Below are positions 1 to 64,000 of a stretch of 64,000 nucleotides of DNA, piece by piece (within the stretch, counting starts at the first letter, position 1; every line of letters begins with the position of its first letter). The DNA is from Halorientalis litorea. GTDB taxonomy: Archaea > Halobacteriota > Halobacteria > Halobacteriales > Haloarculaceae. The notes beneath the pieces were generated by a model. That model saw only the letters and a list, made by a program, of their open reading frames with translations, was not told the origin of the DNA and searched no databases. The position numbers and the translations under genes are program-made. The stretch lies in NCBI RefSeq assembly GCF_023028225.1, contig NZ_CP095482.1, positions 682,001 through 746,000 of the forward strand, read 5' to 3'.

Positions 1-561
1 GAACCGGTCGAGTATCTCCATCTCCTGGGCTCTGTCGGGGAGGCCGACGTTCAGTTTGAACATGAAGCGGTCGCGCTGTGCCTCCGGGAGCTCGAAGGTG
101 CCCTCCATTTCGAGCGGGTTCTGCGTCGCGACGACGAGGAACGGGTCCGGCAGTTCGTAGGTGTCGCCCTCGATGGTGACGTTGCGTTCCTGCATCGCTT
201 CGAGCAGCGCGCTCTGGGTCTTCGGCGTCGCACGGTTTATTTCGTCGGCGACGACGACGTTCGAGAACACCGGCCCCTTCTGGACGACGAACTCGGCGCT
301 CTCCTCGCGGTAGACGGTGGTCCCGGTGATGTCCGCGGGGAGCGTGTCCGGGGTCAACTGGATGCGGGTGTACTCCAAGCCGGTCGCGCCGGCGAACAGG
401 CGCGCGATGGTCGTCTTCGCGACACCCGGGACGCCTTCGACCAGCACGTGTCCGCGAGTCAGGAGAGCCACCGTCAACTGTTCGACGACGTCCTCGTTCC
501 CGACCAAGACGCCGCCGACTTCGTCCTGTATCTCGCGATAGACCGACGCTGGTCCACTCAT
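1..561 (-). CDS. MoxR-family AAA+ ATPase (3' end cut by window)
   Basis: This is the N-terminal 187 residues of a MoxR AAA+ ATPase; the C-terminus lies beyond base 1. The Walker A motif (GVPGVAKTT, about residues 42-50) and Walker B (VVVADEINRA) are intact, and the ATQNPLE sensor-1 segment follows. MoxR proteins act as chaperone-like ATPases that mature or insert metal centres, usually with a VWA or DUF58 partner. The ATG at 559-561 is chosen because the AAA domain begins directly after it. The same-strand genes upstream (642-2626) match the usual haloarchaeal DUF4350/MoxR neighbourhood, so a DUF58 gene is expected just outside the window. The family call is secure; the client protein is unknown. 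Confidence 0.93.
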   Translation of the reverse strand, partial: MSGPASVYREIQDEVGGVLVGNEDVVEQLTVALLTRGHVLVEGVPGVAKTTIARLFAGATGLEYTRIQLTPDTLPADITGTTVYREESAEFVVQKGPVFSNVVVADEINRATPKTQSALLEAMQERNVTIEGDTYELPDPFLVVATQNPLEMEGTFELPEAQRDRFMFKLNVGLPDRAQEMEILDRF

Positions 562-641
562 TGGTCGAGTGTTGTAGGGACGGGGTAAAACAACTTTCCT
601 CGCGGCTCGTCCCCCCGCACTCTTTGGGTTGGCCGTCACGG

Positions 642-1217
642 TCAGTCAGTCTGTGCCCGAAGGGTGCGTCCGGCCGCGATGACCGCCGACCGCACAGCCG
701 TCGTGACCGCCCGCAGGCCGGGGCGACCGTCACGCCACCAGACGCCCACTGCGAGGAGTGCCAGCCCGATTTCCAGTCCGAACTGCCAGCCGACTTCGAG
801 CGTCGCGAGATGTGCGAGGAAGCTCTTGCCGGTCGGATACGATATCGGCGGGACGAGCGGCCACGCGAGAAAGCCCAAATAGTACCAGTCGCCCGCTACC
901 AGCGGGTAGAGCGCGTCGGCGAACAGGTGTGACGCGTACCCGAAGCCGAACGCCGCACCGACGTGTCTCCGCTCGGTCACCCAGCAGTACGCGACGACGG
1001 CACCGACCAGCAACCCGGCGGTGAACAGCGAGTGGCCGAACGACCGGCCGTTCGGCAGCACTGCGACCCACCACGCCAGCGGCTTGTCGATGAGGTCGGG
1101 CGCGAGCGTCCCGAACCCCACCGCGAGACTCCCCCCAGCGGTCGCACGACGCCCGGTCGCCCGCACGGCGACGGCGTACAGGAGATAGCCGACGCCGGCG
1201 TGTCCCCACGGCCACAT
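642..1217 (-). CDS. YdjM-like membrane-bound metal-dependent hydrolase family protein
   Basis: This 191-residue protein has four or five hydrophobic segments and the histidine/aspartate pattern of the YdjM/DUF457 family: H6 near the N-terminus, D41 in LAPDLIDKP, H62 in SFGHSLF, and H97 with D101 in YASHLFADALYP. Those residues are taken as the metal site. The family is called a membrane-bound metal-dependent hydrolase, but its substrate is unproven. It lies 81 bp upstream of the MoxR gene on the same strand and 46 bp downstream of the DUF4350 gene, so it interrupts the usual DUF4350-MoxR adjacency and is probably co-transcribed with both. Confidence 0.82.
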   Translation of the reverse strand: MWPWGHAGVGYLLYAVAVRATGRRATAGGSLAVGFGTLAPDLIDKPLAWWVAVLPNGRSFGHSLFTAGLLVGAVVAYCWVTERRHVGAAFGFGYASHLFADALYPLVAGDWYYLGFLAWPLVPPISYPTGKSFLAHLATLEVGWQFGLEIGLALLAVGVWWRDGRPGLRAVTTAVRSAVIAAGRTLRAQTD

Positions 1218-1262
1218 GCCGTATGCGAGCGCGTGCCCGGACCTATGTCCTTCGGTCGGGGC

Positions 1263-2351
1263 TCAGGACTGGTCGTCACGCTCGACCATCGCCGCCTCGA
1301 CGACCCGCTGGACGCGTTCCTCGTCCCAGTCGGGGTGTCGGTCACGGAGGTGGGCGGCGAGGTCCGTGGCACTCGCTTCGGCGAGCGTCCCGTCGGGGAC
1401 GCCCTCGTCTTCGAGCAGGTTCGCCCGGAGTCGCGACACCCACCCGGCCGGACTCCGCCCCCACGCGACCAGCAACAGGAGTGCCACCCCGCCGACCGTC
1501 ACCTGGAGGAGCGGCGAAGTGCGGAGCGTCAGCAAGCCAGCGACGAGCGGCGGGAGCGTCTCGGCGTGGGAGGTGTCGATGACCACACGCTGGTGGCCGG
1601 CCACGAGATTGCGGAGGAACCGTTCGTTCCCCGGTCGCTCCAGCATCGTGTTGATGAACACGCTCGGGTCCGAGACGGCGACGACGCGGCCGTCACCGAG
1701 GGTCTCGCTGACGGCGACGGGGTACTCCCCGAGTGTCTCGTTGGAGTCCACCGACCCGTTCCCGTTCCGGTCGAGGTACGCGTAGCCGGACGAGGACACC
1801 AGCACCGACGCGTTCGCTGGCCGCACCGCGGTGCCGTAGTTCAGCGTCAGTTCGTCCATCCCGTCGGTGAGCGGTCGGTCCGCCACCTCGCGAGCCACCG
1901 GCATCGCCGGCGACCGGTAGTTGTACCGCTCGTCCCGGAGCGTGGCGTTCTCGAAGCGGGGACTCACGCCGAGTGCCGCGAGCAACCGGTTCCCGGCGGT
2001 CGGCGAACTGGCGTCGTCCGCGACGAGGAGCGTTCCGCCCGCGCCGACGAACGACCGGATGGCCGCCACGTCGTCGCCCGTGTAGTTCCCCGACGGAGCG
2101 AGGACGAACGCGACGGTGCCGCTGGCCGGCACCGCATCGTAGGCCTGCGTGTCACGGGCAACCGTCAGGTCTCTGTCGAGTGCGTCCGCCTGTGACCGGA
2201 GTTCCGACCCGCCGTCCCATCCGGCGTTGTACGCGCTGAACGCGGCCCCCGACGTACTCGCGGCGTAGACGAGCGTCACCGCGAGGACGAGCGCGAACGC
2301 ATAGGCAAGCCCGCGAGTGAGCGAAACGTCGAACGAGCGGTCCTCGACCAT
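1263..2351 (-). CDS. DUF4350-type membrane protein of the MoxR cluster
   Basis: This protein of 362 residues has an N-terminal membrane segment (LAYAFALVLAVTLVYAA, about 13-29), an extracytoplasmic DUF4350-like domain with the GGTLLVADD and VAVSDPSVFIN strands, a second membrane segment near residue 280 (LLQVTVGGVALLLLVAW), and a cytoplasmic tail. DUF4350 proteins accompany MoxR and DUF58 proteins in many prokaryotes; a role in membrane-protein or metal-centre maturation is inferred only from that context. The reading frame is open further upstream, but the ATG at 2349-2351 is chosen because it overlaps the TGA of the preceding gene (TGATG), a translational-coupling arrangement. Confidence 0.83.
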   Translation of the reverse strand: MVEDRSFDVSLTRGLAYAFALVLAVTLVYAASTSGAAFSAYNAGWDGGSELRSQADALDRDLTVARDTQAYDAVPASGTVAFVLAPSGNYTGDDVAAIRSFVGAGGTLLVADDASSPTAGNRLLAALGVSPRFENATLRDERYNYRSPAMPVAREVADRPLTDGMDELTLNYGTAVRPANASVLVSSSGYAYLDRNGNGSVDSNETLGEYPVAVSETLGDGRVVAVSDPSVFINTMLERPGNERFLRNLVAGHQRVVIDTSHAETLPPLVAGLLTLRTSPLLQVTVGGVALLLLVAWGRSPAGWVSRLRANLLEDEGVPDGTLAEASATDLAAHLRDRHPDWDEERVQRVVEAAMVERDDQS

Positions 2352-2626
2352 CAGAGAACACCCGGCGGGAGAATCGCCAGCACACGCCTGATTACGAGGA
2401 GGGCGAACCCGACCAACCCGGCGAGGATGAGCCACTTGAGGCGGCGACGCCACCGTGGCGTGACCTCGAACGGTGCCGTGAGTTCGACCACCACGAGGAA
2501 CCCGATAAGCGATACGACGAAGAACAACTCGAGAGTCAGGGCTCCGAGGAGCGCGAGGACCACGATAGCCGCGAGCATCCACGCCATCTGTGCGTGGACG
2601 AACCGCTCTCTCCGCCCTGTCGTCAT
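2351..2626 (-). CDS. small membrane protein of the MoxR/DUF4350 cluster
   Basis: A 91-residue hydrophobic protein with three predicted membrane spans (about residues 14-31, 33-50 and 66-84) separated by a basic loop (RWRRRLK). It starts at the ATG at 2624-2626; an in-frame GTG at 2635 would add three residues. Its stop overlaps the start of the DUF4350 gene, so the two are very probably translated from one message. No catalytic motif is visible. Its position suggests an accessory subunit of the MoxR-associated membrane complex, which is an inference from context. Confidence 0.72.
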   Translation of the reverse strand: MTTGRRERFVHAQMAWMLAAIVVLALLGALTLELFFVVSLIGFLVVVELTAPFEVTPRWRRRLKWLILAGLVGFALLVIRRVLAILPPGVL

Positions 2627-2686
2627 ACTGAACACTGCACTCGTGCAGTCTCTTACACCTTTCGAGGTGGGGAACGGACCGTCCGG

Positions 2687-3745
2687 CTACGACTGCTTAC
2701 GACGCAGGGCCAGCATCGAGAGCGACACCACGGCGAGGACGGCGACTGTGGCACCGAATCCCGGCCCGGTGCTGCTCGTCGTCGTCACCCCGTCGCTGGT
2801 CGTCTGTTGGGGGGTGATGGCGTCACTGTCCGTCGTCGTCGTGACAGCGGTGTCGGTGTCGTCTGCACGGTCGGTCGACTGTTGCGTCGTCGTGTCCGTC
2901 TCCGACGGGGCCGACGTTTCCGTCGCCGTCTCGGTTGATGTCTCCGTCGTCGACTCAGTCGTTGTCTCCGTCGTCGTTTCACCGTCGCCGGTGGCACCGG
3001 TACCACTACTCCCGCCGTCGCCGCCGTCGTCGCTCGACGAGTCGGATTCGAGCGACAGCGACGCGGAGTTACTGATGCCGAGTCGTTCCTTGTTCCCCTC
3101 GACTTCCTCCGTGCCACGGACGGTCGCGTACACGGAGTACTCGCCCGCACTCAAGCCGGCCGTGTCGGCCGTCGCAGTGTACTGGTCGCCATCTTGGGTG
3201 GCGTCGACGCGGAGGCTGTCGTCGTCGCTGAGGAGGACGAACTCGACGCCGCTCGTGTCGCCGTCACGCAGTTGGGTGAGCGACGCTGACAGGTTGATGT
3301 CGTCACCGGCGGTGGCCGTCGACGGTGCCGACACCGAGACGTCGTAGGCCCGGACGACGAGCGGATGAGCGACTTTGGTGTCGCCGTCGTTCTCGACGGT
3401 GAACATGTACGACCCAGCACTGTATCCGCTGAGGTCGAACGTAACCGACCCCGACCCACCAACCCGCTCAGAGTCCATTATCTGTCTGTCTGCGTTGTAG
3501 ATGTAGACCGTAACCAGTTGGTCCGACGGGGCAGTCACGTCGACTGTCACCGTATCACCGGGGTCGGATTGTTTGACTTCCGACACGTGATACGACTCCC
3601 CGTCGAAGGTTACGGTGCGGTCGGGCGTGTCGATGCTACCGGCAACGGAAATGCCGTACTCGGAGGACTGGCCGGCTACTGGCTGTAACAGCACAACGGA
3701 TATCAGGACGGCCACAGCGGCACAGGCCAGAAGTCGTTTGCGCAT
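2687..3745 (-). CDS. PGF-CTERM-anchored surface protein, Thr-rich
   Basis: The 352-residue product has a Sec signal peptide (MRKRLLACAAVAVLISVVLL, cleavage likely after VAGQ), two or so Ig-like beta domains (about 30-240), a long Ser/Thr/Glu-rich linker (about 240-325) and a C-terminal PGF-CTERM tripartite signal: PGFG, a hydrophobic helix, then RRKQS. PGF-CTERM proteins are processed and lipid-anchored by archaeosortase A, so it is expected on the cell surface, and its linker is a likely O-glycosylation region. It diverges from another PGF-CTERM gene at 3870. Its binding partner is unknown. Confidence 0.88.
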   Translation of the reverse strand: MRKRLLACAAVAVLISVVLLQPVAGQSSEYGISVAGSIDTPDRTVTFDGESYHVSEVKQSDPGDTVTVDVTAPSDQLVTVYIYNADRQIMDSERVGGSGSVTFDLSGYSAGSYMFTVENDGDTKVAHPLVVRAYDVSVSAPSTATAGDDINLSASLTQLRDGDTSGVEFVLLSDDDSLRVDATQDGDQYTATADTAGLSAGEYSVYATVRGTEEVEGNKERLGISNSASLSLESDSSSDDGGDGGSSGTGATGDGETTTETTTESTTETSTETATETSAPSETDTTTQQSTDRADDTDTAVTTTTDSDAITPQQTTSDGVTTTSSTGPGFGATVAVLAVVSLSMLALRRKQS

Positions 3746-3869
3746 ACGGTACCGTCTCGTTGGTTCGTTTTCAATTCTATGACTTCCATCTGGTTATACC
3801 CAACCTGACATCTATTGTTGTCATATTCAAAACTATTATACGGCGGGCCGATGATATCATTCTCAAGCT
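3746..3869. promoter_or_regulatory. divergent promoter region between two PGF-CTERM genes
   Basis: These 124 bp are markedly AT-rich against a GC-rich background. They hold a TATA-like CTATTATA at 3833-3840, about 33 bp before the plus-strand ATG, and no ORF. They probably drive both divergent surface-protein genes. No inverted-repeat operator is evident. Confidence 0.55.
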
Positions 3870-5519
3870 ATGGGTAACTTCGAGCACAACGGGCGACTTG
3901 CGGTCGCTACGTTGTTGGCGTTGGTCGGCGGTGTACTGGTGTTAGCATCTGTCGCGGCCGCAACTCCCGGCATTCAGAACCCCTCACAAGCCCCAGATAG
4001 TGAGGTTTTCGAGGGGACGAGCGATGGACAGATAGAGGTCTGGGAGCGGTTCGCCTTCGGCCTCCGCACCGAGGACACGGGCGCGGCGACACAGGTCCCG
4101 TACCCCACTGATGTGATCGGTGCGACAGGGTTCGGAGAGAAGTCCCTCATCGCCACGTTCGGGCTGAATCGGAACCCCGCGGGGACACACACCGCTGGGA
4201 GCTCGGTTCCGGTGACCTTCGACGACGGCCGAGCCAACTCGGGCGACCTGAACGGGCAAGCCCGCGTCGACGTCGTCGCCGCCCGGATTACCGGGAGCGG
4301 TGAAGGGTTCCCGAACTCAGCGTCCGACACCATCGACCTACTGAGTGACATCGACAACGCGAACGAGAACGCGTCGTTCGAGATGGTCGAGAACGAAGTC
4401 TCGCTCGACCCCAACGGCGAACTGTCGACGTCGTTCACGCCGAGCCAGTCCGGACAGTACGTCCTGTTGCTCGCATCACACGAGGCAGGCGCGGACGGGT
4501 TCGAGACGGGCGCGTCGGACCCGTCGCTCGGCATCGCGAGCGACAACATCTCCGTCGACGGTGACATCGTCATCTTGGGAACGGACCAGCTCTCCGTGCA
4601 GGCACAGCAGAACTCCGTCTCCGTCGCCGACAACACCGTCGGCTCGACGCTCAATTTCAACGTCGACGCCTCGGGAGCGTTCGCCGGGTCGCCGGACGTG
4701 ACCCACGTCGTCGCACTCTACGACCGCGACCGGTTCGAGAACAGTCGGTTCGAGCTGAAAGTCGACGAAACCGCACTCGGCCCGAACTTCGACCTCTCGA
4801 CTGACAGCACGCTCAACCACTCTATTCGGAACGTAACCGGTGTCGCCGACGTCGAGGACGGCATCGCCATCAACGGTGAGGAACTCGCCGACGGGCGCGT
4901 CGCCCGGACGGTCGGTGCCGGACAGACTGTCGACTTCATCGTGGAGGACATAACTGGCGACCCGCCGGCGACGAACGCAATCCGTCGCGGGGGCGAGAGC
5001 AACACCGAGTTCGAGACGCTCGATGCCTCCGTCACCGGTGTCACAAACTCCTCGCCGACGGCGACGGTGAGCGTCGAGACGTTCAGTAACTTCACCACCG
5101 GGGACTACCGGTACGTCGTCTACACGATGGGCGACGACGACTCGTCGGTCGCGAGTACCGCCACCGGCACCGTGTCGCTGGCCGCTGCCAGCACTGGCGG
5201 TGGTGGCGGCGGCGGTGGCGGCGGTGGCGGTGGCGGCGATGACGGCGGCGTCGATGACCCCGTCTCACCGACCGAGACGGCAACCGAGACGGACACACCC
5301 GGTTCCGGTGATAGCACCACGACGGCGGCCGACGAAACCGAGACCGAACCCGACACCGAGACGGCCGACGAAACCGAGACCGAACCCGACACCGAGACGG
5401 CTGGCGACACCGAGACCGAACCCCCAACCACGACGGAGACGAGTGGCCCCGGATTCGGCATCGCTGTCGCTTTCGTCGCAGTCCTGGTTGCCGCCCTCTT
5501 CGTGCGGCGGCGGGACTGA
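3870..5519 (+). CDS. PGF-CTERM surface protein with polyglycine and Thr/Glu repeat stalk
   Basis: This 549-residue secreted protein opens with a signal peptide (hydrophobic stretch about 10-31, AAATP cleavage region), continues with about 400 residues of beta-rich, Asn/Asp-rich sequence with several N-x-S/T sequons, then a run of about 14 glycines (near 445-458), a Thr/Glu/Asp stalk and a PGF-CTERM signal (SGPGFG, helix, RRRD). It should be anchored to the membrane lipid by archaeosortase A. The stalk is encoded in part by a perfect 36-bp tandem duplication (5328-5399). It resembles haloarchaeal surface glycoproteins with BGTF-like segments in general layout, but I cannot assign it to a named S-layer family. 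It diverges from the other PGF-CTERM gene. Confidence 0.88.
   Translation: MGNFEHNGRLAVATLLALVGGVLVLASVAAATPGIQNPSQAPDSEVFEGTSDGQIEVWERFAFGLRTEDTGAATQVPYPTDVIGATGFGEKSLIATFGLNRNPAGTHTAGSSVPVTFDDGRANSGDLNGQARVDVVAARITGSGEGFPNSASDTIDLLSDIDNANENASFEMVENEVSLDPNGELSTSFTPSQSGQYVLLLASHEAGADGFETGASDPSLGIASDNISVDGDIVILGTDQLSVQAQQNSVSVADNTVGSTLNFNVDASGAFAGSPDVTHVVALYDRDRFENSRFELKVDETALGPNFDLSTDSTLNHSIRNVTGVADVEDGIAINGEELADGRVARTVGAGQTVDFIVEDITGDPPATNAIRRGGESNTEFETLDASVTGVTNSSPTATVSVETFSNFTTGDYRYVVYTMGDDDSSVASTATGTVSLAAASTGGGGGGGGGGGGGGDDGGVDDPVSPTETATETDTPGSGDSTTTAADETETEPDTETADETETEPDTETAGDTETEPPTTTETSGPGFGIAVAFVAVLVAALFVRRRD
5328..5399 (+). repeat. 36-bp tandem repeat, two perfect copies, in the surface-protein stalk
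   Basis: Two identical 36-bp units (5328-5363 and 5364-5399) each encode the 12 residues ADETETEPDTET. A third, degenerate unit follows at about 5400-5430. The units are in frame, so copy-number change would lengthen or shorten the Thr/Glu stalk without breaking the gene. Confidence 0.9.
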
Positions 5520-5696
5520 CACACTGCGGTTCACCGGCCGGTAACTGACTCCACACCACTTCTTGCGACCGTACGTTCGACTGCTCTGCTCTGCAGGAAA
5601 CCCCACCGATGCGTCCGTCGACTGCGGCCGGCATCGACTCGTCGACCGACCACAGACGAACGAGAAGAGTGCTGTCTACAGCAACCCGGCGAGCGG

Positions 5697-5891
5697 TCAG
5701 TCGGCCTGGGCCGCTCGCTTCAGTATCTGTGGCGTAACGACGAGGTCCAGCCCGGCGATACCGACCATCAGCAGTCGCAGCGTCTGGTCCTCGACGAAGA
5801 AAAACGCTATCCCGAGAACCAAGATGGCTGTTGTTGCAGGCATTCCCCACCGAAAGACCGGATTGTGAAACAGGTTCGGTTGTTCTGACAT
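5697..5891 (-). CDS. small conserved haloarchaeal membrane protein
   Basis: A 64-residue protein with two hydrophobic segments (about residues 18-33 and 39-56) flanked by polar ends (MSEQPNLFHNP and LKRAAQAD). Codon use fits the neighbours, with strong GC3. I recognise no domain. It is convergent with the surface-protein gene ending at 5519. A membrane location is clear; function is not. Confidence 0.65.
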   Translation of the reverse strand: MSEQPNLFHNPVFRWGMPATTAILVLGIAFFFVEDQTLRLLMVGIAGLDLVVTPQILKRAAQAD

Positions 5892-6250
5892 ACCTGCAGG
5901 TTGGTGGAGAATCGGAATGTTGGTTTCGACGGGTTTCTCACCCGCAATACAGGCGGGTTGTTTTTATATCGGGAATTTTATTCCAATATTTAGCTTTTGT
6001 TCACCGGGTGGGGCGACCGGGGTGCGGACTCGAAAGGACTCTGCGTGATGCAGGTGCGAGTTTCAGTCACCGGACCGAGATGCGTACTCAAAATGTTGTG
6101 CGGGGGGGGAGCGGCACGGTAGGGCGGCGGTCAGCATCCACTCCGTTAGATGCTCAGACGGGTGTGGCGACGGCTGGCGGTGGTTGTGACACAGCAGTCG
6201 AAACAACAGTGTATCCCGCTACCGTCCATTCGCGTCAGCGAGGAAGTTAG
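5892..6250. other. gene-free interval with AT-rich patch
   Basis: No convincing gene is present in these 359 bp. An open frame on the plus strand (5831-6250) has poor codon bias and overlaps the minus-strand gene at 5891, so it is not called. An AT-rich patch lies at 5955-6000 (TTTTTATATC and TTTTATTCCAATATTTAG), and a hairpin with a T-run is noted separately. Confidence 0.6.
5940..5966 (+). terminator. hairpin followed by T-run (terminator-like)
   Basis: ACCCGC (5940-5945) pairs with GCGGGT (5953-5958) across a 7-nt loop and is followed within two bases by TTTTTA. This looks like an intrinsic terminator on the plus strand, although no plus-strand gene ends immediately before it. It may instead lie in the upstream region of the minus-strand gene starting at 5891. 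Confidence 0.35.
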
Positions 6251-6325
6251 TGGGTTGGGGCGGATTTGAACCGCCGGCTTCCTCCGTGTGAAGGAGGTAT
6301 CATAACCGGACTAGATCACCAACCC
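6251..6325 (-). tRNA. tRNA-Val (CAC)
   Basis: A 75-nt tRNA read on the minus strand. The acceptor stem pairs GGGTTGG (genome 6319-6325) with CCAACCC (6252-6258), the discriminator is A, the anticodon stem CCTCC/GGAGG encloses loop TTCACAC with anticodon CAC, and the T-arm reads GGCGGTTCAAATCCGCC. No intron and no encoded CCA are present. It is close in sequence to the tRNA-Val(GAC) at 60946-61020. Confidence 0.97.
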
Positions 6326-6374
6326 GGCGCACGACGATTCCCTGCCGCGAGACTTAAGAGTTGCTTTCCCGCGA

Positions 6375-6635
6375 TTACTCGTCGTCGCGATACTGGTCGA
6401 TTCGCTCGCGGGCGTCGGCGATAGCCTCCTTGGCTTCGCCCTCGGCCCGCTCTTGAATCTCGGCCAAGTCCGACCGCACGTCCGCCAATCGGCCCGCTTC
6501 CGGTTCCGCGCCGTCGTCGCCGGTCAGTTCCTTGAACCGCTGTTCGACCGGTTCGAGCTCCTCCTCGACGCCTTTCTTGGCCGTCTCGCCCGCTCGCTTC
6601 AGATAGTACCGCGCGTCTTCGAAGTGTTTGTTCAT
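6375..6635 (-). CDS. conserved haloarchaeal helical protein (probably DUF7553 family)
   Basis: An 86-residue, very acidic, fully helical protein (MNKHFEDARYYLKRAGETAK at the N-terminus; repeated Glu/Lys/Ala heptads after residue 50). I recall this N-terminal signature as a haloarchaeal family of unknown function. The ATG at 6633-6635 is used rather than the upstream GTG because it lies about 25 bp after a TATA-like CTTTATCT (6657-6664), which predicts a leaderless transcript. It faces the MBL hydrolase divergently across the DtxR-like box region. Confidence 0.75.
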   Translation of the reverse strand: MNKHFEDARYYLKRAGETAKKGVEEELEPVEQRFKELTGDDGAEPEAGRLADVRSDLAEIQERAEGEAKEAIADARERIDQYRDDE

Positions 6636-6656
6636 ATTTGCCCTTACGCAGAGGAC

Positions 6657-6664
6657 AGATAAAG
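6657..6664 (-). promoter_or_regulatory. TATA box of the helical protein gene
   Basis: CTTTATCT on the minus strand is centred about 25 bp upstream of the ATG at 6635. This spacing implies a leaderless mRNA, the common haloarchaeal arrangement. Confidence 0.55.
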
Positions 6665-6743
6665 CGTTTGTGGCGACGGTGGCCCGAACCACCGGACAGC
6701 AGAGGTGTTTCTACACGACTAGCTCGAACCGCAACGTTTTTCA

Positions 6744-6762
6744 TTATTTTAGGCTAACCTAA
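6744..6762. promoter_or_regulatory. DtxR/IdeR-type metal-repressor box
   Basis: The 19-mer TTATTTTAGGCTAACCTAA matches the bacterial DtxR/IdeR operator consensus TTAGGTTAGSCTAACCTAA at 17 of 19 positions, including the whole right half. Within it, TTTAGG-N4-CCTAAA (6748-6763) is a perfect inverted repeat. It lies between the divergent genes starting at 6635 and 6873 and overlaps an AT-rich TATA-like patch, a natural place for repression. Haloarchaea carry DtxR-family repressors (Idr/SirR type). Which gene it controls is not certain. Confidence 0.6.
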
Positions 6763-6872
6763 ATACGTCGTGGTACCACTGCGGGTGGGCCACGCGTCTG
6801 TCCCACCGGTCGTCGGCCCTGTAGGCATCCCGGCGTCCGAACTTGTTTGTCGGCCGGCCGAGTACGAGTCGT

Positions 6873-7823
6873 ATGTTCACTCGGCTCCCGGTTCCGACGC
6901 CGTTTCAGGTCGGACCAGTCAACGCGTATCTCACAGAGCGGACACTCGTCGACCCCGGACCCGATAGCGAGGAAGCGTGGTCACACCTGCTGGACGAACT
7001 CGACGAGCGTGGCCTCGTGCCGGCGGATATCGAACGCATCCTCGTGACCCACCCCCACCCCGACCACTTCGGGCTGGCGGCGCGGTTCCGGGATGCGGGG
7101 GCCGAAATCGTGGCCAGTCCCGACGCCGCGACCATCATGGCCGACTTCCCGGCACAGTTCGAGCGCGAACGTGCCTTCTTTACCGACTTCTTCGAGCGGT
7201 GTGGGATGGCGGCGTCCACCGCCGACACCGTTACTGACCTCCCGGAGACGTTCCTCCAGTACGGGCCGAGCGTCACCACCGACCGCGAAATCGGCGATGG
7301 AGACTCACTGACCGTCGCGGAGACGACGGTCACTGGGCGCGCAGTCCGGGGGCACGCCGAAGGGGAACTCCTCTTTTGCTACGAACACGACGGTGGACGG
7401 CGCGCACTCGTCGGTGACCACGTACTCGCCGAGATTACGCCCAACCCGTTCCTGCTCCCGCCCGCCGAATCGGGCGGCGAGCGACCCCGCGTCCTCCCGG
7501 CGTTCAACGAATCGCTCCGACAGTTACGGACGGCTGACTTCGACCGGTTCCTCCCGGGGCACCGCGGGATACTCGACGCGCCGAGCCAGCGGGTCGGGGA
7601 AATCCTCGACGCCCACGAGGAGCGAACCGAGAACGTCCGCGAACTGGTCGATGGGCCGACGACGCCACTCGACGTGATGGAAGGACTGTTCGGCGACCTG
7701 CCCATCACCGAGTACTTCCCCGGGATGAGCGAGGCCGTCGGTCACCTCGACGTGCTGGAGGCCCGCGGCGAGGTGGCGTGCCGGGACAGAGGTGGCGTCC
7801 TCGTCTACGAGCGGCCTCAGTAA
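6873..7823 (+). CDS. metallo-beta-lactamase-fold hydrolase
   Basis: A 316-residue MBL-fold protein. The metal motif THPHPDHFG gives H60, H62, D64 and H65; further ligands are likely H in VRGHAEGE and D in LVGDHVLA, and H in FLPGHRG near residue 231. The C-terminal 70 residues form a winged-helix-like segment typical of the LACTB2-like branch. The ATG at 6873 is chosen over one 30 bp upstream because the conserved fold (TPFQVGPVNAYL) begins about ten residues after it. It may be regulated through the DtxR-like box about 110 bp upstream. It converges with, and overlaps by 7 bp, the adenosyltransferase gene. The substrate is unknown. Confidence 0.88.
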   Translation: MFTRLPVPTPFQVGPVNAYLTERTLVDPGPDSEEAWSHLLDELDERGLVPADIERILVTHPHPDHFGLAARFRDAGAEIVASPDAATIMADFPAQFERERAFFTDFFERCGMAASTADTVTDLPETFLQYGPSVTTDREIGDGDSLTVAETTVTGRAVRGHAEGELLFCYEHDGGRRALVGDHVLAEITPNPFLLPPAESGGERPRVLPAFNESLRQLRTADFDRFLPGHRGILDAPSQRVGEILDAHEERTENVRELVDGPTTPLDVMEGLFGDLPITEYFPGMSEAVGHLDVLEARGEVACRDRGGVLVYERPQ

Positions 7824-8353
7824 GTTGGACTCTCCTCGGGGACGCCCTCACGCTTGTTCACCGCGCGGGCGAGCGTGAACAGGCAGTCCGACAGCCGGTT
7901 GAGGTAGACGATTGCGGCGTCGTTGACGCCCGCCTCCTCGGAGGCGAACGCGACGGCGCGTCGTTCGGCGCGGCGACAGACCGCCCGCGCTTGGTGGAGT
8001 CGCGCACCGGATTCGGACCCACTCGGGAGGATGAAGCGTTCGAGCGGGTCGAGTTCGTCGTCGTAGTCGTCTATCCACGACTCCACTTCGTCGACGTGTT
8101 CGTCCTGAATCCGGGGGTCGTCGTCCTCGGGCGCGGGGTTGGCGAAGTCGGCCTGCACGACGTGGAGGTGGTTCTGGACTTCGCGCAACTGGTCGTCGAT
8201 GTCGTCGTAGCCCGTGGGCCGAACCGTGCCGACGAGGGCGTTCAGTTCGTCCACCGTACCGTAGGCTTCGATGCGGGGACTCGCCTTCGAGACGCGGTCC
8301 ATGTTCCGCAGGTCCGTCATTCCCTCGTCGCCGCGGCCAGTGTAGATTTTCAT
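7817..8353 (-). CDS. pduO: ATP:cob(I)alamin adenosyltransferase, PduO type
   Basis: This 178-residue cytosolic enzyme transfers adenosine from ATP to cob(I)alamin to form adenosylcobalamin, the cofactor of the class II ribonucleotide reductase encoded at 53055-56216. Diagnostic features are the N-terminal nucleotide loop (MKIYTGRGDEGMT), the DELNALVG helix and the CRRAERRAV motif near residue 130 followed by YLNRLSDCLF. The frame is open to 9154, but the ATG at 8351-8353 gives the normal PduO length and start. The gene stands alone between convergent and divergent neighbours. The assignment is firm. Confidence 0.94.
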   Translation of the reverse strand: MKIYTGRGDEGMTDLRNMDRVSKASPRIEAYGTVDELNALVGTVRPTGYDDIDDQLREVQNHLHVVQADFANPAPEDDDPRIQDEHVDEVESWIDDYDDELDPLERFILPSGSESGARLHQARAVCRRAERRAVAFASEEAGVNDAAIVYLNRLSDCLFTLARAVNKREGVPEESPTY

Positions 8354-8429
8354 ATCGAACAGGAGGGCTGCCAGCGTCTTATAGCCCCACCCGCGGAGGT
8401 TTTGAGTCCCCCGCCCCCAGACAAGAACG

Positions 8430-9005
8430 ATGGCACTCACCCGGAGTCCAACACTCACTACCCTCTCCCTGTTCGTCGTGGTCCTGTTGCTCCAGTCCGT
8501 CGCGAGCGTCGGGGGCGTGCTCGCGGGACTGTTCGTCCTCTCGCCCCCGATTACGGCCAATCCGTGGACACTCGTGACGAGCGTGTACGCACACGCCGGG
8601 GTGGGCCACCTGCTGGCGAACGCCGTCGCCCTCCTCCTGCCGGGACTCCTCCTCGAACGGCAGACGACGGCGGTCCGCTTCCACGCGTTCTTCGTGACGG
8701 CGGGGGCACTCTCGGGTGTCGCGGAGGTCACCGTCGGGAGTCTCGTCGGCACCCCGACCGGCGTCCTCGGGGCGAGTGGGGCCGTCCTCGCAGTCATCGG
8801 GTACGTCGTCGCGGGCAACCGCCTGACCGACGCGGCCGTCGGCGGCGTCGCCGTCTCCGGGCGAGTGAAGGTGGCCGTCTTCGCCGTCGTGGCCGTCGCA
8901 GTCACCCTCGCCACGGGCGCGCCCGGCGTGGCCCTCGTCGCCCACTTCACGGGCCTGTTCGTTGGCTTGCTCGCTGGCCGGGCGCACCTCCTCCGTCGTG
9001 AGTGA
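8430..9005 (+). CDS. rhomboid-family intramembrane serine protease
   Basis: A 191-residue protein with six membrane spans. The rhomboid catalytic pair is visible as S116 in GASGAVLAVIGY and H172 in VAHFTGLFVG, and the oxyanion region HAGVGHLLANAVAL supplies H60 and N64. It should cleave membrane-spanning substrates; a haloarchaeal rhomboid has been linked to glycoprotein and S-layer maturation, but the substrate of this one is unknown. It diverges from the adenosyltransferase gene with 76 bp between the start codons. Confidence 0.9.
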   Translation: MALTRSPTLTTLSLFVVVLLLQSVASVGGVLAGLFVLSPPITANPWTLVTSVYAHAGVGHLLANAVALLLPGLLLERQTTAVRFHAFFVTAGALSGVAEVTVGSLVGTPTGVLGASGAVLAVIGYVVAGNRLTDAAVGGVAVSGRVKVAVFAVVAVAVTLATGAPGVALVAHFTGLFVGLLAGRAHLLRRE

Positions 9006-9063
9006 CGGGCCGCGGGCGAGACGGACCGGGCGAAATATGGTGGGCAGTGTCCAGTAGACGGGT

Positions 9064-9438
9064 ATGAGCGAATCGACACGGACACATCCGGTCCCCAGCG
9101 AACACGTCGAGACTGCCCGCGTGCGAAAGCAAGACACGTCACACCCGTCGGCACTCACCACAGACGACATCGACGCGCTCCTCGCCACCGTCGAAGCGGA
9201 GGCCGTCGGCATCCGTGAGACGCTCCGAGAGCGGGCGGCACGGACCGAGCGAGTCGAGACAGCCACCGGCGACGCCGTCGCGTACCTCGGCCCGGACACC
9301 TTCGACGCCGTGTTCGATGCGATGGGGCTCGGCGACTGCGTCCAGAAGTCGATGGCCCGCGTCGCCCACACCGAGGCGGCGGACGCCGCCGGCCTCGACG
9401 CCCCCGACCAAGTCGTCCTCGTCGGGACTCCCGATTGA
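9064..9438 (+). CDS. hypothetical acidic haloarchaeal protein
   Basis: A 124-residue soluble protein, acidic and Ala-rich, with helical segments (DDIDALLATVEAEAVGIRET at about 39-58) and one cysteine in GLGDCVQKS. I recognise no domain. Codon use is typical of the window, and the start at 9064 follows the ORF's only suitable ATG. It lies 58 bp downstream of the rhomboid gene on the same strand and may be co-transcribed. Confidence 0.6.
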   Translation: MSESTRTHPVPSEHVETARVRKQDTSHPSALTTDDIDALLATVEAEAVGIRETLRERAARTERVETATGDAVAYLGPDTFDAVFDAMGLGDCVQKSMARVAHTEAADAAGLDAPDQVVLVGTPD

Positions 9439-9588
9439 GAGGGGCGCGGCGACCGCTCGTCCGGGTTCCGTCTCCGCCCGGAGACGGTGAAGAGTTCACC
9501 CCCACGAAGTGGCCCTTCTGTATAGCGTGTGGTCGTTTACGTCGCGGGAACCGGGACGTTGAATTACCGGGGCGACCAACGGCGAAGC

Positions 9589-9759
9589 ATGAGTCTCGAA
9601 CGCGAACACGAGTGCCCGACGTGCGGAGAGACGAAGACGTTCTACCGGGCCGCCAGTACGGAGTTGCACCTCGGCGAGAAGGTCAAGTGGCACTGCCCGG
9701 ACTGTGACTACGGGTTCGTCACCATCGACGGTGCCGTGGACACCGGCGTGACTGCGTGA
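9589..9759 (+). CDS. small zinc-ribbon protein
   Basis: A 56-residue protein with two CxxC pairs, CPTCGE (residues 9-12) and CPDCDYG (near 36-39), forming a single treble-clef or zinc-ribbon site. The ATG at 9589 places the first CxxC close to the N-terminus, as in other haloarchaeal CPxCG micro-proteins; the longer frame from 9529 adds no conserved sequence. Such proteins are often nucleic-acid or protein adaptors. The role of this one is unknown. Confidence 0.72.
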   Translation: MSLEREHECPTCGETKTFYRAASTELHLGEKVKWHCPDCDYGFVTIDGAVDTGVTA

Positions 9760-10592
9760 CTCACCGCAGGGGTCTCTCGTCGGTGAGAAACTCGACACGT
9801 GTGTTGCCCACGTACTTACGTCGGATTCGAAGCAGGACTCTACAACGGGCCTGAGAGCCGTCTGTTTTCCTCCCGGCCCACAGTGCCGACGTGGCCAGTC
9901 CACGCGTAGACGGCGGCCCGACGAACACCCCATCCGACGCGGCTACGGCCAGTGGGTTCTACCGCAAGGCACGTCCTGTGACGGTCGGGTTTGTCGAGCA
10001 TACCGGGGCCGGATTGGCGTGTCGGCCGGCAGGTTAGTCGTCGGTCGGCACCACGCTGGAACGACCCTCGCTGTCGCGCCGAAACAGCGCGCCGCCCCAA
10101 CTAACTGCGCAGTGCCGAACAGTACAGACGGGGGTACGAAGACTGCGGAGAGATACGCATAGAGGACCCTGAGACCAGTCAACGGCCCGAACGACCCAAT
10201 CAGCAGGTTGACAGCGAGTACAAGCACACCCATGACGCAGGCGGTCGTCAGGAGACCGCCGGTCAGCGTGCCCCCTGTTCTGTGCCGAGTTACTGAATGC
10301 CGTTCCGACTGGCTCGACTTCGGGTTCGTACGTTCGGCTCTCCGACAGTGCTTCCCGAGCCACGTGACACAGTTCGACTCGTTCGGGTTTCTTACGGGCC
10401 AGTTCTCTGGGAGACGGAGAAAACAGTGGCGATACCGGAACGGTCACACTGTTTTCGCGAACACTCGGTACCGACGAAGTCGTACTGAAGTGGCGTTTGC
10501 AGCCCACACACTGGTCCGACGTACGAGTGACCGAGAGAATGATGTACAACGTTTAATGTTCGATACGGCAACACGGTAACAAGGAATTCTGG
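9760..10592. other. 833-bp interval without a firm gene; possible membrane-protein relic
   Basis: No ORF here has the codon bias of its neighbours. The only protein-like signal is on the minus strand around 10070-10270: the frame reads GVLVLAVNLLIGSFGPLTG and then LRVLYAYLSAVFVPPSVLFG, two plausible membrane spans that run in frame for about 65 residues and then lose hydrophobic character. I take it as a decayed or frameshifted small membrane protein gene. The stretch 10250-10592 is lower in GC and carries the promoter of the kinase gene at 10593. Confidence 0.4.
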
Positions 10593-12368
10593 ATGTCCGG
10601 TTATTTGCCGATCGGACTGTTATCGGTCCTCGCGACAGGAGTGACAGCGGTGCTGGTCGCTCGGCGGTTCGCGGCCCCGACCGCCAAGCTGCTCGCAGGT
10701 GTCTGCGTCTGTCTCGTCACCGTGGCCGTCTCTCAGGTAGTGGTGCTCACACCGTCACCGCTCAGGGAAGCACTCACGGCGACGACTGGCGTCGGCTTGC
10801 CCGGCGATTACTGGGTCGCAATCGCGCTAGGCCTCACGTTCCCTGCCGGTGGACTGTGGCTACTCTTCTCGATACAGTACACCGGTCGTGGCAGCAGACT
10901 CCGTCGTCAAGTCGGTGCCCTGACTGTAGCCGTGATCGGTTCGTTTTACGCGGGTGCAGTGTACGTCGTGTTCCAGACGGACGGTGGGCAGTCCGTCGCG
11001 ACCCTCGTTGCTGGTGTCTTCGCGTCCGGGCTGTTCTTCGTTTCACCACTCGCGAGCCTCGGAACCGTCCTAGTCATCGAGGCCGCGCTTCGCCGGAACG
11101 CCGTTCCGTTGCAGGAGGGCGTGACGCTCGCCGCCGGCGGGGTACTGTTCGTGTACGCACCCATCGTCGCGTTCAACCTCGACATGCCGGTCGCTGTCCC
11201 GACGTTCCTCATCGGTGCGTCGTTCGCTTTCGGGATTGCAGTCGAGAGGTACCCGGTGTTCGAGACACTGCCGCGTGCACGGATTGCCGCCCGAGACCGA
11301 CTCTTCAACGAGACGGACGACGCCATCGTCCTCGTCGACGATCAAACCCGTGTGGTCGAACTGAACCCGGCGGCAGAGTCGCTGTTCGGTATCGACTCCG
11401 CCGACACCCTACAGCGGAGTTTACACGAGGTCTTCCCTGCCGCACCACCTCCTGCTGAACTCGCTGCGGCTGATACCCCCTCTGTGTTCCGACTCGGAGG
11501 ACGCCGTATCGAAGTGACTACCAGCCGGGTGGTCGGCGAGTATGGAGCATCCGTCGGGCACCTGTTCGTTTGCAGAGACGTGACTGACCGGCAGCGACGC
11601 GACCGTCGCCTCCGAGTACTCACGCGGTTCCTCGCTGAAACTGTGGGGCAGCGAGCAGTGGGAGTCGTAGACCAAGTGGACCGACTGACCGACAGCGAGA
11701 GAGGTGCATCCGGGGTGCGAGACGACGCCCCCTCGACAGCGGTCGCCGAAGATATCCGCCAGACAACGGCGTTACTGGACCGCTTGGCCGCTACGACACG
11801 TCGCCTCGACCGCGCACTGTCGACCCGGGGGAGTGGGCCGAGCGATGTGGAAACTCTGGCACGAGATTTCGCTGCAGAGCGGGCGCAGGTAACACTGACC
11901 GTCGAAGGTGCCGGTTCGGAAACCACCGCGGCGGTCGATTCCGAGGTTTTACTGGCCGTTCTCGACCTCCTGCTCGAAGACCTGCTCACCCGAGGTGTGA
12001 GCAGCCTCCAGCTCACAGTTCGGCCGTCCCGTGACCCCGGCCCAGTGATAGAACTCCGTGAGGAGCCGTCTCCGTCCGGTGACGGACGTGAAACGGGGCA
12101 GGACGCTGTCGGACCGTCCGACGACCGAGGTGGAACGATGTCACAGTCGGCGTCGCGTACAGAGCCGGCAATCGTGTTGAGTCGGCTCGCCCTCGAACAC
12201 GCGGGGGGGACCGTCGAACAGCGAGACGAAAGGTCGCTCAGGATACAGCTCCGGACGGACAGTCCGGGAGCCACGAGTAGTCTCGTCTCAGATGACGGTC
12301 GAGGAGACGGGACTTCCGGAACTCAAGCACGGACTCGGCCCGAGAAAAAAGAGGAGGAGCCACAATGA
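10593..12368 (+). CDS. histidine-kinase-like membrane PAS protein lacking kinase motifs
   Basis: This 591-residue protein starts with a seven-span membrane domain (about 1-225) of the type found in haloarchaeal sensor kinases, followed by a PAS domain (about 235-345: NETDDAIVLVDDQ, ending CRDVTDRQRR). The region where the HisKA H-box should sit (RLRVLTRFLAETVGQ) has no histidine, and the catalytic domain is vestigial, with no recognisable N-box, DNGPG or GSGVGL motif. It therefore looks like a sensor that cannot phosphorylate itself. Its last 4 bp (ATGA) overlap the start of a similar, apparently active kinase, so the two are co-translated and could form a heteromeric sensor. That pairing is an inference. 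Confidence 0.8.
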   Translation: MSGYLPIGLLSVLATGVTAVLVARRFAAPTAKLLAGVCVCLVTVAVSQVVVLTPSPLREALTATTGVGLPGDYWVAIALGLTFPAGGLWLLFSIQYTGRGSRLRRQVGALTVAVIGSFYAGAVYVVFQTDGGQSVATLVAGVFASGLFFVSPLASLGTVLVIEAALRRNAVPLQEGVTLAAGGVLFVYAPIVAFNLDMPVAVPTFLIGASFAFGIAVERYPVFETLPRARIAARDRLFNETDDAIVLVDDQTRVVELNPAAESLFGIDSADTLQRSLHEVFPAAPPPAELAAADTPSVFRLGGRRIEVTTSRVVGEYGASVGHLFVCRDVTDRQRRDRRLRVLTRFLAETVGQRAVGVVDQVDRLTDSERGASGVRDDAPSTAVAEDIRQTTALLDRLAATTRRLDRALSTRGSGPSDVETLARDFAAERAQVTLTVEGAGSETTAAVDSEVLLAVLDLLLEDLLTRGVSSLQLTVRPSRDPGPVIELREEPSPSGDGRETGQDAVGPSDDRGGTMSQSASRTEPAIVLSRLALEHAGGTVEQRDERSLRIQLRTDSPGATSSLVSDDGRGDGTSGTQARTRPEKKEEEPQ

Positions 12369-13975
12369 ACGTGATTCGGTTGCTCGTAGGGACCGCTGTC
12401 TGTGTCACGTTGATTGTCGCAGCAGGTATCGCAGTGGACCGTCGCGACAGCCCGAGTACGTACTCGTTCGCGGTCCTGTGTCTCCTGCTCGGTGCATTCG
12501 CGCTCCTGTCTGCCGTTCCCTTCGGTGACATCACCGGGTTGGCAGGTCTCCGAATCGTCGTCCTCGAGTTCTTGACCGTGGCGTGGCTGCTCTTTGCGAG
12601 CACGTACACCGGGCGTGGACCAGCTATCTCCCGTCCGCTTCTCGCTGGAGCGCTTGGGTTCGCGGTTGCAGTCGTCCTCGGCATCGGAGTGGGGACGATC
12701 GCGCCACTGGAGTTCCGTCCGTTCATCTTCGTGGCGAACTTCGTTCTCCAGTCACTCGCGGTCGCGTTCGGACTGTATGGCCTATTCATCGCCAGTCGGT
12801 CGGTGTTCGTCTACGACGACCTGACGTCGGGCGGAGTGGTACTCGTCGGCTCACTCGCGGTCGCGTTCGTCTCACTCAGCATCCTGCTCACTCTGAGGAG
12901 AGCCGTAGGGCAGCGGGCCACACTGGACGTCTCGCTGGCAGTGCTGTCGGTAGTTGCACTGTCTGTCCTCGTCGCTACCTACCGGTCTCAGGTGTTCACT
13001 GGTGGTTCCAGTACCGGGTACCGCGCGCGCGAGCAAGTACTTGAGGAGATGGACGACGCCGTCGCCATCGTAGACAGGGCGGGCCGGATAGTCGACTGCA
13101 ACGGCTCGTTCGAAGCGATGTTCGAGGTCGGCCGACGACAGGCGGTTGGGAAATCAATCGATGCTGACGTCGATTCGCTCTCCGCGGGTGAAACGGCCTC
13201 GCTCGTGACGAGCAACGGGCACCGGGAGTGTGCTGTCGAGCGAACGGTGTTGACCGCCCCCAACGGCACGTCGATTGGCACGGCGTACCGGATCAGGGAT
13301 GTGACTGACCGTCGGACCCACGAGCAACGACTGGAGGTGCTCGACAGGGTACTCCGGCACAACCTCCGCAACGACCTCGACGCGATTCGCGGGTTCGCGG
13401 AGGCACTGGAAACGGAGGCGAGTACCGTCGACCCCGTCGAGCTTGGGGCCCGAATCAGAGAGACGGCGTCGGACCTGTCCGACACCTGTTCGACTGTCGA
13501 GCAGAGTGAACAGCTACTCGGCCGCGAACAACTCGACCCAGTCGCTCTCGATACCCGTTCGCTGGTTCGTGACGTACTCGGCCAGCTCACCGAGGAGTTT
13601 CCAGGTTCCGGGGTGCTGCAGGCTGAAGACGCACCGACCGTTCGGACAGACCCCAGCATCGTCGAGGCTGTCGTCCGTGAAGTCGTCGAGAACGGTCTGG
13701 AACACGGCCCTGGGGCAGAGGCCCGCGTGGTGGTCGAACTGGAGCGGTCCCCGGAGGGAGCCGAAATCACAATCCGGGACAACGGCCCGGGTATTCCCGA
13801 CCGAGAGGCCGCCGTGCTGCTCGACGGCGAGGAGACGCCGCTCCAGCACGGGAGCGGCGTCGGTCTCTGGCTCGTCGACTGGGGGTTGTCGCGTCTCGGC
13901 GGGACCCTCGAAGTTCAGACGGACGGCTGTGTCGGCAGTGTCGTTACGCTCACCGTGCCCGACGCTTCACTGTAA
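12365..13975 (+). CDS. membrane PAS sensor histidine kinase
   Basis: A 536-residue kinase with a seven-span N-terminal sensor (about 1-210), PAS domain (about 222-320), a HisKA H-box with H332 in VLRHNLRNDLD, and a complete HATPase domain: N-box EVVENGLEHG (near 440-450), G1 box DNGPGIP (near 485) and G2 box GSGVGLWL (near 507). It should autophosphorylate at H332 and pass phosphate to an unlinked response regulator. No receiver gene is adjacent. It follows the degenerate homologue with a 4-bp overlap, and the two share the same domain layout, which suggests descent from a tandem duplication. Confidence 0.93.
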   Translation: MNVIRLLVGTAVCVTLIVAAGIAVDRRDSPSTYSFAVLCLLLGAFALLSAVPFGDITGLAGLRIVVLEFLTVAWLLFASTYTGRGPAISRPLLAGALGFAVAVVLGIGVGTIAPLEFRPFIFVANFVLQSLAVAFGLYGLFIASRSVFVYDDLTSGGVVLVGSLAVAFVSLSILLTLRRAVGQRATLDVSLAVLSVVALSVLVATYRSQVFTGGSSTGYRAREQVLEEMDDAVAIVDRAGRIVDCNGSFEAMFEVGRRQAVGKSIDADVDSLSAGETASLVTSNGHRECAVERTVLTAPNGTSIGTAYRIRDVTDRRTHEQRLEVLDRVLRHNLRNDLDAIRGFAEALETEASTVDPVELGARIRETASDLSDTCSTVEQSEQLLGREQLDPVALDTRSLVRDVLGQLTEEFPGSGVLQAEDAPTVRTDPSIVEAVVREVVENGLEHGPGAEARVVVELERSPEGAEITIRDNGPGIPDREAAVLLDGEETPLQHGSGVGLWLVDWGLSRLGGTLEVQTDGCVGSVVTLTVPDASL

Positions 13976-14232
13976 TTGGAGCTGGTGGTGACAGGGACCC
14001 TGTCGAACGTCGACGATGGGTCCGCCGTGGAGGCTGTTCGTGTCCCGTCGACAACCGCAGCACACGACGCCCGTCCCGCGCGAGTGCGGCGGTCGGGTGG
14101 CCGTCCGCTCGGCCGGCCAGCGCGGTTGCGTACCGGCGGCACCGAGCTCCGGCACGGCCACACAGCTACCCGTGTTTTTGACCCTGAAACAGGCCACCCC
14201 GAACTAACACCGGTTGGGTACAATAATCGAAT

Positions 14233-14346
14233 ATGAGCCCGATTGAGGTAGCCCTGACCACGGTGTTTTTGATTGCATTCGGCTTCCACATCCTCCTGTG
14301 GTTCCTGAAAGACAGCACCGGATTGAACAGTGAGTGGTGGGCATGA
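14233..14346 (+). CDS. 37-residue single-span membrane microprotein
   Basis: A short ORF encodes MSPIEVALTTVFLIAFGFHI followed by LLWFLKDSTGLNSEWWA. One hydrophobic helix (about residues 6-25) is flanked by an acidic N-terminus and a Trp-rich polar tail, the layout of real membrane microproteins. It sits in an otherwise gene-free stretch downstream of the kinase genes. The next plus-strand gene starts 219 bp downstream. Translation is unproven, and no family is recognised. Confidence 0.5.
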   Translation: MSPIEVALTTVFLIAFGFHILLWFLKDSTGLNSEWWA

Positions 14347-14565
14347 GTACCACTGTAGTGCGTTCGGTGTGACTGGCCGAGTTGGCAAATTCCTCCCAGC
14401 GAGTACGGACACGGACAGCCGTGCGTGCGGGGACACGCCGGCCGGACACACCCACTCGGGACCGACCGAGTCGGTCTGGCCGGTATAAACTGCTTTTCAC
14501 GATATGAAATCTGTGACGCGGACGCGACCACAAACGACACGAACGGCGACGCCGTAGGTGGAGCC

Positions 14566-14868
14566 ATGTCGGAATCGGACGATACAGCGGCGACGGCGGA
14601 CGAGCGAACGACTATCCGGGCCGGCCGGGATTTCGAGCGGGAGTATCGGCTCGATGCGAGCGAGGCCGGCCGGTTTCTCGTCGAGTTGGGCGAACAACTT
14701 CAGAACGACGAGGAGTTGACCGTCGCGACCGACGAGTGGACACTGCCGTTCGCGTTCGGCGAACCAGTCGGGCTAGAGATAGATTTCGACGGTGTCGGCG
14801 ACCCGGAACTGGAAATCGAACTCGAACTGCCGGGCCGGACCGACGAGCAGGCACCGAATATCGAGTAG
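14566..14868 (+). CDS. amphi-Trp domain protein
   Basis: A 100-residue acidic protein with the haloarchaeal/bacterial amphi-Trp domain: FEREYRLDASEAGRFLVELG (about 26-45), then EWTLPFAFGEPVGLEIDF and a final beta strand LEIELELPG. The family is small and of unknown function. The ATG at 14566 is used because the preceding 47 codons of open frame are not protein-like. It is convergent with gcvPB, the two stop codons lying 3 bp apart. Confidence 0.8.
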   Translation: MSESDDTAATADERTTIRAGRDFEREYRLDASEAGRFLVELGEQLQNDEELTVATDEWTLPFAFGEPVGLEIDFDGVGDPELEIELELPGRTDEQAPNIE

Positions 14869-14871
14869 GCG

Positions 14872-16329
14872 TCAGTCCTCAAGAGCCTGCCACGACAGTC
14901 GGGGAGTGCGGGCCGCGGCGACTTGGTCGATACGGCGGGCACTGGTCCGTCGAGGCGCGTCCTCGACAGTCTCGGCGTCCTCGCCCGCCACGGCGTTGAA
15001 CGCGGCCGCCAGCTGGTCGAGTGACCGCTTGGTCTCGACTTCCGTCGGTTCGGTCATCAGTGCCTCGGGCACGGCTTCGGGCCACTTCGTCGTCGGTGGG
15101 TGGACGCCGTAGTCGAGCATCCGCTTTGCGGCGTCGGCGGCGTCCTGTTCGCCCGCGCTGGCGACGAACTCGTGGTGGAAGGGACCGAACGGTATCTCGT
15201 AGTCCACCTGCTCGGCGAGGTAGTTCGCGTTCAGGACGGCCTTCGCGCTGGCGTCGGCAAGCCCCGTGTCCCCGAGGCGAGCGATGTAGGCGTACGCCTT
15301 CACCAACACCAGCCAGTTGCCGTGGAACCCGTGGACCTTCCCGATAGACTGGTCGGGGTCGTACAACTCGAAGGCCAGCCCGTCACCCGCACCGTCGGCC
15401 GGTCGGACGTGTGGACTCGGGAGGAACGGCGCGAGTTCCTCGGTGACGCCGACCGGTCCCGCGCCGGGGCCGCCGCCGCCGTGGGGCGTGGCGAACGTCT
15501 TGTGGACGTTGTAGTGCATCACGTCGAAGCCCATATCGCCGGGCCGGGCACGGCCCAGCAGGGCGTTGAGATTGGCCCCGTCGTAGTAGAGGAGGCCGCC
15601 CGCGTCGTGGACGATGTCGGCTATCTCGCGGATGTCGCGCTCGAACAGGCCGAGCGTGTTGGGGTTGGTCAGCATCAGCGCGGCGGTGTCCTCGCCCACG
15701 GCGGCGTCGAGGGCGTCGAGGTCGACGCGGCCGTCCTCGCTCGCGGGCAGTTCGAGCACGTCGTAGCCCGCGAGTGCCGCGCTGGCGAAGTTGGTCCCGT
15801 GCGCGCCGGCCGGGACGACCACCTCGGAGCGGTCCTCGCCGTTGGCCTCGTGGTAGGCTTTCGCCACGAGGATACCCGTGTACTCGCCGGCCGCACCCGC
15901 GGGCGGTTGGAGCGTCACCGCGTCCATCCCGCCGATGCGCCCGAGGTAGTCCTGCAAGTGGTAGTAGAGTTCCAGCGTCCCCTGAACCGACCGCTCGGAG
16001 CGGGCCGGGTGGACGCCGGCGGCGGGGAGCGCGGCCACGTCCTCGGTGAACTTGGGGTTGTACTTCATCGTACAGGACCCCAGCGGGAACGGGCCACTCT
16101 CGACGCCGTAGTTCATCTGTGAGAGGCGCGTGTAGTGGCGGGCCAGTTCCGGTTCCGAGAGCGCGGGGAGTTCGAGGGAGTCCCGCGTCAGGTCGTCCGG
16201 AAGCGGACTGTCCTCGATGTCGACGGCCGTCGTGTCCTTCTCCGAGAGGAGCGGTTCGTACCGTGTCTCGTCGGCCGTCCAGCGCGCTTGGTCGTAGGTC
16301 AGCGCGTCGTTTGCCTCGTCGTCGCTCAT
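14872..16329 (-). CDS. gcvPB: glycine dehydrogenase (decarboxylating) subunit 2
   Basis: The 485-residue PLP-bearing subunit of the split P-protein of the glycine cleavage system. The Schiff-base lysine is K277 in [16 protein letters not shown], and the glycine-rich loop that follows is intact. With GcvPA it decarboxylates glycine and transfers the aminomethyl group to lipoyl-GcvH. The start ATG (16327-16329) overlaps the gcvPA stop by 4 bp (ATGA), which sets the start and implies coupled translation of the two subunits. Length is normal for the archaeal split form. Confidence 0.96.
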
Positions 16330-17663
16330 CGGGCCACCTCCCGGAGCGCGGCGACGAACCCGTCCGTCCGGTCGGCCGTCGTGTCCGTCACACAGATTTG
16401 GACGAGGTGGTCGTCGACGGCGTGGACGGCGAACCCCTCGGCTTCGAGGTCGGCGACGACCGCCGGTGCCGGTTGGTCGGTCCGGGCGCAGAACTCCCGG
16501 AAGTGGTGCCGGTCGTGGACCGGAGCCTGTACGCCCCGTACGTCGTCGACGCGGGCAGCGAGCGACTCGGCCGCCCGCACGCAGTCCTCGGCCAACTCGA
16601 CCAGGCCGTCGGGGCCGAGCCACGCCGCGTGGATGGCCGCCCGGAGCGCGACCCACGCCTGATTCGTACAGATATTGGAGGTGGCCCGCTCCTTGCGGAT
16701 GTGCTGTTCACGTGTCTGCAGGGTCAGCGTGTAGGCGCGGCGGCCGCTCGCGTCCTCGCCGGCACCGACCAGTCGGCCGGGGACCTGCCGGAGGTAGTCC
16801 TCGCGGCAGGCGAACATCCCCAGTCCCATCCCGTAAGCGGTGCCCATCCCGAGCGTGCTGGCGTCACCGACCACCACGTCCGCACCTACGTCGGCCGGTC
16901 GCTCCAAGAGCGAGAGGGCCACCGGGTCCGACCCGAGACAGAACAGCGCGTCGTGGGCGTCGGCGACCGCACCGACGGCGGCCAGTCGCTCCTCTATCGC
17001 CCCCCGGACGGTGGGCGTCTCCGCGTAGACGAACGCAACGTCGTCGTCGGTGATTCCTTCGAGGGCAGCCACGTCGGCGGTCCCGTCGGTCATCGGGTAC
17101 GTCTCGACGGTCATTCCGACGCCGCTGGCGTAGTTCTCCAGCACCTCACGGCGACCGTCGGCGAGCAGTTCGGGGACCAGCGCGCGGTCACCGGAGACGC
17201 TGCGGACGCGTTGGGAGAGCGTCGCCGCTTCCCCGAGTGCCGTCGCGGCGTCGTACATCGAGCAGTTCGCCACGTCGAGTCCCGTGAGTTCGACCAGCAG
17301 CGACTGATACTCGAAGAGTACCTGCAGAAAGCCCTGTGCGACTTCGGGTTGGTACTGCGTGTAGGAGGTCAGAAACTCCGAGCGGTCGGCGAGGTGGTCG
17401 ACCAGCGACGGGACGTAGTGGTCGTAGTGGCCCCGTCCCAGAAACTCGGTCAGGTCGTCGTTGCGGCCGAGCAGTCGGCGCAGTTCGGCCCGAATCTCCC
17501 GTTCACTCCGCGAGTCGATGTCGAACTCGCCGTCGAAGTGAACCGGGTCGGGGATGTCGAACAGTGCTTCCTCGGTGCCGGCACCGACCGCGTCGAGCAT
17601 CGCGGCCGTCTCGGCGTCGGTGTGGGGTGCGTACGGACTCCCGCGTGTGTCGTTTCCGGTCAT
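16326..17663 (-). CDS. gcvPA: glycine dehydrogenase (decarboxylating) subunit 1
   Basis: A 445-residue N-terminal half of the split P-protein. It keeps the fold of a PLP enzyme but not the cofactor lysine, as expected for subunit 1. Family landmarks include [11 protein letters not shown] at the N-terminus, the [12 protein letters not shown] segment, and the motif [11 protein letters not shown] near residue 335. It opens a two-gene unit with gcvPB. The ATG at 17663 is 87 bp downstream of the antiporter stop on the same strand, so transcription may continue from gcvTH through the antiporter, or start in this gap. Confidence 0.95.
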
Positions 17664-17749
17664 GGTGTCTGGTATCGCCGGACTGGCCGGCGACGGTGTG
17701 ATAACCGGCTGTAACGGCCGTTCGCATAAGGGTCTCCCGGTTCCGGCGG

Positions 17750-19624
17750 TCAGGTGCAGTAGTCGATTGCCTCGCGCACGGCGTCCGTGCGTCCGATGAT
17801 GGTGAGGTGGTCGCCGCGTTCGACCGTGTCGTCGCTGTGTGGGATGCGGTTGCTGTTCCCGCGACTGATGAGTGCGACGTAGCAGTCGTCGGGCAGGTCC
17901 GACGCGAGTGCCGAGACGGTCTGGCCGGCGACTGCGTCGGCGGTCACCTCGACCTCCTGAACGTCGCCGCTCCGGTCGAGTTCCGTCATCCAGCGCGAGA
18001 TGGCCGGCCGTTCGATGACGTTGTCCATCGACCACGCCACCGACATCCCCGCCGAGATGGCCTGGATGTTCAAATCGTCGAAGGCGTCCTCGTTGCCCGG
18101 GTCGTTCACGCGGCTGACGACGGTTTCCACGTCGAAGGTGTTCGTCGCGAGTTGCCCGACCAAGAGGTTCACGTCGTCGTCCCGGGTCGCGGCGGCGACG
18201 ACTTTCGCGTTCTCGATACCCGCCGCTCGCAGGGTGTCCGTCTCGCTGCCGTCGCCCTCGTGGACCCGGAACCCGGACTCCCGGAGCGTGGCGACGCGGT
18301 CCGGGTCCGGTTCGACGATGGCCACTTCCTCGCCCCTGTCGTCGAGGCGTTCGGCCAGCGATAGCCCGACTCGCCCACCGCCGACGATGATGACACGCAT
18401 CGGAATCACGTCGAGTGCCTGTGCGATGTGTCGCGCTAGCCCCCCTTGAAACACCACGGTTACGAGGATGACGAGGAAGACAGTCCCGACGAGCGTCGCG
18501 GCGGCCGGTTGGTTCTGAGACTGGAGTTCGAGCGCGAACAGCGTCGCCACGGACGCCGGGATGATACCGCGCGGCCCCATCGCACTGATGAACAGTCGTT
18601 CCCGGAACTCGAAGCTCCCACCGACCGTACAGAGCATGACGAGGGCGGGGCGGACGACGGCAGCCACGGCGACGACGACCAAGACCCCACCGAGTCCGAG
18701 CGTCCGGAGGTCGCCGAACGAGAGGAGCGACGCGAGCGTGATGAACACGAACGAGAGGACGACGAGCGTCACGTCACCTTTGAACTGTGCGATTTCCGCG
18801 CGGTGTGGCAGGTCGACGTTGCCGAGGACGAACCCGGCGGCGGCGACGGCCGCAATGCCGGCTTCCGGTGCCTGTACTTCGGCAATACCGTACGCACCGA
18901 GCGCGGCCGCGAACATCACCAGCCGCGCGTTCTGTGGCGCGTTGTCGGCGGAGAGTTCGACGGTGGTGAGGAGCCACCAGACGACCCCGGCCACGAGACA
19001 CCCGACCACGACGCCGGTCCCGAGACGGGTCGCGAACTCGGAGACGAGTCGCGTCGCACCGCGGGACTCGACGAGCAAGTACTCGAAGGTCACGACGGCG
19101 AGGATGGCCGCCGTCACGTCGTTGATGACGCCCTCCGTTTCGAGGGTCGAAGCGACCCGCTCGCGGACGGCGACGACGTTCGTCACGGGCGTGATGACCG
19201 TCGGTCCGGTCGCGACGAGCAACGACCCGACGACGATGGCGAGGTCCCAGTCGGTCCCGAGGGCGAATTTGACCGCGACGGCGGTGCCGACCAGCGACAG
19301 CACCGCGCCGACGGTCACCAGACGGAGCGTCTCGCGAGGTGCCTGCCTGAGTCGGTCGACCCGGAGGCTGAACGCCCCCTCGAAGACGATGATGGCGACC
19401 GACAGGCCGACGATTGCCGGGAGGGCGTCGCCGAACACCGACGGCCGGACGACGCCGAGCAGTTCCGGCCCGACGACCACGCCCGCGAGAACGAGAAAGA
19501 GGACACTCGGCACGCCGAGCCGGTCCGCGAGAACCTGCGACGCGACACCCAGCCCCACGATGATGACGACCAGCGCGATGACCTCGGTTGTTGCTGACAC
19601 AGCTGTGATGGCCCGGACGTCCAC
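17750..19624 (-). CDS. CPA-family cation:proton antiporter fused to TrkA-N/TrkA-C domains
   Basis: The 624-residue protein has about 12 membrane spans (13-385) of the Na+/H+ antiporter type, then a TrkA-N Rossmann domain starting near 408 ([12 protein letters not shown], with acidic EPD at the second strand, so NAD(H) binding) and a TrkA-C ligand domain (about 535-622). This layout suggests a K+/H+ or Na+/H+ antiporter gated by nucleotide and possibly cyclic dinucleotide or ion ligands. The start is a GTG at 19622-19624. It is inserted between gcvH (62 bp upstream) and gcvPA (87 bp downstream), all on one strand. Whether it shares glycine-cleavage regulation is open. Confidence 0.9.
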
Positions 19625-19685
19625 CGAGTCACACCGTGGCGGACCTCCGGACTACGTTGTTGGACGGCAGTACGGTATCCGTCGC

Positions 19686-20069
19686 TCAGGCTATCTGGTC
19701 GTCGTACTCCTCGGGCGAGAGCAGGTCGTCCAGTTCGTCCGCGTCGTCGAGTTCGACTTCGAGCATCCAGCCGTCGCCGTAGGGGTCCTCGTTGACCAGT
19801 TCCGGCGCGTCGAACAGGTCCTCGTTCGTCGTGACGACAGTCCCCGACACCGGCGCGTAGAGGTCGGAGACGGCTTTGATACTCTCGATGACGCCGAAGT
19901 CGTCGCCGGAGGCGACCGTCTCGCCCTGTCCGGGGAGTTCGACGAACACCACGTCGCCGAGTTCGTCCTGTGCGAAGTCGCTGATGCCGACGCGCACCGT
20001 CCCGTTCTCGCGGCGCGCCCACTCGTGGGATTCCATGAACCGACAGTCCTCGGGAATATCGAAACTCAT
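19686..20069 (-). CDS. gcvH: glycine cleavage system H protein
   Basis: A 127-residue lipoyl carrier protein. The lipoylated lysine is K65 in [15 protein letters not shown]. It shuttles the aminomethyl arm between the P, T and L proteins. The start ATG overlaps the stop of gcvT by 4 bp. No lipoamide dehydrogenase (L-protein) gene is in the window. Confidence 0.97.
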
Positions 20070-21178
20070 CTATCGAGGAAGGGCAACGCGCGTATTTGTG
20101 CCTTTTTCGGCTCGTCCCTGACGACCACCCGGACGCGCGTCCCGGGGTCGCGGTACTCGACGGGCAGGTACGCCAGCCCGATGGGTTCGCCCAGCGTCGG
20201 ACTCATCGTCCCGCTCGTGACCGTCCCGATGAGGGTGCCGTCGGTGTCCGTCACCGTGTACCCGTGGCGCGGGACGCCCCGGTCCACGAGGCGAACGCCG
20301 GTGATTTTCTCGTCCGGCCCCTCCCGCGCGACTGCTTCGAGGGCGTCCCGGCCGACGAACTCGGTGTCGAGTTTGACCGTGAACTCGACGCCCGCCTCGT
20401 AGGGGTTGCGGGGATTCTCCGCCGGGTCGAAGTCCTGTCCGGAGAGGAGAAAACCCATCTCGATTCTGAGCGTGTCGCGCGCACCGAGACCACACGGCGT
20501 GGCACCGGCCGAGACGAAGGCGGTCCATATCGCTTCGGCGTCCGCCCACGGCGCGACGAGTTCGAAGCCGTCCTCCCCGGTGTAGCCCGTCCGGGCGACC
20601 AGACAGTCGACGCCGGCCACGGTGAGGGCCATCGCGCCGAACCGGGAGAACCGACGGACCTCCCGCCGCTCGTCCTCGGGAACGGCCTCGCCGAGCAGTG
20701 TCTCCGCGTCGGGACCCTGCAGGGCGAACATCGCGTACTCGTCGGTGCGGTTCTCGACTGTGGCGTCGAGGCCCCACTCCTCGCGGTGGGCGACCCAGCG
20801 GTCGTACATCTCCGCGTCGTGGCCGGCGTTCGGGACGAACAGGTAGTCGGCGTCGCGTTCCGGCGGGAGGTTGTACACCACCGTGTCGTCGAGGATGGTG
20901 CCGTCCGCGTCGGTGATGCAGGCGTACTGGCCCTCGCCGGAGTCCAGTTCGGCCACGTCGTTGGTCGTGAGTCGTTGCATCAGCGTCCGGGCGTCCGGCC
21001 CGGTCACCTCGATTTCACCCATGTGCGACACGTCGAAGATGCCCGCCGACTCGCGGACGGCCTCGTGTTCGGCGCGGATGGAGTCGAACTCGACGGGCAT
21101 GTCCCACCCGCCGAACTCGGTGAACGAGGCCCCCCGGTCCGCGTGGACCGCGTGCAGGGGCGGTTCCCGTGATGCCAT
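20066..21178 (-). CDS. gcvT: glycine cleavage system aminomethyltransferase (T protein)
   Basis: This 370-residue tetrahydrofolate-dependent enzyme releases ammonia from aminomethyl-GcvH and forms 5,10-methylene-THF. Typical features are [13 protein letters not shown] near the N-terminus, the catalytic Asp of the [16 protein letters not shown] block (about 48-63), and [13 protein letters not shown] (near 197-209) before the C-terminal barrel ([19 protein letters not shown]). It is the first gene of the run gcvT-gcvH-antiporter-gcvPA-gcvPB, and overlaps gcvH by 4 bp. Confidence 0.96.
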
Positions 21179-21236
21179 ACCAGAGAGGGGCCGTCGATGG
21201 ACGTAACTCTTTGGCAGTCCGTCCGCCGTCGTCCCT

Positions 21237-22688
21237 TCAGTCGTCGGCTTCGCTGACGCCGCCGCTGTCTGATTTCAGGGCGTCGGGCAGGTCCGGCACG
21301 TCGCTGGCGTCGTGGGTCCCCGCCGGCGGGAGGTTGACCTCGGCGGCCGGAGACCCGTCGAGGTCCGTCCGCTCCGTGTCGCGGTCGCCCATCTCGCCCG
21401 CGCCGTCGGCGTCCCGGGCGTCCTGGTCGATGCGCATCGAGCAGAACTCGGCCCCGCACATCGAGCAGAAGCGCGCCTCCTTGTAGTTGTCTTCCGGGAG
21501 CGTCTGGTCGTGGTAGTCGCGGGCGCGCTCGGGGTCCAAGGCGAGTTCGAACTGCCGCCGCCAGTCGAACTCGTAGCGGGCCTCCGAGAGGGCGTCGTCC
21601 CAGTCGCGCGCGCCCTGTTTGCCTGTGGCCACGTCACCGGCGTGGGCGGCGATGCGGTAGGCCGCCAGGCCGTCGCGCACGTCCTCGGCGTCCGGCAGGC
21701 CGAGGTGTTCCTTGGGCGTGACGTAACAGAGCATCGCCGCGCCCGCCCGCGCCGCCTCGGCCGCCCCGATGGCACTCGTGATGTGGTCGTATCCCGGGGC
21801 GATGTCGGTGACCAGCGGCCCGAGCAGGTAGAAGGGCGCGCCGTCACACACCTCCTGCTGGCGTTCGACGTTCGGTCGGACCTCGTCCAGCGGAACGTGG
21901 CCCGGCCCCTCGACCATGACCTGCACGCCGTCGTCCCACGCGGCCCGGGTCAACTCGCCGAGCGTGTCCAGTTCGGCGAACTGCGCCGCGTCGCTGGCGT
22001 CGGCGAGACACCCCGGTCGGAGGCCGTCGCCGAGGCTGACGGTGACATCGTGGGTGCGGAGTATCTCGCAGATAGCCTCGAAGTGCGTGTAAAGTGGGTT
22101 CTGCGCACCGTTCTCCTCCATCCACTGTGCGAGGATGGACCCGCCGCGGGAGACGATGCCCGTCTTCCGGCCGTCGGTCAGCGGCAGGTGTTCGGCGAGG
22201 ACGCCCGCGTGAATCGTCATGTAGTCGACGCCCTGCCGGGCCTGTTTCTCGATGACATCGAGCAGTATCTCGGGCGTGATGTCCGTCACGTCCTCGACGC
22301 GCGTGACTGCCTCGTAGATGGGGACGGTGCCCAGCGGCACCGGCGAGTGGGTGACGTTCGCTTCCCTGACCCCGTCCAAGTCGCCGCCCGTCGAGAGGTC
22401 CATCACCGTGTCCGCGCCGTGGTGGACTGCGGCGTGGAGTTTCTGCAGTTCGCCCGCCCGGTCGCTCGTCGTCTCGCTGGTGCCGATGTTCGCGTTGACT
22501 TTCGTGGCGAACTCCCGACCGATTATCATCGGGTCCAACGCCTCGTGATGGTGGTTCGCGGGGATGACCGCCTGCCCCGCCGCCACCTGCTCGCGGACGA
22601 ACGACGGGTCACGGTTCTCGCGCTCGGCGACCCGCTCCATCGCCGGAGTGACCGTTCCCTCACGCGCCTGTTCGAGTTGTGTCGCCAT
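21237..22688 (-). CDS. thiC: phosphomethylpyrimidine synthase
   Basis: A 483-residue non-canonical radical-SAM enzyme that rearranges 5-aminoimidazole ribotide to HMP-phosphate for thiamine. The C-terminal iron-sulfur motif [11 protein letters not shown] is complete (Cx2Cx4C), and family blocks [26 protein letters not shown] and [12 protein letters not shown] are present. The ATG at 22688 fits a TATA box 27 bp upstream; the GTG at 22694 would add two residues. An acidic tail of about 50 residues follows the cluster motif, a common halophilic extension. It ends 59 bp before the start of gcvT on the same strand. Confidence 0.96.
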
Positions 22689-22710
22689 AACCACTAGGTT
22701 ATATTACTTA

Positions 22711-22720
22711 GTCATAAAAC
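22711..22720 (-). promoter_or_regulatory. TATA box of thiC
   Basis: GTTTTATGAC on the minus strand is centred 27 bp upstream of the thiC ATG, so the message is predicted to be leaderless. There is no room for a TPP riboswitch upstream of the start. Confidence 0.65.
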
Positions 22721-22786
22721 TTGCGTGGGCGCGAAGGTGGGCCTAGTCGGACCACGGCCCGACCGACCGTTCGTTTGGTTTAATCT

Positions 22787-22809
22787 ACTTCTGTGTTAGT
22801 GACACAAGT
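22787..22809. repeat. imperfect palindrome in the thiC upstream region
   Basis: ACTT-c-TGTGT pairs with ACACA-AGT around a 5-base centre, followed by TTTTG. It could be an operator or a weak terminator. It lies about 100 bp upstream of thiC and about 85 bp before the small ORF at 22893. Nothing else is seen in 22715-22892. Confidence 0.3.
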
Positions 22810-22892
22810 TTTTGCGGCGTTAGAGAGCCATAATTCTCCATTCGTCTACTATCTCTGCCCGCGCGTTAGTTCAGTATAAATCATTAAGGTTT

Positions 22893-23096
22893 ATGTTTCA
22901 GCGAGTGGAAGGAGGGAACGAGGACACACAGTCCCGACCGACAATGAACCGGCCTCGACGCGACGACATCGACCCGATGGTGCCCGAACTGTCAACCACC
23001 ACGTACCGACCGGACGGCGGCGTTCGTGTAGACGCCGACACGTCCGACGAGCGGGCAGTCGAGGCCGATGCACCGCTCGTTCCCGACGTTTCCTGA
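22893..23096 (+). CDS. possible small acidic protein
   Basis: This ORF of 67 codons (or 50 from the ATG at 22944) reads MNRPRRDDIDPMVPELSTTT and continues acidic (DADTSDERAVEADAPLVPDV). TATA-like sequences (TATAAATC at 22873-22880 and GTTTATG at 22888-22894) suit a start at 22944 better. It has no recognised domain, so it is listed as tentative. Confidence 0.4.
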   Translation: MFQRVEGGNEDTQSRPTMNRPRRDDIDPMVPELSTTTYRPDGGVRVDADTSDERAVEADAPLVPDVS

Positions 23097-23266
23097 CACT
23101 CCTCACTCGTTTCGGACTGCCAGCGGCAGGGCAGTCCGGTGCTGTCAGCGGAGTTCACAGCGGTGCGACACGCCTGTTTTCAGAAAGTTTCGGCAAAACT
23201 TTCAATTGATTTCATCGCTCAAAAAACCCAAGCCTTTGATTACGAAGGCCCCCGACTATAAGCAAC

Positions 23267-23578
23267 ATGGGGACAGGGGACACCCCCGACGACGAGACAG
23301 AGGAGTCAGGACATCAGTCCCTAGAGTATCAGACCAACTGGGACCGCTCGGACCCCGACACCATTTCAAGTACTATCGTCCGGGCCGTCGCGACAACGAA
23401 GGATGTCGACCCGACGGGTATCGTCACGCCACTCAACGAGACGCTCAACGCCGACGCACTCGTAAACGTTCTCGCCTCCGGAGCAGGCAACGGTAACATC
23501 ACCATCACGTTCGACTTCGCCGACCGGCAGGTCACTGCCCGCGACGACGGCCAGATTACCGTCCGTGCCGCCGAATAA
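23267..23578 (+). CDS. HalOD1 output-domain protein
   Basis: This 103-residue protein consists almost entirely of a HalOD1 domain: SSTIVRAVATTKDVDPTGIV (about 34-53), LNADALVNVLASG and the beta pair ITITFDFADRQVTARDDGQI. HalOD1 is a haloarchaeal output domain of signal-transduction proteins, usually standing alone as here. It converges on a bat-type HTH-10 regulator only 5 bp away, an association repeated at 51982/52333. Its biochemical activity is not known. Confidence 0.85.
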   Translation: MGTGDTPDDETEESGHQSLEYQTNWDRSDPDTISSTIVRAVATTKDVDPTGIVTPLNETLNADALVNVLASGAGNGNITITFDFADRQVTARDDGQITVRAAE

Positions 23579-23583
23579 CCTGC

Positions 23584-24243
23584 TCACTCCGTCGGTTCGT
23601 TCTCGCCAGTTCGGAGGTTGTCCGCGAGAAACGTCGAGAGTCCACGCCGCAATCGCTGTGAGGCCGCGGAGTCGGAGATGCCGAGGCCGTCCCCGAGTTC
23701 CCTGAGCGTCGTCTGCCGTGGCACCTCGAAGTACCCCACCTCCAGTGCCGTGGCCAGCAGTTCACGCTGTGCCGGCGTCAGTCCGTCCCGTGGCTCACCG
23801 GCACCGGTGGACTGATACACCCGCTCGAGGGACACCTCGACACCGCGCTCGCGGCACCGGTGGTTGAACGTCGACAGGGAGTCGGACGCCGGGAACTGGA
23901 GTCTGAACACCCACGTGTCCGTCTCGCGGGCCACGTCGAGGGCCACCGCGTCGGTGTCGGACATGACCGGGAGAACGTCGTCGGGTTCCTCGGCCCACGT
24001 GACCTTCAGGAGCGACTGTGATTCCGTCTCGTCGAGGACGCTCACGTCCTCGACCCGTTCGACCTCACAGAGACGTTCGGCGACTCCCGCCCCGTCCGTC
24101 GTCTCCACCCAGAAGTAGGGCATCGTCGCCGACGAGATAGGAACGACGCACTTGGCCGTGACCGTCACGTCGGGAATCGTCTCGAACGCCCGACCGAGCG
24201 CGAACGACGACGGCGCGAGCGCGATACGTGCGACGACAGTCAT
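23584..24243 (-). CDS. bat-type HTH-10 transcriptional regulator
   Basis: A 219-residue regulator with a bacterio-opsin-activator-like N-terminal ligand region (about 1-145) and a C-terminal HTH-10 helix-turn-helix (about 160-210: LTPAQRELLATALEVGYFEV, then LRELGDGLGISDSAASQRLR). Such proteins bind promoters in Halobacteria and respond to redox, light or metabolic cues. The ATG at 24241-24243 is chosen over an upstream frame start at 24282 because family proteins begin near this MTVVARI. Convergent with the HalOD1 gene. Confidence 0.88.
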   Translation of the reverse strand: MTVVARIALAPSSFALGRAFETIPDVTVTAKCVVPISSATMPYFWVETTDGAGVAERLCEVERVEDVSVLDETESQSLLKVTWAEEPDDVLPVMSDTDAVALDVARETDTWVFRLQFPASDSLSTFNHRCRERGVEVSLERVYQSTGAGEPRDGLTPAQRELLATALEVGYFEVPRQTTLRELGDGLGISDSAASQRLRRGLSTFLADNLRTGENEPTE

Positions 24244-24643
24244 ACCATCGCAGTCGGGGAGCACGGCCGTACCGCTCGACACGGCTGTCGTGTGTTACCA
24301 CACGTAAACATCCGCCTCAGTGTCGGTCGGGTCGCTCGCCACCACGGAGCCGGTTCCCGGAGTCTCATCGGCATAGGAGCGGAGTCGGGTGCCCTGCTCG
24401 AAGCGTCCGTCCGGCGGGCGGTTGGGAGGCGAACGCAGCGTCTCCGGCACTCTCGTCACGACCAGCTGACTCGATGTCGGTCACACCAACCTCCATAGCC
24501 GCGAACGCAAAACAAACAACCCTTGGTATTCGAAGGTTTTTAAGTTGCCGAGCGGCCGGCTCCGACCGAGTGGTGGCGTCAGGGCGACCGACCTCCTCGA
24601 GCGAACCGCGCACCTCTTTACCCACCCGTCGCCAACTGCCGGC
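24244..24643. other. 400-bp interval without a gene
   Basis: Only short, low-bias ORFs occur here. An AT-rich patch at 24505-24545 (AAAACAAACAACCC, then GGTTTTTAAG) looks like promoter DNA on one or both strands; a transcript starting near 24570 could lead into the NYN gene. No repeat or RNA gene was seen. Confidence 0.5.
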
Positions 24644-25087
24644 ATGGGATTCGTGCGTCGACTGCTCGGCGGGGAGACGACCCGGGTCGGTCTGTTCGTG
24701 GACGGACCGAACGTCCTGCGCTCCGAGTTCGATGTCGACCTCGCGGACGTCCGCGAGGCGGCCGCTGGAGAGGGGCGTCTCGCGGTCACTCGCCTCTACC
24801 TCGACGAACACGCCTCGTCCGGACTGATACAGGCCGCCGAGGCCAACGGGTTCGAGGTGGTGACGACCAGCGGCGACGTAGACGTGAAACTCGCCGTGGA
24901 CGCGACGGCGGCCGTCGCCGACGGCGATATCGACGTACTCGCCGTCGCCTCCCGGGACACCGACTTCAAGCCCGTCGTGGAAGCCGCCGCGCGGCGGGGT
25001 GTCCGGACGTTCGCCATCGCGCCCGGCGAGTACGGCCGGTCGGACGCGCTCCGAACCGCCGCCCACGACGCCGTGACGCTAGAGTGA
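24644..25087 (+). CDS. NYN-domain (PIN-like) nuclease family protein
   Basis: A 147-residue protein of the archaeal NYN family. Acidic residues likely to bind metal are D in GLFVDGPNVLRSEFD (about 14-28), D in SGDVDVKLAVDATA (about 85-98), and D in VASRDTDFKPVV (about 109-120). NYN proteins are predicted RNases with a PIN-like fold. The ATG at 24644 places the conserved strand about 12 residues in. It is followed 55 bp later by the TatD-like gene on the same strand. Confidence 0.87.
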   Translation: MGFVRRLLGGETTRVGLFVDGPNVLRSEFDVDLADVREAAAGEGRLAVTRLYLDEHASSGLIQAAEANGFEVVTTSGDVDVKLAVDATAAVADGDIDVLAVASRDTDFKPVVEAAARRGVRTFAIAPGEYGRSDALRTAAHDAVTLE

Positions 25088-25142
25088 GGGGTTTGCCCGC
25101 GGAGACGAACCGCTTTTGGACGCGCCGCGTGTGCCACGAGAC

Positions 25143-25988
25143 ATGGACGAACTCGACACGCCGGTACTGGACAACCACATGCATCTGGACCCGGTGAACG
25201 GCCGGAACACGGCGGCTGTCGAGGAGTTCGCGGCGATGGGCGGGACGCACTTGCTCGTCCTCAACAAACCCTCGTGGCACCTCGGCGTCGAGGTGGAGAC
25301 GCCCGCGGACTTCCGGGCGGTGTTCGAGATGACTATCGACGCCGTGGCGGACGCCACGGAGGTCCTCGACGGCCGGGCGTGGCCGGTGCTGGGCGTCCAC
25401 CCGACGCTCATCTCGCAACTGCTCGACCGTGGGTTCACCGCCGAGGAAGCGGGGGAGTTGATGCGCGGCGGGTTGGACGTCGCCGCCGAGTACGTCGCCG
25501 AGGGGCCGGCTCTCGCGCTCAAATCCGGGCGACCCCACTACGAGGTGACCGAGGACGTGTGGGCGGCGTCGAACGAGACGATGCGACACGCCTTCGAGCT
25601 CGGTGCCGAGACGGGCTGTGCCGTGCAACTCCACACCGAGGGCGGCGAGGACTTCACCGACGTCGCCGAGTGGGCCGAGAACAGCGGCCTCGCCCGCGAG
25701 CGCGTTGTCAAACACTACGCCGGGGGGCGCGTGGCGGGGCCGACGCCGAGCGTCCTGAGCGACGAGGACGAACTCGAAGTCGCCGCCGAGGCGGGCGACC
25801 CGTTCCTCATGGAGACGGACTTCATCGACGACCCAGACCGACCCGGGGCGGTCCTCGGTCCCAAGACTGTGCCGCGCCGGGTCCGCTGGCTGCTCGATTC
25901 GGGGTACGAGGCGGCCGTCGAGAACGCACACGTCGAGACGCCAGCACGCGTCTACGGCATCGACACCCGGGCAACGCTGTCGAATTGA
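25143..25988 (+). CDS. TatD-like metal-dependent hydrolase
   Basis: A 281-residue TIM-barrel hydrolase of the archaeal COG1099 group. Metal ligands visible are H in LDNHMHLDPVNG (two His, near 12-14), H in VLGVHPTLI, E or H in VQLHTEGGEDF, H in RVVKHYAGG, and D in METDFIDDP. TatD enzymes are nucleases or phosphoesterases, and this archaeal branch has no proven substrate. The ATG at 25143 matches the first residues of the family. Same strand as the NYN gene, spacing 55 bp. Confidence 0.86.
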   Translation: MDELDTPVLDNHMHLDPVNGRNTAAVEEFAAMGGTHLLVLNKPSWHLGVEVETPADFRAVFEMTIDAVADATEVLDGRAWPVLGVHPTLISQLLDRGFTAEEAGELMRGGLDVAAEYVAEGPALALKSGRPHYEVTEDVWAASNETMRHAFELGAETGCAVQLHTEGGEDFTDVAEWAENSGLARERVVKHYAGGRVAGPTPSVLSDEDELEVAAEAGDPFLMETDFIDDPDRPGAVLGPKTVPRRVRWLLDSGYEAAVENAHVETPARVYGIDTRATLSN

Positions 25989-26030
25989 CCGGCTCGGGAG
26001 CGGCGGACGTGGCAATCTCTGCCTCGCGGC

Positions 26031-26038
26031 GTTTATAG
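26031..26038 (+). promoter_or_regulatory. TATA box of the DUF2150 gene
   Basis: GTTTATAG is centred about 29 bp before the ATG at 26063, predicting a leaderless or nearly leaderless transcript. Confidence 0.55.
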
Positions 26039-26062
26039 GTCCGGCTGTGTATAGGGCGAGGT

Positions 26063-26644
26063 ATGAGTGAACCGCCGGGAGAGTTCTACACGCCGGACCG
26101 TTGGCAGAACTGGATCGACAGAATCGACGAGGAGGACATCGACCCCGAGGACGAGGACTCGGCGCGACTTCTGTTGAACCTCCAGGACGACACCGCCATC
26201 GCGGTGGCGAAGATACTCACGGCCTACGACGAGGGCCACATCGACGAGGAGGAGACGCTGGAAGAACTCGCCGACGTGCGCGAAATCGTCCTCGCGGAGG
26301 TCGACATCCCCGACGAGGAGAAGGTGATGCTGGTGGACGGCGTCCAGACGTCGCTCGTTCCGGTGTTCTACGCCGCCGAGGAGTACGTCGCCGGTGGCGT
26401 CGCCGAGGAGGGCACCGTCGCCGACTACATCCACGCGGCCGCCGACGCGGAGAGCGAGGAGGACCCGGACGCGGCACTGGGCTACTGCGCACAGGCCGGG
26501 ACGCTCATCATCGACGGCGAGGACCTCCCGATGGACGTGGCCGAGGAGTTGGAGTTCGGACTCGTCGCGGAGTGGGTCAACGGCCTCGACAGCCTCCAGA
26601 CGGCCATGAGCGACCCCGAAGTCGTCGAAGAGGACGACGCCTGA
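26063..26644 (+). CDS. DUF2150 family protein
   Basis: This 193-residue, extremely acidic helical protein belongs to the haloarchaeal/archaeal DUF2150 family, whose function is unknown. Start-proximal sequence FYTPDRWQNWIDRIDEED is characteristic. The stop codon TGA at 26642-26644 directly touches the hairpin-rich IS605-like relic (TGACATCCTCCC), so the present C-terminus could have been set by that insertion. The protein nevertheless appears full length. Confidence 0.85.
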   Translation: MSEPPGEFYTPDRWQNWIDRIDEEDIDPEDEDSARLLLNLQDDTAIAVAKILTAYDEGHIDEEETLEELADVREIVLAEVDIPDEEKVMLVDGVQTSLVPVFYAAEEYVAGGVAEEGTVADYIHAAADAESEEDPDAALGYCAQAGTLIIDGEDLPMDVAEELEFGLVAEWVNGLDSLQTAMSDPEVVEEDDA

Positions 26645-26930
26645 CATCCTCCCATGGCTAAAGCCGTGGGGTTCCCGGCCACAGGCCGGGCAGTCCACGG
26701 CGGGAGGTTCCCCACTCGTACGCGGTGGGGTTGTGGGCCGTGCCAGTACGGCCCCCGGCCGAGATAGCGGGCTTCATCTACCCCCGCGAAGGGTGCGTAT
26801 CCTTACCTCGGACTCGGCATCACAACCAACGAACGCCGACACGATCAGCGTTTCGCCGGCTGTCGGCTTCATCCCACGACTGAAGTCGTGGGCTTTCGCC
26901 TCGAAACTCTGTAATCCGAGAGCCCGCCAC
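26643..26930. mobile_element. IS200/IS605-type relic (MITE or omega-RNA-like hairpin array)
   Basis: This non-coding stretch carries five strong hairpins. They are CCCATGGC/GCCGTGGG (26651-26670), CCCGGCC/GGCCGGG (26674-26690), CCCCAC/GTGGGG (26710-26730), GGGCCGT/ACGGCCC (26735-26754) and, at the far end, CCCACGAC-TGAA-GTCGTGGG (26873-26892). The two terminal hairpins and the flanks (GACATCCTCCC at one end, GGCTTTCGCCTCGAAACTCT at the other) look like ends of haloarchaeal IS200/IS605-family elements as I remember them. No tnpA or tnpB codons remain. It may be a MITE derived from such an element or a remnant of the TnpB guide RNA. Exact ends and orientation are uncertain. Confidence 0.62.
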
Positions 26931-26965
26931 ACCTATTGCTGTGGACCGCTCACCTCCAGTGAGCG

Positions 26966-27385
26966 ATGGCCACGCGCGCACAGTCCGAGACAGTCGGCGT
27001 CGTGTTGCTCGTCGCCGTCGTCGTCACCCTCGTCGGACTGGTGAGTGCCGTCGCACTCTCGGACATCGGCGGCGACGAGGGACCGCTCGCTGACCTCGAC
27101 GTGAGCGCGAACGAGACGAACCTGACCGTCGAACACCGGGGCGGCGACGACCTCGCCGTCGGTGACCTCGCTATCGTCCTCCGCTCGTCGTCGGAGTCCC
27201 GGCGCGTCACCGTCGATAGAATCAACCTGACCGACAGGAACGGTGACGGGCAGTTCGGCCTCGGTGACCGCATCGTCCGTGCCCACGGACTCGACGGCGA
27301 CAGCGCGAACGTCGCCGTCGTCCACACGCCGTCGAACACGGTGTTGCTCGACGAGGCGGTGTCGTTGCGCGACCCGGACTTCTGA
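26966..27385 (+). CDS. type IV pilin-like protein
   Basis: A 139-residue protein with a class III prepilin signal: a short basic N-terminus (MATRAQ), then SETVGVVLLVAVVVTLVGLV as the processing and assembly helix. It would be cleaved by the PibD/FlaK-type peptidase. The rest is beta-rich with an Asp-rich DRNGDGQFGLGD loop that could bind calcium. It precedes a much larger pilin-like gene by 62 bp on the same strand, so the two may form one fibre or adhesin unit. Confidence 0.82.
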   Translation: MATRAQSETVGVVLLVAVVVTLVGLVSAVALSDIGGDEGPLADLDVSANETNLTVEHRGGDDLAVGDLAIVLRSSSESRRVTVDRINLTDRNGDGQFGLGDRIVRAHGLDGDSANVAVVHTPSNTVLLDEAVSLRDPDF

Positions 27386-27447
27386 GCCAGATATCGCCGG
27401 TCCGAACAGCCGCATGAGTTTTACTCGGTGGGCTGATAGGCACGGTA

Positions 27448-29511
27448 GTGACGTTCCGTTCCGACACGCGCGGGCAGGCAATCCAAGTCGGAGCGGTGCT
27501 TCTGTTCGCCGCGCTCATCACCGCCTACGCCACCTACCAAGCGGTCGTCGTCCCGCAGCAGAACCGACAGGTCGAGTTCGACCACAGCCAACAGGTCCAA
27601 GGAGACCTGCTCGACCTCCGGAACGCCATCGTGTCGCCACGGAGCGGGGGTGACTCGGTGTCGGTCAGACTCGGGACACAGTACCCGAGCCGGGCACTCC
27701 TGTTGAACCCATCCCCGCCGTCGGGGTCGTTGCGGACGGTGGACACCGGCAACGCGTCACGGAACCTGACCGTCCGGAACGCGACGGCGAGCGGCGAGGT
27801 GCGCGATTTCTGGAACGGCACGAGCCACCGCTACCCCACGGGCGCGTTCGTGTACCAACCCGAGTACAACGAGTACCGCGGGGTCGAAACCTACTACGAG
27901 AACACCGTGCTGTACAATCAGGGGCCGGGGGCGACAGTGCCACTGTCCGGCCAGCGACTCGTCGACGACGAGGACCTCACGCTGGTGACGTTCAACGGGT
28001 CGCTGAGTCGGGGTCGGTCCGCGAGTGTCGGCGTCGACGTGCGACCGGTGAGTTTCTCCGAGACGACTGTCGCCGTCGGCAACGACACTAGCAACGTCAC
28101 CGTCTCGTTCCCGACACGGCTCCCGAGAGACCAGTGGCGGACGTTGCTCGACGGCGAGTTCGTCGACCAAGGAGGACACGTGACCCGTATCCGGAACCGG
28201 TCGCTGGGCAGTGACGTCGACCTGTTGTCGGTCGACCTCGAATCGGGCGTCGAGTACGACCTCCGGATGCTGAAGGTCGGCTTCGGGACGAACCTCCGGG
28301 CGGCCGAGACGGGCTACATCGTCCCAGTCGCCGGCAACGAGTCGACGGTCCCCGAGGGCGGCACCCAGCGGGTCGTCTTCGAGGTCCGTGACCGCTACAA
28401 CAACCCGGTCGACGGCGTCGAGGTGAACGCGAGCGTCTCGCTCCCGGGTGCGTCGGTGTCGCCGACACGACAGGAGACCGACGGGGAGGGCCGACTCAGC
28501 GTGACGTACAACGCAACTGACGTGGACATCTCGGGCGTCGCCCAGCGGACGGAGACGCTCAACGTGAGTTTCGACGCGCCGCAGTCGGCACTCGATACAC
28601 CCGGCTTCGACCGGCGCGCCCCGGAGAACGCGACCGTCGAGTTGGCCGTCAGGAACGCCGACGACAGTGGACTCGGGGGCGGTGGTGGCGGGGTGGGCGG
28701 CGACCTCACCTACGACGGTGGCGCGGTAGCCTACGACGGGCAGGACTTCGGAACCGTTCCCGGCGGCGTCAACGCCTCGTTCACCAACGAATTCGGGCAG
28801 GACGTCACCGTGACGGACATCAGAGTCGTGCCGCAGAACCCAAGCATCGACGGACTCGACGACACGGTAGGGACGAACACGCCGCCCGCGCCGGGGCGGA
28901 ACGAACTCTTCGTCAGGAGTGACGTACAGGACGGATACGTGGACATCAACGGTGGATACGATTTGCCCACGACCATCGACGTCGACGACGACGGCTTCCT
29001 GAACAACGGGAATCCGGTCGTCTCCGCCGGGTCGTCGCTGACCGTCTACCTGTACGAGTTCTACGACGGCGCGACGAACGTCAACATGGACGGCGAAACC
29101 GTCGAAATCACCCTGAGTTACCGACTCGAAAACGGCCTCACCGGGGAGAAGACCTACACGGTGACGCCCACCGCGTCGGGTGGTGGTGGCAACACCGCGC
29201 CGTCGGTGACCATCGACTCGGTGACGGAGACCTCCACTGGTCCCCGGACAGCAGACGTTCAGGTGGATTTCACCGGCAGTGACCCCGACGGGAATCTAGA
29301 CAGCTACACCGTCGAGCTGTACGACAGTAGTAGCAAGACGGACCAGCTGGACTCGGCTAGCTCGACGTCGTACACTGGCGGTTCCCAGACGGTGACGGTC
29401 AGCGATACGGACAGCGCGAACCAGCCAGACGCGGGAAGCTCCCCCTACTACGTGGTCGTGACCGTCACAGACACGCAGGGCGCGAGCGACACCGCCGAGC
29501 AGTCGACTTGA
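27448..29511 (+). CDS. large pilin-like surface protein with Ig-like domains
   Basis: The 687-residue product begins at GTG and has an N-terminal prepilin-like segment (DTRGQAIQVGAVLLFAALIT, with a basic/polar residue run before the hydrophobic helix). It then holds many N-x-S/T sequons, an Ig-like Big-1-type region (about 295-370, VEVRDRYNNPVDGVEVNAS-like), a glycine-rich hinge (near 411-418), a second beta domain (about 420-575) and a C-terminal fibronectin/Ig-like domain (about 585-685). No C-terminal membrane anchor is seen, so anchoring through the N-terminal helix is likely. It is probably a surface adhesin or minor pilin next to the small pilin at 26966. Confidence 0.78.
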   Translation: MTFRSDTRGQAIQVGAVLLFAALITAYATYQAVVVPQQNRQVEFDHSQQVQGDLLDLRNAIVSPRSGGDSVSVRLGTQYPSRALLLNPSPPSGSLRTVDTGNASRNLTVRNATASGEVRDFWNGTSHRYPTGAFVYQPEYNEYRGVETYYENTVLYNQGPGATVPLSGQRLVDDEDLTLVTFNGSLSRGRSASVGVDVRPVSFSETTVAVGNDTSNVTVSFPTRLPRDQWRTLLDGEFVDQGGHVTRIRNRSLGSDVDLLSVDLESGVEYDLRMLKVGFGTNLRAAETGYIVPVAGNESTVPEGGTQRVVFEVRDRYNNPVDGVEVNASVSLPGASVSPTRQETDGEGRLSVTYNATDVDISGVAQRTETLNVSFDAPQSALDTPGFDRRAPENATVELAVRNADDSGLGGGGGGVGGDLTYDGGAVAYDGQDFGTVPGGVNASFTNEFGQDVTVTDIRVVPQNPSIDGLDDTVGTNTPPAPGRNELFVRSDVQDGYVDINGGYDLPTTIDVDDDGFLNNGNPVVSAGSSLTVYLYEFYDGATNVNMDGETVEITLSYRLENGLTGEKTYTVTPTASGGGGNTAPSVTIDSVTETSTGPRTADVQVDFTGSDPDGNLDSYTVELYDSSSKTDQLDSASSTSYTGGSQTVTVSDTDSANQPDAGSSPYYVVVTVTDTQGASDTAEQST

Positions 29512-29540
29512 CCCGTGGTCAGTGGCCGGAAGCGTTTATT

Positions 29541-29570
29541 TCGACAATCATCGATAGTATAGTCGACAAT
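29541..29570. promoter_or_regulatory. TCGACAAT direct repeat upstream of HMG-CoA synthase
   Basis: TCGACAAT occurs at 29541-29548 and 29563-29570, exactly 22 bp apart (two helical turns), inside an AT-rich promoter with TATA-like GTTTATTT at 29534-29541. The arrangement suits a dimeric regulator binding one face of the DNA. This is a candidate only. Confidence 0.35.
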
Positions 29571-29600
29571 ATATTATAGGAGGCTAGGTGAGTTGCTGGT

Positions 29601-30938
29601 ATGACAGGGGTCGGTATCGACGCCGTCGAGATACGCACCGGGAAGCTGAAACTGGACCTCGCCGAGACGTTCGCGCCAGCGAAGGGCGAGGAGCCCGGCA
29701 AGTACACGAAGGGGTTGGGACTGCACGCGAGTTCGTTCCCCGACGAGTTCGAGGACATCGTGACGATGGGTGCCAACGCCGCCCACCAACTGATGGAGCG
29801 GAAGGGGCTCGAACCGGCCGACATCGGCCGCATCGACGTCGCCACCGAGAGCGCGTTCGACAACTCCAAACCCGTCTCGACGTACATCGCCGGGTGTCTG
29901 GAGCAGGTGTTCGACGGCGACTTCCACCACGCCAACAAGGGCGAACGCAAGTTCGCCTGCATCGCGGGCACGCAGAGTCTGGACGACGCCTACAATTGGA
30001 TTCGTGCGGGGCGGAACCGCGGGCGGTCGGCACTGGTCGTCTGTACCGACACCGCGCTGTACGCGCGCGGTGACCCGGGCGAGGCCACGCAGGGTGCGGG
30101 CGCGGTGGCGATGCTCATCAGCGAGGACCCCGACTTGGTCGAACTCTCGACCGAACAGGGCTACGGGAGTGCCGACGAGACGGACTTCCTCAAGCCCAAC
30201 CAGCAGTTCCCCTCGGTAGACGGCAAGCGGTCAGTCCAAGTGTACCTCGCACGCATGCGCGAGGCGGTGGAGGACTTCGAGAGCGTCGCCGGGACCATCC
30301 ACCCCGACGACTTCGAGTTGCTCCCGTTCCACACGCCGTTCCCCGGGATGGTTCGGAAAGCCGCCGCGCTGGCCTACCGGCACATGATTCGCGACACCGA
30401 AATCGAGGAGACGCTCGCCGAGGACATCGGCCGCCAGCCCCGACCGGAAGCGTTCGACACCGAGGAAGCGTACCTCGACGCGATGGGCGAGTACACCGAC
30501 CAGCTAGTCGAAACCGAGCAGTACACCGAGTGGTACGACCGGGCCGTCGACCCGACGCTCGACATCAGCCGAGAGGTTGGCAACTGGTACACCGGGAGTG
30601 TCCACGTCGCCCGCGTGAGCGGCCTCAAACACGCGCTGGAGGCGGGGCTGGACCTGACGGGCAAGCGTCTCGGCGTCGCCTCCTACGGGAGCGGTGCCCA
30701 AGCGGAGGTCCACGCCGAAACCGTCCAACCCGGCTGGGAAGCGGAGATAGCACAGTTGGACATCGAGGAGCAGATGGCCGACCGGTACGAACTCAGCTTC
30801 GAGGAGTACGAGCGCGTCCACGACATCCACAACCACGACAAGGAGACGGAGGCGGACCCGCTCACGACGCCCGAGGGTGAGTTCGTCTTCGACGGCTGGG
30901 GCCGGATGGGCGAGCGGAAGTATCGCTACGTCGAGTAA
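29601..30938 (+). CDS. hmgB: hydroxymethylglutaryl-CoA synthase
   Basis: A 445-residue thiolase-fold enzyme that condenses acetyl-CoA and acetoacetyl-CoA into HMG-CoA, the entry to the mevalonate route for isoprenoid lipids. The acetylated cysteine is C120 in KFACIAGTQSLDDAYNWI; E83 lies in ATESAFDNSKP, and the catalytic His is in LPFHTPFPGM (about 252). The gene is also called mvaS. A GGTGA Shine-Dalgarno-like run lies about 10 nt before the ATG. It stands alone with its own AT-rich promoter. Confidence 0.95.
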   Translation: MTGVGIDAVEIRTGKLKLDLAETFAPAKGEEPGKYTKGLGLHASSFPDEFEDIVTMGANAAHQLMERKGLEPADIGRIDVATESAFDNSKPVSTYIAGCLEQVFDGDFHHANKGERKFACIAGTQSLDDAYNWIRAGRNRGRSALVVCTDTALYARGDPGEATQGAGAVAMLISEDPDLVELSTEQGYGSADETDFLKPNQQFPSVDGKRSVQVYLARMREAVEDFESVAGTIHPDDFELLPFHTPFPGMVRKAAALAYRHMIRDTEIEETLAEDIGRQPRPEAFDTEEAYLDAMGEYTDQLVETEQYTEWYDRAVDPTLDISREVGNWYTGSVHVARVSGLKHALEAGLDLTGKRLGVASYGSGAQAEVHAETVQPGWEAEIAQLDIEEQMADRYELSFEEYERVHDIHNHDKETEADPLTTPEGEFVFDGWGRMGERKYRYVE

Positions 30939-31049
30939 CCACGTGTTTGCTGTGCGGGACGACCGACATGCGTTTCCCTCCTCGAAACAACACGTAATTT
31001 AAAATATGCCTCTCGAGGGATTCAAATCCGGTGGGGGTGAAAGCGGGGT

Positions 31050-32249
31050 ATGAGTCGGATTGTCGAACAGGGGGTTGTCGCGCTCGTCGGCGCGATTGCG
31101 GTGGCGTACGCCGTCCTCCCGGCGGAAGTCGGCGCGGCGTTTGCACCGGTCACGTCGGGACTCGTGGCAGGCATCAGGTGGGCGAACGAGATGCTGCCAC
31201 AACCGGCATTTCTGCTGTTGATTTTCGCGGTGCTGACCGTTACGACCATCCTCTTCGTCATCGCGTTGGCCCGGGCGTGTTACCCGCTCGTGCAGTACGC
31301 GGGACCACGGACGAAGCGGTTCTACGACTTCGTGACGCCGGATACGCCCATCGGGAAGATGGCGACCGGTATCATGCTGCTCCTGTTCGTCGTGTTCGGG
31401 TCTATTTGGGGACTCCCGGCCGCCGTCGGTGACCTCGACGAGAACAGTTCCGTCAGTCAGGCCGACGACCTCGTCGAGCAGGCGAACGACTTAGACCCCA
31501 TCTCGTTCAGTCAGCGGGACGTGATGGCGGGGCCATCCCCGTCCGGTCCGAGTTCTGACGCGGTGGCCTACGAACGGCCGTCACCCGACACCGACGGGGA
31601 CAGGCTGAAAGACTCGTGGGAAGAGACCGGGGAGACGCCCCAAGGCGTCCCGCTCCCCGACGCGGACCCAGAGCGGATGGACCTGTACGTGCAGTTCAAC
31701 TACGGCGGCGGGACGATACCACTGACCGACAGGGAGAAACGGCAACTGCAGACAATCTGGGGGAACATGTCCATCGACAATCCCGACGGGTCACAGGGTA
31801 TCGACCTCCACATCGTTGATTCGGGGTCACGGGGTGGCCCGGTGGGAGAGCAGGTGGCCATCAGCGGCGACGACTACGGCGAGATTCACCAGTACTACAA
31901 CCGGCGGTACATGGGACAGCGGCTGTGTCGCTACCAGCAGGTCGTGTTCGGTGACATCGGGCGTGCCGACGTGAGCGGCATCGCGACGACGCCGGGCTAC
32001 GCCGCCGTCGTGGAGGACGAGCGTCGCGAACACGAGACGGAACTCGAACCGCGGGTCATCATCATCACTCACGAACTCCTGCACAACGTCGTCGGCCAAC
32101 ACACACAGAGCGGCCACGTCCAGCAGGGATGGCTCGCCCCCACGGTGTCGGGCGACGACACACAGATGAGCGAGACGACGAGGTCCCAACTGAACCAGAA
32201 CGGGTTCGTCGGGTCGGGGTACTTCCAGAACGAACTCTGCTCACGGTAG
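31050..32249 (+). CDS. membrane-anchored zinc metalloprotease (unassigned family)
   Basis: A 399-residue protein with three membrane spans (about 7-25, 50-72, 105-122), a calcium-type DTDGDRLKDSWEE loop (near 178-190, as in thrombospondin type 3 repeats) and a C-terminal domain holding HELLHNVVGQH (about 349-359). That HExxHx5H spacing is the spacing of metzincins, although the conserved Gly is one place later. The region before it (GIDLHIVDSGSRGGPVGEQ) also fits a protease fold. It is predicted to act outside the membrane. It overlaps the convergent XRE gene by 9 bp. I cannot name the family. Confidence 0.75.
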   Translation: MSRIVEQGVVALVGAIAVAYAVLPAEVGAAFAPVTSGLVAGIRWANEMLPQPAFLLLIFAVLTVTTILFVIALARACYPLVQYAGPRTKRFYDFVTPDTPIGKMATGIMLLLFVVFGSIWGLPAAVGDLDENSSVSQADDLVEQANDLDPISFSQRDVMAGPSPSGPSSDAVAYERPSPDTDGDRLKDSWEETGETPQGVPLPDADPERMDLYVQFNYGGGTIPLTDREKRQLQTIWGNMSIDNPDGSQGIDLHIVDSGSRGGPVGEQVAISGDDYGEIHQYYNRRYMGQRLCRYQQVVFGDIGRADVSGIATTPGYAAVVEDERREHETELEPRVIIITHELLHNVVGQHTQSGHVQQGWLAPTVSGDDTQMSETTRSQLNQNGFVGSGYFQNELCSR

Positions 32250-32948
32250 CTCCCCGAGGCCGTCCAGCAGGTCCGGGAGGTCGAGCGTCGTGACGGCGAG
32301 CGAGAAGCCGTCGATGCGGGCCAAGTCGGGCGCGTGTTCCCAGAGGTCGTCCTCGGAGATACCGTGGAGGACGACGGCGTTGGGCGTCGGCGTGACGACG
32401 CGCATCGCCACGAGGGGTGACTCGCCGCGCGTGACGCTGGTGAACACCAGCGCGCGGTTGGTCGATTGACCGTACAGGCGGTAGAACTCCTCGCTGGAGA
32501 GGCGCGTGATGGCTTCGATGCTGTCGATGACGGTGTGCCCGGCCACGGTGTCCTGTCCGCCGGCGACGATTTCGGTCGCGTCGATGGCATCGTAGTACCG
32601 CGAGAGCGGGATGGTCGCCGGATACTCCCGCAAGTCGTGGACGATGTCGCTCTCGAACCCGGCCGAGAGGACCCGCGCGTGCTGGCGGATGCGCCCGCCG
32701 CCGCGGCGTTCGTCGATGTCGAGGAGGGCCTGCACCACCCGGTCGACGAAGCCGATGCCCGGACTCTGTCGGCGTCCGCTCTCGTAGTCAGAGACCACGG
32801 AGGGAGACACGTCGAGGTGGTCGGCGAGTTCCGTCTGTGACACGTCGAAGTCCGTGCGCCACTTCCGGAGGGTCGCACCGGGGTCGTCGCTGAGAGTTAT
32901 CTCGCCGGCGATGCGCTCGGCGAGTTCGCGGCGTGGCCCACGGGCCAT
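32241..32948 (-). CDS. XRE-family HTH regulator with archaeal C-terminal domain
   Basis: A 235-residue DNA-binding protein of the archaeal XRE-type transcription factors: HTH near residues 29-62 (WRTDFDVSQTELADHLDVSP, SVVSDYESGRRQ), followed by a long alpha/beta domain (about 100-235) shared by archaeal regulators and thought to bind a ligand. The ATG at 32946-32948 is chosen over the ORF's upstream start at 32960. Target genes are unknown. Confidence 0.85.
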   Translation of the reverse strand: MARGPRRELAERIAGEITLSDDPGATLRKWRTDFDVSQTELADHLDVSPSVVSDYESGRRQSPGIGFVDRVVQALLDIDERRGGGRIRQHARVLSAGFESDIVHDLREYPATIPLSRYYDAIDATEIVAGGQDTVAGHTVIDSIEAITRLSSEEFYRLYGQSTNRALVFTSVTRGESPLVAMRVVTPTPNAVVLHGISEDDLWEHAPDLARIDGFSLAVTTLDLPDLLDGLGELP

Positions 32949-33013
32949 GCGGCCTTCCACTCTCAGCGGTGATAAAAACGTACCGCAACCGTCGAAACCT
33001 GCAGTTCGCGGCG

Positions 33014-33574
33014 TCAGTTCGTCTGCTGGGCGACGACGGCACCGATGGTTCCGAAGACGACGGGATAGACGACACCGGCGAGGACTGCCGCCAGTATCGG
33101 GTCCGGGCCGCCACTGGAAGACCCGAGACTGACCTCGAAGACGACGATGCCGAGGAGGGACAGTGGCAGGTAGCCGACAGCCACCGACGCGCCCGCGAAC
33201 GCGGCGTCAGTCACGCCCCGCGCGTCGAGGTAGCGGCGTGCGACGGCCAGCCCCGCGCCCACGAGGAGAAGCGGCGGAATCGCGTAGAGGAGCGGTGAGA
33301 ACGCCTCCGTCTCGGCGATGAAGTTCGTCGACCCGCCGAAGACTGGCGCGTCGACGAGCGTCGGGACGAAGTGCCCGTTGTAGAACAGCCACCCGACGAG
33401 TTGCAGCGTAATGTCCTCGCCGCCGACGAGTTCGGCGAACCGATTGAGCGGCGACTCCCGCAAGTCGCCGCTGGTCAACGCGTAGGTGAAGACGTACCCG
33501 AGGACGTACGCCACGGCACCGGCGACGGCACCGGACGCGAGCGGAACGCGGTCACGGAGGCTGTCAGTACTCAT
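33014..33574 (-). CDS. haloarchaeal transmembrane protein (DUF7978-like)
   Basis: A 186-residue protein with four or five hydrophobic spans (starting at LASGAVAGAVAYVLGYVFTY, about 12-31; then a loop, then spans near 85-105, 118-140 and 155-180). It resembles a haloarchaeal-only family of membrane proteins; my family number is from memory and could be wrong. The ATG at 33572-33574 begins MSTDSLRDR. No catalytic residue is evident. Confidence 0.7.
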   Translation of the reverse strand: MSTDSLRDRVPLASGAVAGAVAYVLGYVFTYALTSGDLRESPLNRFAELVGGEDITLQLVGWLFYNGHFVPTLVDAPVFGGSTNFIAETEAFSPLLYAIPPLLLVGAGLAVARRYLDARGVTDAAFAGASVAVGYLPLSLLGIVVFEVSLGSSSGGPDPILAAVLAGVVYPVVFGTIGAVVAQQTN

Positions 33575-33643
33575 GCGTCCCGGCGAACACACGGGTGCAG
33601 AAAATGCTTTCGGGTCGATGGACGGCGAAGCAAACCCGCGCCG

Positions 33644-34063
33644 TCAGGAGACCATCCCGATGTCGTCCACCGGGAGCACCGAGTAATCCACGGAGAGCGT
33701 GTCCTTCGTCGCCCTGACCTTCCCGACGAACGCGGAAATCGCGTCGAGTCGCCCCTCCAACACGAACAGTTCCATGCAGTAGTGGTCGCCGACGTGGCTG
33801 TGGAAGTTCGCGGCGACGAGACCCTCGTGGTCGTGGCGCAGGTGCATCATCTTCTCCTCGACGCTCGTCGTCTCGTAGTCGAACATGACCGTGACGACGG
33901 CCATCAGGTCGCGGTCTTCCAGTCGCTTGTCCTCGAACTCGTTGAGGAGGTTCCGCGATGCCTCCCGGAACACCTCGCTTCGGCCCGTGTAGCCGTGCGT
34001 TTCGGCGAACTCGTCGATTCGCTCGACCAACTCGTCCGGCATCGACACGCTGACGACTGTCAT
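33644..34063 (-). CDS. nikR: nickel-responsive regulator NikR
   Basis: The 139-residue protein has an N-terminal ribbon-helix-helix ([20 protein letters not shown]) and a C-terminal ACT-like nickel domain. Its nickel ligands fit E. coli NikR with a +1 shift: H77 (in HLRHDHEG), H88 and H90 (in [11 protein letters not shown]) and C96. It should repress nickel uptake when nickel is bound. It diverges from rfcL, and its own start abuts a pair of 22-bp-spaced repeats, which may be an autoregulatory operator. No nickel transporter lies nearby. Confidence 0.93.
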
Positions 34064-34064
34064 G

Positions 34065-34095
34065 TATTAACTCACTCGCGTTCAGTTATTAACTC
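34065..34095. promoter_or_regulatory. direct repeat abutting the nikR start codon
   Basis: GAGTTAATA on the minus strand occurs twice (34087-34095 and 34065-34073), exactly 22 bp apart, ending 1 bp before the nikR ATG. The distal copy doubles as a TATA-like element about 27 bp upstream of the ATG, so a bound repressor would block a leaderless transcript. It does not look like the bacterial NikR palindrome. Confidence 0.45.
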
Positions 34096-34170
34096 TTATT
34101 ATCGGCCGCGCCGGCGGGTCCCACCGGCCGCTCCGCAACCACTAAACACGGTCCGTGCCTCCCTCCGATA

Positions 34171-35664
34171 ATGGCAGATTGGACCGAGACCTACCGCCCG
34201 TCGACGCTGGCGGAGGTCCGGGGCAACGACACGGCCCGCGACGAACTGAAGGAGTGGGCCGAGACGTGGGACGACCACCGGGAGGCGGCCATCCTCCACG
34301 GCAGTCCCGGCGTGGGCAAAACCTCCGCCGCCCACGCGCTGGCGAACGACATGGGATGGGACCGCATCGAACTCAACGCCAGCGACTCCCGGACGAAAGA
34401 CGACATTCAGCGGGTCGCCGGCCGGGCCTCGGCAAACGCGACGCTCGGCGAGAGCAGTCGGCAGTTGGTCATCGTCGACGAGGCGGACAACTTCCACGGC
34501 AACGTGGACCGGGGCGGGTCGCGGGCGGTCACGGACATCGTAAAGTCGGCGGGCCAGCCGATGGTCCTCATCGCCAACGACTTTTACGAGATGTCCAATG
34601 GCCTGCGCAACGCCTGCCGGGAGATAGAGTTCCGCGACATCGGCAAACGCTCTATCGTCCCCGTCCTCCGAGACATCTGTCGGCAGGAGGGCGTCGGGTT
34701 CACCGACGCGGTGCTATCCGACATCGCCGAGGCGAACAGCGGCGACCTGCGCGGGGCAATCAAGGACCTGCAGGCGACCGCACAGGGCCGCGAGGAGATA
34801 ACCGCGGAGGACTACGTGTCGGGCGAACGCGACCGGACCAGCGGCGTGTTCGACTACCTCGACACGGTCATCAAGGAGGCAGACGCCGAGGAGGCACTGA
34901 AAGCCTCCTACGACGTGGACGAGACGCCCGACGACCTCATCAACTGGATAGCGGACAACGTGCCAAAAGACTACCACGGCACGGAGTTGGCGCGGGCCTA
35001 CGACTTCCTCGCCAACGCCGACCGCTGGCTTGGCCGGGTCCGGGCGACACAGAACTACTCCTACTGGCGGTACGCGGGCGACAACATGACCGCTGGCGTC
35101 GCCGCCGCCCGCCGCGAACAGAAGGGTGGCTGGACCCGCTACGGGCCGCCGAGTTACTGGTCGAAACTCGGCCGCTCGCGGGGGACCCGGAACAAGCGGG
35201 ACTACGTCGCCCGGCAGATAGCCGAAGAGAACGGCGTCAGCATGGGGACGGCACGACGGGACATCATGCCCTTCCTCGCGGTCATGACCCACCACTGCAA
35301 GAACCGCGAGTTGACCGTGGCGATGGCGGCCCGCTACGACTTAGAGGCCGACCACGTGGCGTTCGTCACGGGGTCGGGGAAGGACACGAACAAGGTCCAG
35401 TCCATCGTCGCGGACGCACAGGAGTTGCGCGAGGAGATGGCCGTCGAACACTCGGGCGGAGCCTTCGACGGAGCGGCCCGGAGCGAGACGGCGACAGAGG
35501 ACGACAGTAGTGCGGACGACGCGGACGACGACGGCGAGAGCGGGCAGGTCACGCTCACGGACGCTGGCGGCGACGGCGGTGAAGCGGAAGTAGACGCCTC
35601 CGAGGACGAGGCAGAGCGGGAGGAACCGGACGACCAGCAGTCCGGTCTCGGCGACTTCGCGTAA
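34171..35664 (+). CDS. rfcL: replication factor C large subunit
   Basis: A 497-residue clamp-loader subunit that with RfcS opens PCNA onto primed DNA. The AAA+ core has Walker A in LHGSPGVGKTSA (about 43-54), Walker B in IVDEADNF (about 100-107) and family blocks such as NYSYWRYAGDNM near 300. The C-terminus is an acidic linker ending in QQSGLGDFA, a PCNA-interacting (PIP) box as expected for RfcL. It diverges from nikR. Confidence 0.96.
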   Translation: MADWTETYRPSTLAEVRGNDTARDELKEWAETWDDHREAAILHGSPGVGKTSAAHALANDMGWDRIELNASDSRTKDDIQRVAGRASANATLGESSRQLVIVDEADNFHGNVDRGGSRAVTDIVKSAGQPMVLIANDFYEMSNGLRNACREIEFRDIGKRSIVPVLRDICRQEGVGFTDAVLSDIAEANSGDLRGAIKDLQATAQGREEITAEDYVSGERDRTSGVFDYLDTVIKEADAEEALKASYDVDETPDDLINWIADNVPKDYHGTELARAYDFLANADRWLGRVRATQNYSYWRYAGDNMTAGVAAARREQKGGWTRYGPPSYWSKLGRSRGTRNKRDYVARQIAEENGVSMGTARRDIMPFLAVMTHHCKNRELTVAMAARYDLEADHVAFVTGSGKDTNKVQSIVADAQELREEMAVEHSGGAFDGAARSETATEDDSSADDADDDGESGQVTLTDAGGDGGEAEVDASEDEAEREEPDDQQSGLGDFA

Positions 35665-35667
35665 CCC

Positions 35668-36168
35668 TCAAATTCGGACGGAGCCGGTCGACCCCGATTC
35701 TGCCGTCGTATCGGCGTCCGTCTCGGCGGCCGCGGTGTCGGCGTTCCCGAACGCCCACGCGGTGGCGGCGACCAGCGAGGTCAGAATCGTCAGCGCGGCG
35801 GCGTGGTGGAGGACCTGTGCCGTCGCGCCGAAGTTGAAGATGGTATTCGCACCGAGGAGCACCTGCACCGGGAGGACGGCGAGCGCGAGCGTCGACGCCC
35901 GGCGGATGCGGGTCGAGTCAGTGTGTCGCCACGCGGCGTACGTCGTGCCGAGGATGAAGAAGCCGGTCACCATGGCGACCAAGCGGTGGAACCACTCGAC
36001 GAAACTCGGCCACGTCGCCGGGAACAGTCCCATCCAGCCGTCACACAGCGGCCAGCGGGCCTCACAGGCCAGTCCCGCACCGATGGCACCCGTGTAGACA
36101 CCGAGCAGGATGAGGCTGAACGTCAGCCCCGTCGTCGTGGCGGCGAGGTGGCGGAAGCTGAAACGCAT
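35668..36168 (-). CDS. ctaA: COX15/CtaA-type heme A synthase, half-size archaeal form
   Basis: A 166-residue membrane protein with four spans and the heme-binding histidines of one CtaA half: WFHRLVAMVTG (about 62-72) and VLHHAAALTI (about 118-127). Bacterial CtaA has eight spans in two such halves; archaeal enzymes of half this length are known and probably dimerise. It hydroxylates the heme O methyl group to form heme A for terminal oxidases. The ATG at 36166-36168 is used; the longer open frame adds non-membrane sequence. Convergent with rfcL, 3 bp between stops. Confidence 0.85.
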   Translation of the reverse strand: MRFSFRHLAATTTGLTFSLILLGVYTGAIGAGLACEARWPLCDGWMGLFPATWPSFVEWFHRLVAMVTGFFILGTTYAAWRHTDSTRIRRASTLALAVLPVQVLLGANTIFNFGATAQVLHHAAALTILTSLVAATAWAFGNADTAAAETDADTTAESGSTGSVRI

Positions 36169-36294
36169 ATCCGACTCTCGGGAGCGAGCGCACTTATGCC
36201 CCGCCATTCGTTCCCGTGGCGTGAGAACTGCACTGCCGACGCCGGGGCGTCTCCCGTGCGATATCGACACTTGTCGAATGTCGCTTTCGGTTAC

Positions 36295-36301
36295 CTTTTT
36301 A
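36295..36301 (+). promoter_or_regulatory. TATA box of the malic enzyme gene
   Basis: CTTTTTA is centred 28 bp upstream of the ATG at 36326, predicting a leaderless transcript. Confidence 0.55.
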
Positions 36302-36325
36302 CCGTGGGACGGTGCCAGTATCAGC

Positions 36326-38584
<2,259 letters not shown>

Positions 38585-38594
38585 GGCGACCGCC

Positions 38595-39245
38595 TCAGTC
38601 GCTCGCGCCGCGGTCGGAGCGCGACGGTGGCGGTACCTGTGTCTCGCTGTTCGACCCCGTCGGCCGGACACACCGGTCGCTCTCGCCGTTGACGTGTGCG
38701 TACTGGTCGGGGGCGTTGGCGAGCGGGTGAGCGGGGTTCACGTCGCTCGGGATGCGGGCGGCCCGGAGGCGGTCGAACCCGGAGATGCGGGCGCGGATGC
38801 CCCGCCAGTGGTGGCCCGTCTCGTTCGGGACCGAAACCGGGTCGTGTGTCTCCCAGTCCGGTTCGCGGGCGGCGAGGACGGCCTGATTGACGTTGCCCGC
38901 GAGGTCGTCGTGGTCGATGAGGACGCCGACGCGGGCGTCGGGGGGCGCGCGAGCGGCCAAGACGTCGAGGCCGAGGTGGAGCGCGCGATACTCCGCGACG
39001 TTGTTGTCGGGCGCGCTGTCCGGGACGGACAGTCTGGCGACACGCTCGCCGTCGCAGGTTTCGATGACGACGCCCAGTCCACCCGCCGACGCGCCGTCTG
39101 TGGCGGTCGCACTCCCTGTCGGTCTGAATGAGCCGTCAGTTGCGACGTAGAAGTCCCGATGGTGGGTGCGAGGGGGGTGTGCAATGTGTGGCGTCGGCGA
39201 CTCGTCGAACAAGTCCCGAAGGGACGGCCGGCCGTAAGCGGCCAT
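38595..39245 (-). CDS. RNase HI-like protein
   Basis: A 216-residue protein of the archaeal RNase H superfamily. Likely catalytic acids are D37 (YVATDGSFRP), E85 (DNNVAEYRALHLG), and D111 or D113 (VLIDHDDLAGNV). The order D, E, D fits RNase HI, which cleaves RNA in RNA-DNA hybrids. The N-terminal extension (about 30 residues) and a Ser/Arg-rich tail are not conserved parts. Convergent with maeB, 10 bp apart. Confidence 0.82.
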   Translation of the reverse strand: MAAYGRPSLRDLFDESPTPHIAHPPRTHHRDFYVATDGSFRPTGSATATDGASAGGLGVVIETCDGERVARLSVPDSAPDNNVAEYRALHLGLDVLAARAPPDARVGVLIDHDDLAGNVNQAVLAAREPDWETHDPVSVPNETGHHWRGIRARISGFDRLRAARIPSDVNPAHPLANAPDQYAHVNGESDRCVRPTGSNSETQVPPPSRSDRGASD

Positions 39246-39329
39246 ACATCCACTTTGGCGGGCGGGAATTTAAACGTACTGTCCGCTCAGCCGGGGCCGT
39301 TCCCATTCCCCGACAATTATACTCAACTG

Positions 39330-39336
39330 TTTTATG
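39330..39336 (+). promoter_or_regulatory. TATA box of the HiPIP lipoprotein gene
   Basis: TTTTATG is centred about 28 bp before the ATG at 39361, supporting that start and a leaderless message. Confidence 0.55.
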
Positions 39337-39360
39337 TTATTGGTTTAGAAGTTCAGTCGG

Positions 39361-40164
39361 ATGTCACAGAGACCTTCGCGGCGAGAGCGAGTGTCGAATC
39401 ACGACATGTGGAGTCGGCGGAACTACCTCGTGGCGACGGTCGGTCTCGCGGCACTGAGCGGGTGTACCGGCGATACGGACGACGAAGACCAGACGCCGGA
39501 GCCCACCGACGCCGAAGCGGGAGAGGACGAAGAAGACTGGGAAGAGGAACGGCCACCGGGCGTCTCCGAATCGGAGTTCGAAGGCGGGCCAGTGCCCGAC
39601 GCGTACGTGTCGGCAACCTCGCTCGGCGGCGAACAACGCAACCCCGACGCACTGAACGCGAAGGCGGCTGTCAGTTTCACCGAGTACGACGAGGCACGGG
39701 AGAACGACGCACACCAACCGGGACGGTGCTGTGCGAACTGTGCCGACTACATCGCGGACAAGAACGGGGACGAGTTCGGTGCGTGCGCGGAGGTCGAAGG
39801 GTACATCGACGGCGCGGACTGGTGTGTCATCTACGAAGGACTGCCCGAACCGGAGGTCCCCGCGGGGATGTCCGAAGACGAGTTACCGACGGCCGAGGTC
39901 CCCGAGGAGTACCGGACCGCGAGTTCACAGGCCGGAGAGGAGCGGGACCCCGACGCCCTCCAGAGCCAAGACGACGTACAGTTGACCGAGTCCGTCGAAG
40001 CCATCGCGGACGGCCCCGCTCAACCGGGGCAGTCCTGTGGAAACTGTGCGGAGTTCATCCCCGACAAAAACGGTGACACGTGGGGTGCCTGTGCCAAAGT
40101 CGAGGGATACATCCCAGTCGAAGACTGGTGTGCCATCTGGGAACCGGTCAGTGAGGCCGTCTGA
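39361..40164 (+). CDS. Tat lipoprotein with two tandem HiPIP-like iron-sulfur domains
   Basis: A 267-residue secreted protein. Its signal has the twin arginine (SRRNYLVATVGLAALSGC, R19-R20) and a lipobox with C35, so it should be folded in the cytoplasm, exported by Tat and lipid-anchored. After an acidic linker, two similar domains follow. Each has cysteines with spacing Cx2Cx14Cx12C: C124, C127, C142, C155, and C226, C229, C244, C257. That is the ligand pattern of high-potential iron-sulfur proteins, one [4Fe-4S] cluster per domain. A periplasm-side electron carrier is likely. No oxidase or reductase gene is adjacent, so its partners are unknown. Confidence 0.83.
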   Translation: MSQRPSRRERVSNHDMWSRRNYLVATVGLAALSGCTGDTDDEDQTPEPTDAEAGEDEEDWEEERPPGVSESEFEGGPVPDAYVSATSLGGEQRNPDALNAKAAVSFTEYDEARENDAHQPGRCCANCADYIADKNGDEFGACAEVEGYIDGADWCVIYEGLPEPEVPAGMSEDELPTAEVPEEYRTASSQAGEERDPDALQSQDDVQLTESVEAIADGPAQPGQSCGNCAEFIPDKNGDTWGACAKVEGYIPVEDWCAIWEPVSEAV

Positions 40165-40263
40165 GTCCGTCGGTTGGCGTCGAGTTCTCCGGCCCCGGTC
40201 GAGACGTGACAACGACACTGTCGAGTCCCAAAGCATAGGGCCGGGCCGGTTCTCCACCGACGT

Positions 40264-40776
40264 ATGCGAACTGCCAGCGACATCATGACCGCCGACGTGG
40301 AGACGGTCGGACCCGACGACGACGTTGCGAGCGTCCTCACCGGGTTGGCCCGTGCGGAGTTCAACGGCTACCCGGTGGTCGAGACGGACGACGACGGCGA
40401 CGAACGCCTCGTCGGCATCGTCACGCAGGGTGACCTCGTGGACCTGTTTCAACCCTCCGACCGAACGCTGTGGATTCCCGTCGGATTCCCGCCGTTCTTG
40501 GAGAGTCTGACATACGGTATCGACCTCTCGTGGGACGAACTCGACGTGGGCCTCGACCTCCTGCGCAACGCGGGCCACCCCGTCAGCGATGTGATGACCG
40601 AGGACGTGGTGACGGTTGGCCCGGACGAGGACATCGACGCCGTCCTTGACGTTCTGGCCGACGGTGACCGGGACATCAACCGGGTTCCAGTCGTCGACGA
40701 CGACGGGCGCGTCGTCGGCATCATCGCACGGCAGGACCTGCTCCAAGCACTCGGGGACGAACGGCTGGCCGGGTGA
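40264..40776 (+). CDS. CBS-domain protein
   Basis: A 170-residue protein made of two CBS motifs (about 1-60, ASDIMTADVETVGPDDDV, and about 108-165, VSDVMTEDVVTVGPDEDI) joined by a longer insert (about 65-105) with the FQPSDRTLWIPVGFP segment. A CBS pair binds adenosine nucleotides or SAM and usually regulates a partner. The partner is not evident here. It ends 3 bp from the convergent small membrane protein gene. Confidence 0.88.
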   Translation: MRTASDIMTADVETVGPDDDVASVLTGLARAEFNGYPVVETDDDGDERLVGIVTQGDLVDLFQPSDRTLWIPVGFPPFLESLTYGIDLSWDELDVGLDLLRNAGHPVSDVMTEDVVTVGPDEDIDAVLDVLADGDRDINRVPVVDDDGRVVGIIARQDLLQALGDERLAG

Positions 40777-40779
40777 GAG

Positions 40780-41043
40780 TCAGTCGGCGCGGTGTGGCCG
40801 GCCGAGGACGACGGCGACGACGTTCACGACGAGCAACGCGACGAACGCGACGGTGACCGACGTGCTGTCGAGGCCGGTGGCGAGCAAGGGCAGGTGGAGG
40901 AACGGGAGGATGACGGCGGCCCAGAAGGCGATACCCTCGACGCCCGATTTCAGTCCGCTGCCGTACTGGCCCAGCGACGGGAGGGCGTCGCGGTTCGGGA
41001 ACGAGAGCTCCCGTTCGTTACTGGAGGGACTCGATGGGGACAT
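40780..41043 (-). CDS. small two-span membrane protein
   Basis: An 87-residue protein with a polar Ser-rich N-terminus (MSPSSPSSNERELSF) and two membrane spans (about 38-56 and 60-80). The ATG at 41041-41043 is preferred; an in-frame ATG at 41061 would add six residues. No family is recognised. A TATA-like TTATAATT lies at 41073-41080 (minus strand AATTATAA). Confidence 0.6.
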   Translation of the reverse strand: MSPSSPSSNERELSFPNRDALPSLGQYGSGLKSGVEGIAFWAAVILPFLHLPLLATGLDSTSVTVAFVALLVVNVVAVVLGRPHRAD

Positions 41044-41164
41044 GTGACTTGTCCTGTCCATCTACGGGAACGGTCTTATAATTGGTCGAGACTTCGAAGC
41101 GTTTCGGCTCATTTTATCCTCTCCGGCCGCCGTACAGACCTTTCATCACGGAGCAAGCAGTCGC

Positions 41165-41200
41165 GAGACGTTTTATAGACACGCCTCGTCCGGTAAGAAA
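41165..41200 (+). promoter_or_regulatory. orphan plus-strand TATA-like promoter
   Basis: GTTTTATAG (41169-41177) resembles a haloarchaeal TATA box, with a predicted start near 41197. No plus-strand protein gene follows before the minus-strand gene at 41312-41740, so it may drive a short non-coding or antisense RNA, or be fortuitous. The interval 41062-41311 otherwise holds no gene. Confidence 0.25.
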
Positions 41201-41311
41201 TACGGCAGACAGTCCGTAGGAGCGGCGGCGGCTGGCCCGAGCGGGACGCTCTCGGCACTCGCCGGAAGGTGGTTGTTAACGAATGTCAAGGACGTGGGGA
41301 AGGGGCGGACC

Positions 41312-41740
41312 TCAGCCCAGCAGCGAGACGGTCACTTCGTGCTGGCCAGCGGGCGTGGGGAGTGCCACGGTGTCGACGACGTGGTTGCCGACCGAGTCGC
41401 GCCACGCGGCAACCGCCTCGGCGTGGTACTCGTGGTGACGCTCCCGGGAGTACGTCTCCTCGGGGTCCGCTCTGAGTTCGTCCTCCGTGTCGGCGGGAGT
41501 CGGATACGCGGGCGCGGCATCGGTCACGAGCGCGTCCGCCGGGACGTGAATCGGTCGCGGTGGGTCCTCGTAGTCGGCGGCACCCTCGACGTGGAGACGG
41601 GCGCGCATTCGCCCGCTGAACGGCGGCGTAACCCGCAACACGGCGTCGTTCCCGCTACGGTGGGTCGCCGCCAGTGCCGATGCCACGTCCTCTGCGCTGA
41701 CGGCGATAGCGCGAATGACGGTCGGGTCGTCCGACGACAT
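41312..41740 (-). CDS. conserved haloarchaeal protein of unknown function
   Basis: A 142-residue soluble acidic protein with alternating strands and helices (VIRAIAVSAEDVASALAATH near 8-27; PIHVPADALV near 63-72; HEYHAEAVAAWRDSV near 101-115). I know proteins of this type only from haloarchaea and cannot give a role. It lies 40 bp downstream of the large PAS/GAF regulator on the same strand. Confidence 0.7.
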   Translation of the reverse strand: MSSDDPTVIRAIAVSAEDVASALAATHRSGNDAVLRVTPPFSGRMRARLHVEGAADYEDPPRPIHVPADALVTDAAPAYPTPADTEDELRADPEETYSRERHHEYHAEAVAAWRDSVGNHVVDTVALPTPAGQHEVTVSLLG

Positions 41741-41780
41741 GTGCGACCTGTGGGTCCGGTGCCTCTTGACGGTACTGTCC

Positions 41781-43391
41781 TCAGGCTCTGTCGAAGAACG
41801 CGTCGAACACCTTTCGCTCGGCGGTCCGGAGGTGCTGGTGGAAGGTGGACCGCGAGATGTCCATCGTCTCGGCGAGTTCGTCGCCGTTGACGTCCCGCGG
41901 CCAGTCGAAGAAGCCGCTGTAGTAGGCGGTCCGCAGGGCCGTCAGTTGACGGTCGGTCAACCGGTCTTCGAGACTGTCCCGAAACTCCTGTCGGGTCTGT
42001 ACCGGGCGGTCGTGTTCGTGATAGCTCACGAGTTCGGTTCCGTCGTGGCCGTCCTCGACGAACTCGAACAGCGAGCGTGCGTCGCCGTCCTGTGATAGTT
42101 CGACGGTGAACCGAGCGATGCCCTCACTCGCCGTCACCTCTTTCGTGACCGCACCCCGGTCCGCGAGTGCGGCCACGAGCGACGAGCGACAAGTCACCCC
42201 GAGAAGCGTCTCGTCGTCGTACTCGGCGAGGAGCGTGACGTCGGCGACGACATCGTCGGCCGCGACGGCGGCGAGGGCCGCCTCGGCGTCGGTTTCGCGA
42301 ACCCGGTAGAACAGTTTGATGTGGCCGTCCTCGTCGTAGACCGACCCCGAGTATGTGAGCGTGCAGTCGGCCGCCGCCGAGAGCCGTGCCGGGAAGCACG
42401 TCTCGTCGTCGACGGTGAACTCCATCTCGACGACACGGTCCGCCGTCAGCGTCTGTTTGCTCTCCAACGCGTCGAGAGTGTTCGCCGTGGCCCGCCCCAA
42501 CGCTTCGAGAACGGCCTGCTCGCGCTCGTCGAAGGCGTCCGGTTGGTCGGCACAGACGGTGAGGACGCCGTAGGCGGTGTCGTGGCTGGCAATCGGGACG
42601 GCCATGACCGCCTCGACACCCGCGTCGCCATACACCCGCCCGAGTCGCGTGTCCGGGTCAATAGATTGGACAGTGACGACTTCGCCCTCGGTGTACGCTC
42701 GCACCGTCGGGTCCCCGGTGTCGTCGGCGAGTGGATAGGTCACGGCATCGATATCGACATCGGTCACCCCTGCGTCCGCCTGCAGGGTGAGGGAGTCCGC
42801 CGCGACATCGGCGTCGGCGACCCACGCGTACACGTACGGCTCCGCGTCGGCGAGTCGCTCACACACGCCCGTCTCGATTTCGCCGCGGGACTGGGCCTCG
42901 ACGAGGAGTTTCGTGATGTCCTGTACGAGCCCGTTGATGCGCTCGATGAGGTGTTCGAGGCGTCCGCGCTCCTGTTCGGCCCGTTCGGCGTGGTCCTGTG
43001 CGTCGAGTTCCGCCAGTCGCCGGTCGGTGATGTCGATGTGTGTCACCGTCACATACCGTGTCGTGCCGAGCGTGAACGGCGTCGCCCGCATCAGGAACCA
43101 CTGCTTGCGCTCGTCGGTGTGGCACGGGTATTCGAGCGTGAACGAGTCGCGGTCGCCGTCGATGACGGAGCGGATGCCGGTCACCGCGTCGGCGGCGTAC
43201 TCGTCCGCCGTCGGGTCGACTGCATCGAAGTAGTTGACCTGCGCCGCCTCCGGCGACGTCCCCGCTCCGTCGCTGGCACCCCACGAGTTGTTCGTGAAAC
43301 GGATCGTGCCCTCCTCGTCGAGGACAGCGACCTGACTCGACAGCGTATCGAGTGCGGCACGCGTTATCGATGCGGTCGCTTCCATTCCCAT
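41781..43391 (-). CDS. PAS-GAF sensor regulator with bat and HTH-10 domains
   Basis: A 536-residue one-component regulator. In order, it has PAS (about 10-128, ending THIDITDRRLAE), a coiled coil (about 130-165), GAF (about 165-315), a bacterio-opsin-activator N-type domain (about 320-475), and a C-terminal HTH-10 (about 482-532: LTDRQLTALRTAYYSGFFDW then LAETMDISRSTFHQHLRTA). This is the layout of Bat, the activator of bacterioruberin and opsin genes in Halobacterium, but no such targets lie here. The start is the ATG for MGMEATASI; an ATG two codons later also fits. Confidence 0.92.
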   Translation of the reverse strand: MGMEATASITRAALDTLSSQVAVLDEEGTIRFTNNSWGASDGAGTSPEAAQVNYFDAVDPTADEYAADAVTGIRSVIDGDRDSFTLEYPCHTDERKQWFLMRATPFTLGTTRYVTVTHIDITDRRLAELDAQDHAERAEQERGRLEHLIERINGLVQDITKLLVEAQSRGEIETGVCERLADAEPYVYAWVADADVAADSLTLQADAGVTDVDIDAVTYPLADDTGDPTVRAYTEGEVVTVQSIDPDTRLGRVYGDAGVEAVMAVPIASHDTAYGVLTVCADQPDAFDEREQAVLEALGRATANTLDALESKQTLTADRVVEMEFTVDDETCFPARLSAAADCTLTYSGSVYDEDGHIKLFYRVRETDAEAALAAVAADDVVADVTLLAEYDDETLLGVTCRSSLVAALADRGAVTKEVTASEGIARFTVELSQDGDARSLFEFVEDGHDGTELVSYHEHDRPVQTRQEFRDSLEDRLTDRQLTALRTAYYSGFFDWPRDVNGDELAETMDISRSTFHQHLRTAERKVFDAFFDRA

Positions 43392-43461
43392 ACACTCGGG
43401 GCCGGACGTTCATAAATCTCGGCGGCGAACCGGTCTTTTCAACAGGAGAAAACTAGGAGTG

Positions 43462-43470
43462 TATTTTAAG
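43462..43470 (+). promoter_or_regulatory. TATA box of the receiver gene
   Basis: TATTTTAAG, centred about 34 bp before the ATG at 43500, fits a transcript with a leader of a few bases. Confidence 0.45.
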
Positions 43471-43499
43471 TTTCTTCGCTCTAACATCGGCGTGTAACC

Positions 43500-43913
43500 A
43501 TGTCGGTTGGGTGTGGGGACACCGAGGGGGTACGAGTACTGGTCGTCGACGACGAGCCGGGTGTGGTCGCCGTCGCGAGTTCCTACTTCGAACACCGGAG
43601 CGACCGGTTCGACGTAGTCACGGAGACGAGTGCGCGGGCAGCACTCGACCGGCTCGAAGCCGACGGCGACGAGTTCGATTGCGTCGTCAGTGACTTCGAG
43701 ATGCCGGAGATGGACGGACTCCAGTTCAAAGACGCCGTCCACGAGGTGCAGTCGGATATCCCGTTCATCCTCTTTACCACGCGGGAGCGGGAACTGTTCG
43801 ATGGCACCCGAGCCGACGAGGAGGTCAACTACCTCCAGAAAGGGGGCCTCAACGGCGGCTTCGACGAACTCGTCGACCGCGTCTCGACGGTCACGGGTAC
43901 CGAAGCGACCTGA
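43500..43913 (+). CDS. stand-alone response-regulator receiver protein
   Basis: A 137-residue receiver. The acid pocket is D17-D18 (VLVVDDEPG), the phosphoacceptor is D65 in VVSDFEMPEMDG, the switch Thr is in FILFTTRE, and the conserved Lys is in NYLQKGG. There is no output domain, as is usual for haloarchaeal receivers. It faces the bat-type regulator divergently, which may be its target or partner. No kinase is adjacent. Confidence 0.93.
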   Translation: MSVGCGDTEGVRVLVVDDEPGVVAVASSYFEHRSDRFDVVTETSARAALDRLEADGDEFDCVVSDFEMPEMDGLQFKDAVHEVQSDIPFILFTTRERELFDGTRADEEVNYLQKGGLNGGFDELVDRVSTVTGTEAT

Positions 43914-44055
43914 CTCGGCGTCAGAGCAGTCTGGCACTCTCTTCAGTCAGCCGTGCCCGACAGCAGAGCGGTGACCGTACTGCTCACTTCGTCCCACTAC
44001 TTTGAATCAACTATTCCAAGCCATCACCGTGACAAACGGTCGCTCAAACGCGCTG

Positions 44056-45345
44056 CTACAGAGAGGGCCACCACGACGGTGACCAGCACACGTTCGCCGT
44101 CGGGCTGTGGCCAGTGAGCCGTATCATTTCCATCTCGGGCGTCGACATCCGCACGTGACACTGTGTCGCGATGGTGCCGTGCTGAAGATTGCTGCCGACC
44201 GAACCTAGGACTGGCACCGTTTGTTCGACCGCTGGCGCGTACCACGCGGAGACGACGACGATGGTGACAATCCACACGGCAGGGTTGTGATGGAGTGGCT
44301 GGTCTGGGCGGTTCGCCGCGGCGACACCCACACCGGCCCCGACACACGACAACAGTGTAAGCGGGAGGAGGTCGGACGTGCCCAGCTGCCCTAGTGCGAG
44401 TGCTACGAGCGCGAAGACAGCAAGCAGGAGTGCGGGCAACCATCCTTCAGGAGGCCGCCGCTCGACGGCGAATGCCGCGACACCGAGGACCGCGACCGCC
44501 GCGAGTGTCGGGTCTAAGACGCGGAACGCAAACTCGAGACCGCCGCCGCCAGTACCGGACGCGACGGGAGCGATGACGGTTTGGACTATCAGCTGTCCGA
44601 GCGCGCCTGCTGCGACGAATGGGGCGACCGTAACCGCGAATACAATGCCGACCCCAGCGAGCGCGTTGTACTGTACACGCGGAGAGAGTCTCCCGCGGGC
44701 TGTCTCGGTAACGATGATTCCAAATACCAACAGGACCACGAGCGCGCCAACCTGCCAGAGTGCAGCCATCGCGGCAGCAGCGACGGCTGCAAACGCGAGT
44801 CGCCGTTCGACGAGCGCGGCGAAACAGAGAGCCAGTGCAGCAAGGAACGGAAACTTCGGTCGGTACCCCGTCCCCATAATCGTCCATATATACGGAAAGA
44901 GTAACAACCCGGACCCGGAAACGAACGCAGCCGGCTTCGAGTCTGTAAGTCGAAATACCGCCACGACGCCGATGACGGTGGCGATAACGAAACACAACCC
45001 ATTCAGCCACACTCCATACTGGTTGATGGCGACGGGAACACCGTCTCCGGCGAGGGCGAGAAGGGCGGCTATCTCGTGTGTGAGTGGGCCTTTGATATCC
45101 CACGTGTAGAGATACGGGGTACGACCGAGTTCGACCCATGCGAGCCCGCTATGGTAGAACAGCGCGGAGTCTTCGGAGACTGCAAGTGAGCTGTAGCTGA
45201 CCACTTGCAGTTGGTGAACGGTCCGCGCTGTGACGGCGATGACGGGGAAGAGCCACCAGTAGCTCGAAAGCCCACGCACTGCCATTGCCACGTGACTAAG
45301 CACGTCGCGTGAACGAAGTGTTGACACTACGACGTACATACGCAC
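44056..45345 (-). CDS. GT-C-type membrane glycosyltransferase (DolP-mannose mannosyltransferase-like)
   Basis: A 429-residue protein with about 9-10 membrane spans and an acidic extracytoplasmic loop after the first span (AVSEDSALFYHSGLAWVELG, then DIKGPLTHE), the usual GT-C arrangement of dolichol-phosphate-sugar-using enzymes. Haloarchaeal relatives (AglS-like) add mannose to N-glycans on surface proteins. The sequence is less GC-biased than the rest of the window. The start is uncertain: 45345 is given; ATGs at 45339 and 45285 also work. The C-terminal SPSWWPSL tail looks unusual and may reflect a shifted end. Confidence 0.72.
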   Translation of the reverse strand: MRMYVVVSTLRSRDVLSHVAMAVRGLSSYWWLFPVIAVTARTVHQLQVVSYSSLAVSEDSALFYHSGLAWVELGRTPYLYTWDIKGPLTHEIAALLALAGDGVPVAINQYGVWLNGLCFVIATVIGVVAVFRLTDSKPAAFVSGSGLLLFPYIWTIMGTGYRPKFPFLAALALCFAALVERRLAFAAVAAAAMAALWQVGALVVLLVFGIIVTETARGRLSPRVQYNALAGVGIVFAVTVAPFVAAGALGQLIVQTVIAPVASGTGGGGLEFAFRVLDPTLAAVAVLGVAAFAVERRPPEGWLPALLLAVFALVALALGQLGTSDLLPLTLLSCVGAGVGVAAANRPDQPLHHNPAVWIVTIVVVSAWYAPAVEQTVPVLGSVGSNLQHGTIATQCHVRMSTPEMEMIRLTGHSPTANVCWSPSWWPSL

Positions 45346-45415
45346 ACACTTTCATTAAAATAATTTCATTATTCACGGCCAGTCGTCCTCCGTCGGCCAA
45401 GACAACAGTTACCAC

Positions 45416-46117
45416 TCAGTCACGGAGTCGCTGCAGTATCGGAATGTCGGCGATTCGCTCCTCGGAGAGGGCGGGCCAGTCGAGGCCGCACGGTTTGGTC
45501 GACGGCGGCACGTCGATGGTTCGCTCCGGGGTGACGACGACATCGAGCGGAACGTCGTGGGGGTCCGTGTCGATGGCGTCGGTGCGGACCTGTCGCTCGT
45601 GGACCGTCGTGGCGACGGGCGTGTCCTCGCCGACGAGTCCGAACTCGCGGAGGACGGCGAATTCGAGGTCGCTGTACCCCTCGCCCTTGCCGACGCGGGA
45701 ACCGGCCTCGCTGACGGCGACGCTCCCCGAGACAATCAGGTCGACCGGCGGCATTTCCTCGGGGTCGACTGGTTGTCCCGCCTCGGCGGACCCGCCGACC
45801 GTCGTCGCGTGGTCGATGTCCTCGATGTCGGCCGGATGCAGTCGCAGGAAACACCGTTCGTCGCGCAACCGCGGGACGGCCATGTACACCGTCTTACCCG
45901 CCCGCAACGCGGCGCGGCGGACCGGCAGTTGCGGCGCGTCGGGGTTGGCCTTCAGCGTGTCCGCCGCCTGCCACGCGTCCGTCGTGGTCAACCGCTCGGC
46001 CGCCTCGTCCGCGCCCGCGAAGTTCGGGATTCGTCCGTGTGGTGGGTACGGGAACCGCGCAACCCCGCTCTCCTCCAGTTCGTCCCAGACACGTTCGCGG
46101 CGCGTCTGCTTGTCCAT
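45416..46117 (-). CDS. 5-formyltetrahydrofolate cyclo-ligase
   Basis: A 233-residue member of the cyclo-ligase family that returns 5-formyl-THF to the folate pool as methenyl-THF using ATP. The family signature GKGEGYSDLEFAVLREFGLV (about 165-184) and the basic N-terminal motif KQTRRERVWDELE are present. The link to one-carbon metabolism fits the glycine cleavage genes elsewhere in the window. The ATG at 46115-46117 is chosen over an upstream open frame to 46207. Confidence 0.87.
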   Translation of the reverse strand: MDKQTRRERVWDELEESGVARFPYPPHGRIPNFAGADEAAERLTTTDAWQAADTLKANPDAPQLPVRRAALRAGKTVYMAVPRLRDERCFLRLHPADIEDIDHATTVGGSAEAGQPVDPEEMPPVDLIVSGSVAVSEAGSRVGKGEGYSDLEFAVLREFGLVGEDTPVATTVHERQVRTDAIDTDPHDVPLDVVVTPERTIDVPPSTKPCGLDWPALSEERIADIPILQRLRD

Positions 46118-46209
46118 ACGTGCCCTCGCAGGGTGGGCGCGTATTAAAGGACCACAGAAACGTCGCAGAACGGATAGGCATATGCCATACGATACGTGTT
46201 CACACACGC

Positions 46210-46389
46210 ATGAGTGGGATGGACGACACCCGAAACGATGCGCGGCGCGACGAGAGGGAACACTACGAGACGGACTGTTCCGGCGACGTGACGACCCACA
46301 GCAGTTCCGAGGGACGGGTCGTGTTCACCGAGTCCGGTAACAGCGACGGGTGGATAGCGACGGACTACACCGTCAGCGTCAGGCAGTAA
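46210..46389 (+). CDS. small haloarchaeal protein (DUF7331-like)
   Basis: A 59-residue acidic protein: an N-terminal charged half (MSGMDDTRNDARRDEREHYE) and a C-terminal strand-rich half (VVFTESGNSDGWIATDYTVS). I recall this C-terminal motif from small haloarchaeal proteins; the family number is a guess. The ATG at 46210 gives the compact product. It diverges from the cyclo-ligase gene. Confidence 0.6.
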   Translation: MSGMDDTRNDARRDEREHYETDCSGDVTTHSSSEGRVVFTESGNSDGWIATDYTVSVRQ

Positions 46390-46453
46390 CGGCCGCAAGG
46401 GGTCAGGGCGGTAGCCGCGAGGGGACTGTAACGAACCGACCCGGGAGCGCGAG

Positions 46454-46747
46454 CTACTGCGTGTTCACGGCACTGGAGTCTTCCACGGCGAAGTCCGCGG
46501 GGCTGTGGCCCCGGCGGACGACGTGTTCGCTGACCAGCAGTTTCTCCGACCGGTCGAGTTTTCCCCAGTCCAAATCCGCCGGTGGAGTCGACTCGTAGAC
46601 TTCGTACTGGTCGAACACGTCGCCGTTGACGAATCGCTCGAAGGAATCACAGACCGGACACGTCATCGTGAGGTGCGAGACGTCGAACTCCCGGACCACG
46701 GTGTGGTCGAGGCAGTTCAGACACCGGTAGGGGAATTCTCTGGGCAC
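46454..46747 (-). CDS. zinc-ribbon protein of unknown function
   Basis: A 97-residue protein with two CxxC pairs (C9-C12 in RCLNCLD; C30-C33 in CPVCDS) forming one zinc site near the N-terminus, followed by a helical, charged C-terminal half (DLDWGKLDRSEKLLVSEHVV). Found in haloarchaea as far as I know. Function is not known. Confidence 0.72.
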   Translation of the reverse strand: MPREFPYRCLNCLDHTVVREFDVSHLTMTCPVCDSFERFVNGDVFDQYEVYESTPPADLDWGKLDRSEKLLVSEHVVRRGHSPADFAVEDSSAVNTQ

Positions 46748-46950
46748 ACTGCCGATTGGGGCCGAAGAAGGGAGTATCTGTGGGTTTCGTCACCGAAATG
46801 AAATGCCCGGGGGACGACAGAACCACGGAAAACCTCCGGTTTTCCTGCTTCACGCTCGCTCTCGATGCTCGCGTGAACCCTCCGGGTTCGGAGTGGCCGG
46901 GCATTCCCACGGCGTTGCCACTCGTCTCCGACTCGTGGCGGTAGTGAGAA

Positions 46951-47090
46951 TGCCCGGGGAGGGCTCCGAACCCTCGATCTCCGCATGTCCCAGGTTCGAG
47001 GTTCGACGGGCCTCGTGGGACCGGGAGTCCGCCGCGTGAGTCTCGATAACCCTATGAGTGCGGCGCTATGTCCAGCTAAGCCACCCGGGC
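46951..47090 (-). tRNA. elongator tRNA-Met (CAT) with intron
   Basis: The minus strand carries a split tRNA: 5' exon 47053-47090 (GCCCGGG acceptor, D-arm, CCGCA anticodon stem, CTCATA loop with anticodon CAT), intron 46987-47052 (66 nt) inserted after position 37, and 3' exon 46951-46986 (TGCGG stem, T-arm GAGGGTTCGGAGCCCTC, CCCGGGC acceptor, discriminator A). Exons total 74 nt. The intron position is the canonical archaeal one, removed by the splicing endonuclease at a bulge-helix-bulge. Its acceptor-end sequence (AATGCCCGGGG) is repeated at 46797-46807, beyond the 3' end. Confidence 0.93.
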
Positions 47091-47240
47091 GCATCCGGTG
47101 ATAGTCGAGTCGCCATCTTATACCTTCTCATATCCGGCGGTTGCCCGCTCCCGTGTGGGAGTTCGCGCCACAGGGTCCCGGAGCGCGGGTCGTTCGGGAC
47201 CCACCCGCGGATTTAAGCCACACCGCTGGTACACACGACC

Positions 47241-48281
47241 ATGGACGTTCCTGACCTCGTCCGGGACGCCCTCGGGGGCGAGGAGATACAGGCGGGCGTC
47301 AACCTCGGCGACGAGGACACCGTCTGTCTCACGCCGACTCGGACGTTACTCTACCGCGCGGAAGGACTGTTGAGCGACGAGAAAGTCGAAGAGTTCCCGC
47401 ACGACATCGAGCGACTGGCGGTCAGCGAGGGGCGACGGAAGACGAAGTTCACCCTCCACTACGTCGACGACGCACGGTCGTTCAGCGTCCCGAGCAGTCG
47501 GGATACGCAGGTTCTCGAACTCCTCTTTCGGGGCATCCTGCGGACGGCAGGTGTCATCGAGGCAGACGAGAACATCGCCGGCGCGTTCCGGTTCAGTGAA
47601 CTCGCCGTCGTCGTCACGGACGCCCGCGTCGTCAGGCACATCGGGGCGGCAGTCTGGACCGACGACTATCAGGTGTACCCGTACGCGGACCTGACGGGGC
47701 TTGCCTTCGAGCGGGGAAGTGTCGCGACCGAGGTCGTCCTCGAAATCGACGGGCGGCCGCAGCGCGTCAAGACGCCCAACGACCAAGCGCGGAAGGTCCA
47801 GGAGGTCATCGAGGAGACTGCCTTCGAGTACCACGGCGTCTCCTCCTTGGAAGAGCTGAACGCGGCCGTCGGAACCGACGAAACGGACGCGCCTGCCGAG
47901 GACGACGACGGCCTCGGCCTCGGGAGCGGCGTCGAACCGCTCGTGACCGACGCCGACGGGTCCAGCATGGACGAGCCGATGGAGCCGGCGAGTCGCTCCG
48001 ACACGACGGCCGACACCGACGCGCACGACAGTAGAGTGGATGGGGTCAGACAGACAGACGCCGCGACGGCGACCGGGCACTCTTCGCGTTCAGCACCCTC
48101 CGAGCCAAGGGATGACGCGACGGAGAACGGCACCACGGGTCCGACCAGCGAGGACATCGCGGCCGTCGAGGAGCGACTCTCGGAGTTGACGACGGCCGTC
48201 CAGCGACAGAACGAACTCCTAGAGGAGCAACACGACATCATCGAGCAACTCGTCCGCGAACTGCGCGAGGGACGCGGTTAG
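47241..48281 (+). CDS. haloarchaeal PH-like protein with coiled-coil tail
   Basis: A 346-residue protein. The first 210 residues form two related beta-rich, PH-like halves (LTPTRTLLYRAEGLLSDEKV; later VVVTDARVVRHIGAAVWTDD and YPYADLTGLAFERG), followed by a low-complexity acidic/Thr linker (about 215-300) and a C-terminal coiled coil (about 302-344: EERLSELTTAVQRQNELLEE). It belongs to a haloarchaeal family without known function. The design suggests an oligomeric adaptor. Its stop overlaps the convergent DUF5830 gene by 4 bp. Confidence 0.75.
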   Translation: MDVPDLVRDALGGEEIQAGVNLGDEDTVCLTPTRTLLYRAEGLLSDEKVEEFPHDIERLAVSEGRRKTKFTLHYVDDARSFSVPSSRDTQVLELLFRGILRTAGVIEADENIAGAFRFSELAVVVTDARVVRHIGAAVWTDDYQVYPYADLTGLAFERGSVATEVVLEIDGRPQRVKTPNDQARKVQEVIEETAFEYHGVSSLEELNAAVGTDETDAPAEDDDGLGLGSGVEPLVTDADGSSMDEPMEPASRSDTTADTDAHDSRVDGVRQTDAATATGHSSRSAPSEPRDDATENGTTGPTSEDIAAVEERLSELTTAVQRQNELLEEQHDIIEQLVRELREGRG

Positions 48282-48640
48282 GACTCGCGGCCCGTGACTT
48301 TTCTGATACACGAGGAGCCGAAGGGGCCGTGTTCGCCCGCGTCGAAGGTAATGAAGTAGCCAGTCGAGAGCCCGGCACCACAGCGTCGGCAACTGAACTC
48401 CCCCTCCTTGGTTATCACGTCGGCCTCGAAGCTCACGTAGTCGTGGCCCTGCGGACGGATGGTGCCGTCCTCGCGGTCGACGATACCCCGCGTGACCGCG
48501 GTGTCGAGAATCTCGCGCTGGACGTTCGGGTCGGTGGTGACCGTCTCGATGCGGTCCAGCGCGTCGGCGACGCTCAGCGAGTCGTCTTCGAGGCTCGCCA
48601 GCAAGTCCAGCCCCAACTCGACTGGGTCGATGTCGCGCAC
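48278..48640 (-). CDS. DUF5830 family zinc-binding protein
   Basis: A 120-residue protein: a helical N-terminal part (about 1-55) and a C-terminal module with C84 and C87 (CRRCGAG) and C111 (GSSCIRK), plus His103 as a possible fourth ligand. I place it in haloarchaeal DUF5830 with moderate certainty. Its role is unknown. Confidence 0.72.
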   Translation of the reverse strand: MRDIDPVELGLDLLASLEDDSLSVADALDRIETVTTDPNVQREILDTAVTRGIVDREDGTIRPQGHDYVSFEADVITKEGEFSCRRCGAGLSTGYFITFDAGEHGPFGSSCIRKVTGRES

Positions 48641-48771
48641 GCCGGGAGGGTGGATGGCCGCCGGATTAAGCGTTGCGTGGGCCGTCCGGCGGCGTGTGCG
48701 AACGGGCGTCGAGCCGTGGCGGTTGCGCGGACCACAAGAGGTTTGTCGAGTCAGTGGCCACGAGAGGGTAG

Positions 48772-49431
48772 ATGCAGCGAGCGACGCGGCGACAGGTGGT
48801 CGGGACTGCCGTCGGCGGCGGCGTCGTCGCCGCGGCGGCGGTGGTGCTGTCGCCGGCCGCCGTCCTGCAGGGGGCCGAACGCGTCGCCACTCGTCCGGTT
48901 CTCTTCGTGTGTGTCCTCGCCGCGCTCTACCTGTGTCGGCCGTTCGTCCTCTGGCCTATCAGTGCCGTCTCGGTACTTGTGGGCTACGTGTACGGCGTCG
49001 CCGTCGGCATCCCGGTGGGGCTGGCCGGAGCCGTCCTGACGTGTCTCCCGCCGTTTCTCTTGGCCCGCTACGCACAGACCGGCGACGGCCTGTTCGGTCA
49101 ACTCGGCGAGATGGGGGGCCGGTTGGTCGCGGGCACCGGCGAACTCCGGGGTATCGTCGCCGTCCGGCTGGCACCGCTCCCGGCGGACCCGGTGTCCTAC
49201 GCCGCCGGGTTGTCGGGCGTCAGTCGCGGGCGGTTCGTCCTCGGGACGCTGCTGGGTGAACTCCCGTGGGTGACGGCGGCCGTCCTCGCCGGGCACTCGA
49301 TGCACAGTCTCGCGCTCCGCGGGACGGACGTGGGCGTGTGGCTCGTCGTCGGTGCCGCGTCGCTGGCCGCGCTCCTGTTGGCCGGGCCGGCGTACCGGCA
49401 CGTCCGCGCCCGGCGTGAGGTCGCTCAGTAG
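48772..49431 (+). CDS. TVP38/TMEM64 (VTT) family membrane protein
   Basis: A 219-residue protein with five or six spans and the VTT-domain signature: a G-x-x-x-G-rich segment (LVGYVYGVAVGIPVGLAG, about 69-86), and the re-entrant loop VAVRLAPLPADPVSYAAGLS (about 128-147). VTT proteins move lipids or small metabolites between membrane leaflets in other organisms. Substrate unknown. It ends inside the last bases of the convergent zinc-finger gene. Confidence 0.83.
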   Translation: MQRATRRQVVGTAVGGGVVAAAAVVLSPAAVLQGAERVATRPVLFVCVLAALYLCRPFVLWPISAVSVLVGYVYGVAVGIPVGLAGAVLTCLPPFLLARYAQTGDGLFGQLGEMGGRLVAGTGELRGIVAVRLAPLPADPVSYAAGLSGVSRGRFVLGTLLGELPWVTAAVLAGHSMHSLALRGTDVGVWLVVGAASLAALLLAGPAYRHVRARREVAQ

Positions 49432-49565
49432 AACGTGTCCGCACAGTCGTAGACGACGCCGTGTTCCGGGCAGACGTACTTGCAGTGACGGCTGAACAGC
49501 GGGCGGTCACACCGCGGGCAGGGCCGCCCGCCCGTCCCGTCTCCGGCGGCGTTAGAGTCGTTCAC
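49425..49565 (-). CDS. 46-residue CPxC zinc-finger microprotein
   Basis: The frame from a GTG at 49563-49565 encodes NDSNAAGDGTGGRPCPRCDR and then LFSRHCKYVCPEHGVVYDC. Cysteines at 16, 19, 28, 32 and 41 with His27 and His35 could form one or two zinc pockets. The Cys/His pattern and the ending DCADTFY recall a small zinc-finger family widespread in haloarchaea. No upstream ATG is available, so GTG is taken. Its last 7 bp overlap the end of the VTT gene on the opposite strand. Confidence 0.75.
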   Translation of the reverse strand: MNDSNAAGDGTGGRPCPRCDRPLFSRHCKYVCPEHGVVYDCADTFY

Positions 49566-49721
49566 AGAGATCCAATCGGACGCCGTGGGCTTGAACAGTT
49601 CGGAGGAATTCTAGATGCAGTCCGGACGGAGTTCGCACAACGGCTTTTGGGGGCTGTCGCCTCGGCCCGAGTATGAGAGTGACCGTGCCGCGACTGTGGT
49701 CGACCGACCGGAGGCAGTACC

Positions 49722-51281
49722 GTGTCCAGTGAGTCCCGTCTCGTGGGTGCCCTCCCGACTGGACTGGTGGGGCTGTTCGCGGGCCTCGCGGCGGTGGCTG
49801 GGTCCTACGCTGTCGCCGGGTTCACGCCGGGGTTCGTCGCCGCCCCGGTGTCGAGTTTCATCGCCGTGACGATGCCGGACGTGGTCATCCGCTACGCGAT
49901 TACCGTCCTCGGGAGCCTCGGCCAGCAACTGAACCTCCTGACTGCAATCGGCATCGTCGTCGTCGCCGTCGGCGGCGTCACGGTGGCGGGCCTCGTCCTC
50001 GGGCGGCGACTCAACAACCGCGCGACCCCCGTTGTCGCGGCAATCGGGGGCGCGTGGGGCCTCACTGTCGTACTGACCGGGAACGTGACGCTCGCGCTGG
50101 GTGCAGGGTTGCCGGCGGGATTGGTCGTCCTCGTCGCCGAAGTCGTCCCCACGCTCCCAGTCGGCGACAGTATCACCCGAGACCGGCGGCAGGTGCTGTC
50201 GAGCGGTGCCGCAGTCGTCGGCATCGGCCTCGTCGGCTACCTCCTCGGGAGACGCCGGACACCGGACGCCCGGTCGTTGGACGACGAAGCCGACGGCAAC
50301 GCGGACACCGGTGACGATGCGGGCACGGGCACCGAGCGGCCGAGCGAACGCGAACAGTTCGTCGCCGCGGCACGGGAGCAGTCTCTGGACGTGGATGGCC
50401 TCGAACCGCTCGTGAGCGAGGAGTTCTACAAAGTCGACATCAACGCCGTCGACCCGACCGTCGACGAGTCGTCGTGGTCGCTCAGCGTCACCGGCGAAGT
50501 CGAGACGGAACTCACCTTCGACTACGAGGCCCTGCGGGACATGGAGAGCGTCGACCGCTTCGAGACGCTCCGCTGTGTCGGTGAGGGACTCAACGGGCGG
50601 AAGATGGACACCGCGCTGTGGACCGGCGTCCCCGTCGGCGACATCCTCGACCGGGCGAACCCGCAGGGCGACTGCGAGTGCGTGATGTTGCGGGCCGCCG
50701 ACGACTACTTCGAGGAGTTCCCGCTGGCCGCGCTGGAGGACGGCTTGCTGGCCTACGGCATGAACGGACAGGTTCTCCCGCGCGCCCACGGCTACCCGGT
50801 CCGCGCGCTCGTCCCCGGCCACTGGGGCGAAATCAACGTCAAGTGGCTCACCGAAATCGAGGTCCTCGAACGGGAGGCGGACGGGTACTGGGAACAACGT
50901 GGGTGGCACGGCACCGGTCCGGTCACCACCGTCGCCAAGATACACGCCGTCAACGAACTCGGCGACGGCCGGCGGGAGGTCGGCGGGCACACCTACGCCG
51001 GGACGCGCGGTATCGACACCGTCGAGGTGTCGACCGACGGGGGGTCGACGTGGAACGAGGCCGACCTCTCCGAGCCACTGACGGACATCACAGACGCGAG
51101 CGAGACAGGCGACGCCGTGAACGACGTGTGGCGGCAGTGGCGGTACGCCTACGACGCGCCGGGCGGGAGTCACGAGGTGGTCGCCCGCGCCGTCGACGGG
51201 ACGGGTGAACTCCAGCCACAGGAGGAGTCGGACCCGTACCCGAACGGTCCCAGCGGGTGGGTGTCGAGAACCGTCCAGTGA
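49722..51281 (+). CDS. membrane-anchored sulfite-oxidase-type molybdopterin oxidoreductase
   Basis: A 519-residue protein starting at GTG. The first 180 residues hold four or five membrane spans; an acidic linker (about 185-215) leads to a sulfite-oxidase-type Moco domain (about 225-410) in which C285 (LRCVGEGLNG) is the likely molybdenum ligand, and a C-terminal Ig-like dimerisation domain (about 415-519). RRR at 177-179 follows the last N-terminal span. The substrate (sulfite, nitrate or another oxo-anion) cannot be read from sequence. A small wHTH and a membrane protein gene follow on the same strand. Confidence 0.87.
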   Translation: MSSESRLVGALPTGLVGLFAGLAAVAGSYAVAGFTPGFVAAPVSSFIAVTMPDVVIRYAITVLGSLGQQLNLLTAIGIVVVAVGGVTVAGLVLGRRLNNRATPVVAAIGGAWGLTVVLTGNVTLALGAGLPAGLVVLVAEVVPTLPVGDSITRDRRQVLSSGAAVVGIGLVGYLLGRRRTPDARSLDDEADGNADTGDDAGTGTERPSEREQFVAAAREQSLDVDGLEPLVSEEFYKVDINAVDPTVDESSWSLSVTGEVETELTFDYEALRDMESVDRFETLRCVGEGLNGRKMDTALWTGVPVGDILDRANPQGDCECVMLRAADDYFEEFPLAALEDGLLAYGMNGQVLPRAHGYPVRALVPGHWGEINVKWLTEIEVLEREADGYWEQRGWHGTGPVTTVAKIHAVNELGDGRREVGGHTYAGTRGIDTVEVSTDGGSTWNEADLSEPLTDITDASETGDAVNDVWRQWRYAYDAPGGSHEVVARAVDGTGELQPQEESDPYPNGPSGWVSRTVQ

Positions 51282-51327
51282 ACCACCACGCCTTTGCCGA
51301 AACCGTGAGAACAACCGGGGACTGCCG

Positions 51328-51603
51328 ATGGAGAAGGCCCTGTGGTACTTACTGGCTGGCACGCGCGGCGGCGCGAACCGAGCGCGCATCATCCGGGTGC
51401 TCGACGACCGCCCCCGCAACGCCAACCAACTCGCGGAGGAACTCGGCGTGGACTACAACACCGTCCGCCACCACCTCGACACCCTGCTCGACCACGACGT
51501 CGTCGAGCGTGGCGGCGACGACTACGGGGCACTGTACTTCCTCACGGACCAGTTCGAGCACCATCGAGAGACCTTCGAGGAGATAACAGAGGAGATGAAC
51601 TGA
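51328..51603 (+). CDS. small winged-helix regulator
   Basis: A 91-residue ArsR-like winged helix: MEKALWYLLAGTRGGANRAR, then RPRNANQLAEELGVDYNTVR as recognition helix and a wing with DDYGALYFL. It is followed 2 bp after its stop by a membrane protein gene, a pairing common in haloarchaea, in which the membrane partner may carry the sensing role. The ATG at 51328 is chosen because it begins the wHTH fold. Confidence 0.85.
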   Translation: MEKALWYLLAGTRGGANRARIIRVLDDRPRNANQLAEELGVDYNTVRHHLDTLLDHDVVERGGDDYGALYFLTDQFEHHRETFEEITEEMN

Positions 51604-51605
51604 CA

Positions 51606-51902
51606 ATGGCAATGAGTACGTGGATAACCGTCGCAACCGCCTTCGCGGGGCTGAACGTCCTGTTACTGGCGACGCTCGGGTTCGTATGGCTTCGCAACTA
51701 CCGGACGTTCGGCACGCCGCTCATCCTCGGGTTGCTGGCGTTCGCGGCCGTCATGCTCGTCCAAAACCTCGCGTCTATCTACTTCTTTTTCTCGATGGGG
51801 ATGCTCTACTCGGGGAGCCCCACCGCCCAGCAATTCGTCGCCGGACTGCGCGGACTGGAGTTCCTCGCACTGCTCTTTCTGACCTACGTGACGATGCAGT
51901 GA
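51606..51902 (+). CDS. small membrane protein paired with the wHTH regulator
   Basis: A 98-residue protein with three spans (about 6-28, 37-62, 78-97). It starts 2 bp after the stop of the wHTH gene; a second ATG two codons later is an alternative. Such pairs look like membrane sensor plus DNA-binding partner, but this is inferred from position. Confidence 0.75.
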   Translation: MAMSTWITVATAFAGLNVLLLATLGFVWLRNYRTFGTPLILGLLAFAAVMLVQNLASIYFFFSMGMLYSGSPTAQQFVAGLRGLEFLALLFLTYVTMQ

Positions 51903-51914
51903 CGGCATCGGGGT

Positions 51915-51923
51915 CTTTTAAAT
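51915..51923 (+). promoter_or_regulatory. TATA box before the leader ORF and HalOD1 gene
   Basis: CTTTTAAAT is centred about 24 bp before the ATG at 51943, so the transcript probably begins at or near that codon. Confidence 0.55.
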
Positions 51924-51942
51924 CGGTTTCCTATACAACCCA

Positions 51943-51978
51943 ATGAGTGAGACTGGTGGGTCCGTGAGTTGGATGTAG
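51943..51978 (+). other. 11-codon leader ORF ahead of HalOD1
   Basis: ATG at the predicted transcript start opens a frame for MSETGGSVSWM that ends in TAG 3 bp before the HalOD1 ATG at 51982. A leaderless message would be translated from this codon first, and re-initiation or coupling could then reach HalOD1. It may be chance. Confidence 0.35.
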
Positions 51979-51981
51979 CCG

Positions 51982-52275
51982 ATGACGACAGCCGACACCG
52001 AAGTTAGTAGCAGAGGAGAACACCGGACGATAGTGCAGGACAACGAACACACGAGCGACGCACTCGTCAGGGCCGTCGCAGTTGTCGAAGGCTGTGACCC
52101 GCTCGACCTCACGCCGCTGTACGACAGTATCGACCCGGACACCATCGACGCACTTTTCCACCCAAGTTCGGGCCGTGTCGAGAACGAACGGACACTCACC
52201 CTCGCATATCACGGCCACGAAGTGACCGTCAGCGGCGACTCCCACCACACACGTATCGTAGTCGACGACCGCTGA
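51982..52275 (+). CDS. HalOD1 output-domain protein
   Basis: This 97-residue protein carries a HalOD1 domain: SDALVRAVAVVEGCDPLDLT (about 25-44), LYDSIDPDTIDALFHPSSG, and the beta pair LTLAYHGHEVTVSGDSHH. It precedes an HTH-10 regulator by 57 bp on the same strand, mirroring the pair at 23267/23584. Output or partner unknown. The leader ORF and TATA box upstream suggest its expression is tuned at translation. Confidence 0.87.
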   Translation: MTTADTEVSSRGEHRTIVQDNEHTSDALVRAVAVVEGCDPLDLTPLYDSIDPDTIDALFHPSSGRVENERTLTLAYHGHEVTVSGDSHHTRIVVDDR

Positions 52276-52332
52276 GGAAGCCGCAAGCGACCCGCACAAA
52301 CGGTCAAAAACGTCCCCGGCGTTCGTTTAGGT

Positions 52333-53001
52333 ATGAGTGTCGTCGCGGAGTTTCGCCTCCCGCACGAAGAGTTCGCACTCGCCGAATCGTTCGCCGTCGA
52401 ACCGGACCTCGTCGTGGAGGCAGAGCGAGCCGTCGCAACGCCGACCGACCGGCTGTTCCCACACGTGTGGCTTCGCGGACACGACTTCGACGACAGCGTA
52501 CACCCCGCCGAGGACCCGACGGTCGAGACGGCACGCGAAATCGCACGTACCGAGGCCGGACGGCTCTACACGGTCGAGTGGGCGGATATCGTACAGGAGC
52601 GAATCCAGTCGACACTGGACCGCAACGTCTCTGTACTCCAGTTTCTCGGCGACTCCTGTGGCTGGCACGCCCGGATACGCGTTCCCGAGCACGCCTACCT
52701 CTCGGAGTTTCAAGACTTGCTCATCCGGGCGGACGTAGACGTAGAGATAGAGCGAATCTACAGGCCACAGACACCGAACGCCAGCAGCCTCGACAGCCTC
52801 ACGACCAAACAGCGGGCGGCGGTCGTAATGGCCGTCGAACTCGGGTTCTACGAGGTGCCGCGTGCCACGTCGATGGGGGCTGTCGCCGAGGAACTCGGCA
52901 TCTCACAGCAGGCACTCTCGAAACGACTCAGACGGGCACACGCCGCGATAATCGGCGAAACGGTGTCGGGCAACGTAGCCAAGGCGACGGTTCGTCGGTA
53001 G
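52333..53001 (+). CDS. bat-type HTH-10 transcriptional regulator
   Basis: A 222-residue regulator with a bat-like N-terminal half (about 1-150) and a C-terminal HTH-10 (about 158-207: LTTKQRAAVVMAVELGFYEV, VAEELGISQQALSKRLRRA). It is similar in size and plan to the protein at 23584-24243, and likewise adjacent to a HalOD1 gene. Effector and targets unknown. Confidence 0.88.
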   Translation: MSVVAEFRLPHEEFALAESFAVEPDLVVEAERAVATPTDRLFPHVWLRGHDFDDSVHPAEDPTVETAREIARTEAGRLYTVEWADIVQERIQSTLDRNVSVLQFLGDSCGWHARIRVPEHAYLSEFQDLLIRADVDVEIERIYRPQTPNASSLDSLTTKQRAAVVMAVELGFYEVPRATSMGAVAEELGISQQALSKRLRRAHAAIIGETVSGNVAKATVRR

Positions 53002-53054
53002 CGACCAGCCCCGTAGTGTCACACGCTCCAACGTGGGAGTGGGGGTCGCTCAGG

Positions 53055-56000
53055 TCAGCACTCCGACCAACCGCAGGACTCGCAGGTCTTACACCCTTCC
53101 GAGTAGTACAGCGTCATCGCGCCGCACTCGGGGCACTCGGGGCTCTCGCCGGCCGAGATGAGGTCCTGTGTCGCGTCGTCGGACTGGGTCGCCGCGTCGG
53201 GACCCGCGCCCTGCGGCCCGCCGGCGTCGACTGCCGCGCCCGGCCCGCCGTCGGGTTCGGGCACGCCCGCGCCGGCGTCGACGTTGGGGTCCGTCTCCGT
53301 GTCCTCCGCCGTCTCCTCCAGCGTGGCCTGTTTGGGATAGGCCTTGTCGAGTTCGTCTTCGAGGTACCGGCGCATCGCCGTCCCGATGGCGTCGGGGATG
53401 GACTGAATCTGCTCGCCCTTGTCCCACGCGACTTTCGGGCTCCGCGTGCCCTGCAGTTCGTCGACGACTTCCATCGGGTCCACGCCCGAGCGCAGGGCCG
53501 TCGAGATGACTTTCGCCAGTGCCTCGGTGAAGGAGTTGGTGAACCCACCGGAGTGGCCGATGTTGGCGAACAACTCGAACGGTTCGCCCGTCTCTGGGTC
53601 CTCGTTGATGGTCACGTACAGTTTGCCGTACCCGGTGTCGATGCGCTGGGAGACGCCCCGGAGGGCGTCCGGCCGCGAGCGTTTCTCGGCGTAGGCCTGT
53701 TGGTCGACGGAGAAGAGGTCCTCGACGCCAGCCTCCAGTGCGGCCTGTACGTCCTCGTGGTCGAGGAACGCCTCCAGACTGCCGAAGATGTCCTCGATTT
53801 GCTCGGAGAGGACCGTCGCCGCCTCGTCCTCGCCCATCTCGGCGAACTCGGCGTTGTCGGCGCGGGTCGTCAGCACCTGCTTCGAGCGCGTCCCGTCGCG
53901 GTAGTAGGTGACGCCCTTCCCGCCGTGTTCGTAGATGTACTCGAAGACTTCCTTCGCGTCCTCGACAGTGGAGTCGTTGGGTGCGTTGACGGTCTTCGAG
54001 ATGGCCGAGTCGACGCCCTCCTGACAGGCGACTTGGACGCCGGCGTGTTGTTTCGCGGTGAGTTGCTGGGTCGTGACGAACAGTTCGCCGATGGCGTCCG
54101 GCACGGTGTCGAGGCCGTCCAGCCCCTCGAACTCGTTGTTGGCCATCTGCTCTTGGGCCTCCTCTTTGACGGCTTCGACGTCGAGGCCGTTCTCCTCCAG
54201 CGTGCGCAGGAAATAGTCGTCGAACTCGACGAGCATCTCGTCGCCCTGCACGTCGTCGCTGACGTTCTTGTAGTAGGCGACGTTGTAGATGGGTTCACAC
54301 CCGCCGGTCGTGTTGCCGACCATGCTCGTGGTGCCGGTGGGCGCGATAGTGGTCGTGTTGTGGTTGCGGACGGCGAAGCCGTCGTCCCACTCGTCGGCGT
54401 CCAGTCCGGTCTGTTTCTCGAACCACTCGCGGTACTCGGTGGGGTCGGCGTATTTCGAGTTGTCCCACTCGTCGAAACTCCCGCGCTCCTCGGCGAGTTC
54501 GTGGGACGCCCACTTGGACTCGTGGTTGATGGTCCGCATCAACTGGCGGGCGACTTCGTTGCCCACGTCGCTCCCGTACTCCATACCGAGTTGGATGTAC
54601 AGTTGGGCGAGTCCCATCACGCCGAGACCGATTTTGCGCATCTCCCGGACCTTCTGCTCGATTTCGGGCACCGGGAAGTCGGACATGGTGACGACGTTCT
54701 CGAGGAAGCGCGTCCCCATCTCGATGCGGTGTTCGAACTCCGCCACGTCGATTGCCTCGTTGAGGAAGGCGTCCACGGCGGCTTCGAGCGTGTCGTACTC
54801 GTCGCCGTGTTCCTCGTGCCAGACGCGCCAGTCGGGGGCGTCCGTGTCCGCGAGCGTCGAGAGGTTGATGTGGCCGAGGTTACAGGCCTCGTACTCCTCC
54901 AGCGGCTGTTCGCCGCAGGGGTTCGTCGCGAGGATGCGGTGGTCGGGGTGTTCCTCCACGTCGAAGGAGTGTTCCTTGTTGACTCGTTCGAGGTAGATGA
55001 CGCCGGGTTCGCCGTTCTCGTGGGCACCTTCGACGATGTGTTCCCAGAGTTTCTCGGCGGGGACCGACAGCACTTCGCCGACTTCGACGTAGTCGCCCAG
55101 CCCGAACATGTCGTACAGTTCCTTCGTCTCGGCGGTGGCGACGTGCGGTTCCCCCGTCCGGGGGTTGGTGAACGTGAACTCCTCGCCGGCCTTCACGGCG
55201 TCCATGAAGTCGTCGGTGATGCCGACGGAGATGTTGAAGTTCGACAGGTGGCCCTCGACGGCGTTGCGGAGGTGTTCGGGAACCTTGCCGTCGTCGTCGA
55301 TGAGTTCGCGGGCCTCCTCCAGTGCGGCCTCGAAGGAGTTGTGCGTGAAGTCGTCGGGGTCGTTCAGCCGCAGCGTCTCGGCCAGCGACACGTCCTTGTT
55401 CTTCGCGTGGATGAACTGGATGACGTCGGGGTGGCTGACGCGCATGACGCCCATCTGGGCACCGCGGCGGGCACCGCCCTGCGCGATGGTCTCGCACATC
55501 TGGTCGTAGGTGCGCATGAACGTGATGGGGCCGGAGGCGATACCTCCAGTCGAACCGACGGCGTCGCCGTAGGGGCGGAGCCGCCAGAACGCGTAGCCCA
55601 TCCCGCCGCCGCTCTGGAACACCTGTGCGGCCTCTTTTGCGGTCTGGTGGATGTCGTCGATGTCGTCCTCGGGCGAGTCGACGAAACACGCCGAGAGCTG
55701 TTGCAGTTCGTCGCCCGCGTTCATCAGCGTCGGCGAGTTCGGCATGAAGGCCAGCCGTTCCATCAGGTTCTGGAACTCCGCGGCGGTGTCCTCGACGTGT
55801 TCGCGGACGTCGTCGGGGAGTTCGGGAACCAGCGTGTCGTAGGCGAACTTGTTGACGTTGTAGACAGAGAGTGTCGTCTCGGTGTCGTCCTCGGCGGTGG
55901 TCCCTTTCCCGAACACCTCGGCGGCGAGTTCGTCCCGGCGCGGGTGGTCGGGCTTCAGTTGGTCCGGCGTCACCGTAATCTCGACGCCGCGCTGGTCGGC

Positions 56001-56216
56001 CTCGAAGACGGCCTCGGCCAGCGCGATGTTCTTTCCGACGCGCTCGAAGAGGTCCTCCTGCGTCTCGACGAGTTCGCCGTCGGCGTCCTTGCGGAGATAC
56101 CGCGCCGGGAGGATGTTGTGATACGCGTTGTCTGTCAGTCGCTCGGCGAGCGTGTCGCCGTCAGTTCGCTTTATCGGAAGTGTCAGCTCGTCTGCAGATA
56201 GGTCGTGTTTGCTCAT
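53055..56216 (-). CDS. nrdJ: adenosylcobalamin-dependent ribonucleoside-diphosphate reductase (class II)
   Basis: This 1053-residue enzyme reduces ribonucleotides to deoxyribonucleotides using the 5'-deoxyadenosyl radical from coenzyme B12, in all oxygen conditions. Key blocks are the N-terminal LTDNAYHNILPARYLRKDAD, the ten-stranded barrel with ATNPCGEQPLEEYEACNLGH (near 435-455; active-site Cys on the finger loop, N/C/E triad), and the Cys-pair tail (CPECGA..., CESCGWSEC) that relays electrons from thioredoxin. The size is typical of haloarchaeal NrdJ. It needs the adenosyltransferase at 7817-8353. No cobalamin riboswitch is seen upstream. Confidence 0.96.
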   Translation of the reverse strand: MSKHDLSADELTLPIKRTDGDTLAERLTDNAYHNILPARYLRKDADGELVETQEDLFERVGKNIALAEAVFEADQRGVEITVTPDQLKPDHPRRDELAAEVFGKGTTAEDDTETTLSVYNVNKFAYDTLVPELPDDVREHVEDTAAEFQNLMERLAFMPNSPTLMNAGDELQQLSACFVDSPEDDIDDIHQTAKEAAQVFQSGGGMGYAFWRLRPYGDAVGSTGGIASGPITFMRTYDQMCETIAQGGARRGAQMGVMRVSHPDVIQFIHAKNKDVSLAETLRLNDPDDFTHNSFEAALEEARELIDDDGKVPEHLRNAVEGHLSNFNISVGITDDFMDAVKAGEEFTFTNPRTGEPHVATAETKELYDMFGLGDYVEVGEVLSVPAEKLWEHIVEGAHENGEPGVIYLERVNKEHSFDVEEHPDHRILATNPCGEQPLEEYEACNLGHINLSTLADTDAPDWRVWHEEHGDEYDTLEAAVDAFLNEAIDVAEFEHRIEMGTRFLENVVTMSDFPVPEIEQKVREMRKIGLGVMGLAQLYIQLGMEYGSDVGNEVARQLMRTINHESKWASHELAEERGSFDEWDNSKYADPTEYREWFEKQTGLDADEWDDGFAVRNHNTTTIAPTGTTSMVGNTTGGCEPIYNVAYYKNVSDDVQGDEMLVEFDDYFLRTLEENGLDVEAVKEEAQEQMANNEFEGLDGLDTVPDAIGELFVTTQQLTAKQHAGVQVACQEGVDSAISKTVNAPNDSTVEDAKEVFEYIYEHGGKGVTYYRDGTRSKQVLTTRADNAEFAEMGEDEAATVLSEQIEDIFGSLEAFLDHEDVQAALEAGVEDLFSVDQQAYAEKRSRPDALRGVSQRIDTGYGKLYVTINEDPETGEPFELFANIGHSGGFTNSFTEALAKVISTALRSGVDPMEVVDELQGTRSPKVAWDKGEQIQSIPDAIGTAMRRYLEDELDKAYPKQATLEETAEDTETDPNVDAGAGVPEPDGGPGAAVDAGGPQGAGPDAATQSDDATQDLISAGESPECPECGAMTLYYSEGCKTCESCGWSEC

Positions 56217-56609
56217 ACTCGTGCCTCCAGTGTCGGTTCACGTGCCGGCCGCGTTGCGGGCCTGTAACCTGTCATATCTAACGGAATCTTCCTACTCGTT
56301 GATACCAAATAACCCTTTGGTTGGGTGGATTTCTTGCCCGATGCAAATGTAACTCTTCTGCCAGTTCGTCGCGCAGACCCCCGTCTGCGGATAGCTTCGT
56401 TACGGCTTCCATCAACACGTGGACCGTTCTTAAGCGTGGCTAAACCGGAGTGAAAGTGAAAACCAACCCGTTCGAACCCCGGGACGGGAGTTGTGTTTCC
56501 ACTGGAAATATCAGGGGGTTCGGGGTGGCACCGAACCGGCGATTCGCGGCGTCGCCAGTCACCCCGTCCGGCCGGCACGGTTTTCAGTGGCACCCGTCTA
56601 TCTCGGCGT
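56217..56609. other. nrdJ upstream interval, no gene
   Basis: No convincing ORF occurs in these 393 bp. An inverted repeat CCAAA-N6-TTTGG lies at 56305-56320, about 90 bp upstream of the nrdJ ATG, inside an AT-rich patch (GATACCAAATAACCC) that may hold the promoter. It could be an operator; no NrdR-type box (AC-A-WATAT-like) is present. Confidence 0.4.
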
Positions 56610-56828
56610 ATGTTCTCACTGACCCTCCTGCAGACGTTCGGTCCGCTGGGGTCGCCACCCGGTATCCTGCTCACCCTCCTCGTCCTCGCGGCCATCCTCG
56701 TCGTCGGCCGCGTCCTCATGAGTCTGGCGTGGAAGCTGGTCATCATCGGTATTGTCGTCGTCGCGACGTTGTGGGTCCTCGGCGCGCTCGGGTTCTCGAT
56801 GGGGATTCTCGCCGCGGCACCACTCTAG
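56610..56828 (+). CDS. small membrane protein
   Basis: A 72-residue protein with two spans (about 16-33 and 40-61), starting MFSLTLLQTFGPLGSPPG. The ATG at 56610 starts the hydrophobic module; the longer frame from 56493 reads as non-coding. It overlaps the 3' end of trpG on the opposite strand by 4 bp. Role unknown. Confidence 0.65.
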   Translation: MFSLTLLQTFGPLGSPPGILLTLLVLAAILVVGRVLMSLAWKLVIIGIVVVATLWVLGALGFSMGILAAAPL

Positions 56829-57436
56829 ATACCCGCGAGGAAGTTCTCGACAACATCGTGTCCCGCCGCCGTCAGCACCGACTCCGGGTGAAACTGCACG
56901 CACTCGATAGGATACTCGCGGTGGCGAATCCCCATCACGAGGTCACCAGCCTCGCTCTCGCAGGTGGCGGTCACGTCGAAGCAGTCCGGTACCTCGGTAG
57001 CGACGAGCGAGTGATAGCGGCCGCCCTGCACGGGGTTTTCGAGGCCTTCGAACACGCCCTGTCCGTCGTGGTGGATGTCGAAGGCCTTCCCGTGAATCGG
57101 TTCGGGCGCGCGGCCGACCGTTCCGCCGTAGGCGTAGACGGCCGCCTCCAGTCCGAGACAGACGCCCAGCGTGGGTACCTCGGGACTGATTTCGGTGAAC
57201 ACGTCGTTGGTCACGCCCACGTCGCGGTCGTTCTTCGGGTGTCCCGGGCCGGGACTGACGACGATTGCGTCGGGGTCGGCCGCACGTACGTCCGCGAGCG
57301 AGACGGTGTTGCGGACGACGTCGGTGTCGGCGTACTCGCTGACGTACTCCACGAGGTTGTACGTGAACGAATCGAAGTTGTCGACGAAGAGGACCCGGGG
57401 CCGGGCCGCCTCGGCGTCCGTGGCGGCGGCACTCAT
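56825..57436 (-). CDS. trpG: anthranilate synthase component II (glutamine amidotransferase)
   Basis: A 203-residue class I glutamine amidotransferase that feeds ammonia to TrpE. The nucleophile C93 is present (LGVCLGLEAAV), as is the dyad H183 and E185 in FHPES, and the oxyanion segment is SPGPGHPKND. The motif after the nucleophile reads LGLE rather than the usual GHQ. Its start overlaps trpE's stop by 4 bp. Last gene of the trpDFEG operon. Confidence 0.93.
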   Translation of the reverse strand: MSAAATDAEAARPRVLFVDNFDSFTYNLVEYVSEYADTDVVRNTVSLADVRAADPDAIVVSPGPGHPKNDRDVGVTNDVFTEISPEVPTLGVCLGLEAAVYAYGGTVGRAPEPIHGKAFDIHHDGQGVFEGLENPVQGGRYHSLVATEVPDCFDVTATCESEAGDLVMGIRHREYPIECVQFHPESVLTAAGHDVVENFLAGI

Positions 57437-59133
57437 CGGGGCACCTCCCGTTCGCCGGCGGTGTCCGCGTCGCCCGACGCCTCCGGGTGTGTGTCGGCTT
57501 CCACCGTCGCGTCCGCGATGCGGTCGAGTGCCGTCAACACGCCGTCCATCTTCTTCTCCGTCTCGTAATACTCGCTCTCCGGGTCGCTGTCCGCGACGAT
57601 GCCCGCTCCGGCTTGGACCGTGATGCGGTCGGTGGCGTCGCCCGCCCGGTTCGCCGGCGACACGCCGTGTTCGACCGTCGCGGTCCGGATGACGATGGCG
57701 AAGTCCGTGTCGCCGGTCCAGGAGTAGTAGCCGACGCCGCCGCCGTAGACGCCCCGTGCCGTCGGTTCGAGGTCGTCGATAATCTCCATCGCGCGAATCT
57801 TGGGCGCGCCCGAGAGCGTTCCCGCGGGGAAAGCCGCCCGCGTCGCGTCGAAGGCGTCGGCGTCGTCTGCCAGCGTCCCCGTCACCGTCGACTCGATGTG
57901 CTGGACGTGGCTGTACTTGAGGACGTTCATGAACTCCTCGACGCGGACGGACCCGGGTTCGGCCACGCGACGCACGTCGTTGCGCGCGAGGTCGACCAGC
58001 ATCGTGTGTTCCGCCCGCTCTTTCCCGTCCGCGAGCATCTCGCCCGCGAGTCGGCGGTCCTCGACTGGACTGGACCCGCGGTCGCAGGTGCCCGCGATGG
58101 GGTTCGAGACGATGCGGTCGCCCTTCACCGAGATGAGGGTCTCGGGACTGGCCCCGACTATCGTCAGGTCGTCGTACCCGAGCAGGTACATGTACGGCGA
58201 GGGGTTGACCGCGCGCAGAGCCTCGTAGAAGCCCAGCGGGTCCACGTCGCCGGTGAGTTCGCGCTTGCGCGAGATGACACCCTGATAGATGTCACCGTCG
58301 AGGACGTGCTCTTTGGCCTGCTCGACGGCCGCCTCGTACTCCTCGCGCGGGCCAGCGGTCTCGCCCTCGTAGGCGAAGCCGCCGGTCTCGACGGTCGTGT
58401 CGCCCGACAGCAGCGACGCGACGCGCTCGGCCTCGGCGCGGAGTTCGTCGTACCGTTCGCCGGCGTTCTCGTCCGGCGTGACGAGCGGTGTGAACACCAG
58501 CGAGACGGTGCCCTCGACCTCGTCGAAGACGAGCGTCTTCGTGTTCAGGACGAACTGTGCGTCCGGCATCCGGGACTCGGGGTGGTCCAGTCCTACCTCG
58601 TCGAGCCACATATCGTAGACGGCGTCGTAGGAGAGGAACCCCACGAGGCCGCCGTCCAAGTGCTGACGGTCACCGTTGCCGAACCCGCGAAGCGTCGCGT
58701 CCGGGAGTGTCTCCCGGAGAGAGGAGACGGCGTCGGGGTCGCCGTCCGCGGTGGCGTCGGGCGTGACGTGCCCGGCGTAGCGGTCGTCGAACGTCCGCAC
58801 GTCGGCCCCGTCGGTGTCGACGGTCACCACGGCCTCGGGGTCGTATCCGACGAAGGAATACCGGGCGTGGCGTTCCTCACGGACCGGTGCGAAGGCTCCG
58901 TCGGGGTCGCTGGAGGCCACCTTCTCGGCACTCTCCAGCAGGAAGGCGTACGGCGCGGGGTCCGCCTCGGTGGTCCGGCCGGTCAGCGCGGCGTAGGCGG
59001 CGAGTGGCTCCACGTCCACGCCGAGCGTGGCCGCGACGCGGACGACGGCGGGGCGGCCGGGGTCGGCGTGACCCTCCGGCGCGCCCTCGCTCCCGTCGGC
59101 CAGTGCCACGAACTCGCCGCGGGTGATGTCCAT
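57433..59133 (-). CDS. trpE: anthranilate synthase component I
   Basis: The 566-residue chorismate-utilising subunit makes anthranilate from chorismate and ammonia. The C-terminal catalytic part carries QGVISRKRELTGDVDPLGFY (about 285-304), SPETLISVKGDRIVSNPIAG, and the Mg site block LVDLARNDVRR; the N-terminal part (about 30-200) holds the LLESAEKVASSD and SFVGYDPE regulatory region, where tryptophan binds in homologues. The ATG at 59133 overlaps trpF's stop (TGATG). In-frame GTG at 59136 would add one residue. Confidence 0.95.
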   Translation of the reverse strand: MDITRGEFVALADGSEGAPEGHADPGRPAVVRVAATLGVDVEPLAAYAALTGRTTEADPAPYAFLLESAEKVASSDPDGAFAPVREERHARYSFVGYDPEAVVTVDTDGADVRTFDDRYAGHVTPDATADGDPDAVSSLRETLPDATLRGFGNGDRQHLDGGLVGFLSYDAVYDMWLDEVGLDHPESRMPDAQFVLNTKTLVFDEVEGTVSLVFTPLVTPDENAGERYDELRAEAERVASLLSGDTTVETGGFAYEGETAGPREEYEAAVEQAKEHVLDGDIYQGVISRKRELTGDVDPLGFYEALRAVNPSPYMYLLGYDDLTIVGASPETLISVKGDRIVSNPIAGTCDRGSSPVEDRRLAGEMLADGKERAEHTMLVDLARNDVRRVAEPGSVRVEEFMNVLKYSHVQHIESTVTGTLADDADAFDATRAAFPAGTLSGAPKIRAMEIIDDLEPTARGVYGGGVGYYSWTGDTDFAIVIRTATVEHGVSPANRAGDATDRITVQAGAGIVADSDPESEYYETEKKMDGVLTALDRIADATVEADTHPEASGDADTAGEREVPR

Positions 59134-59774
59134 CACGCTCCCACCCGGACGCGGGTTGCCCGGTCGATGAACGTCTCGACCGCCTCGTGGTCTTTGACCC
59201 CACCCTCGCTCTCGACGCCGCTCGCCACGTCCACCGCGAACGGGCGCGCCGTCTTGACCGCCTGCATCACGTTCGTCGGCGTGAGACCGCCCGCGAGGAC
59301 GACGGGCGTGTCGGTCGCCTCGGCCAACGCGCGCGTCCGCTCCCAGTCGTGGGTCTCGCCGGTCCCGCCGCCGCCCTGTTCGTCTGTCGAGTCCACGAGC
59401 ACCGCGTCCGCGGCGTCGGCGTAGGCCATCACGTCCGTGGCCCGTGCGTCGACGGCGGCGAGAACCTGTGCAGAGGCACGCTCACGGACCCGCTCGATGG
59501 CGTCGGGGCCGAGGTTCCCGTGCAGTTGTACCGCGTCGGGAGCGGCCGTCTCGACCAGTTCGACCGCACGCTCGACGGTGTCGGGCATCGTCACGAGGAC
59601 GCTCGTCACGAACGGCGGAACTGTTCCGAGGAGCGTCGTCGCCCGCTCGACCGCTACCTCGCGGGGCGTGTCGACGGACACGGCGGCGGTCACGCCCACC
59701 GCATCAGCCCCGGCCGCGACGACGGCAGCGAGGTCCGCCTCGGTAGTGATACCACAGATTTTCACGCGCGTCAT
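59133..59774 (-). CDS. trpF: phosphoribosylanthranilate isomerase
   Basis: A 213-residue TIM-barrel isomerase of the tryptophan pathway. The catalytic cysteine is C7 in MTRVKICGIT, and D in VLVDSTDE (about 133) or the ASGVESEGGVKD phosphate loop match the family. It overlaps trpD's stop by 4 bp upstream and trpE's start downstream, so operon membership is plain. Confidence 0.95.
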   Translation of the reverse strand: MTRVKICGITTEADLAAVVAAGADAVGVTAAVSVDTPREVAVERATTLLGTVPPFVTSVLVTMPDTVERAVELVETAAPDAVQLHGNLGPDAIERVRERASAQVLAAVDARATDVMAYADAADAVLVDSTDEQGGGGTGETHDWERTRALAEATDTPVVLAGGLTPTNVMQAVKTARPFAVDVASGVESEGGVKDHEAVETFIDRATRVRVGA

Positions 59775-60772
59775 GCCTGCCCCGAGCAGAGGTCGTCGAG
59801 TTTCGCGGCGGCCCCGCCGGAGTCGATGGCCTCGCGGGCCGCCTCGACGCCGGCCTGCAGGGAGTCGGCCTCGCCGGCGATGTAAATCGCCGCGCCCGCG
59901 TTCGCGAGGATGATGTCCCGTTTCGCGCCTGTCACGTCCCCCTCGACGATACCGCGGAGGTCGGCGGCGTTCTCCGCGGGCGACCCCCCGGCCACGTCCG
60001 CGATGGGGTGGCGTTCGAGGTTCATGTCTGCGGGCGTGAGCGTGTACTCCTCGACGTCCTCGCCGCGGACTTCCGCGACGGTCGTCTCGCCGTGGATAGC
60101 GATTTCGTCCAGTCCGTCGCCGTGGACGACGAGCGCGTGGTCGACGGGCATGTGCGCCACCGACTGGGCGATGCGCGGGACGAGGGCGTCGTCGTAGACG
60201 CCCAGCACCTGCGCGTCGGCCCCGGCGGGGTTGGTCAGTGGGCCGAGGACGTTGAACACCGTCCGCATCCCGAGTTCCTTCCGCGGGCCGATGACCGCCT
60301 TCATCGCCGGGTGGAACACGGGCGCGAGCATGAACCCGATACCGTCGTCCTCGATGGCCTGTTCGACGGCCGCCGGGTCGGCGTCGACGGTCACGCCGAC
60401 TTCTTCGAGGACATCCGCACTGCCGGAGGAAGAGGAGACGGAGTAGTTGCCGTGTTTGGCGATGGGGACGCCCGCACCGCTTGCGACGATGGCACTCGTC
60501 GTCGAGACGTTGATAGTGTCGTGGTCGTCGCCGCCCGTCCCGCAGGTGTCGACCAGCGGCGTCCGGTCGGGCGAGATGGTCCGTGCCGCCTCGCGCATCC
60601 CCTGTGCGAACCCGGCTATCTCGGCTTCCGTCTCGCCTTTCGCGCGCAGTGCCGCCAACAGCGCGCCGATCTGTGCCTCCGTGGCGTCCTCGAACACCTG
60701 TGTTGCCGCCGCACGTGCCTCGGCGAGCGTCAAATCGTCACCGTCGGTCACGCGTTCGATGTAGTCCTGCAT
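59771..60772 (-). CDS. trpD: anthranilate phosphoribosyltransferase
   Basis: A 333-residue enzyme that joins anthranilate and PRPP. The PRPP loop GTGGDDHDTINVSTT (about 80-94) and anthranilate-site block KHGNYSVSSSSGSADVLEE (about 107-125) are present. It is the first gene of the trpDFEG operon, a gene order known in haloarchaea. The ATG at 60770-60772 is preferred; further upstream codons extend into the operator. A putative repressor site lies 33-48 bp upstream. Confidence 0.95.
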   Translation of the reverse strand: MQDYIERVTDGDDLTLAEARAAATQVFEDATEAQIGALLAALRAKGETEAEIAGFAQGMREAARTISPDRTPLVDTCGTGGDDHDTINVSTTSAIVASGAGVPIAKHGNYSVSSSSGSADVLEEVGVTVDADPAAVEQAIEDDGIGFMLAPVFHPAMKAVIGPRKELGMRTVFNVLGPLTNPAGADAQVLGVYDDALVPRIAQSVAHMPVDHALVVHGDGLDEIAIHGETTVAEVRGEDVEEYTLTPADMNLERHPIADVAGGSPAENAADLRGIVEGDVTGAKRDIILANAGAAIYIAGEADSLQAGVEAAREAIDSGGAAAKLDDLCSGQA

Positions 60773-60804
60773 TGTGGTCACCAGTGAACTCTTTCGTGTT
60801 GTAA

Positions 60805-60820
60805 TGTACAAATCCGTACA
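60805..60820. promoter_or_regulatory. TGTAC-N6-GTACA palindrome at the trpD promoter
   Basis: Perfect inverted repeat TGTAC (60805-60809) and GTACA (60816-60820) about 33-48 bp upstream of the trpD ATG and just downstream of a TATA-like CTTAAGTT (minus strand, 60823-60830). A protein bound there would cover the predicted start of transcription. The half-sites resemble the TGTACA TRP box of the methanogen repressor TrpY. Whether a TrpY-like or Lrp-type factor is used here is unknown. Confidence 0.6.
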
Positions 60821-60945
60821 TCAACTTAAGCGTTCGGACCGCGGGCCGTCGCGGGGGTGGGGCACGTGAACGACGGACGGGGCGGCGGTGCCGAATCCGA
60901 AACCTTCAATTACCAACCCGGATAAGCGTGAGGTGGAGACAGCGC

Positions 60946-61020
60946 GGGTTCGTGGTCTAGGTCGGTTATGACACCTCCTTGACATGGAGGAGGCCGGCGG
61001 TTCAAATCCGCCCGAACCCA
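60946..61020 (+). tRNA. tRNA-Val (GAC)
   Basis: A 75-nt tRNA: acceptor GGGTTCG/CGAACCC, discriminator A, anticodon stem CCTCC/GGAGG with loop TTGACAT (anticodon GAC), and T-arm GGCGGTTCAAATCCGCC. No intron, no encoded CCA. Its last 15-19 bases are repeated twice downstream (61110-61162 and 61220-61272), which marks it as a former integration site. Confidence 0.97.
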
Positions 61021-61030
61021 CTGTCATTCT

Positions 61031-61056
61031 CGCGCCGCTCACTTTCGAGCGGCGCG
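61031..61056. repeat. 10-bp-stem hairpin after tRNA-Val(GAC)
   Basis: CGCGCCGCTC (61031-61040) pairs perfectly with GAGCGGCGCG (61047-61056) around a 6-base loop. It could act as a processing or termination signal for the tRNA transcript. No T-run follows, so an intrinsic terminator is unproven. Confidence 0.4.
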
Positions 61057-61109
61057 TGTACGAAGCGTGAGGGCGGTTTGAAGCAGGGAGTGAGCGACAG
61101 CGAGCGACC

Positions 61110-61162
61110 GTGGTTCACAATCCGCCCGAACCCACTGATTTTGCGCCGAACAACCCGTGAGG
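61110..61162 (+). repeat. direct repeat copy 1 containing a tRNA-Val 3' end
   Basis: A 53-bp sequence, identical to 61220-61272, that begins CGTGGTTCACAATCCGCCCG and continues through the tRNA 3' end and the bases AACCCACTG. The T-loop carries one extra base relative to the tRNA (TTCACAATCC against TTCAAATCC). Confidence 0.8.
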
Positions 61163-61165
61163 CGC

Positions 61166-61189
61166 AAATCCGTTCTTCAGCGGATTTGA
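61166..61189. repeat. inverted repeat between the tRNA-end copies
   Basis: CAAATCCG (61166-61173) and CGGATTTG (61182-61189) pair around an 8-base centre. The right arm reads like the reverse complement of a tRNA T-arm, again pointing to tRNA-derived debris. Confidence 0.4.
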
Positions 61190-61219
61190 ACCTAGAGGAC
61201 GAACGCGGGTGAAGTCCTC

Positions 61220-61272
61220 GTGGTTCACAATCCGCCCGAACCCACTGATTTTGCGCCGAACAACCCGTGAGC
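61220..61272 (+). repeat. direct repeat copy 2 containing a tRNA-Val 3' end
   Basis: Second 53-bp copy, offset by 110 bp from copy 1. The two, together with the tRNA itself, share a 19-bp core (61005-61023, 61120-61138, 61230-61248). The rest of 61021-61382 holds no convincing gene. Confidence 0.8.
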
Positions 61273-61382
61273 GGAGAGCGTGGTCCGCAGGTTGGCTCGT
61301 GCCGGCTAGTGTATGCATCAGTGACACAAATCGCGGTGGAACGTACCACGACTCACATACGTCGGCTGGCTGTAGGGGGTGT

Positions 61383-62564
61383 ATGGACAGACGGGAGTTC
61401 CTCGCCGCATCCGCTGGCGCGGCCGTCGTACTGGCTGGGTGTTCGAGCGACTCGGGGCGGGCGTTGCCGGGGGACCCGTCCGGGGACTGGACGCATCGCG
61501 CACACGACGCGCGGAACACGGGGTCGGCTAGCGTCACCGTCCCGGCCCGCGGTACGCCTGCGTGGGACACGGGGGTAGGTGGCACTGCAGCACCGCTGGT
61601 CGAGGGCGGCACCGTCTACGCCGTCGCGTCGGCAGCGACGGCTCTCGACGCCGAGACGGGCGAGCAGCTGTGGCGGGTCGACCCTCCGGGGCGTGCCGAG
61701 TACGCACCCGCACTGACCGATGAGTTGCTGGTCGTCGCGACGGACCAACGGATTCTCGGACTCGGACGGGGCGACGGGAGCGAGCAGTGGTCGGTGGAAC
61801 TCCCACGGCCAGCAGGGGGGCCGGTCACCGTCGCCGCCGACCCGCCGCTCGTCACGGTCCCGCTCGTGGCGCGGCGGGGTGCCGCGGGGGTGCTCGCGTA
61901 CGACAGCGAGACCGGCGACCGGTTGTGGGAGGCGTCGACACTCTCCGCGAGGGCGACCGCAGTCGACGACGGGACGGTGTACACGACCGGTTACAAGCAG
62001 GACGGGAACACGGGGGTCGTACGGGGGGTGTCGGCCACTGATGGAGAGCGGGTGTGGGAACGGGACCTCGACAGTCCCGGCCCGTCCCCCGTGGTGACGG
62101 ACGCCGGGGTGGTGGTCGCCGACGGCGGGACGCTGGCCGTTCACGCCCCCAGCGACGGGACGCGACGGCGGTCGCTCGGCGATTTCGGTGATCGCATCGA
62201 GACAGTGCCCGCCGTGGCCGACGGGACGGCGTACGTCACGTCGGCGGAGCGGGCACTCGTCGCGGTGTCGGTCGCGGACGGCGAAACCCTGTGGCGCGCG
62301 GACGCGGGTGTCGTCGCCGACACGGGCGTCAGCGTCGGCCGTGATGCGGTGGTCGCGTCGGTGACGAACCTCCGAGAGTACAGCCTCGCCGGCGTCGCCG
62401 CCTTCGAGCGGTCCGACGGCACCGTCCGATGGGAGCATCCCGTCGAGGGGTTCGACGCGTTTCCCACCACCCCACCGGTCCTCGCGGAGGGGGCGGCGTT
62501 CTACGCGAGCAACGAGAGCAGCGGCGTCGTCGCACTCGGTGACCTTCCACCCACGGACGAGTGA
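61383..62564 (+). CDS. Tat lipoprotein with PQQ-like beta-propeller
   Basis: A 393-residue lipoprotein: Tat-type start MDRREFLAASAGAAVVLAGC (RR at 3-4, lipobox Cys20), then a seven- to eight-bladed propeller with repeated blade ends such as ALDAETGEQLWRV, AYDSETGDRLWEA, GVSATDGERVWERD and AVSVADGETLWRAD. PQQ-like folds in archaea often act as protein scaffolds (BamB-like), not quinoprotein enzymes, and no PQQ-binding catalytic residues are apparent. The upstream open frame runs through the tRNA repeats, so the ATG at 61383 is the start. Confidence 0.87.
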   Translation: MDRREFLAASAGAAVVLAGCSSDSGRALPGDPSGDWTHRAHDARNTGSASVTVPARGTPAWDTGVGGTAAPLVEGGTVYAVASAATALDAETGEQLWRVDPPGRAEYAPALTDELLVVATDQRILGLGRGDGSEQWSVELPRPAGGPVTVAADPPLVTVPLVARRGAAGVLAYDSETGDRLWEASTLSARATAVDDGTVYTTGYKQDGNTGVVRGVSATDGERVWERDLDSPGPSPVVTDAGVVVADGGTLAVHAPSDGTRRRSLGDFGDRIETVPAVADGTAYVTSAERALVAVSVADGETLWRADAGVVADTGVSVGRDAVVASVTNLREYSLAGVAAFERSDGTVRWEHPVEGFDAFPTTPPVLAEGAAFYASNESSGVVALGDLPPTDE

Positions 62565-62760
62565 CCGCACAGAGCGGGACAGTGTCGGCGGTAAGTCACG
62601 GCCGCCCTCCCGAAACCCTCGGCGTCACCGCCGCTCTCCGGAACCTGTCGCATCACGAGCAGAGAGCACGAGTGTGTGAACTCGCCACCGGAACTGGTGA
62701 GTTACAGCGAATCCTTTTGCCGAGGGAAGGCCTAACCTAGCTACGAGACTGGTTTCGAGA

Positions 62761-64000
62761 ATGGAACGTGACGAAGACGTCGCTCCAATGGAAGACTTCG
62801 GGGCGATTCTGGACAGAGTGACCGACGCGTTCGTCGGCCTAGACCGGAACTGGCAGTTCACCTATCTCAACGAACGCGGGAAGACAGCCGTCTGCGAAGC
62901 GGCCGGAACGGAGTACACCGTCGAGGAACTGCGCGGGCAGTCGATTTGGGACGTGGTTCCCGAAGCCGCCGACACGGATTTTTACGATGAGTACCACCGA
63001 GCCATGGAGACGCAGTCGACGCGCACGTTCAAGGAGTATTACGGCCCGCTCTCGACGTGGTTCGAGGTGCGGGCGTATCCCTCGGACACGGGCCTCTCGG
63101 TGTTCCTGCGTGACGTGACCGAACAACACGAACAGCGGCAGGAACTCAAACACCGGGAGACGGTGTTACGTGAGGTGTACGGCGTCATCTCGGACCAGTC
63201 GCTCGACTTCGAGGCGCGTGTCGAGGGACTGTTGGCCATCGGCACGCGGGAGTTGGGGACGGAGTACGGGACGCTCTCGCGGATACGGGACGGCGAGTAC
63301 GTCTTCGAGGTGGTCAAAGCCCCAGAAGGGACGGTACAGGAGGGTGAAAGGGTCGATATCGAGGAGACGCACTGCGAGCGGGTCGTCGCCGAGGAGGAAG
63401 CGTTGGTGGCCGAGGACATCGGCGCGGACTACCCCGACCTCGCCGAGAACGCGGGGTTCACCGAGTGGGGTATCGCCTGCTACGTGGGGTCACCGGTCAT
63501 CGTCGACGGGGAGGTGTACGGTACCTTCTGTTTCTACGATACAGACTCCCGGGATGGTTCGTTCTCGGAGTGGGCGGTGACGCTCACCGAACTGATGGGG
63601 CGGTGGGTCGGCGCGGCGTTGGAGCGGAGAATCACCGAAGAGCGACTGGAGACCCAGAACGAACGGCTCGAACGGTTCGCCACGCTGGTCTCACACGACC
63701 TGCGCAACCCGCTCAGCGTGGCCGCGACGCGGCTTGAACTGCTCGAGGAAGAGCACGAGAGCGAACACACCGCGGCGATACGGGGCGCACACAAGCGGAT
63801 GGAGACGCTCATCTCCGACATCCTGACGATGGCGCGCGTGGGCGAGTCCGTCGAGGACGTGACGGAGGTGAGCCTCGCGGCCGCCGCCCACGAGGCGTGG
63901 GAGACGGTGCCCACCGGCGACGCGACGCTCGAAGCCGAATCGCGGGTGTCCATCGAGGCCGACGCCCAACGGCTCCGGCAACTGTTCGAGAACCTCTTTC
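62761..64000 (+). CDS. PAS-GAF sensor histidine kinase (3' end cut by window)
   Basis: A soluble kinase whose first 413 residues lie in the window. It has PAS (about 12-122, ending FLRDVTEQHEQR), GAF (about 145-292, EYGTLSRIRDGEYVFEVVKA), and a HisKA domain with H312 in LVSHDLRNPLSV; the HATPase domain has begun (RLRQLFENLF leads to its N-box). No membrane span is present, so the stimulus is intracellular. Start at the ATG at 62761; an ATG nine codons later is less likely. An AT-rich stretch before it is not a clear promoter. Confidence 0.9.
   Translation, partial: MERDEDVAPMEDFGAILDRVTDAFVGLDRNWQFTYLNERGKTAVCEAAGTEYTVEELRGQSIWDVVPEAADTDFYDEYHRAMETQSTRTFKEYYGPLSTWFEVRAYPSDTGLSVFLRDVTEQHEQRQELKHRETVLREVYGVISDQSLDFEARVEGLLAIGTRELGTEYGTLSRIRDGEYVFEVVKAPEGTVQEGERVDIEETHCERVVAEEEALVAEDIGADYPDLAENAGFTEWGIACYVGSPVIVDGEVYGTFCFYDTDSRDGSFSEWAVTLTELMGRWVGAALERRITEERLETQNERLERFATLVSHDLRNPLSVAATRLELLEEEHESEHTAAIRGAHKRMETLISDILTMARVGESVEDVTEVSLAAAAHEAWETVPTGDATLEAESRVSIEADAQRLRQLFENLF

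Follow-up and report, generated by a model that had tools for sequence, protein, structure and literature searches.

A 270-bp segment at the 3′ end of a DUF2150 gene in Halorientalis litorea is a complete non-autonomous IS200/IS605 element, a palindrome-associated transposable element (PATE), that spans positions 26641 to 26910 of the window (the whole 64,000-nucleotide stretch of DNA analyzed here) and lies on the minus strand relative to tnpA/tnpB. We consider it probable that this is a haloarchaeal PATE that has lost tnpA and tnpB and has kept both TnpA-recognized ends together with a complete omega-RNA (TnpB guide RNA) scaffold, possibly under its own promoter. The segment is a PATE by all features that could be tested, and the overall interpretation of an earlier sequence-only reading of this DNA, which had proposed either a non-autonomous IS605-type copy (MITE) or a surviving guide-RNA-like RNA left after the loss of tnpB, is supported as largely right.

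The ends of the element are common to 54 distinct insertion sites, all of them haloarchaeal and at unrelated places. Across copies, the terminus on the DUF2150 side reads C followed by TGACATCC, with the C present in nearly all, and the opposite terminus extends to the target tetranucleotide GTAA (TTAC on the minus strand; 26911 to 26914), the presumed TAM, which is found at nearly all copies and agrees base for base with the intact gene of relatives. In the window, the left side of the element is its conventional right or guide-RNA end, which abuts DUF2150, and the right side is its conventional left end. A sister copy in Halorubrum splits a gene that is intact in relatives. Once the two flanks of this copy are spliced in the order left + GTAA + right, they can be aligned with the intact genes with no gap at the junction and no duplication. 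This gapless junction establishes that the element is 270 bp long and starts with CTGA, that it inserts 3′ of the short target TTAC (GTAA on the opposite strand) without duplicating it, and that the C before the DUF2150 TGA is part of the element. The extent first proposed, 26643 to 26930, is thus corrected to an element at 26641 to 26910 plus the target at 26911 to 26914. We found no transposase open reading frame within the 270-bp element, which agrees with the size of a PATE and with the earlier statement that transposase codons are lacking.

All five hairpins described previously could be located, at 26651 to 26670 (CCCATGGC-TAAA-GCCGTGGG), 26674 to 26690 (CCCGGCC-ACA-GGCCGGG), 26710 to 26730 (CCCCAC...GTGGGG), 26735 to 26754 (GGGCCGTGCCAGTACGGCCC), and 26873 to 26892 (CCCACGAC-TGAA-GTCGTGGG). 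The region is more stable than its shuffles, with a folding energy of −132.4 versus −115.0 ± 5.5 kcal/mol (z = −3.2; 1/200 shuffles). The first and the last of these hairpins are the right-end and left-end subterminal hairpins, respectively, and both are also found in the tnpA- and tnpB-bearing element of the same genome, as subterminal palindromes of the IS605 type.

This autonomous element (L024) is delimited by two short stretches that share 97% and 91% identity with the PATE ends; they lie ≈1.69 kb apart and bracket genes for a Y1 transposase TnpA of 137 codons and a TnpB of 384 codons. It provides the one intact Y1 TnpA with matching ends in the genome, and the cognate TnpB gene is present as well; homologous ends beside tnpA and tnpB, whose absence the sequence-only reading had named as evidence against itself, do therefore exist. 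A second Y1 transposase gene in this genome (G000:C2:44448-44807) is broken by one TAG stop. In a search of 392 genomes of the order, relatives of the PATE occur in 27 genomes, in 21 genera; many are full length, up to 93% identical, and situated at unrelated places. A copy from another family, at 93% identity, is closer than that of a congener, at 81%, which suggests that the element has spread horizontally. When one genome per species was scanned for the motif, 36 stretches were retrieved, again all haloarchaeal, with carriers that include Natronomonas, Halorubrum, Halapricum, Haloquadratum, Natrinema, Halomarina, and Halogranum. Of the 19 carrier genomes examined, only three (the H. litorea genome itself, G263, and G363) were confirmed to hold a matching tnpA+tnpB partner, so that many hosts either lack the helper or rely on a different element; this scarcity of confirmed partner elements is what most weakens the guide-RNA interpretation. 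Two copies (L042/L106 and L047/L119) have a left end like that of autonomous L024 (TTACAGCGGTAGC...) in place of the usual TTACAGAGTTTC, which suggests an exchange of ends between elements. Another locus, L054 (G378:C5, ≈1500 to 1690), is a solo guide-RNA remnant, i.e., a right-end/omega-RNA stretch without a left end and with a variant terminus (GTGATATCC), located at the stop of a gene that ends in NLAKSVTVE.

The right-end 180 nt of the element (26641 to 26820, minus strand, read from 26820 to 26641) are predicted to encode an omega-RNA scaffold, an assignment supported by covariation, by a loop/TEM pseudoknot, and by the match of a covariance model, R1, to tnpB 3′ ends. In an alignment of 29 copies, 97.4% of the cells in the consensus structure are paired, and there are 12 double-changed pairs with 56 such cells, versus 7.2 and 13.4 in shuffles and 3 to 11 cells in slid controls; the shuffle-based significance is inflated by the kinship of the copies. 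Covariation is strongest in a long-range helix formed by 26804 to 26811 with 26759 to 26766 (26759 to 26811 overall, minus strand), in which GC/CG and AU/GC exchanges are found in 7 and 10 of 28 distinct sequences; this helix is interior, where TnpA requires no hairpin. The second hairpin (26735 to 26754, minus strand) presents a loop, CUGGC (26742 to 26746), that pairs with the TEM, GUCAG (26641 to 26645), in 97.9% of cells, and the autonomous relative L038 carries the compensatory pair GUGGC/GUCAC. R1 was built from non-autonomous copies only, and the window copy, being in the training set, obtains its score of 209.8 bits by construction. When run on the H. litorea genome, R1 returns strong matches only to the PATE and to the 3′ end of the autonomous tnpB (97.6 bits); on a congener, it identifies three relatives of the autonomous element with 103 to 105 bits, and the tnpB ends of G263 and G363 also match. 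In autonomous elements, this long-range helix is made up of other bases and falls within the coding sequence of tnpB. These features bear out, for a predicted RNA, the earlier suggestion that a guide-RNA-like RNA outlived tnpB. The covariation may be a legacy of tnpB-bearing parents from which the copies descended recently, or it may stem from right ends that were captured repeatedly.

An unlikely alternative is a plain mobile PATE with no acting guide RNA, the scaffold of which was inherited from the parent and is now selected only as a DNA substrate of TnpA. The ends and the target suffice to explain mobility, most carriers are without a matching tnpB, and PATEs of 52 bp with two ends only appear mobile in Haloquadratum (PMC3119063). 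On the other hand, the neutral interior of such an element would be expected to decay, yet across the 29 copies interior helices that TnpA does not need stay paired by way of double changes, and the loop/TEM pseudoknot persists.

The BRE-like CGAAAC at 26850 to 26855 (minus strand), which precedes the first helix of the omega-RNA by 38 nt, is a lead to a possible promoter of the element's own. In 17 of 27 copies, the core CGAAA, the proposed haloarchaeal BRE (PMC4983044), stands at exactly −38 from that helix, within a spacer between left end and scaffold that is otherwise variable; most copies have a weak TATA part, the copies are related, and we treat the motif as a lead only. A sigma-70 promoter scan, the model of which is unsuited to archaea, found nothing. 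From the known layout of omega-RNAs, the guide is predicted to be GCGTCGTCCTCTTCGACGAC (26621 to 26640, minus strand), in the flank just beyond the TEM and antisense to the 3′ end of DUF2150. No TTAC-flanked match to this predicted guide was found elsewhere in the H. litorea genome, as expected when the only site is occupied. A 14-nt exact match on contig C4 (G000:C4:21512-21529) is flanked by CAAC and not TTAC, falls in a GC-rich, repeat-like coding context, and is probably due to chance.

This antisense arrangement, in which the predicted RNA would overlap the 3′ end of DUF2150, and the placement of the hairpins between two genes of the same direction could also be accommodated by a domesticated RNA with a host role, e.g., as an antisense regulator acting on the DUF2150 3′ end or as a terminator between DUF2150 and the downstream pilin gene. 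We regard this as very improbable, given that the element is present at the DUF2150 locus in none of seven congeners, that the family occupies unrelated loci, and that the guide finds no TTAC-flanked match elsewhere in its own genome. Still less credible is a dead relic, i.e., an IS605 element decaying after a single internal deletion: although the coding capacity is nil, the 270-bp layout and its conserved structure are found again in 21 genera, and the window copy retains both ends, all helices, and the TEM. The term “relic,” used for this segment at the outset, is misleading, as the family is conserved and widespread and the element complete rather than decayed. A private one-off relic was likewise considered and rejected, as 27 of the genomes searched, from 21 genera, contain relatives.

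The DUF2150 gene (26063 to 26644, plus strand; Pfam PF09920, profile positions 1 to 189 of 189, E 5e-69) is full length and ends in the element, which supplies its TGA stop (26642 to 26644, plus strand), followed directly by CATCCTCCC. The sequence-only reading had observed that this TGA runs straight into the element and had surmised that it was donated by it; both points hold, and other copies behave likewise at other genes. The rebuilt empty site reads GAC GAC GCG TAA TCC and the occupied site GAC GAC GCC TGA, such that the original stop was TAA and the protein end is unchanged; this empty site is a reconstruction and not an observed strain, and a search for a strain of H. litorea with an empty DUF2150 site found none. 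In congeners, DUF2150 stops at or near the same point with its own TGA, TAG, or TAA, and the downstream sequence is not conserved. The start of the segment at a stop codon might suggest an ordinary DUF2150 3′ untranslated region, a reading with next to no probability, in that congeners have a short, unrelated sequence there and the same sequence as in the window is found at many unrelated loci. In Natronomonas, a cysteinyl-tRNA synthetase with a PATE at its stop ends in ...YRL, at the same place as its relatives. The element TGA also ends a phosphate acetyltransferase-type protein, an imidazoleglycerol-phosphate dehydratase, a thymidylate kinase, an acyl-CoA dehydrogenase, and a TrmB regulator, the C-terminal Pfam domains of which are near-complete.

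By the counts of a home-made gene caller, in which flanks are short at six sites and variant ends are seen at L054 and L070, both among the 13 stop-codon sites, insertions at stop codons make up 13 of the 54 distinct sites versus 44 of 708 GTAA sites in a sample of genomic DNA (Fisher p = 6e-5), and insertions in gene interiors 5 of 54 versus 441 of 708. The excess at stops over all GTAA sites arises mostly because gene interiors are avoided. Active targeting of stop codons was rejected, since the excess is not significant against intergenic GTAA alone (13:36 versus 44:223, p = 0.11), and the stop-codon insertions reflect tolerance rather than targeting. The data support a register between the right terminus, CTGA as read on the opposite strand, and GTAA, by which xxG TAA becomes xxC TGA and the stop position is kept; TAA stops preceded by G are thereby harmless landing sites. 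This register may simply follow from the use by TnpA of similar left and right cleavage motifs. On the far side of the element, an archaeal type IV pilin gene (window 26966 to 27385) begins 51 bp downstream of the target, and its upstream ACCTATTGC resembles the ATACTATTGC of congeners, from which it appears that the element stopped short of the likely pilin promoter.

To return to a PATE that has kept its omega-RNA, we infer a cycle that depends on proteins supplied in trans. TnpA would move the PATE as single-stranded DNA between TTAC sites, and a landing on xxG TAA would yield xxC TGA, with the stop of the gene kept in place. An RNA read towards the right end would take up the adjoining host DNA as its guide, which at this locus is antisense to the DUF2150 3′ end, and would be loaded into TnpB. 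The loaded TnpB would cleave element-free copies of the locus, recognized by TTAC and a match to the guide, and repair from the occupied copy would favor retention of the PATE. A stronger formulation, which we advance tentatively and with the balance tipped somewhat against it, is that this PATE family amounts to a mobile guide-RNA gene that drives its own transcription and, at 270 bp, parasitizes TnpA for its movement and TnpB for its retention, spread horizontally across the haloarchaea, with CTGA kept in the GTAA register such that stops are safe landing sites. TnpB is the ancestor of CRISPR-Cas12, and the study of Meers et al. 2023 is said to treat TnpB and transposon retention and to touch on non-autonomous elements. 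If TnpB loads PATE RNA in trans, the smallest IS605 parasites would be guide-RNA genes, and the role of TnpB in keeping transposons would become testable with a protein-free 270-bp element. The change from xxG TAA to xxC TGA explains how such elements can reside harmlessly on stop codons, and the alignment obtained here supplies a seed alignment of a haloarchaeal omega-RNA.

Among known systems, IS608 (ISHp608) and its relatives use the target TTAC, transpose as single strands, and have subterminal hairpins; compared with IS608, the window PATE is haloarchaeal, is without tnpA or tnpB, and has the right end TCAG. The Rfam family RF00062 (HgcC) matches the PATE at window 26628 to 26756 (minus strand) with 28.2 bits and also matches autonomous right ends by tnpB (L036, 2566 to 2710; L037, 2537 to 2678; L024, 2631 to 2775), in both classes on the omega-RNA strand, yet with no more than 44.3 bits in relatives versus the Rfam gathering score of 50 bits; HgcC is thus probably itself an archaeal IS605 omega-RNA. 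The omega-RNAs (sotRNAs) of Halobacterium IS200/IS605 elements (PMC12558985) likewise place the scaffold at the tnpB 3′ end or right end, with a right-end hairpin, a pseudoknot between second-hairpin loop and TEM, and a guide taken from the flank, the last of which is predicted here. Those sotRNAs overlap tnpB, whereas the window scaffold stands alone and coding-free between transposon ends. The closest counterparts are the PATEs of Haloquadratum walsbyi, especially HqIRS71 (Dyall-Smith et al. 2011, PMC3119063), which are likewise without a transposase gene and have near-terminal palindromes, IS605-like ends, no inverted terminal repeats, and no target duplication; HqIRS71 has also retained a portion of the sequence coding for the TnpB C terminus. 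In the available portion of that paper they figure as DNA elements only, and the window PATE differs in its interior omega-RNA under selection, its BRE-like motif, and its stop-replacing end. The kind of element was already known, and what is added here, judged against this part of the paper, is a predicted omega-RNA under selection, a possible promoter of its own, and the stop-codon register.
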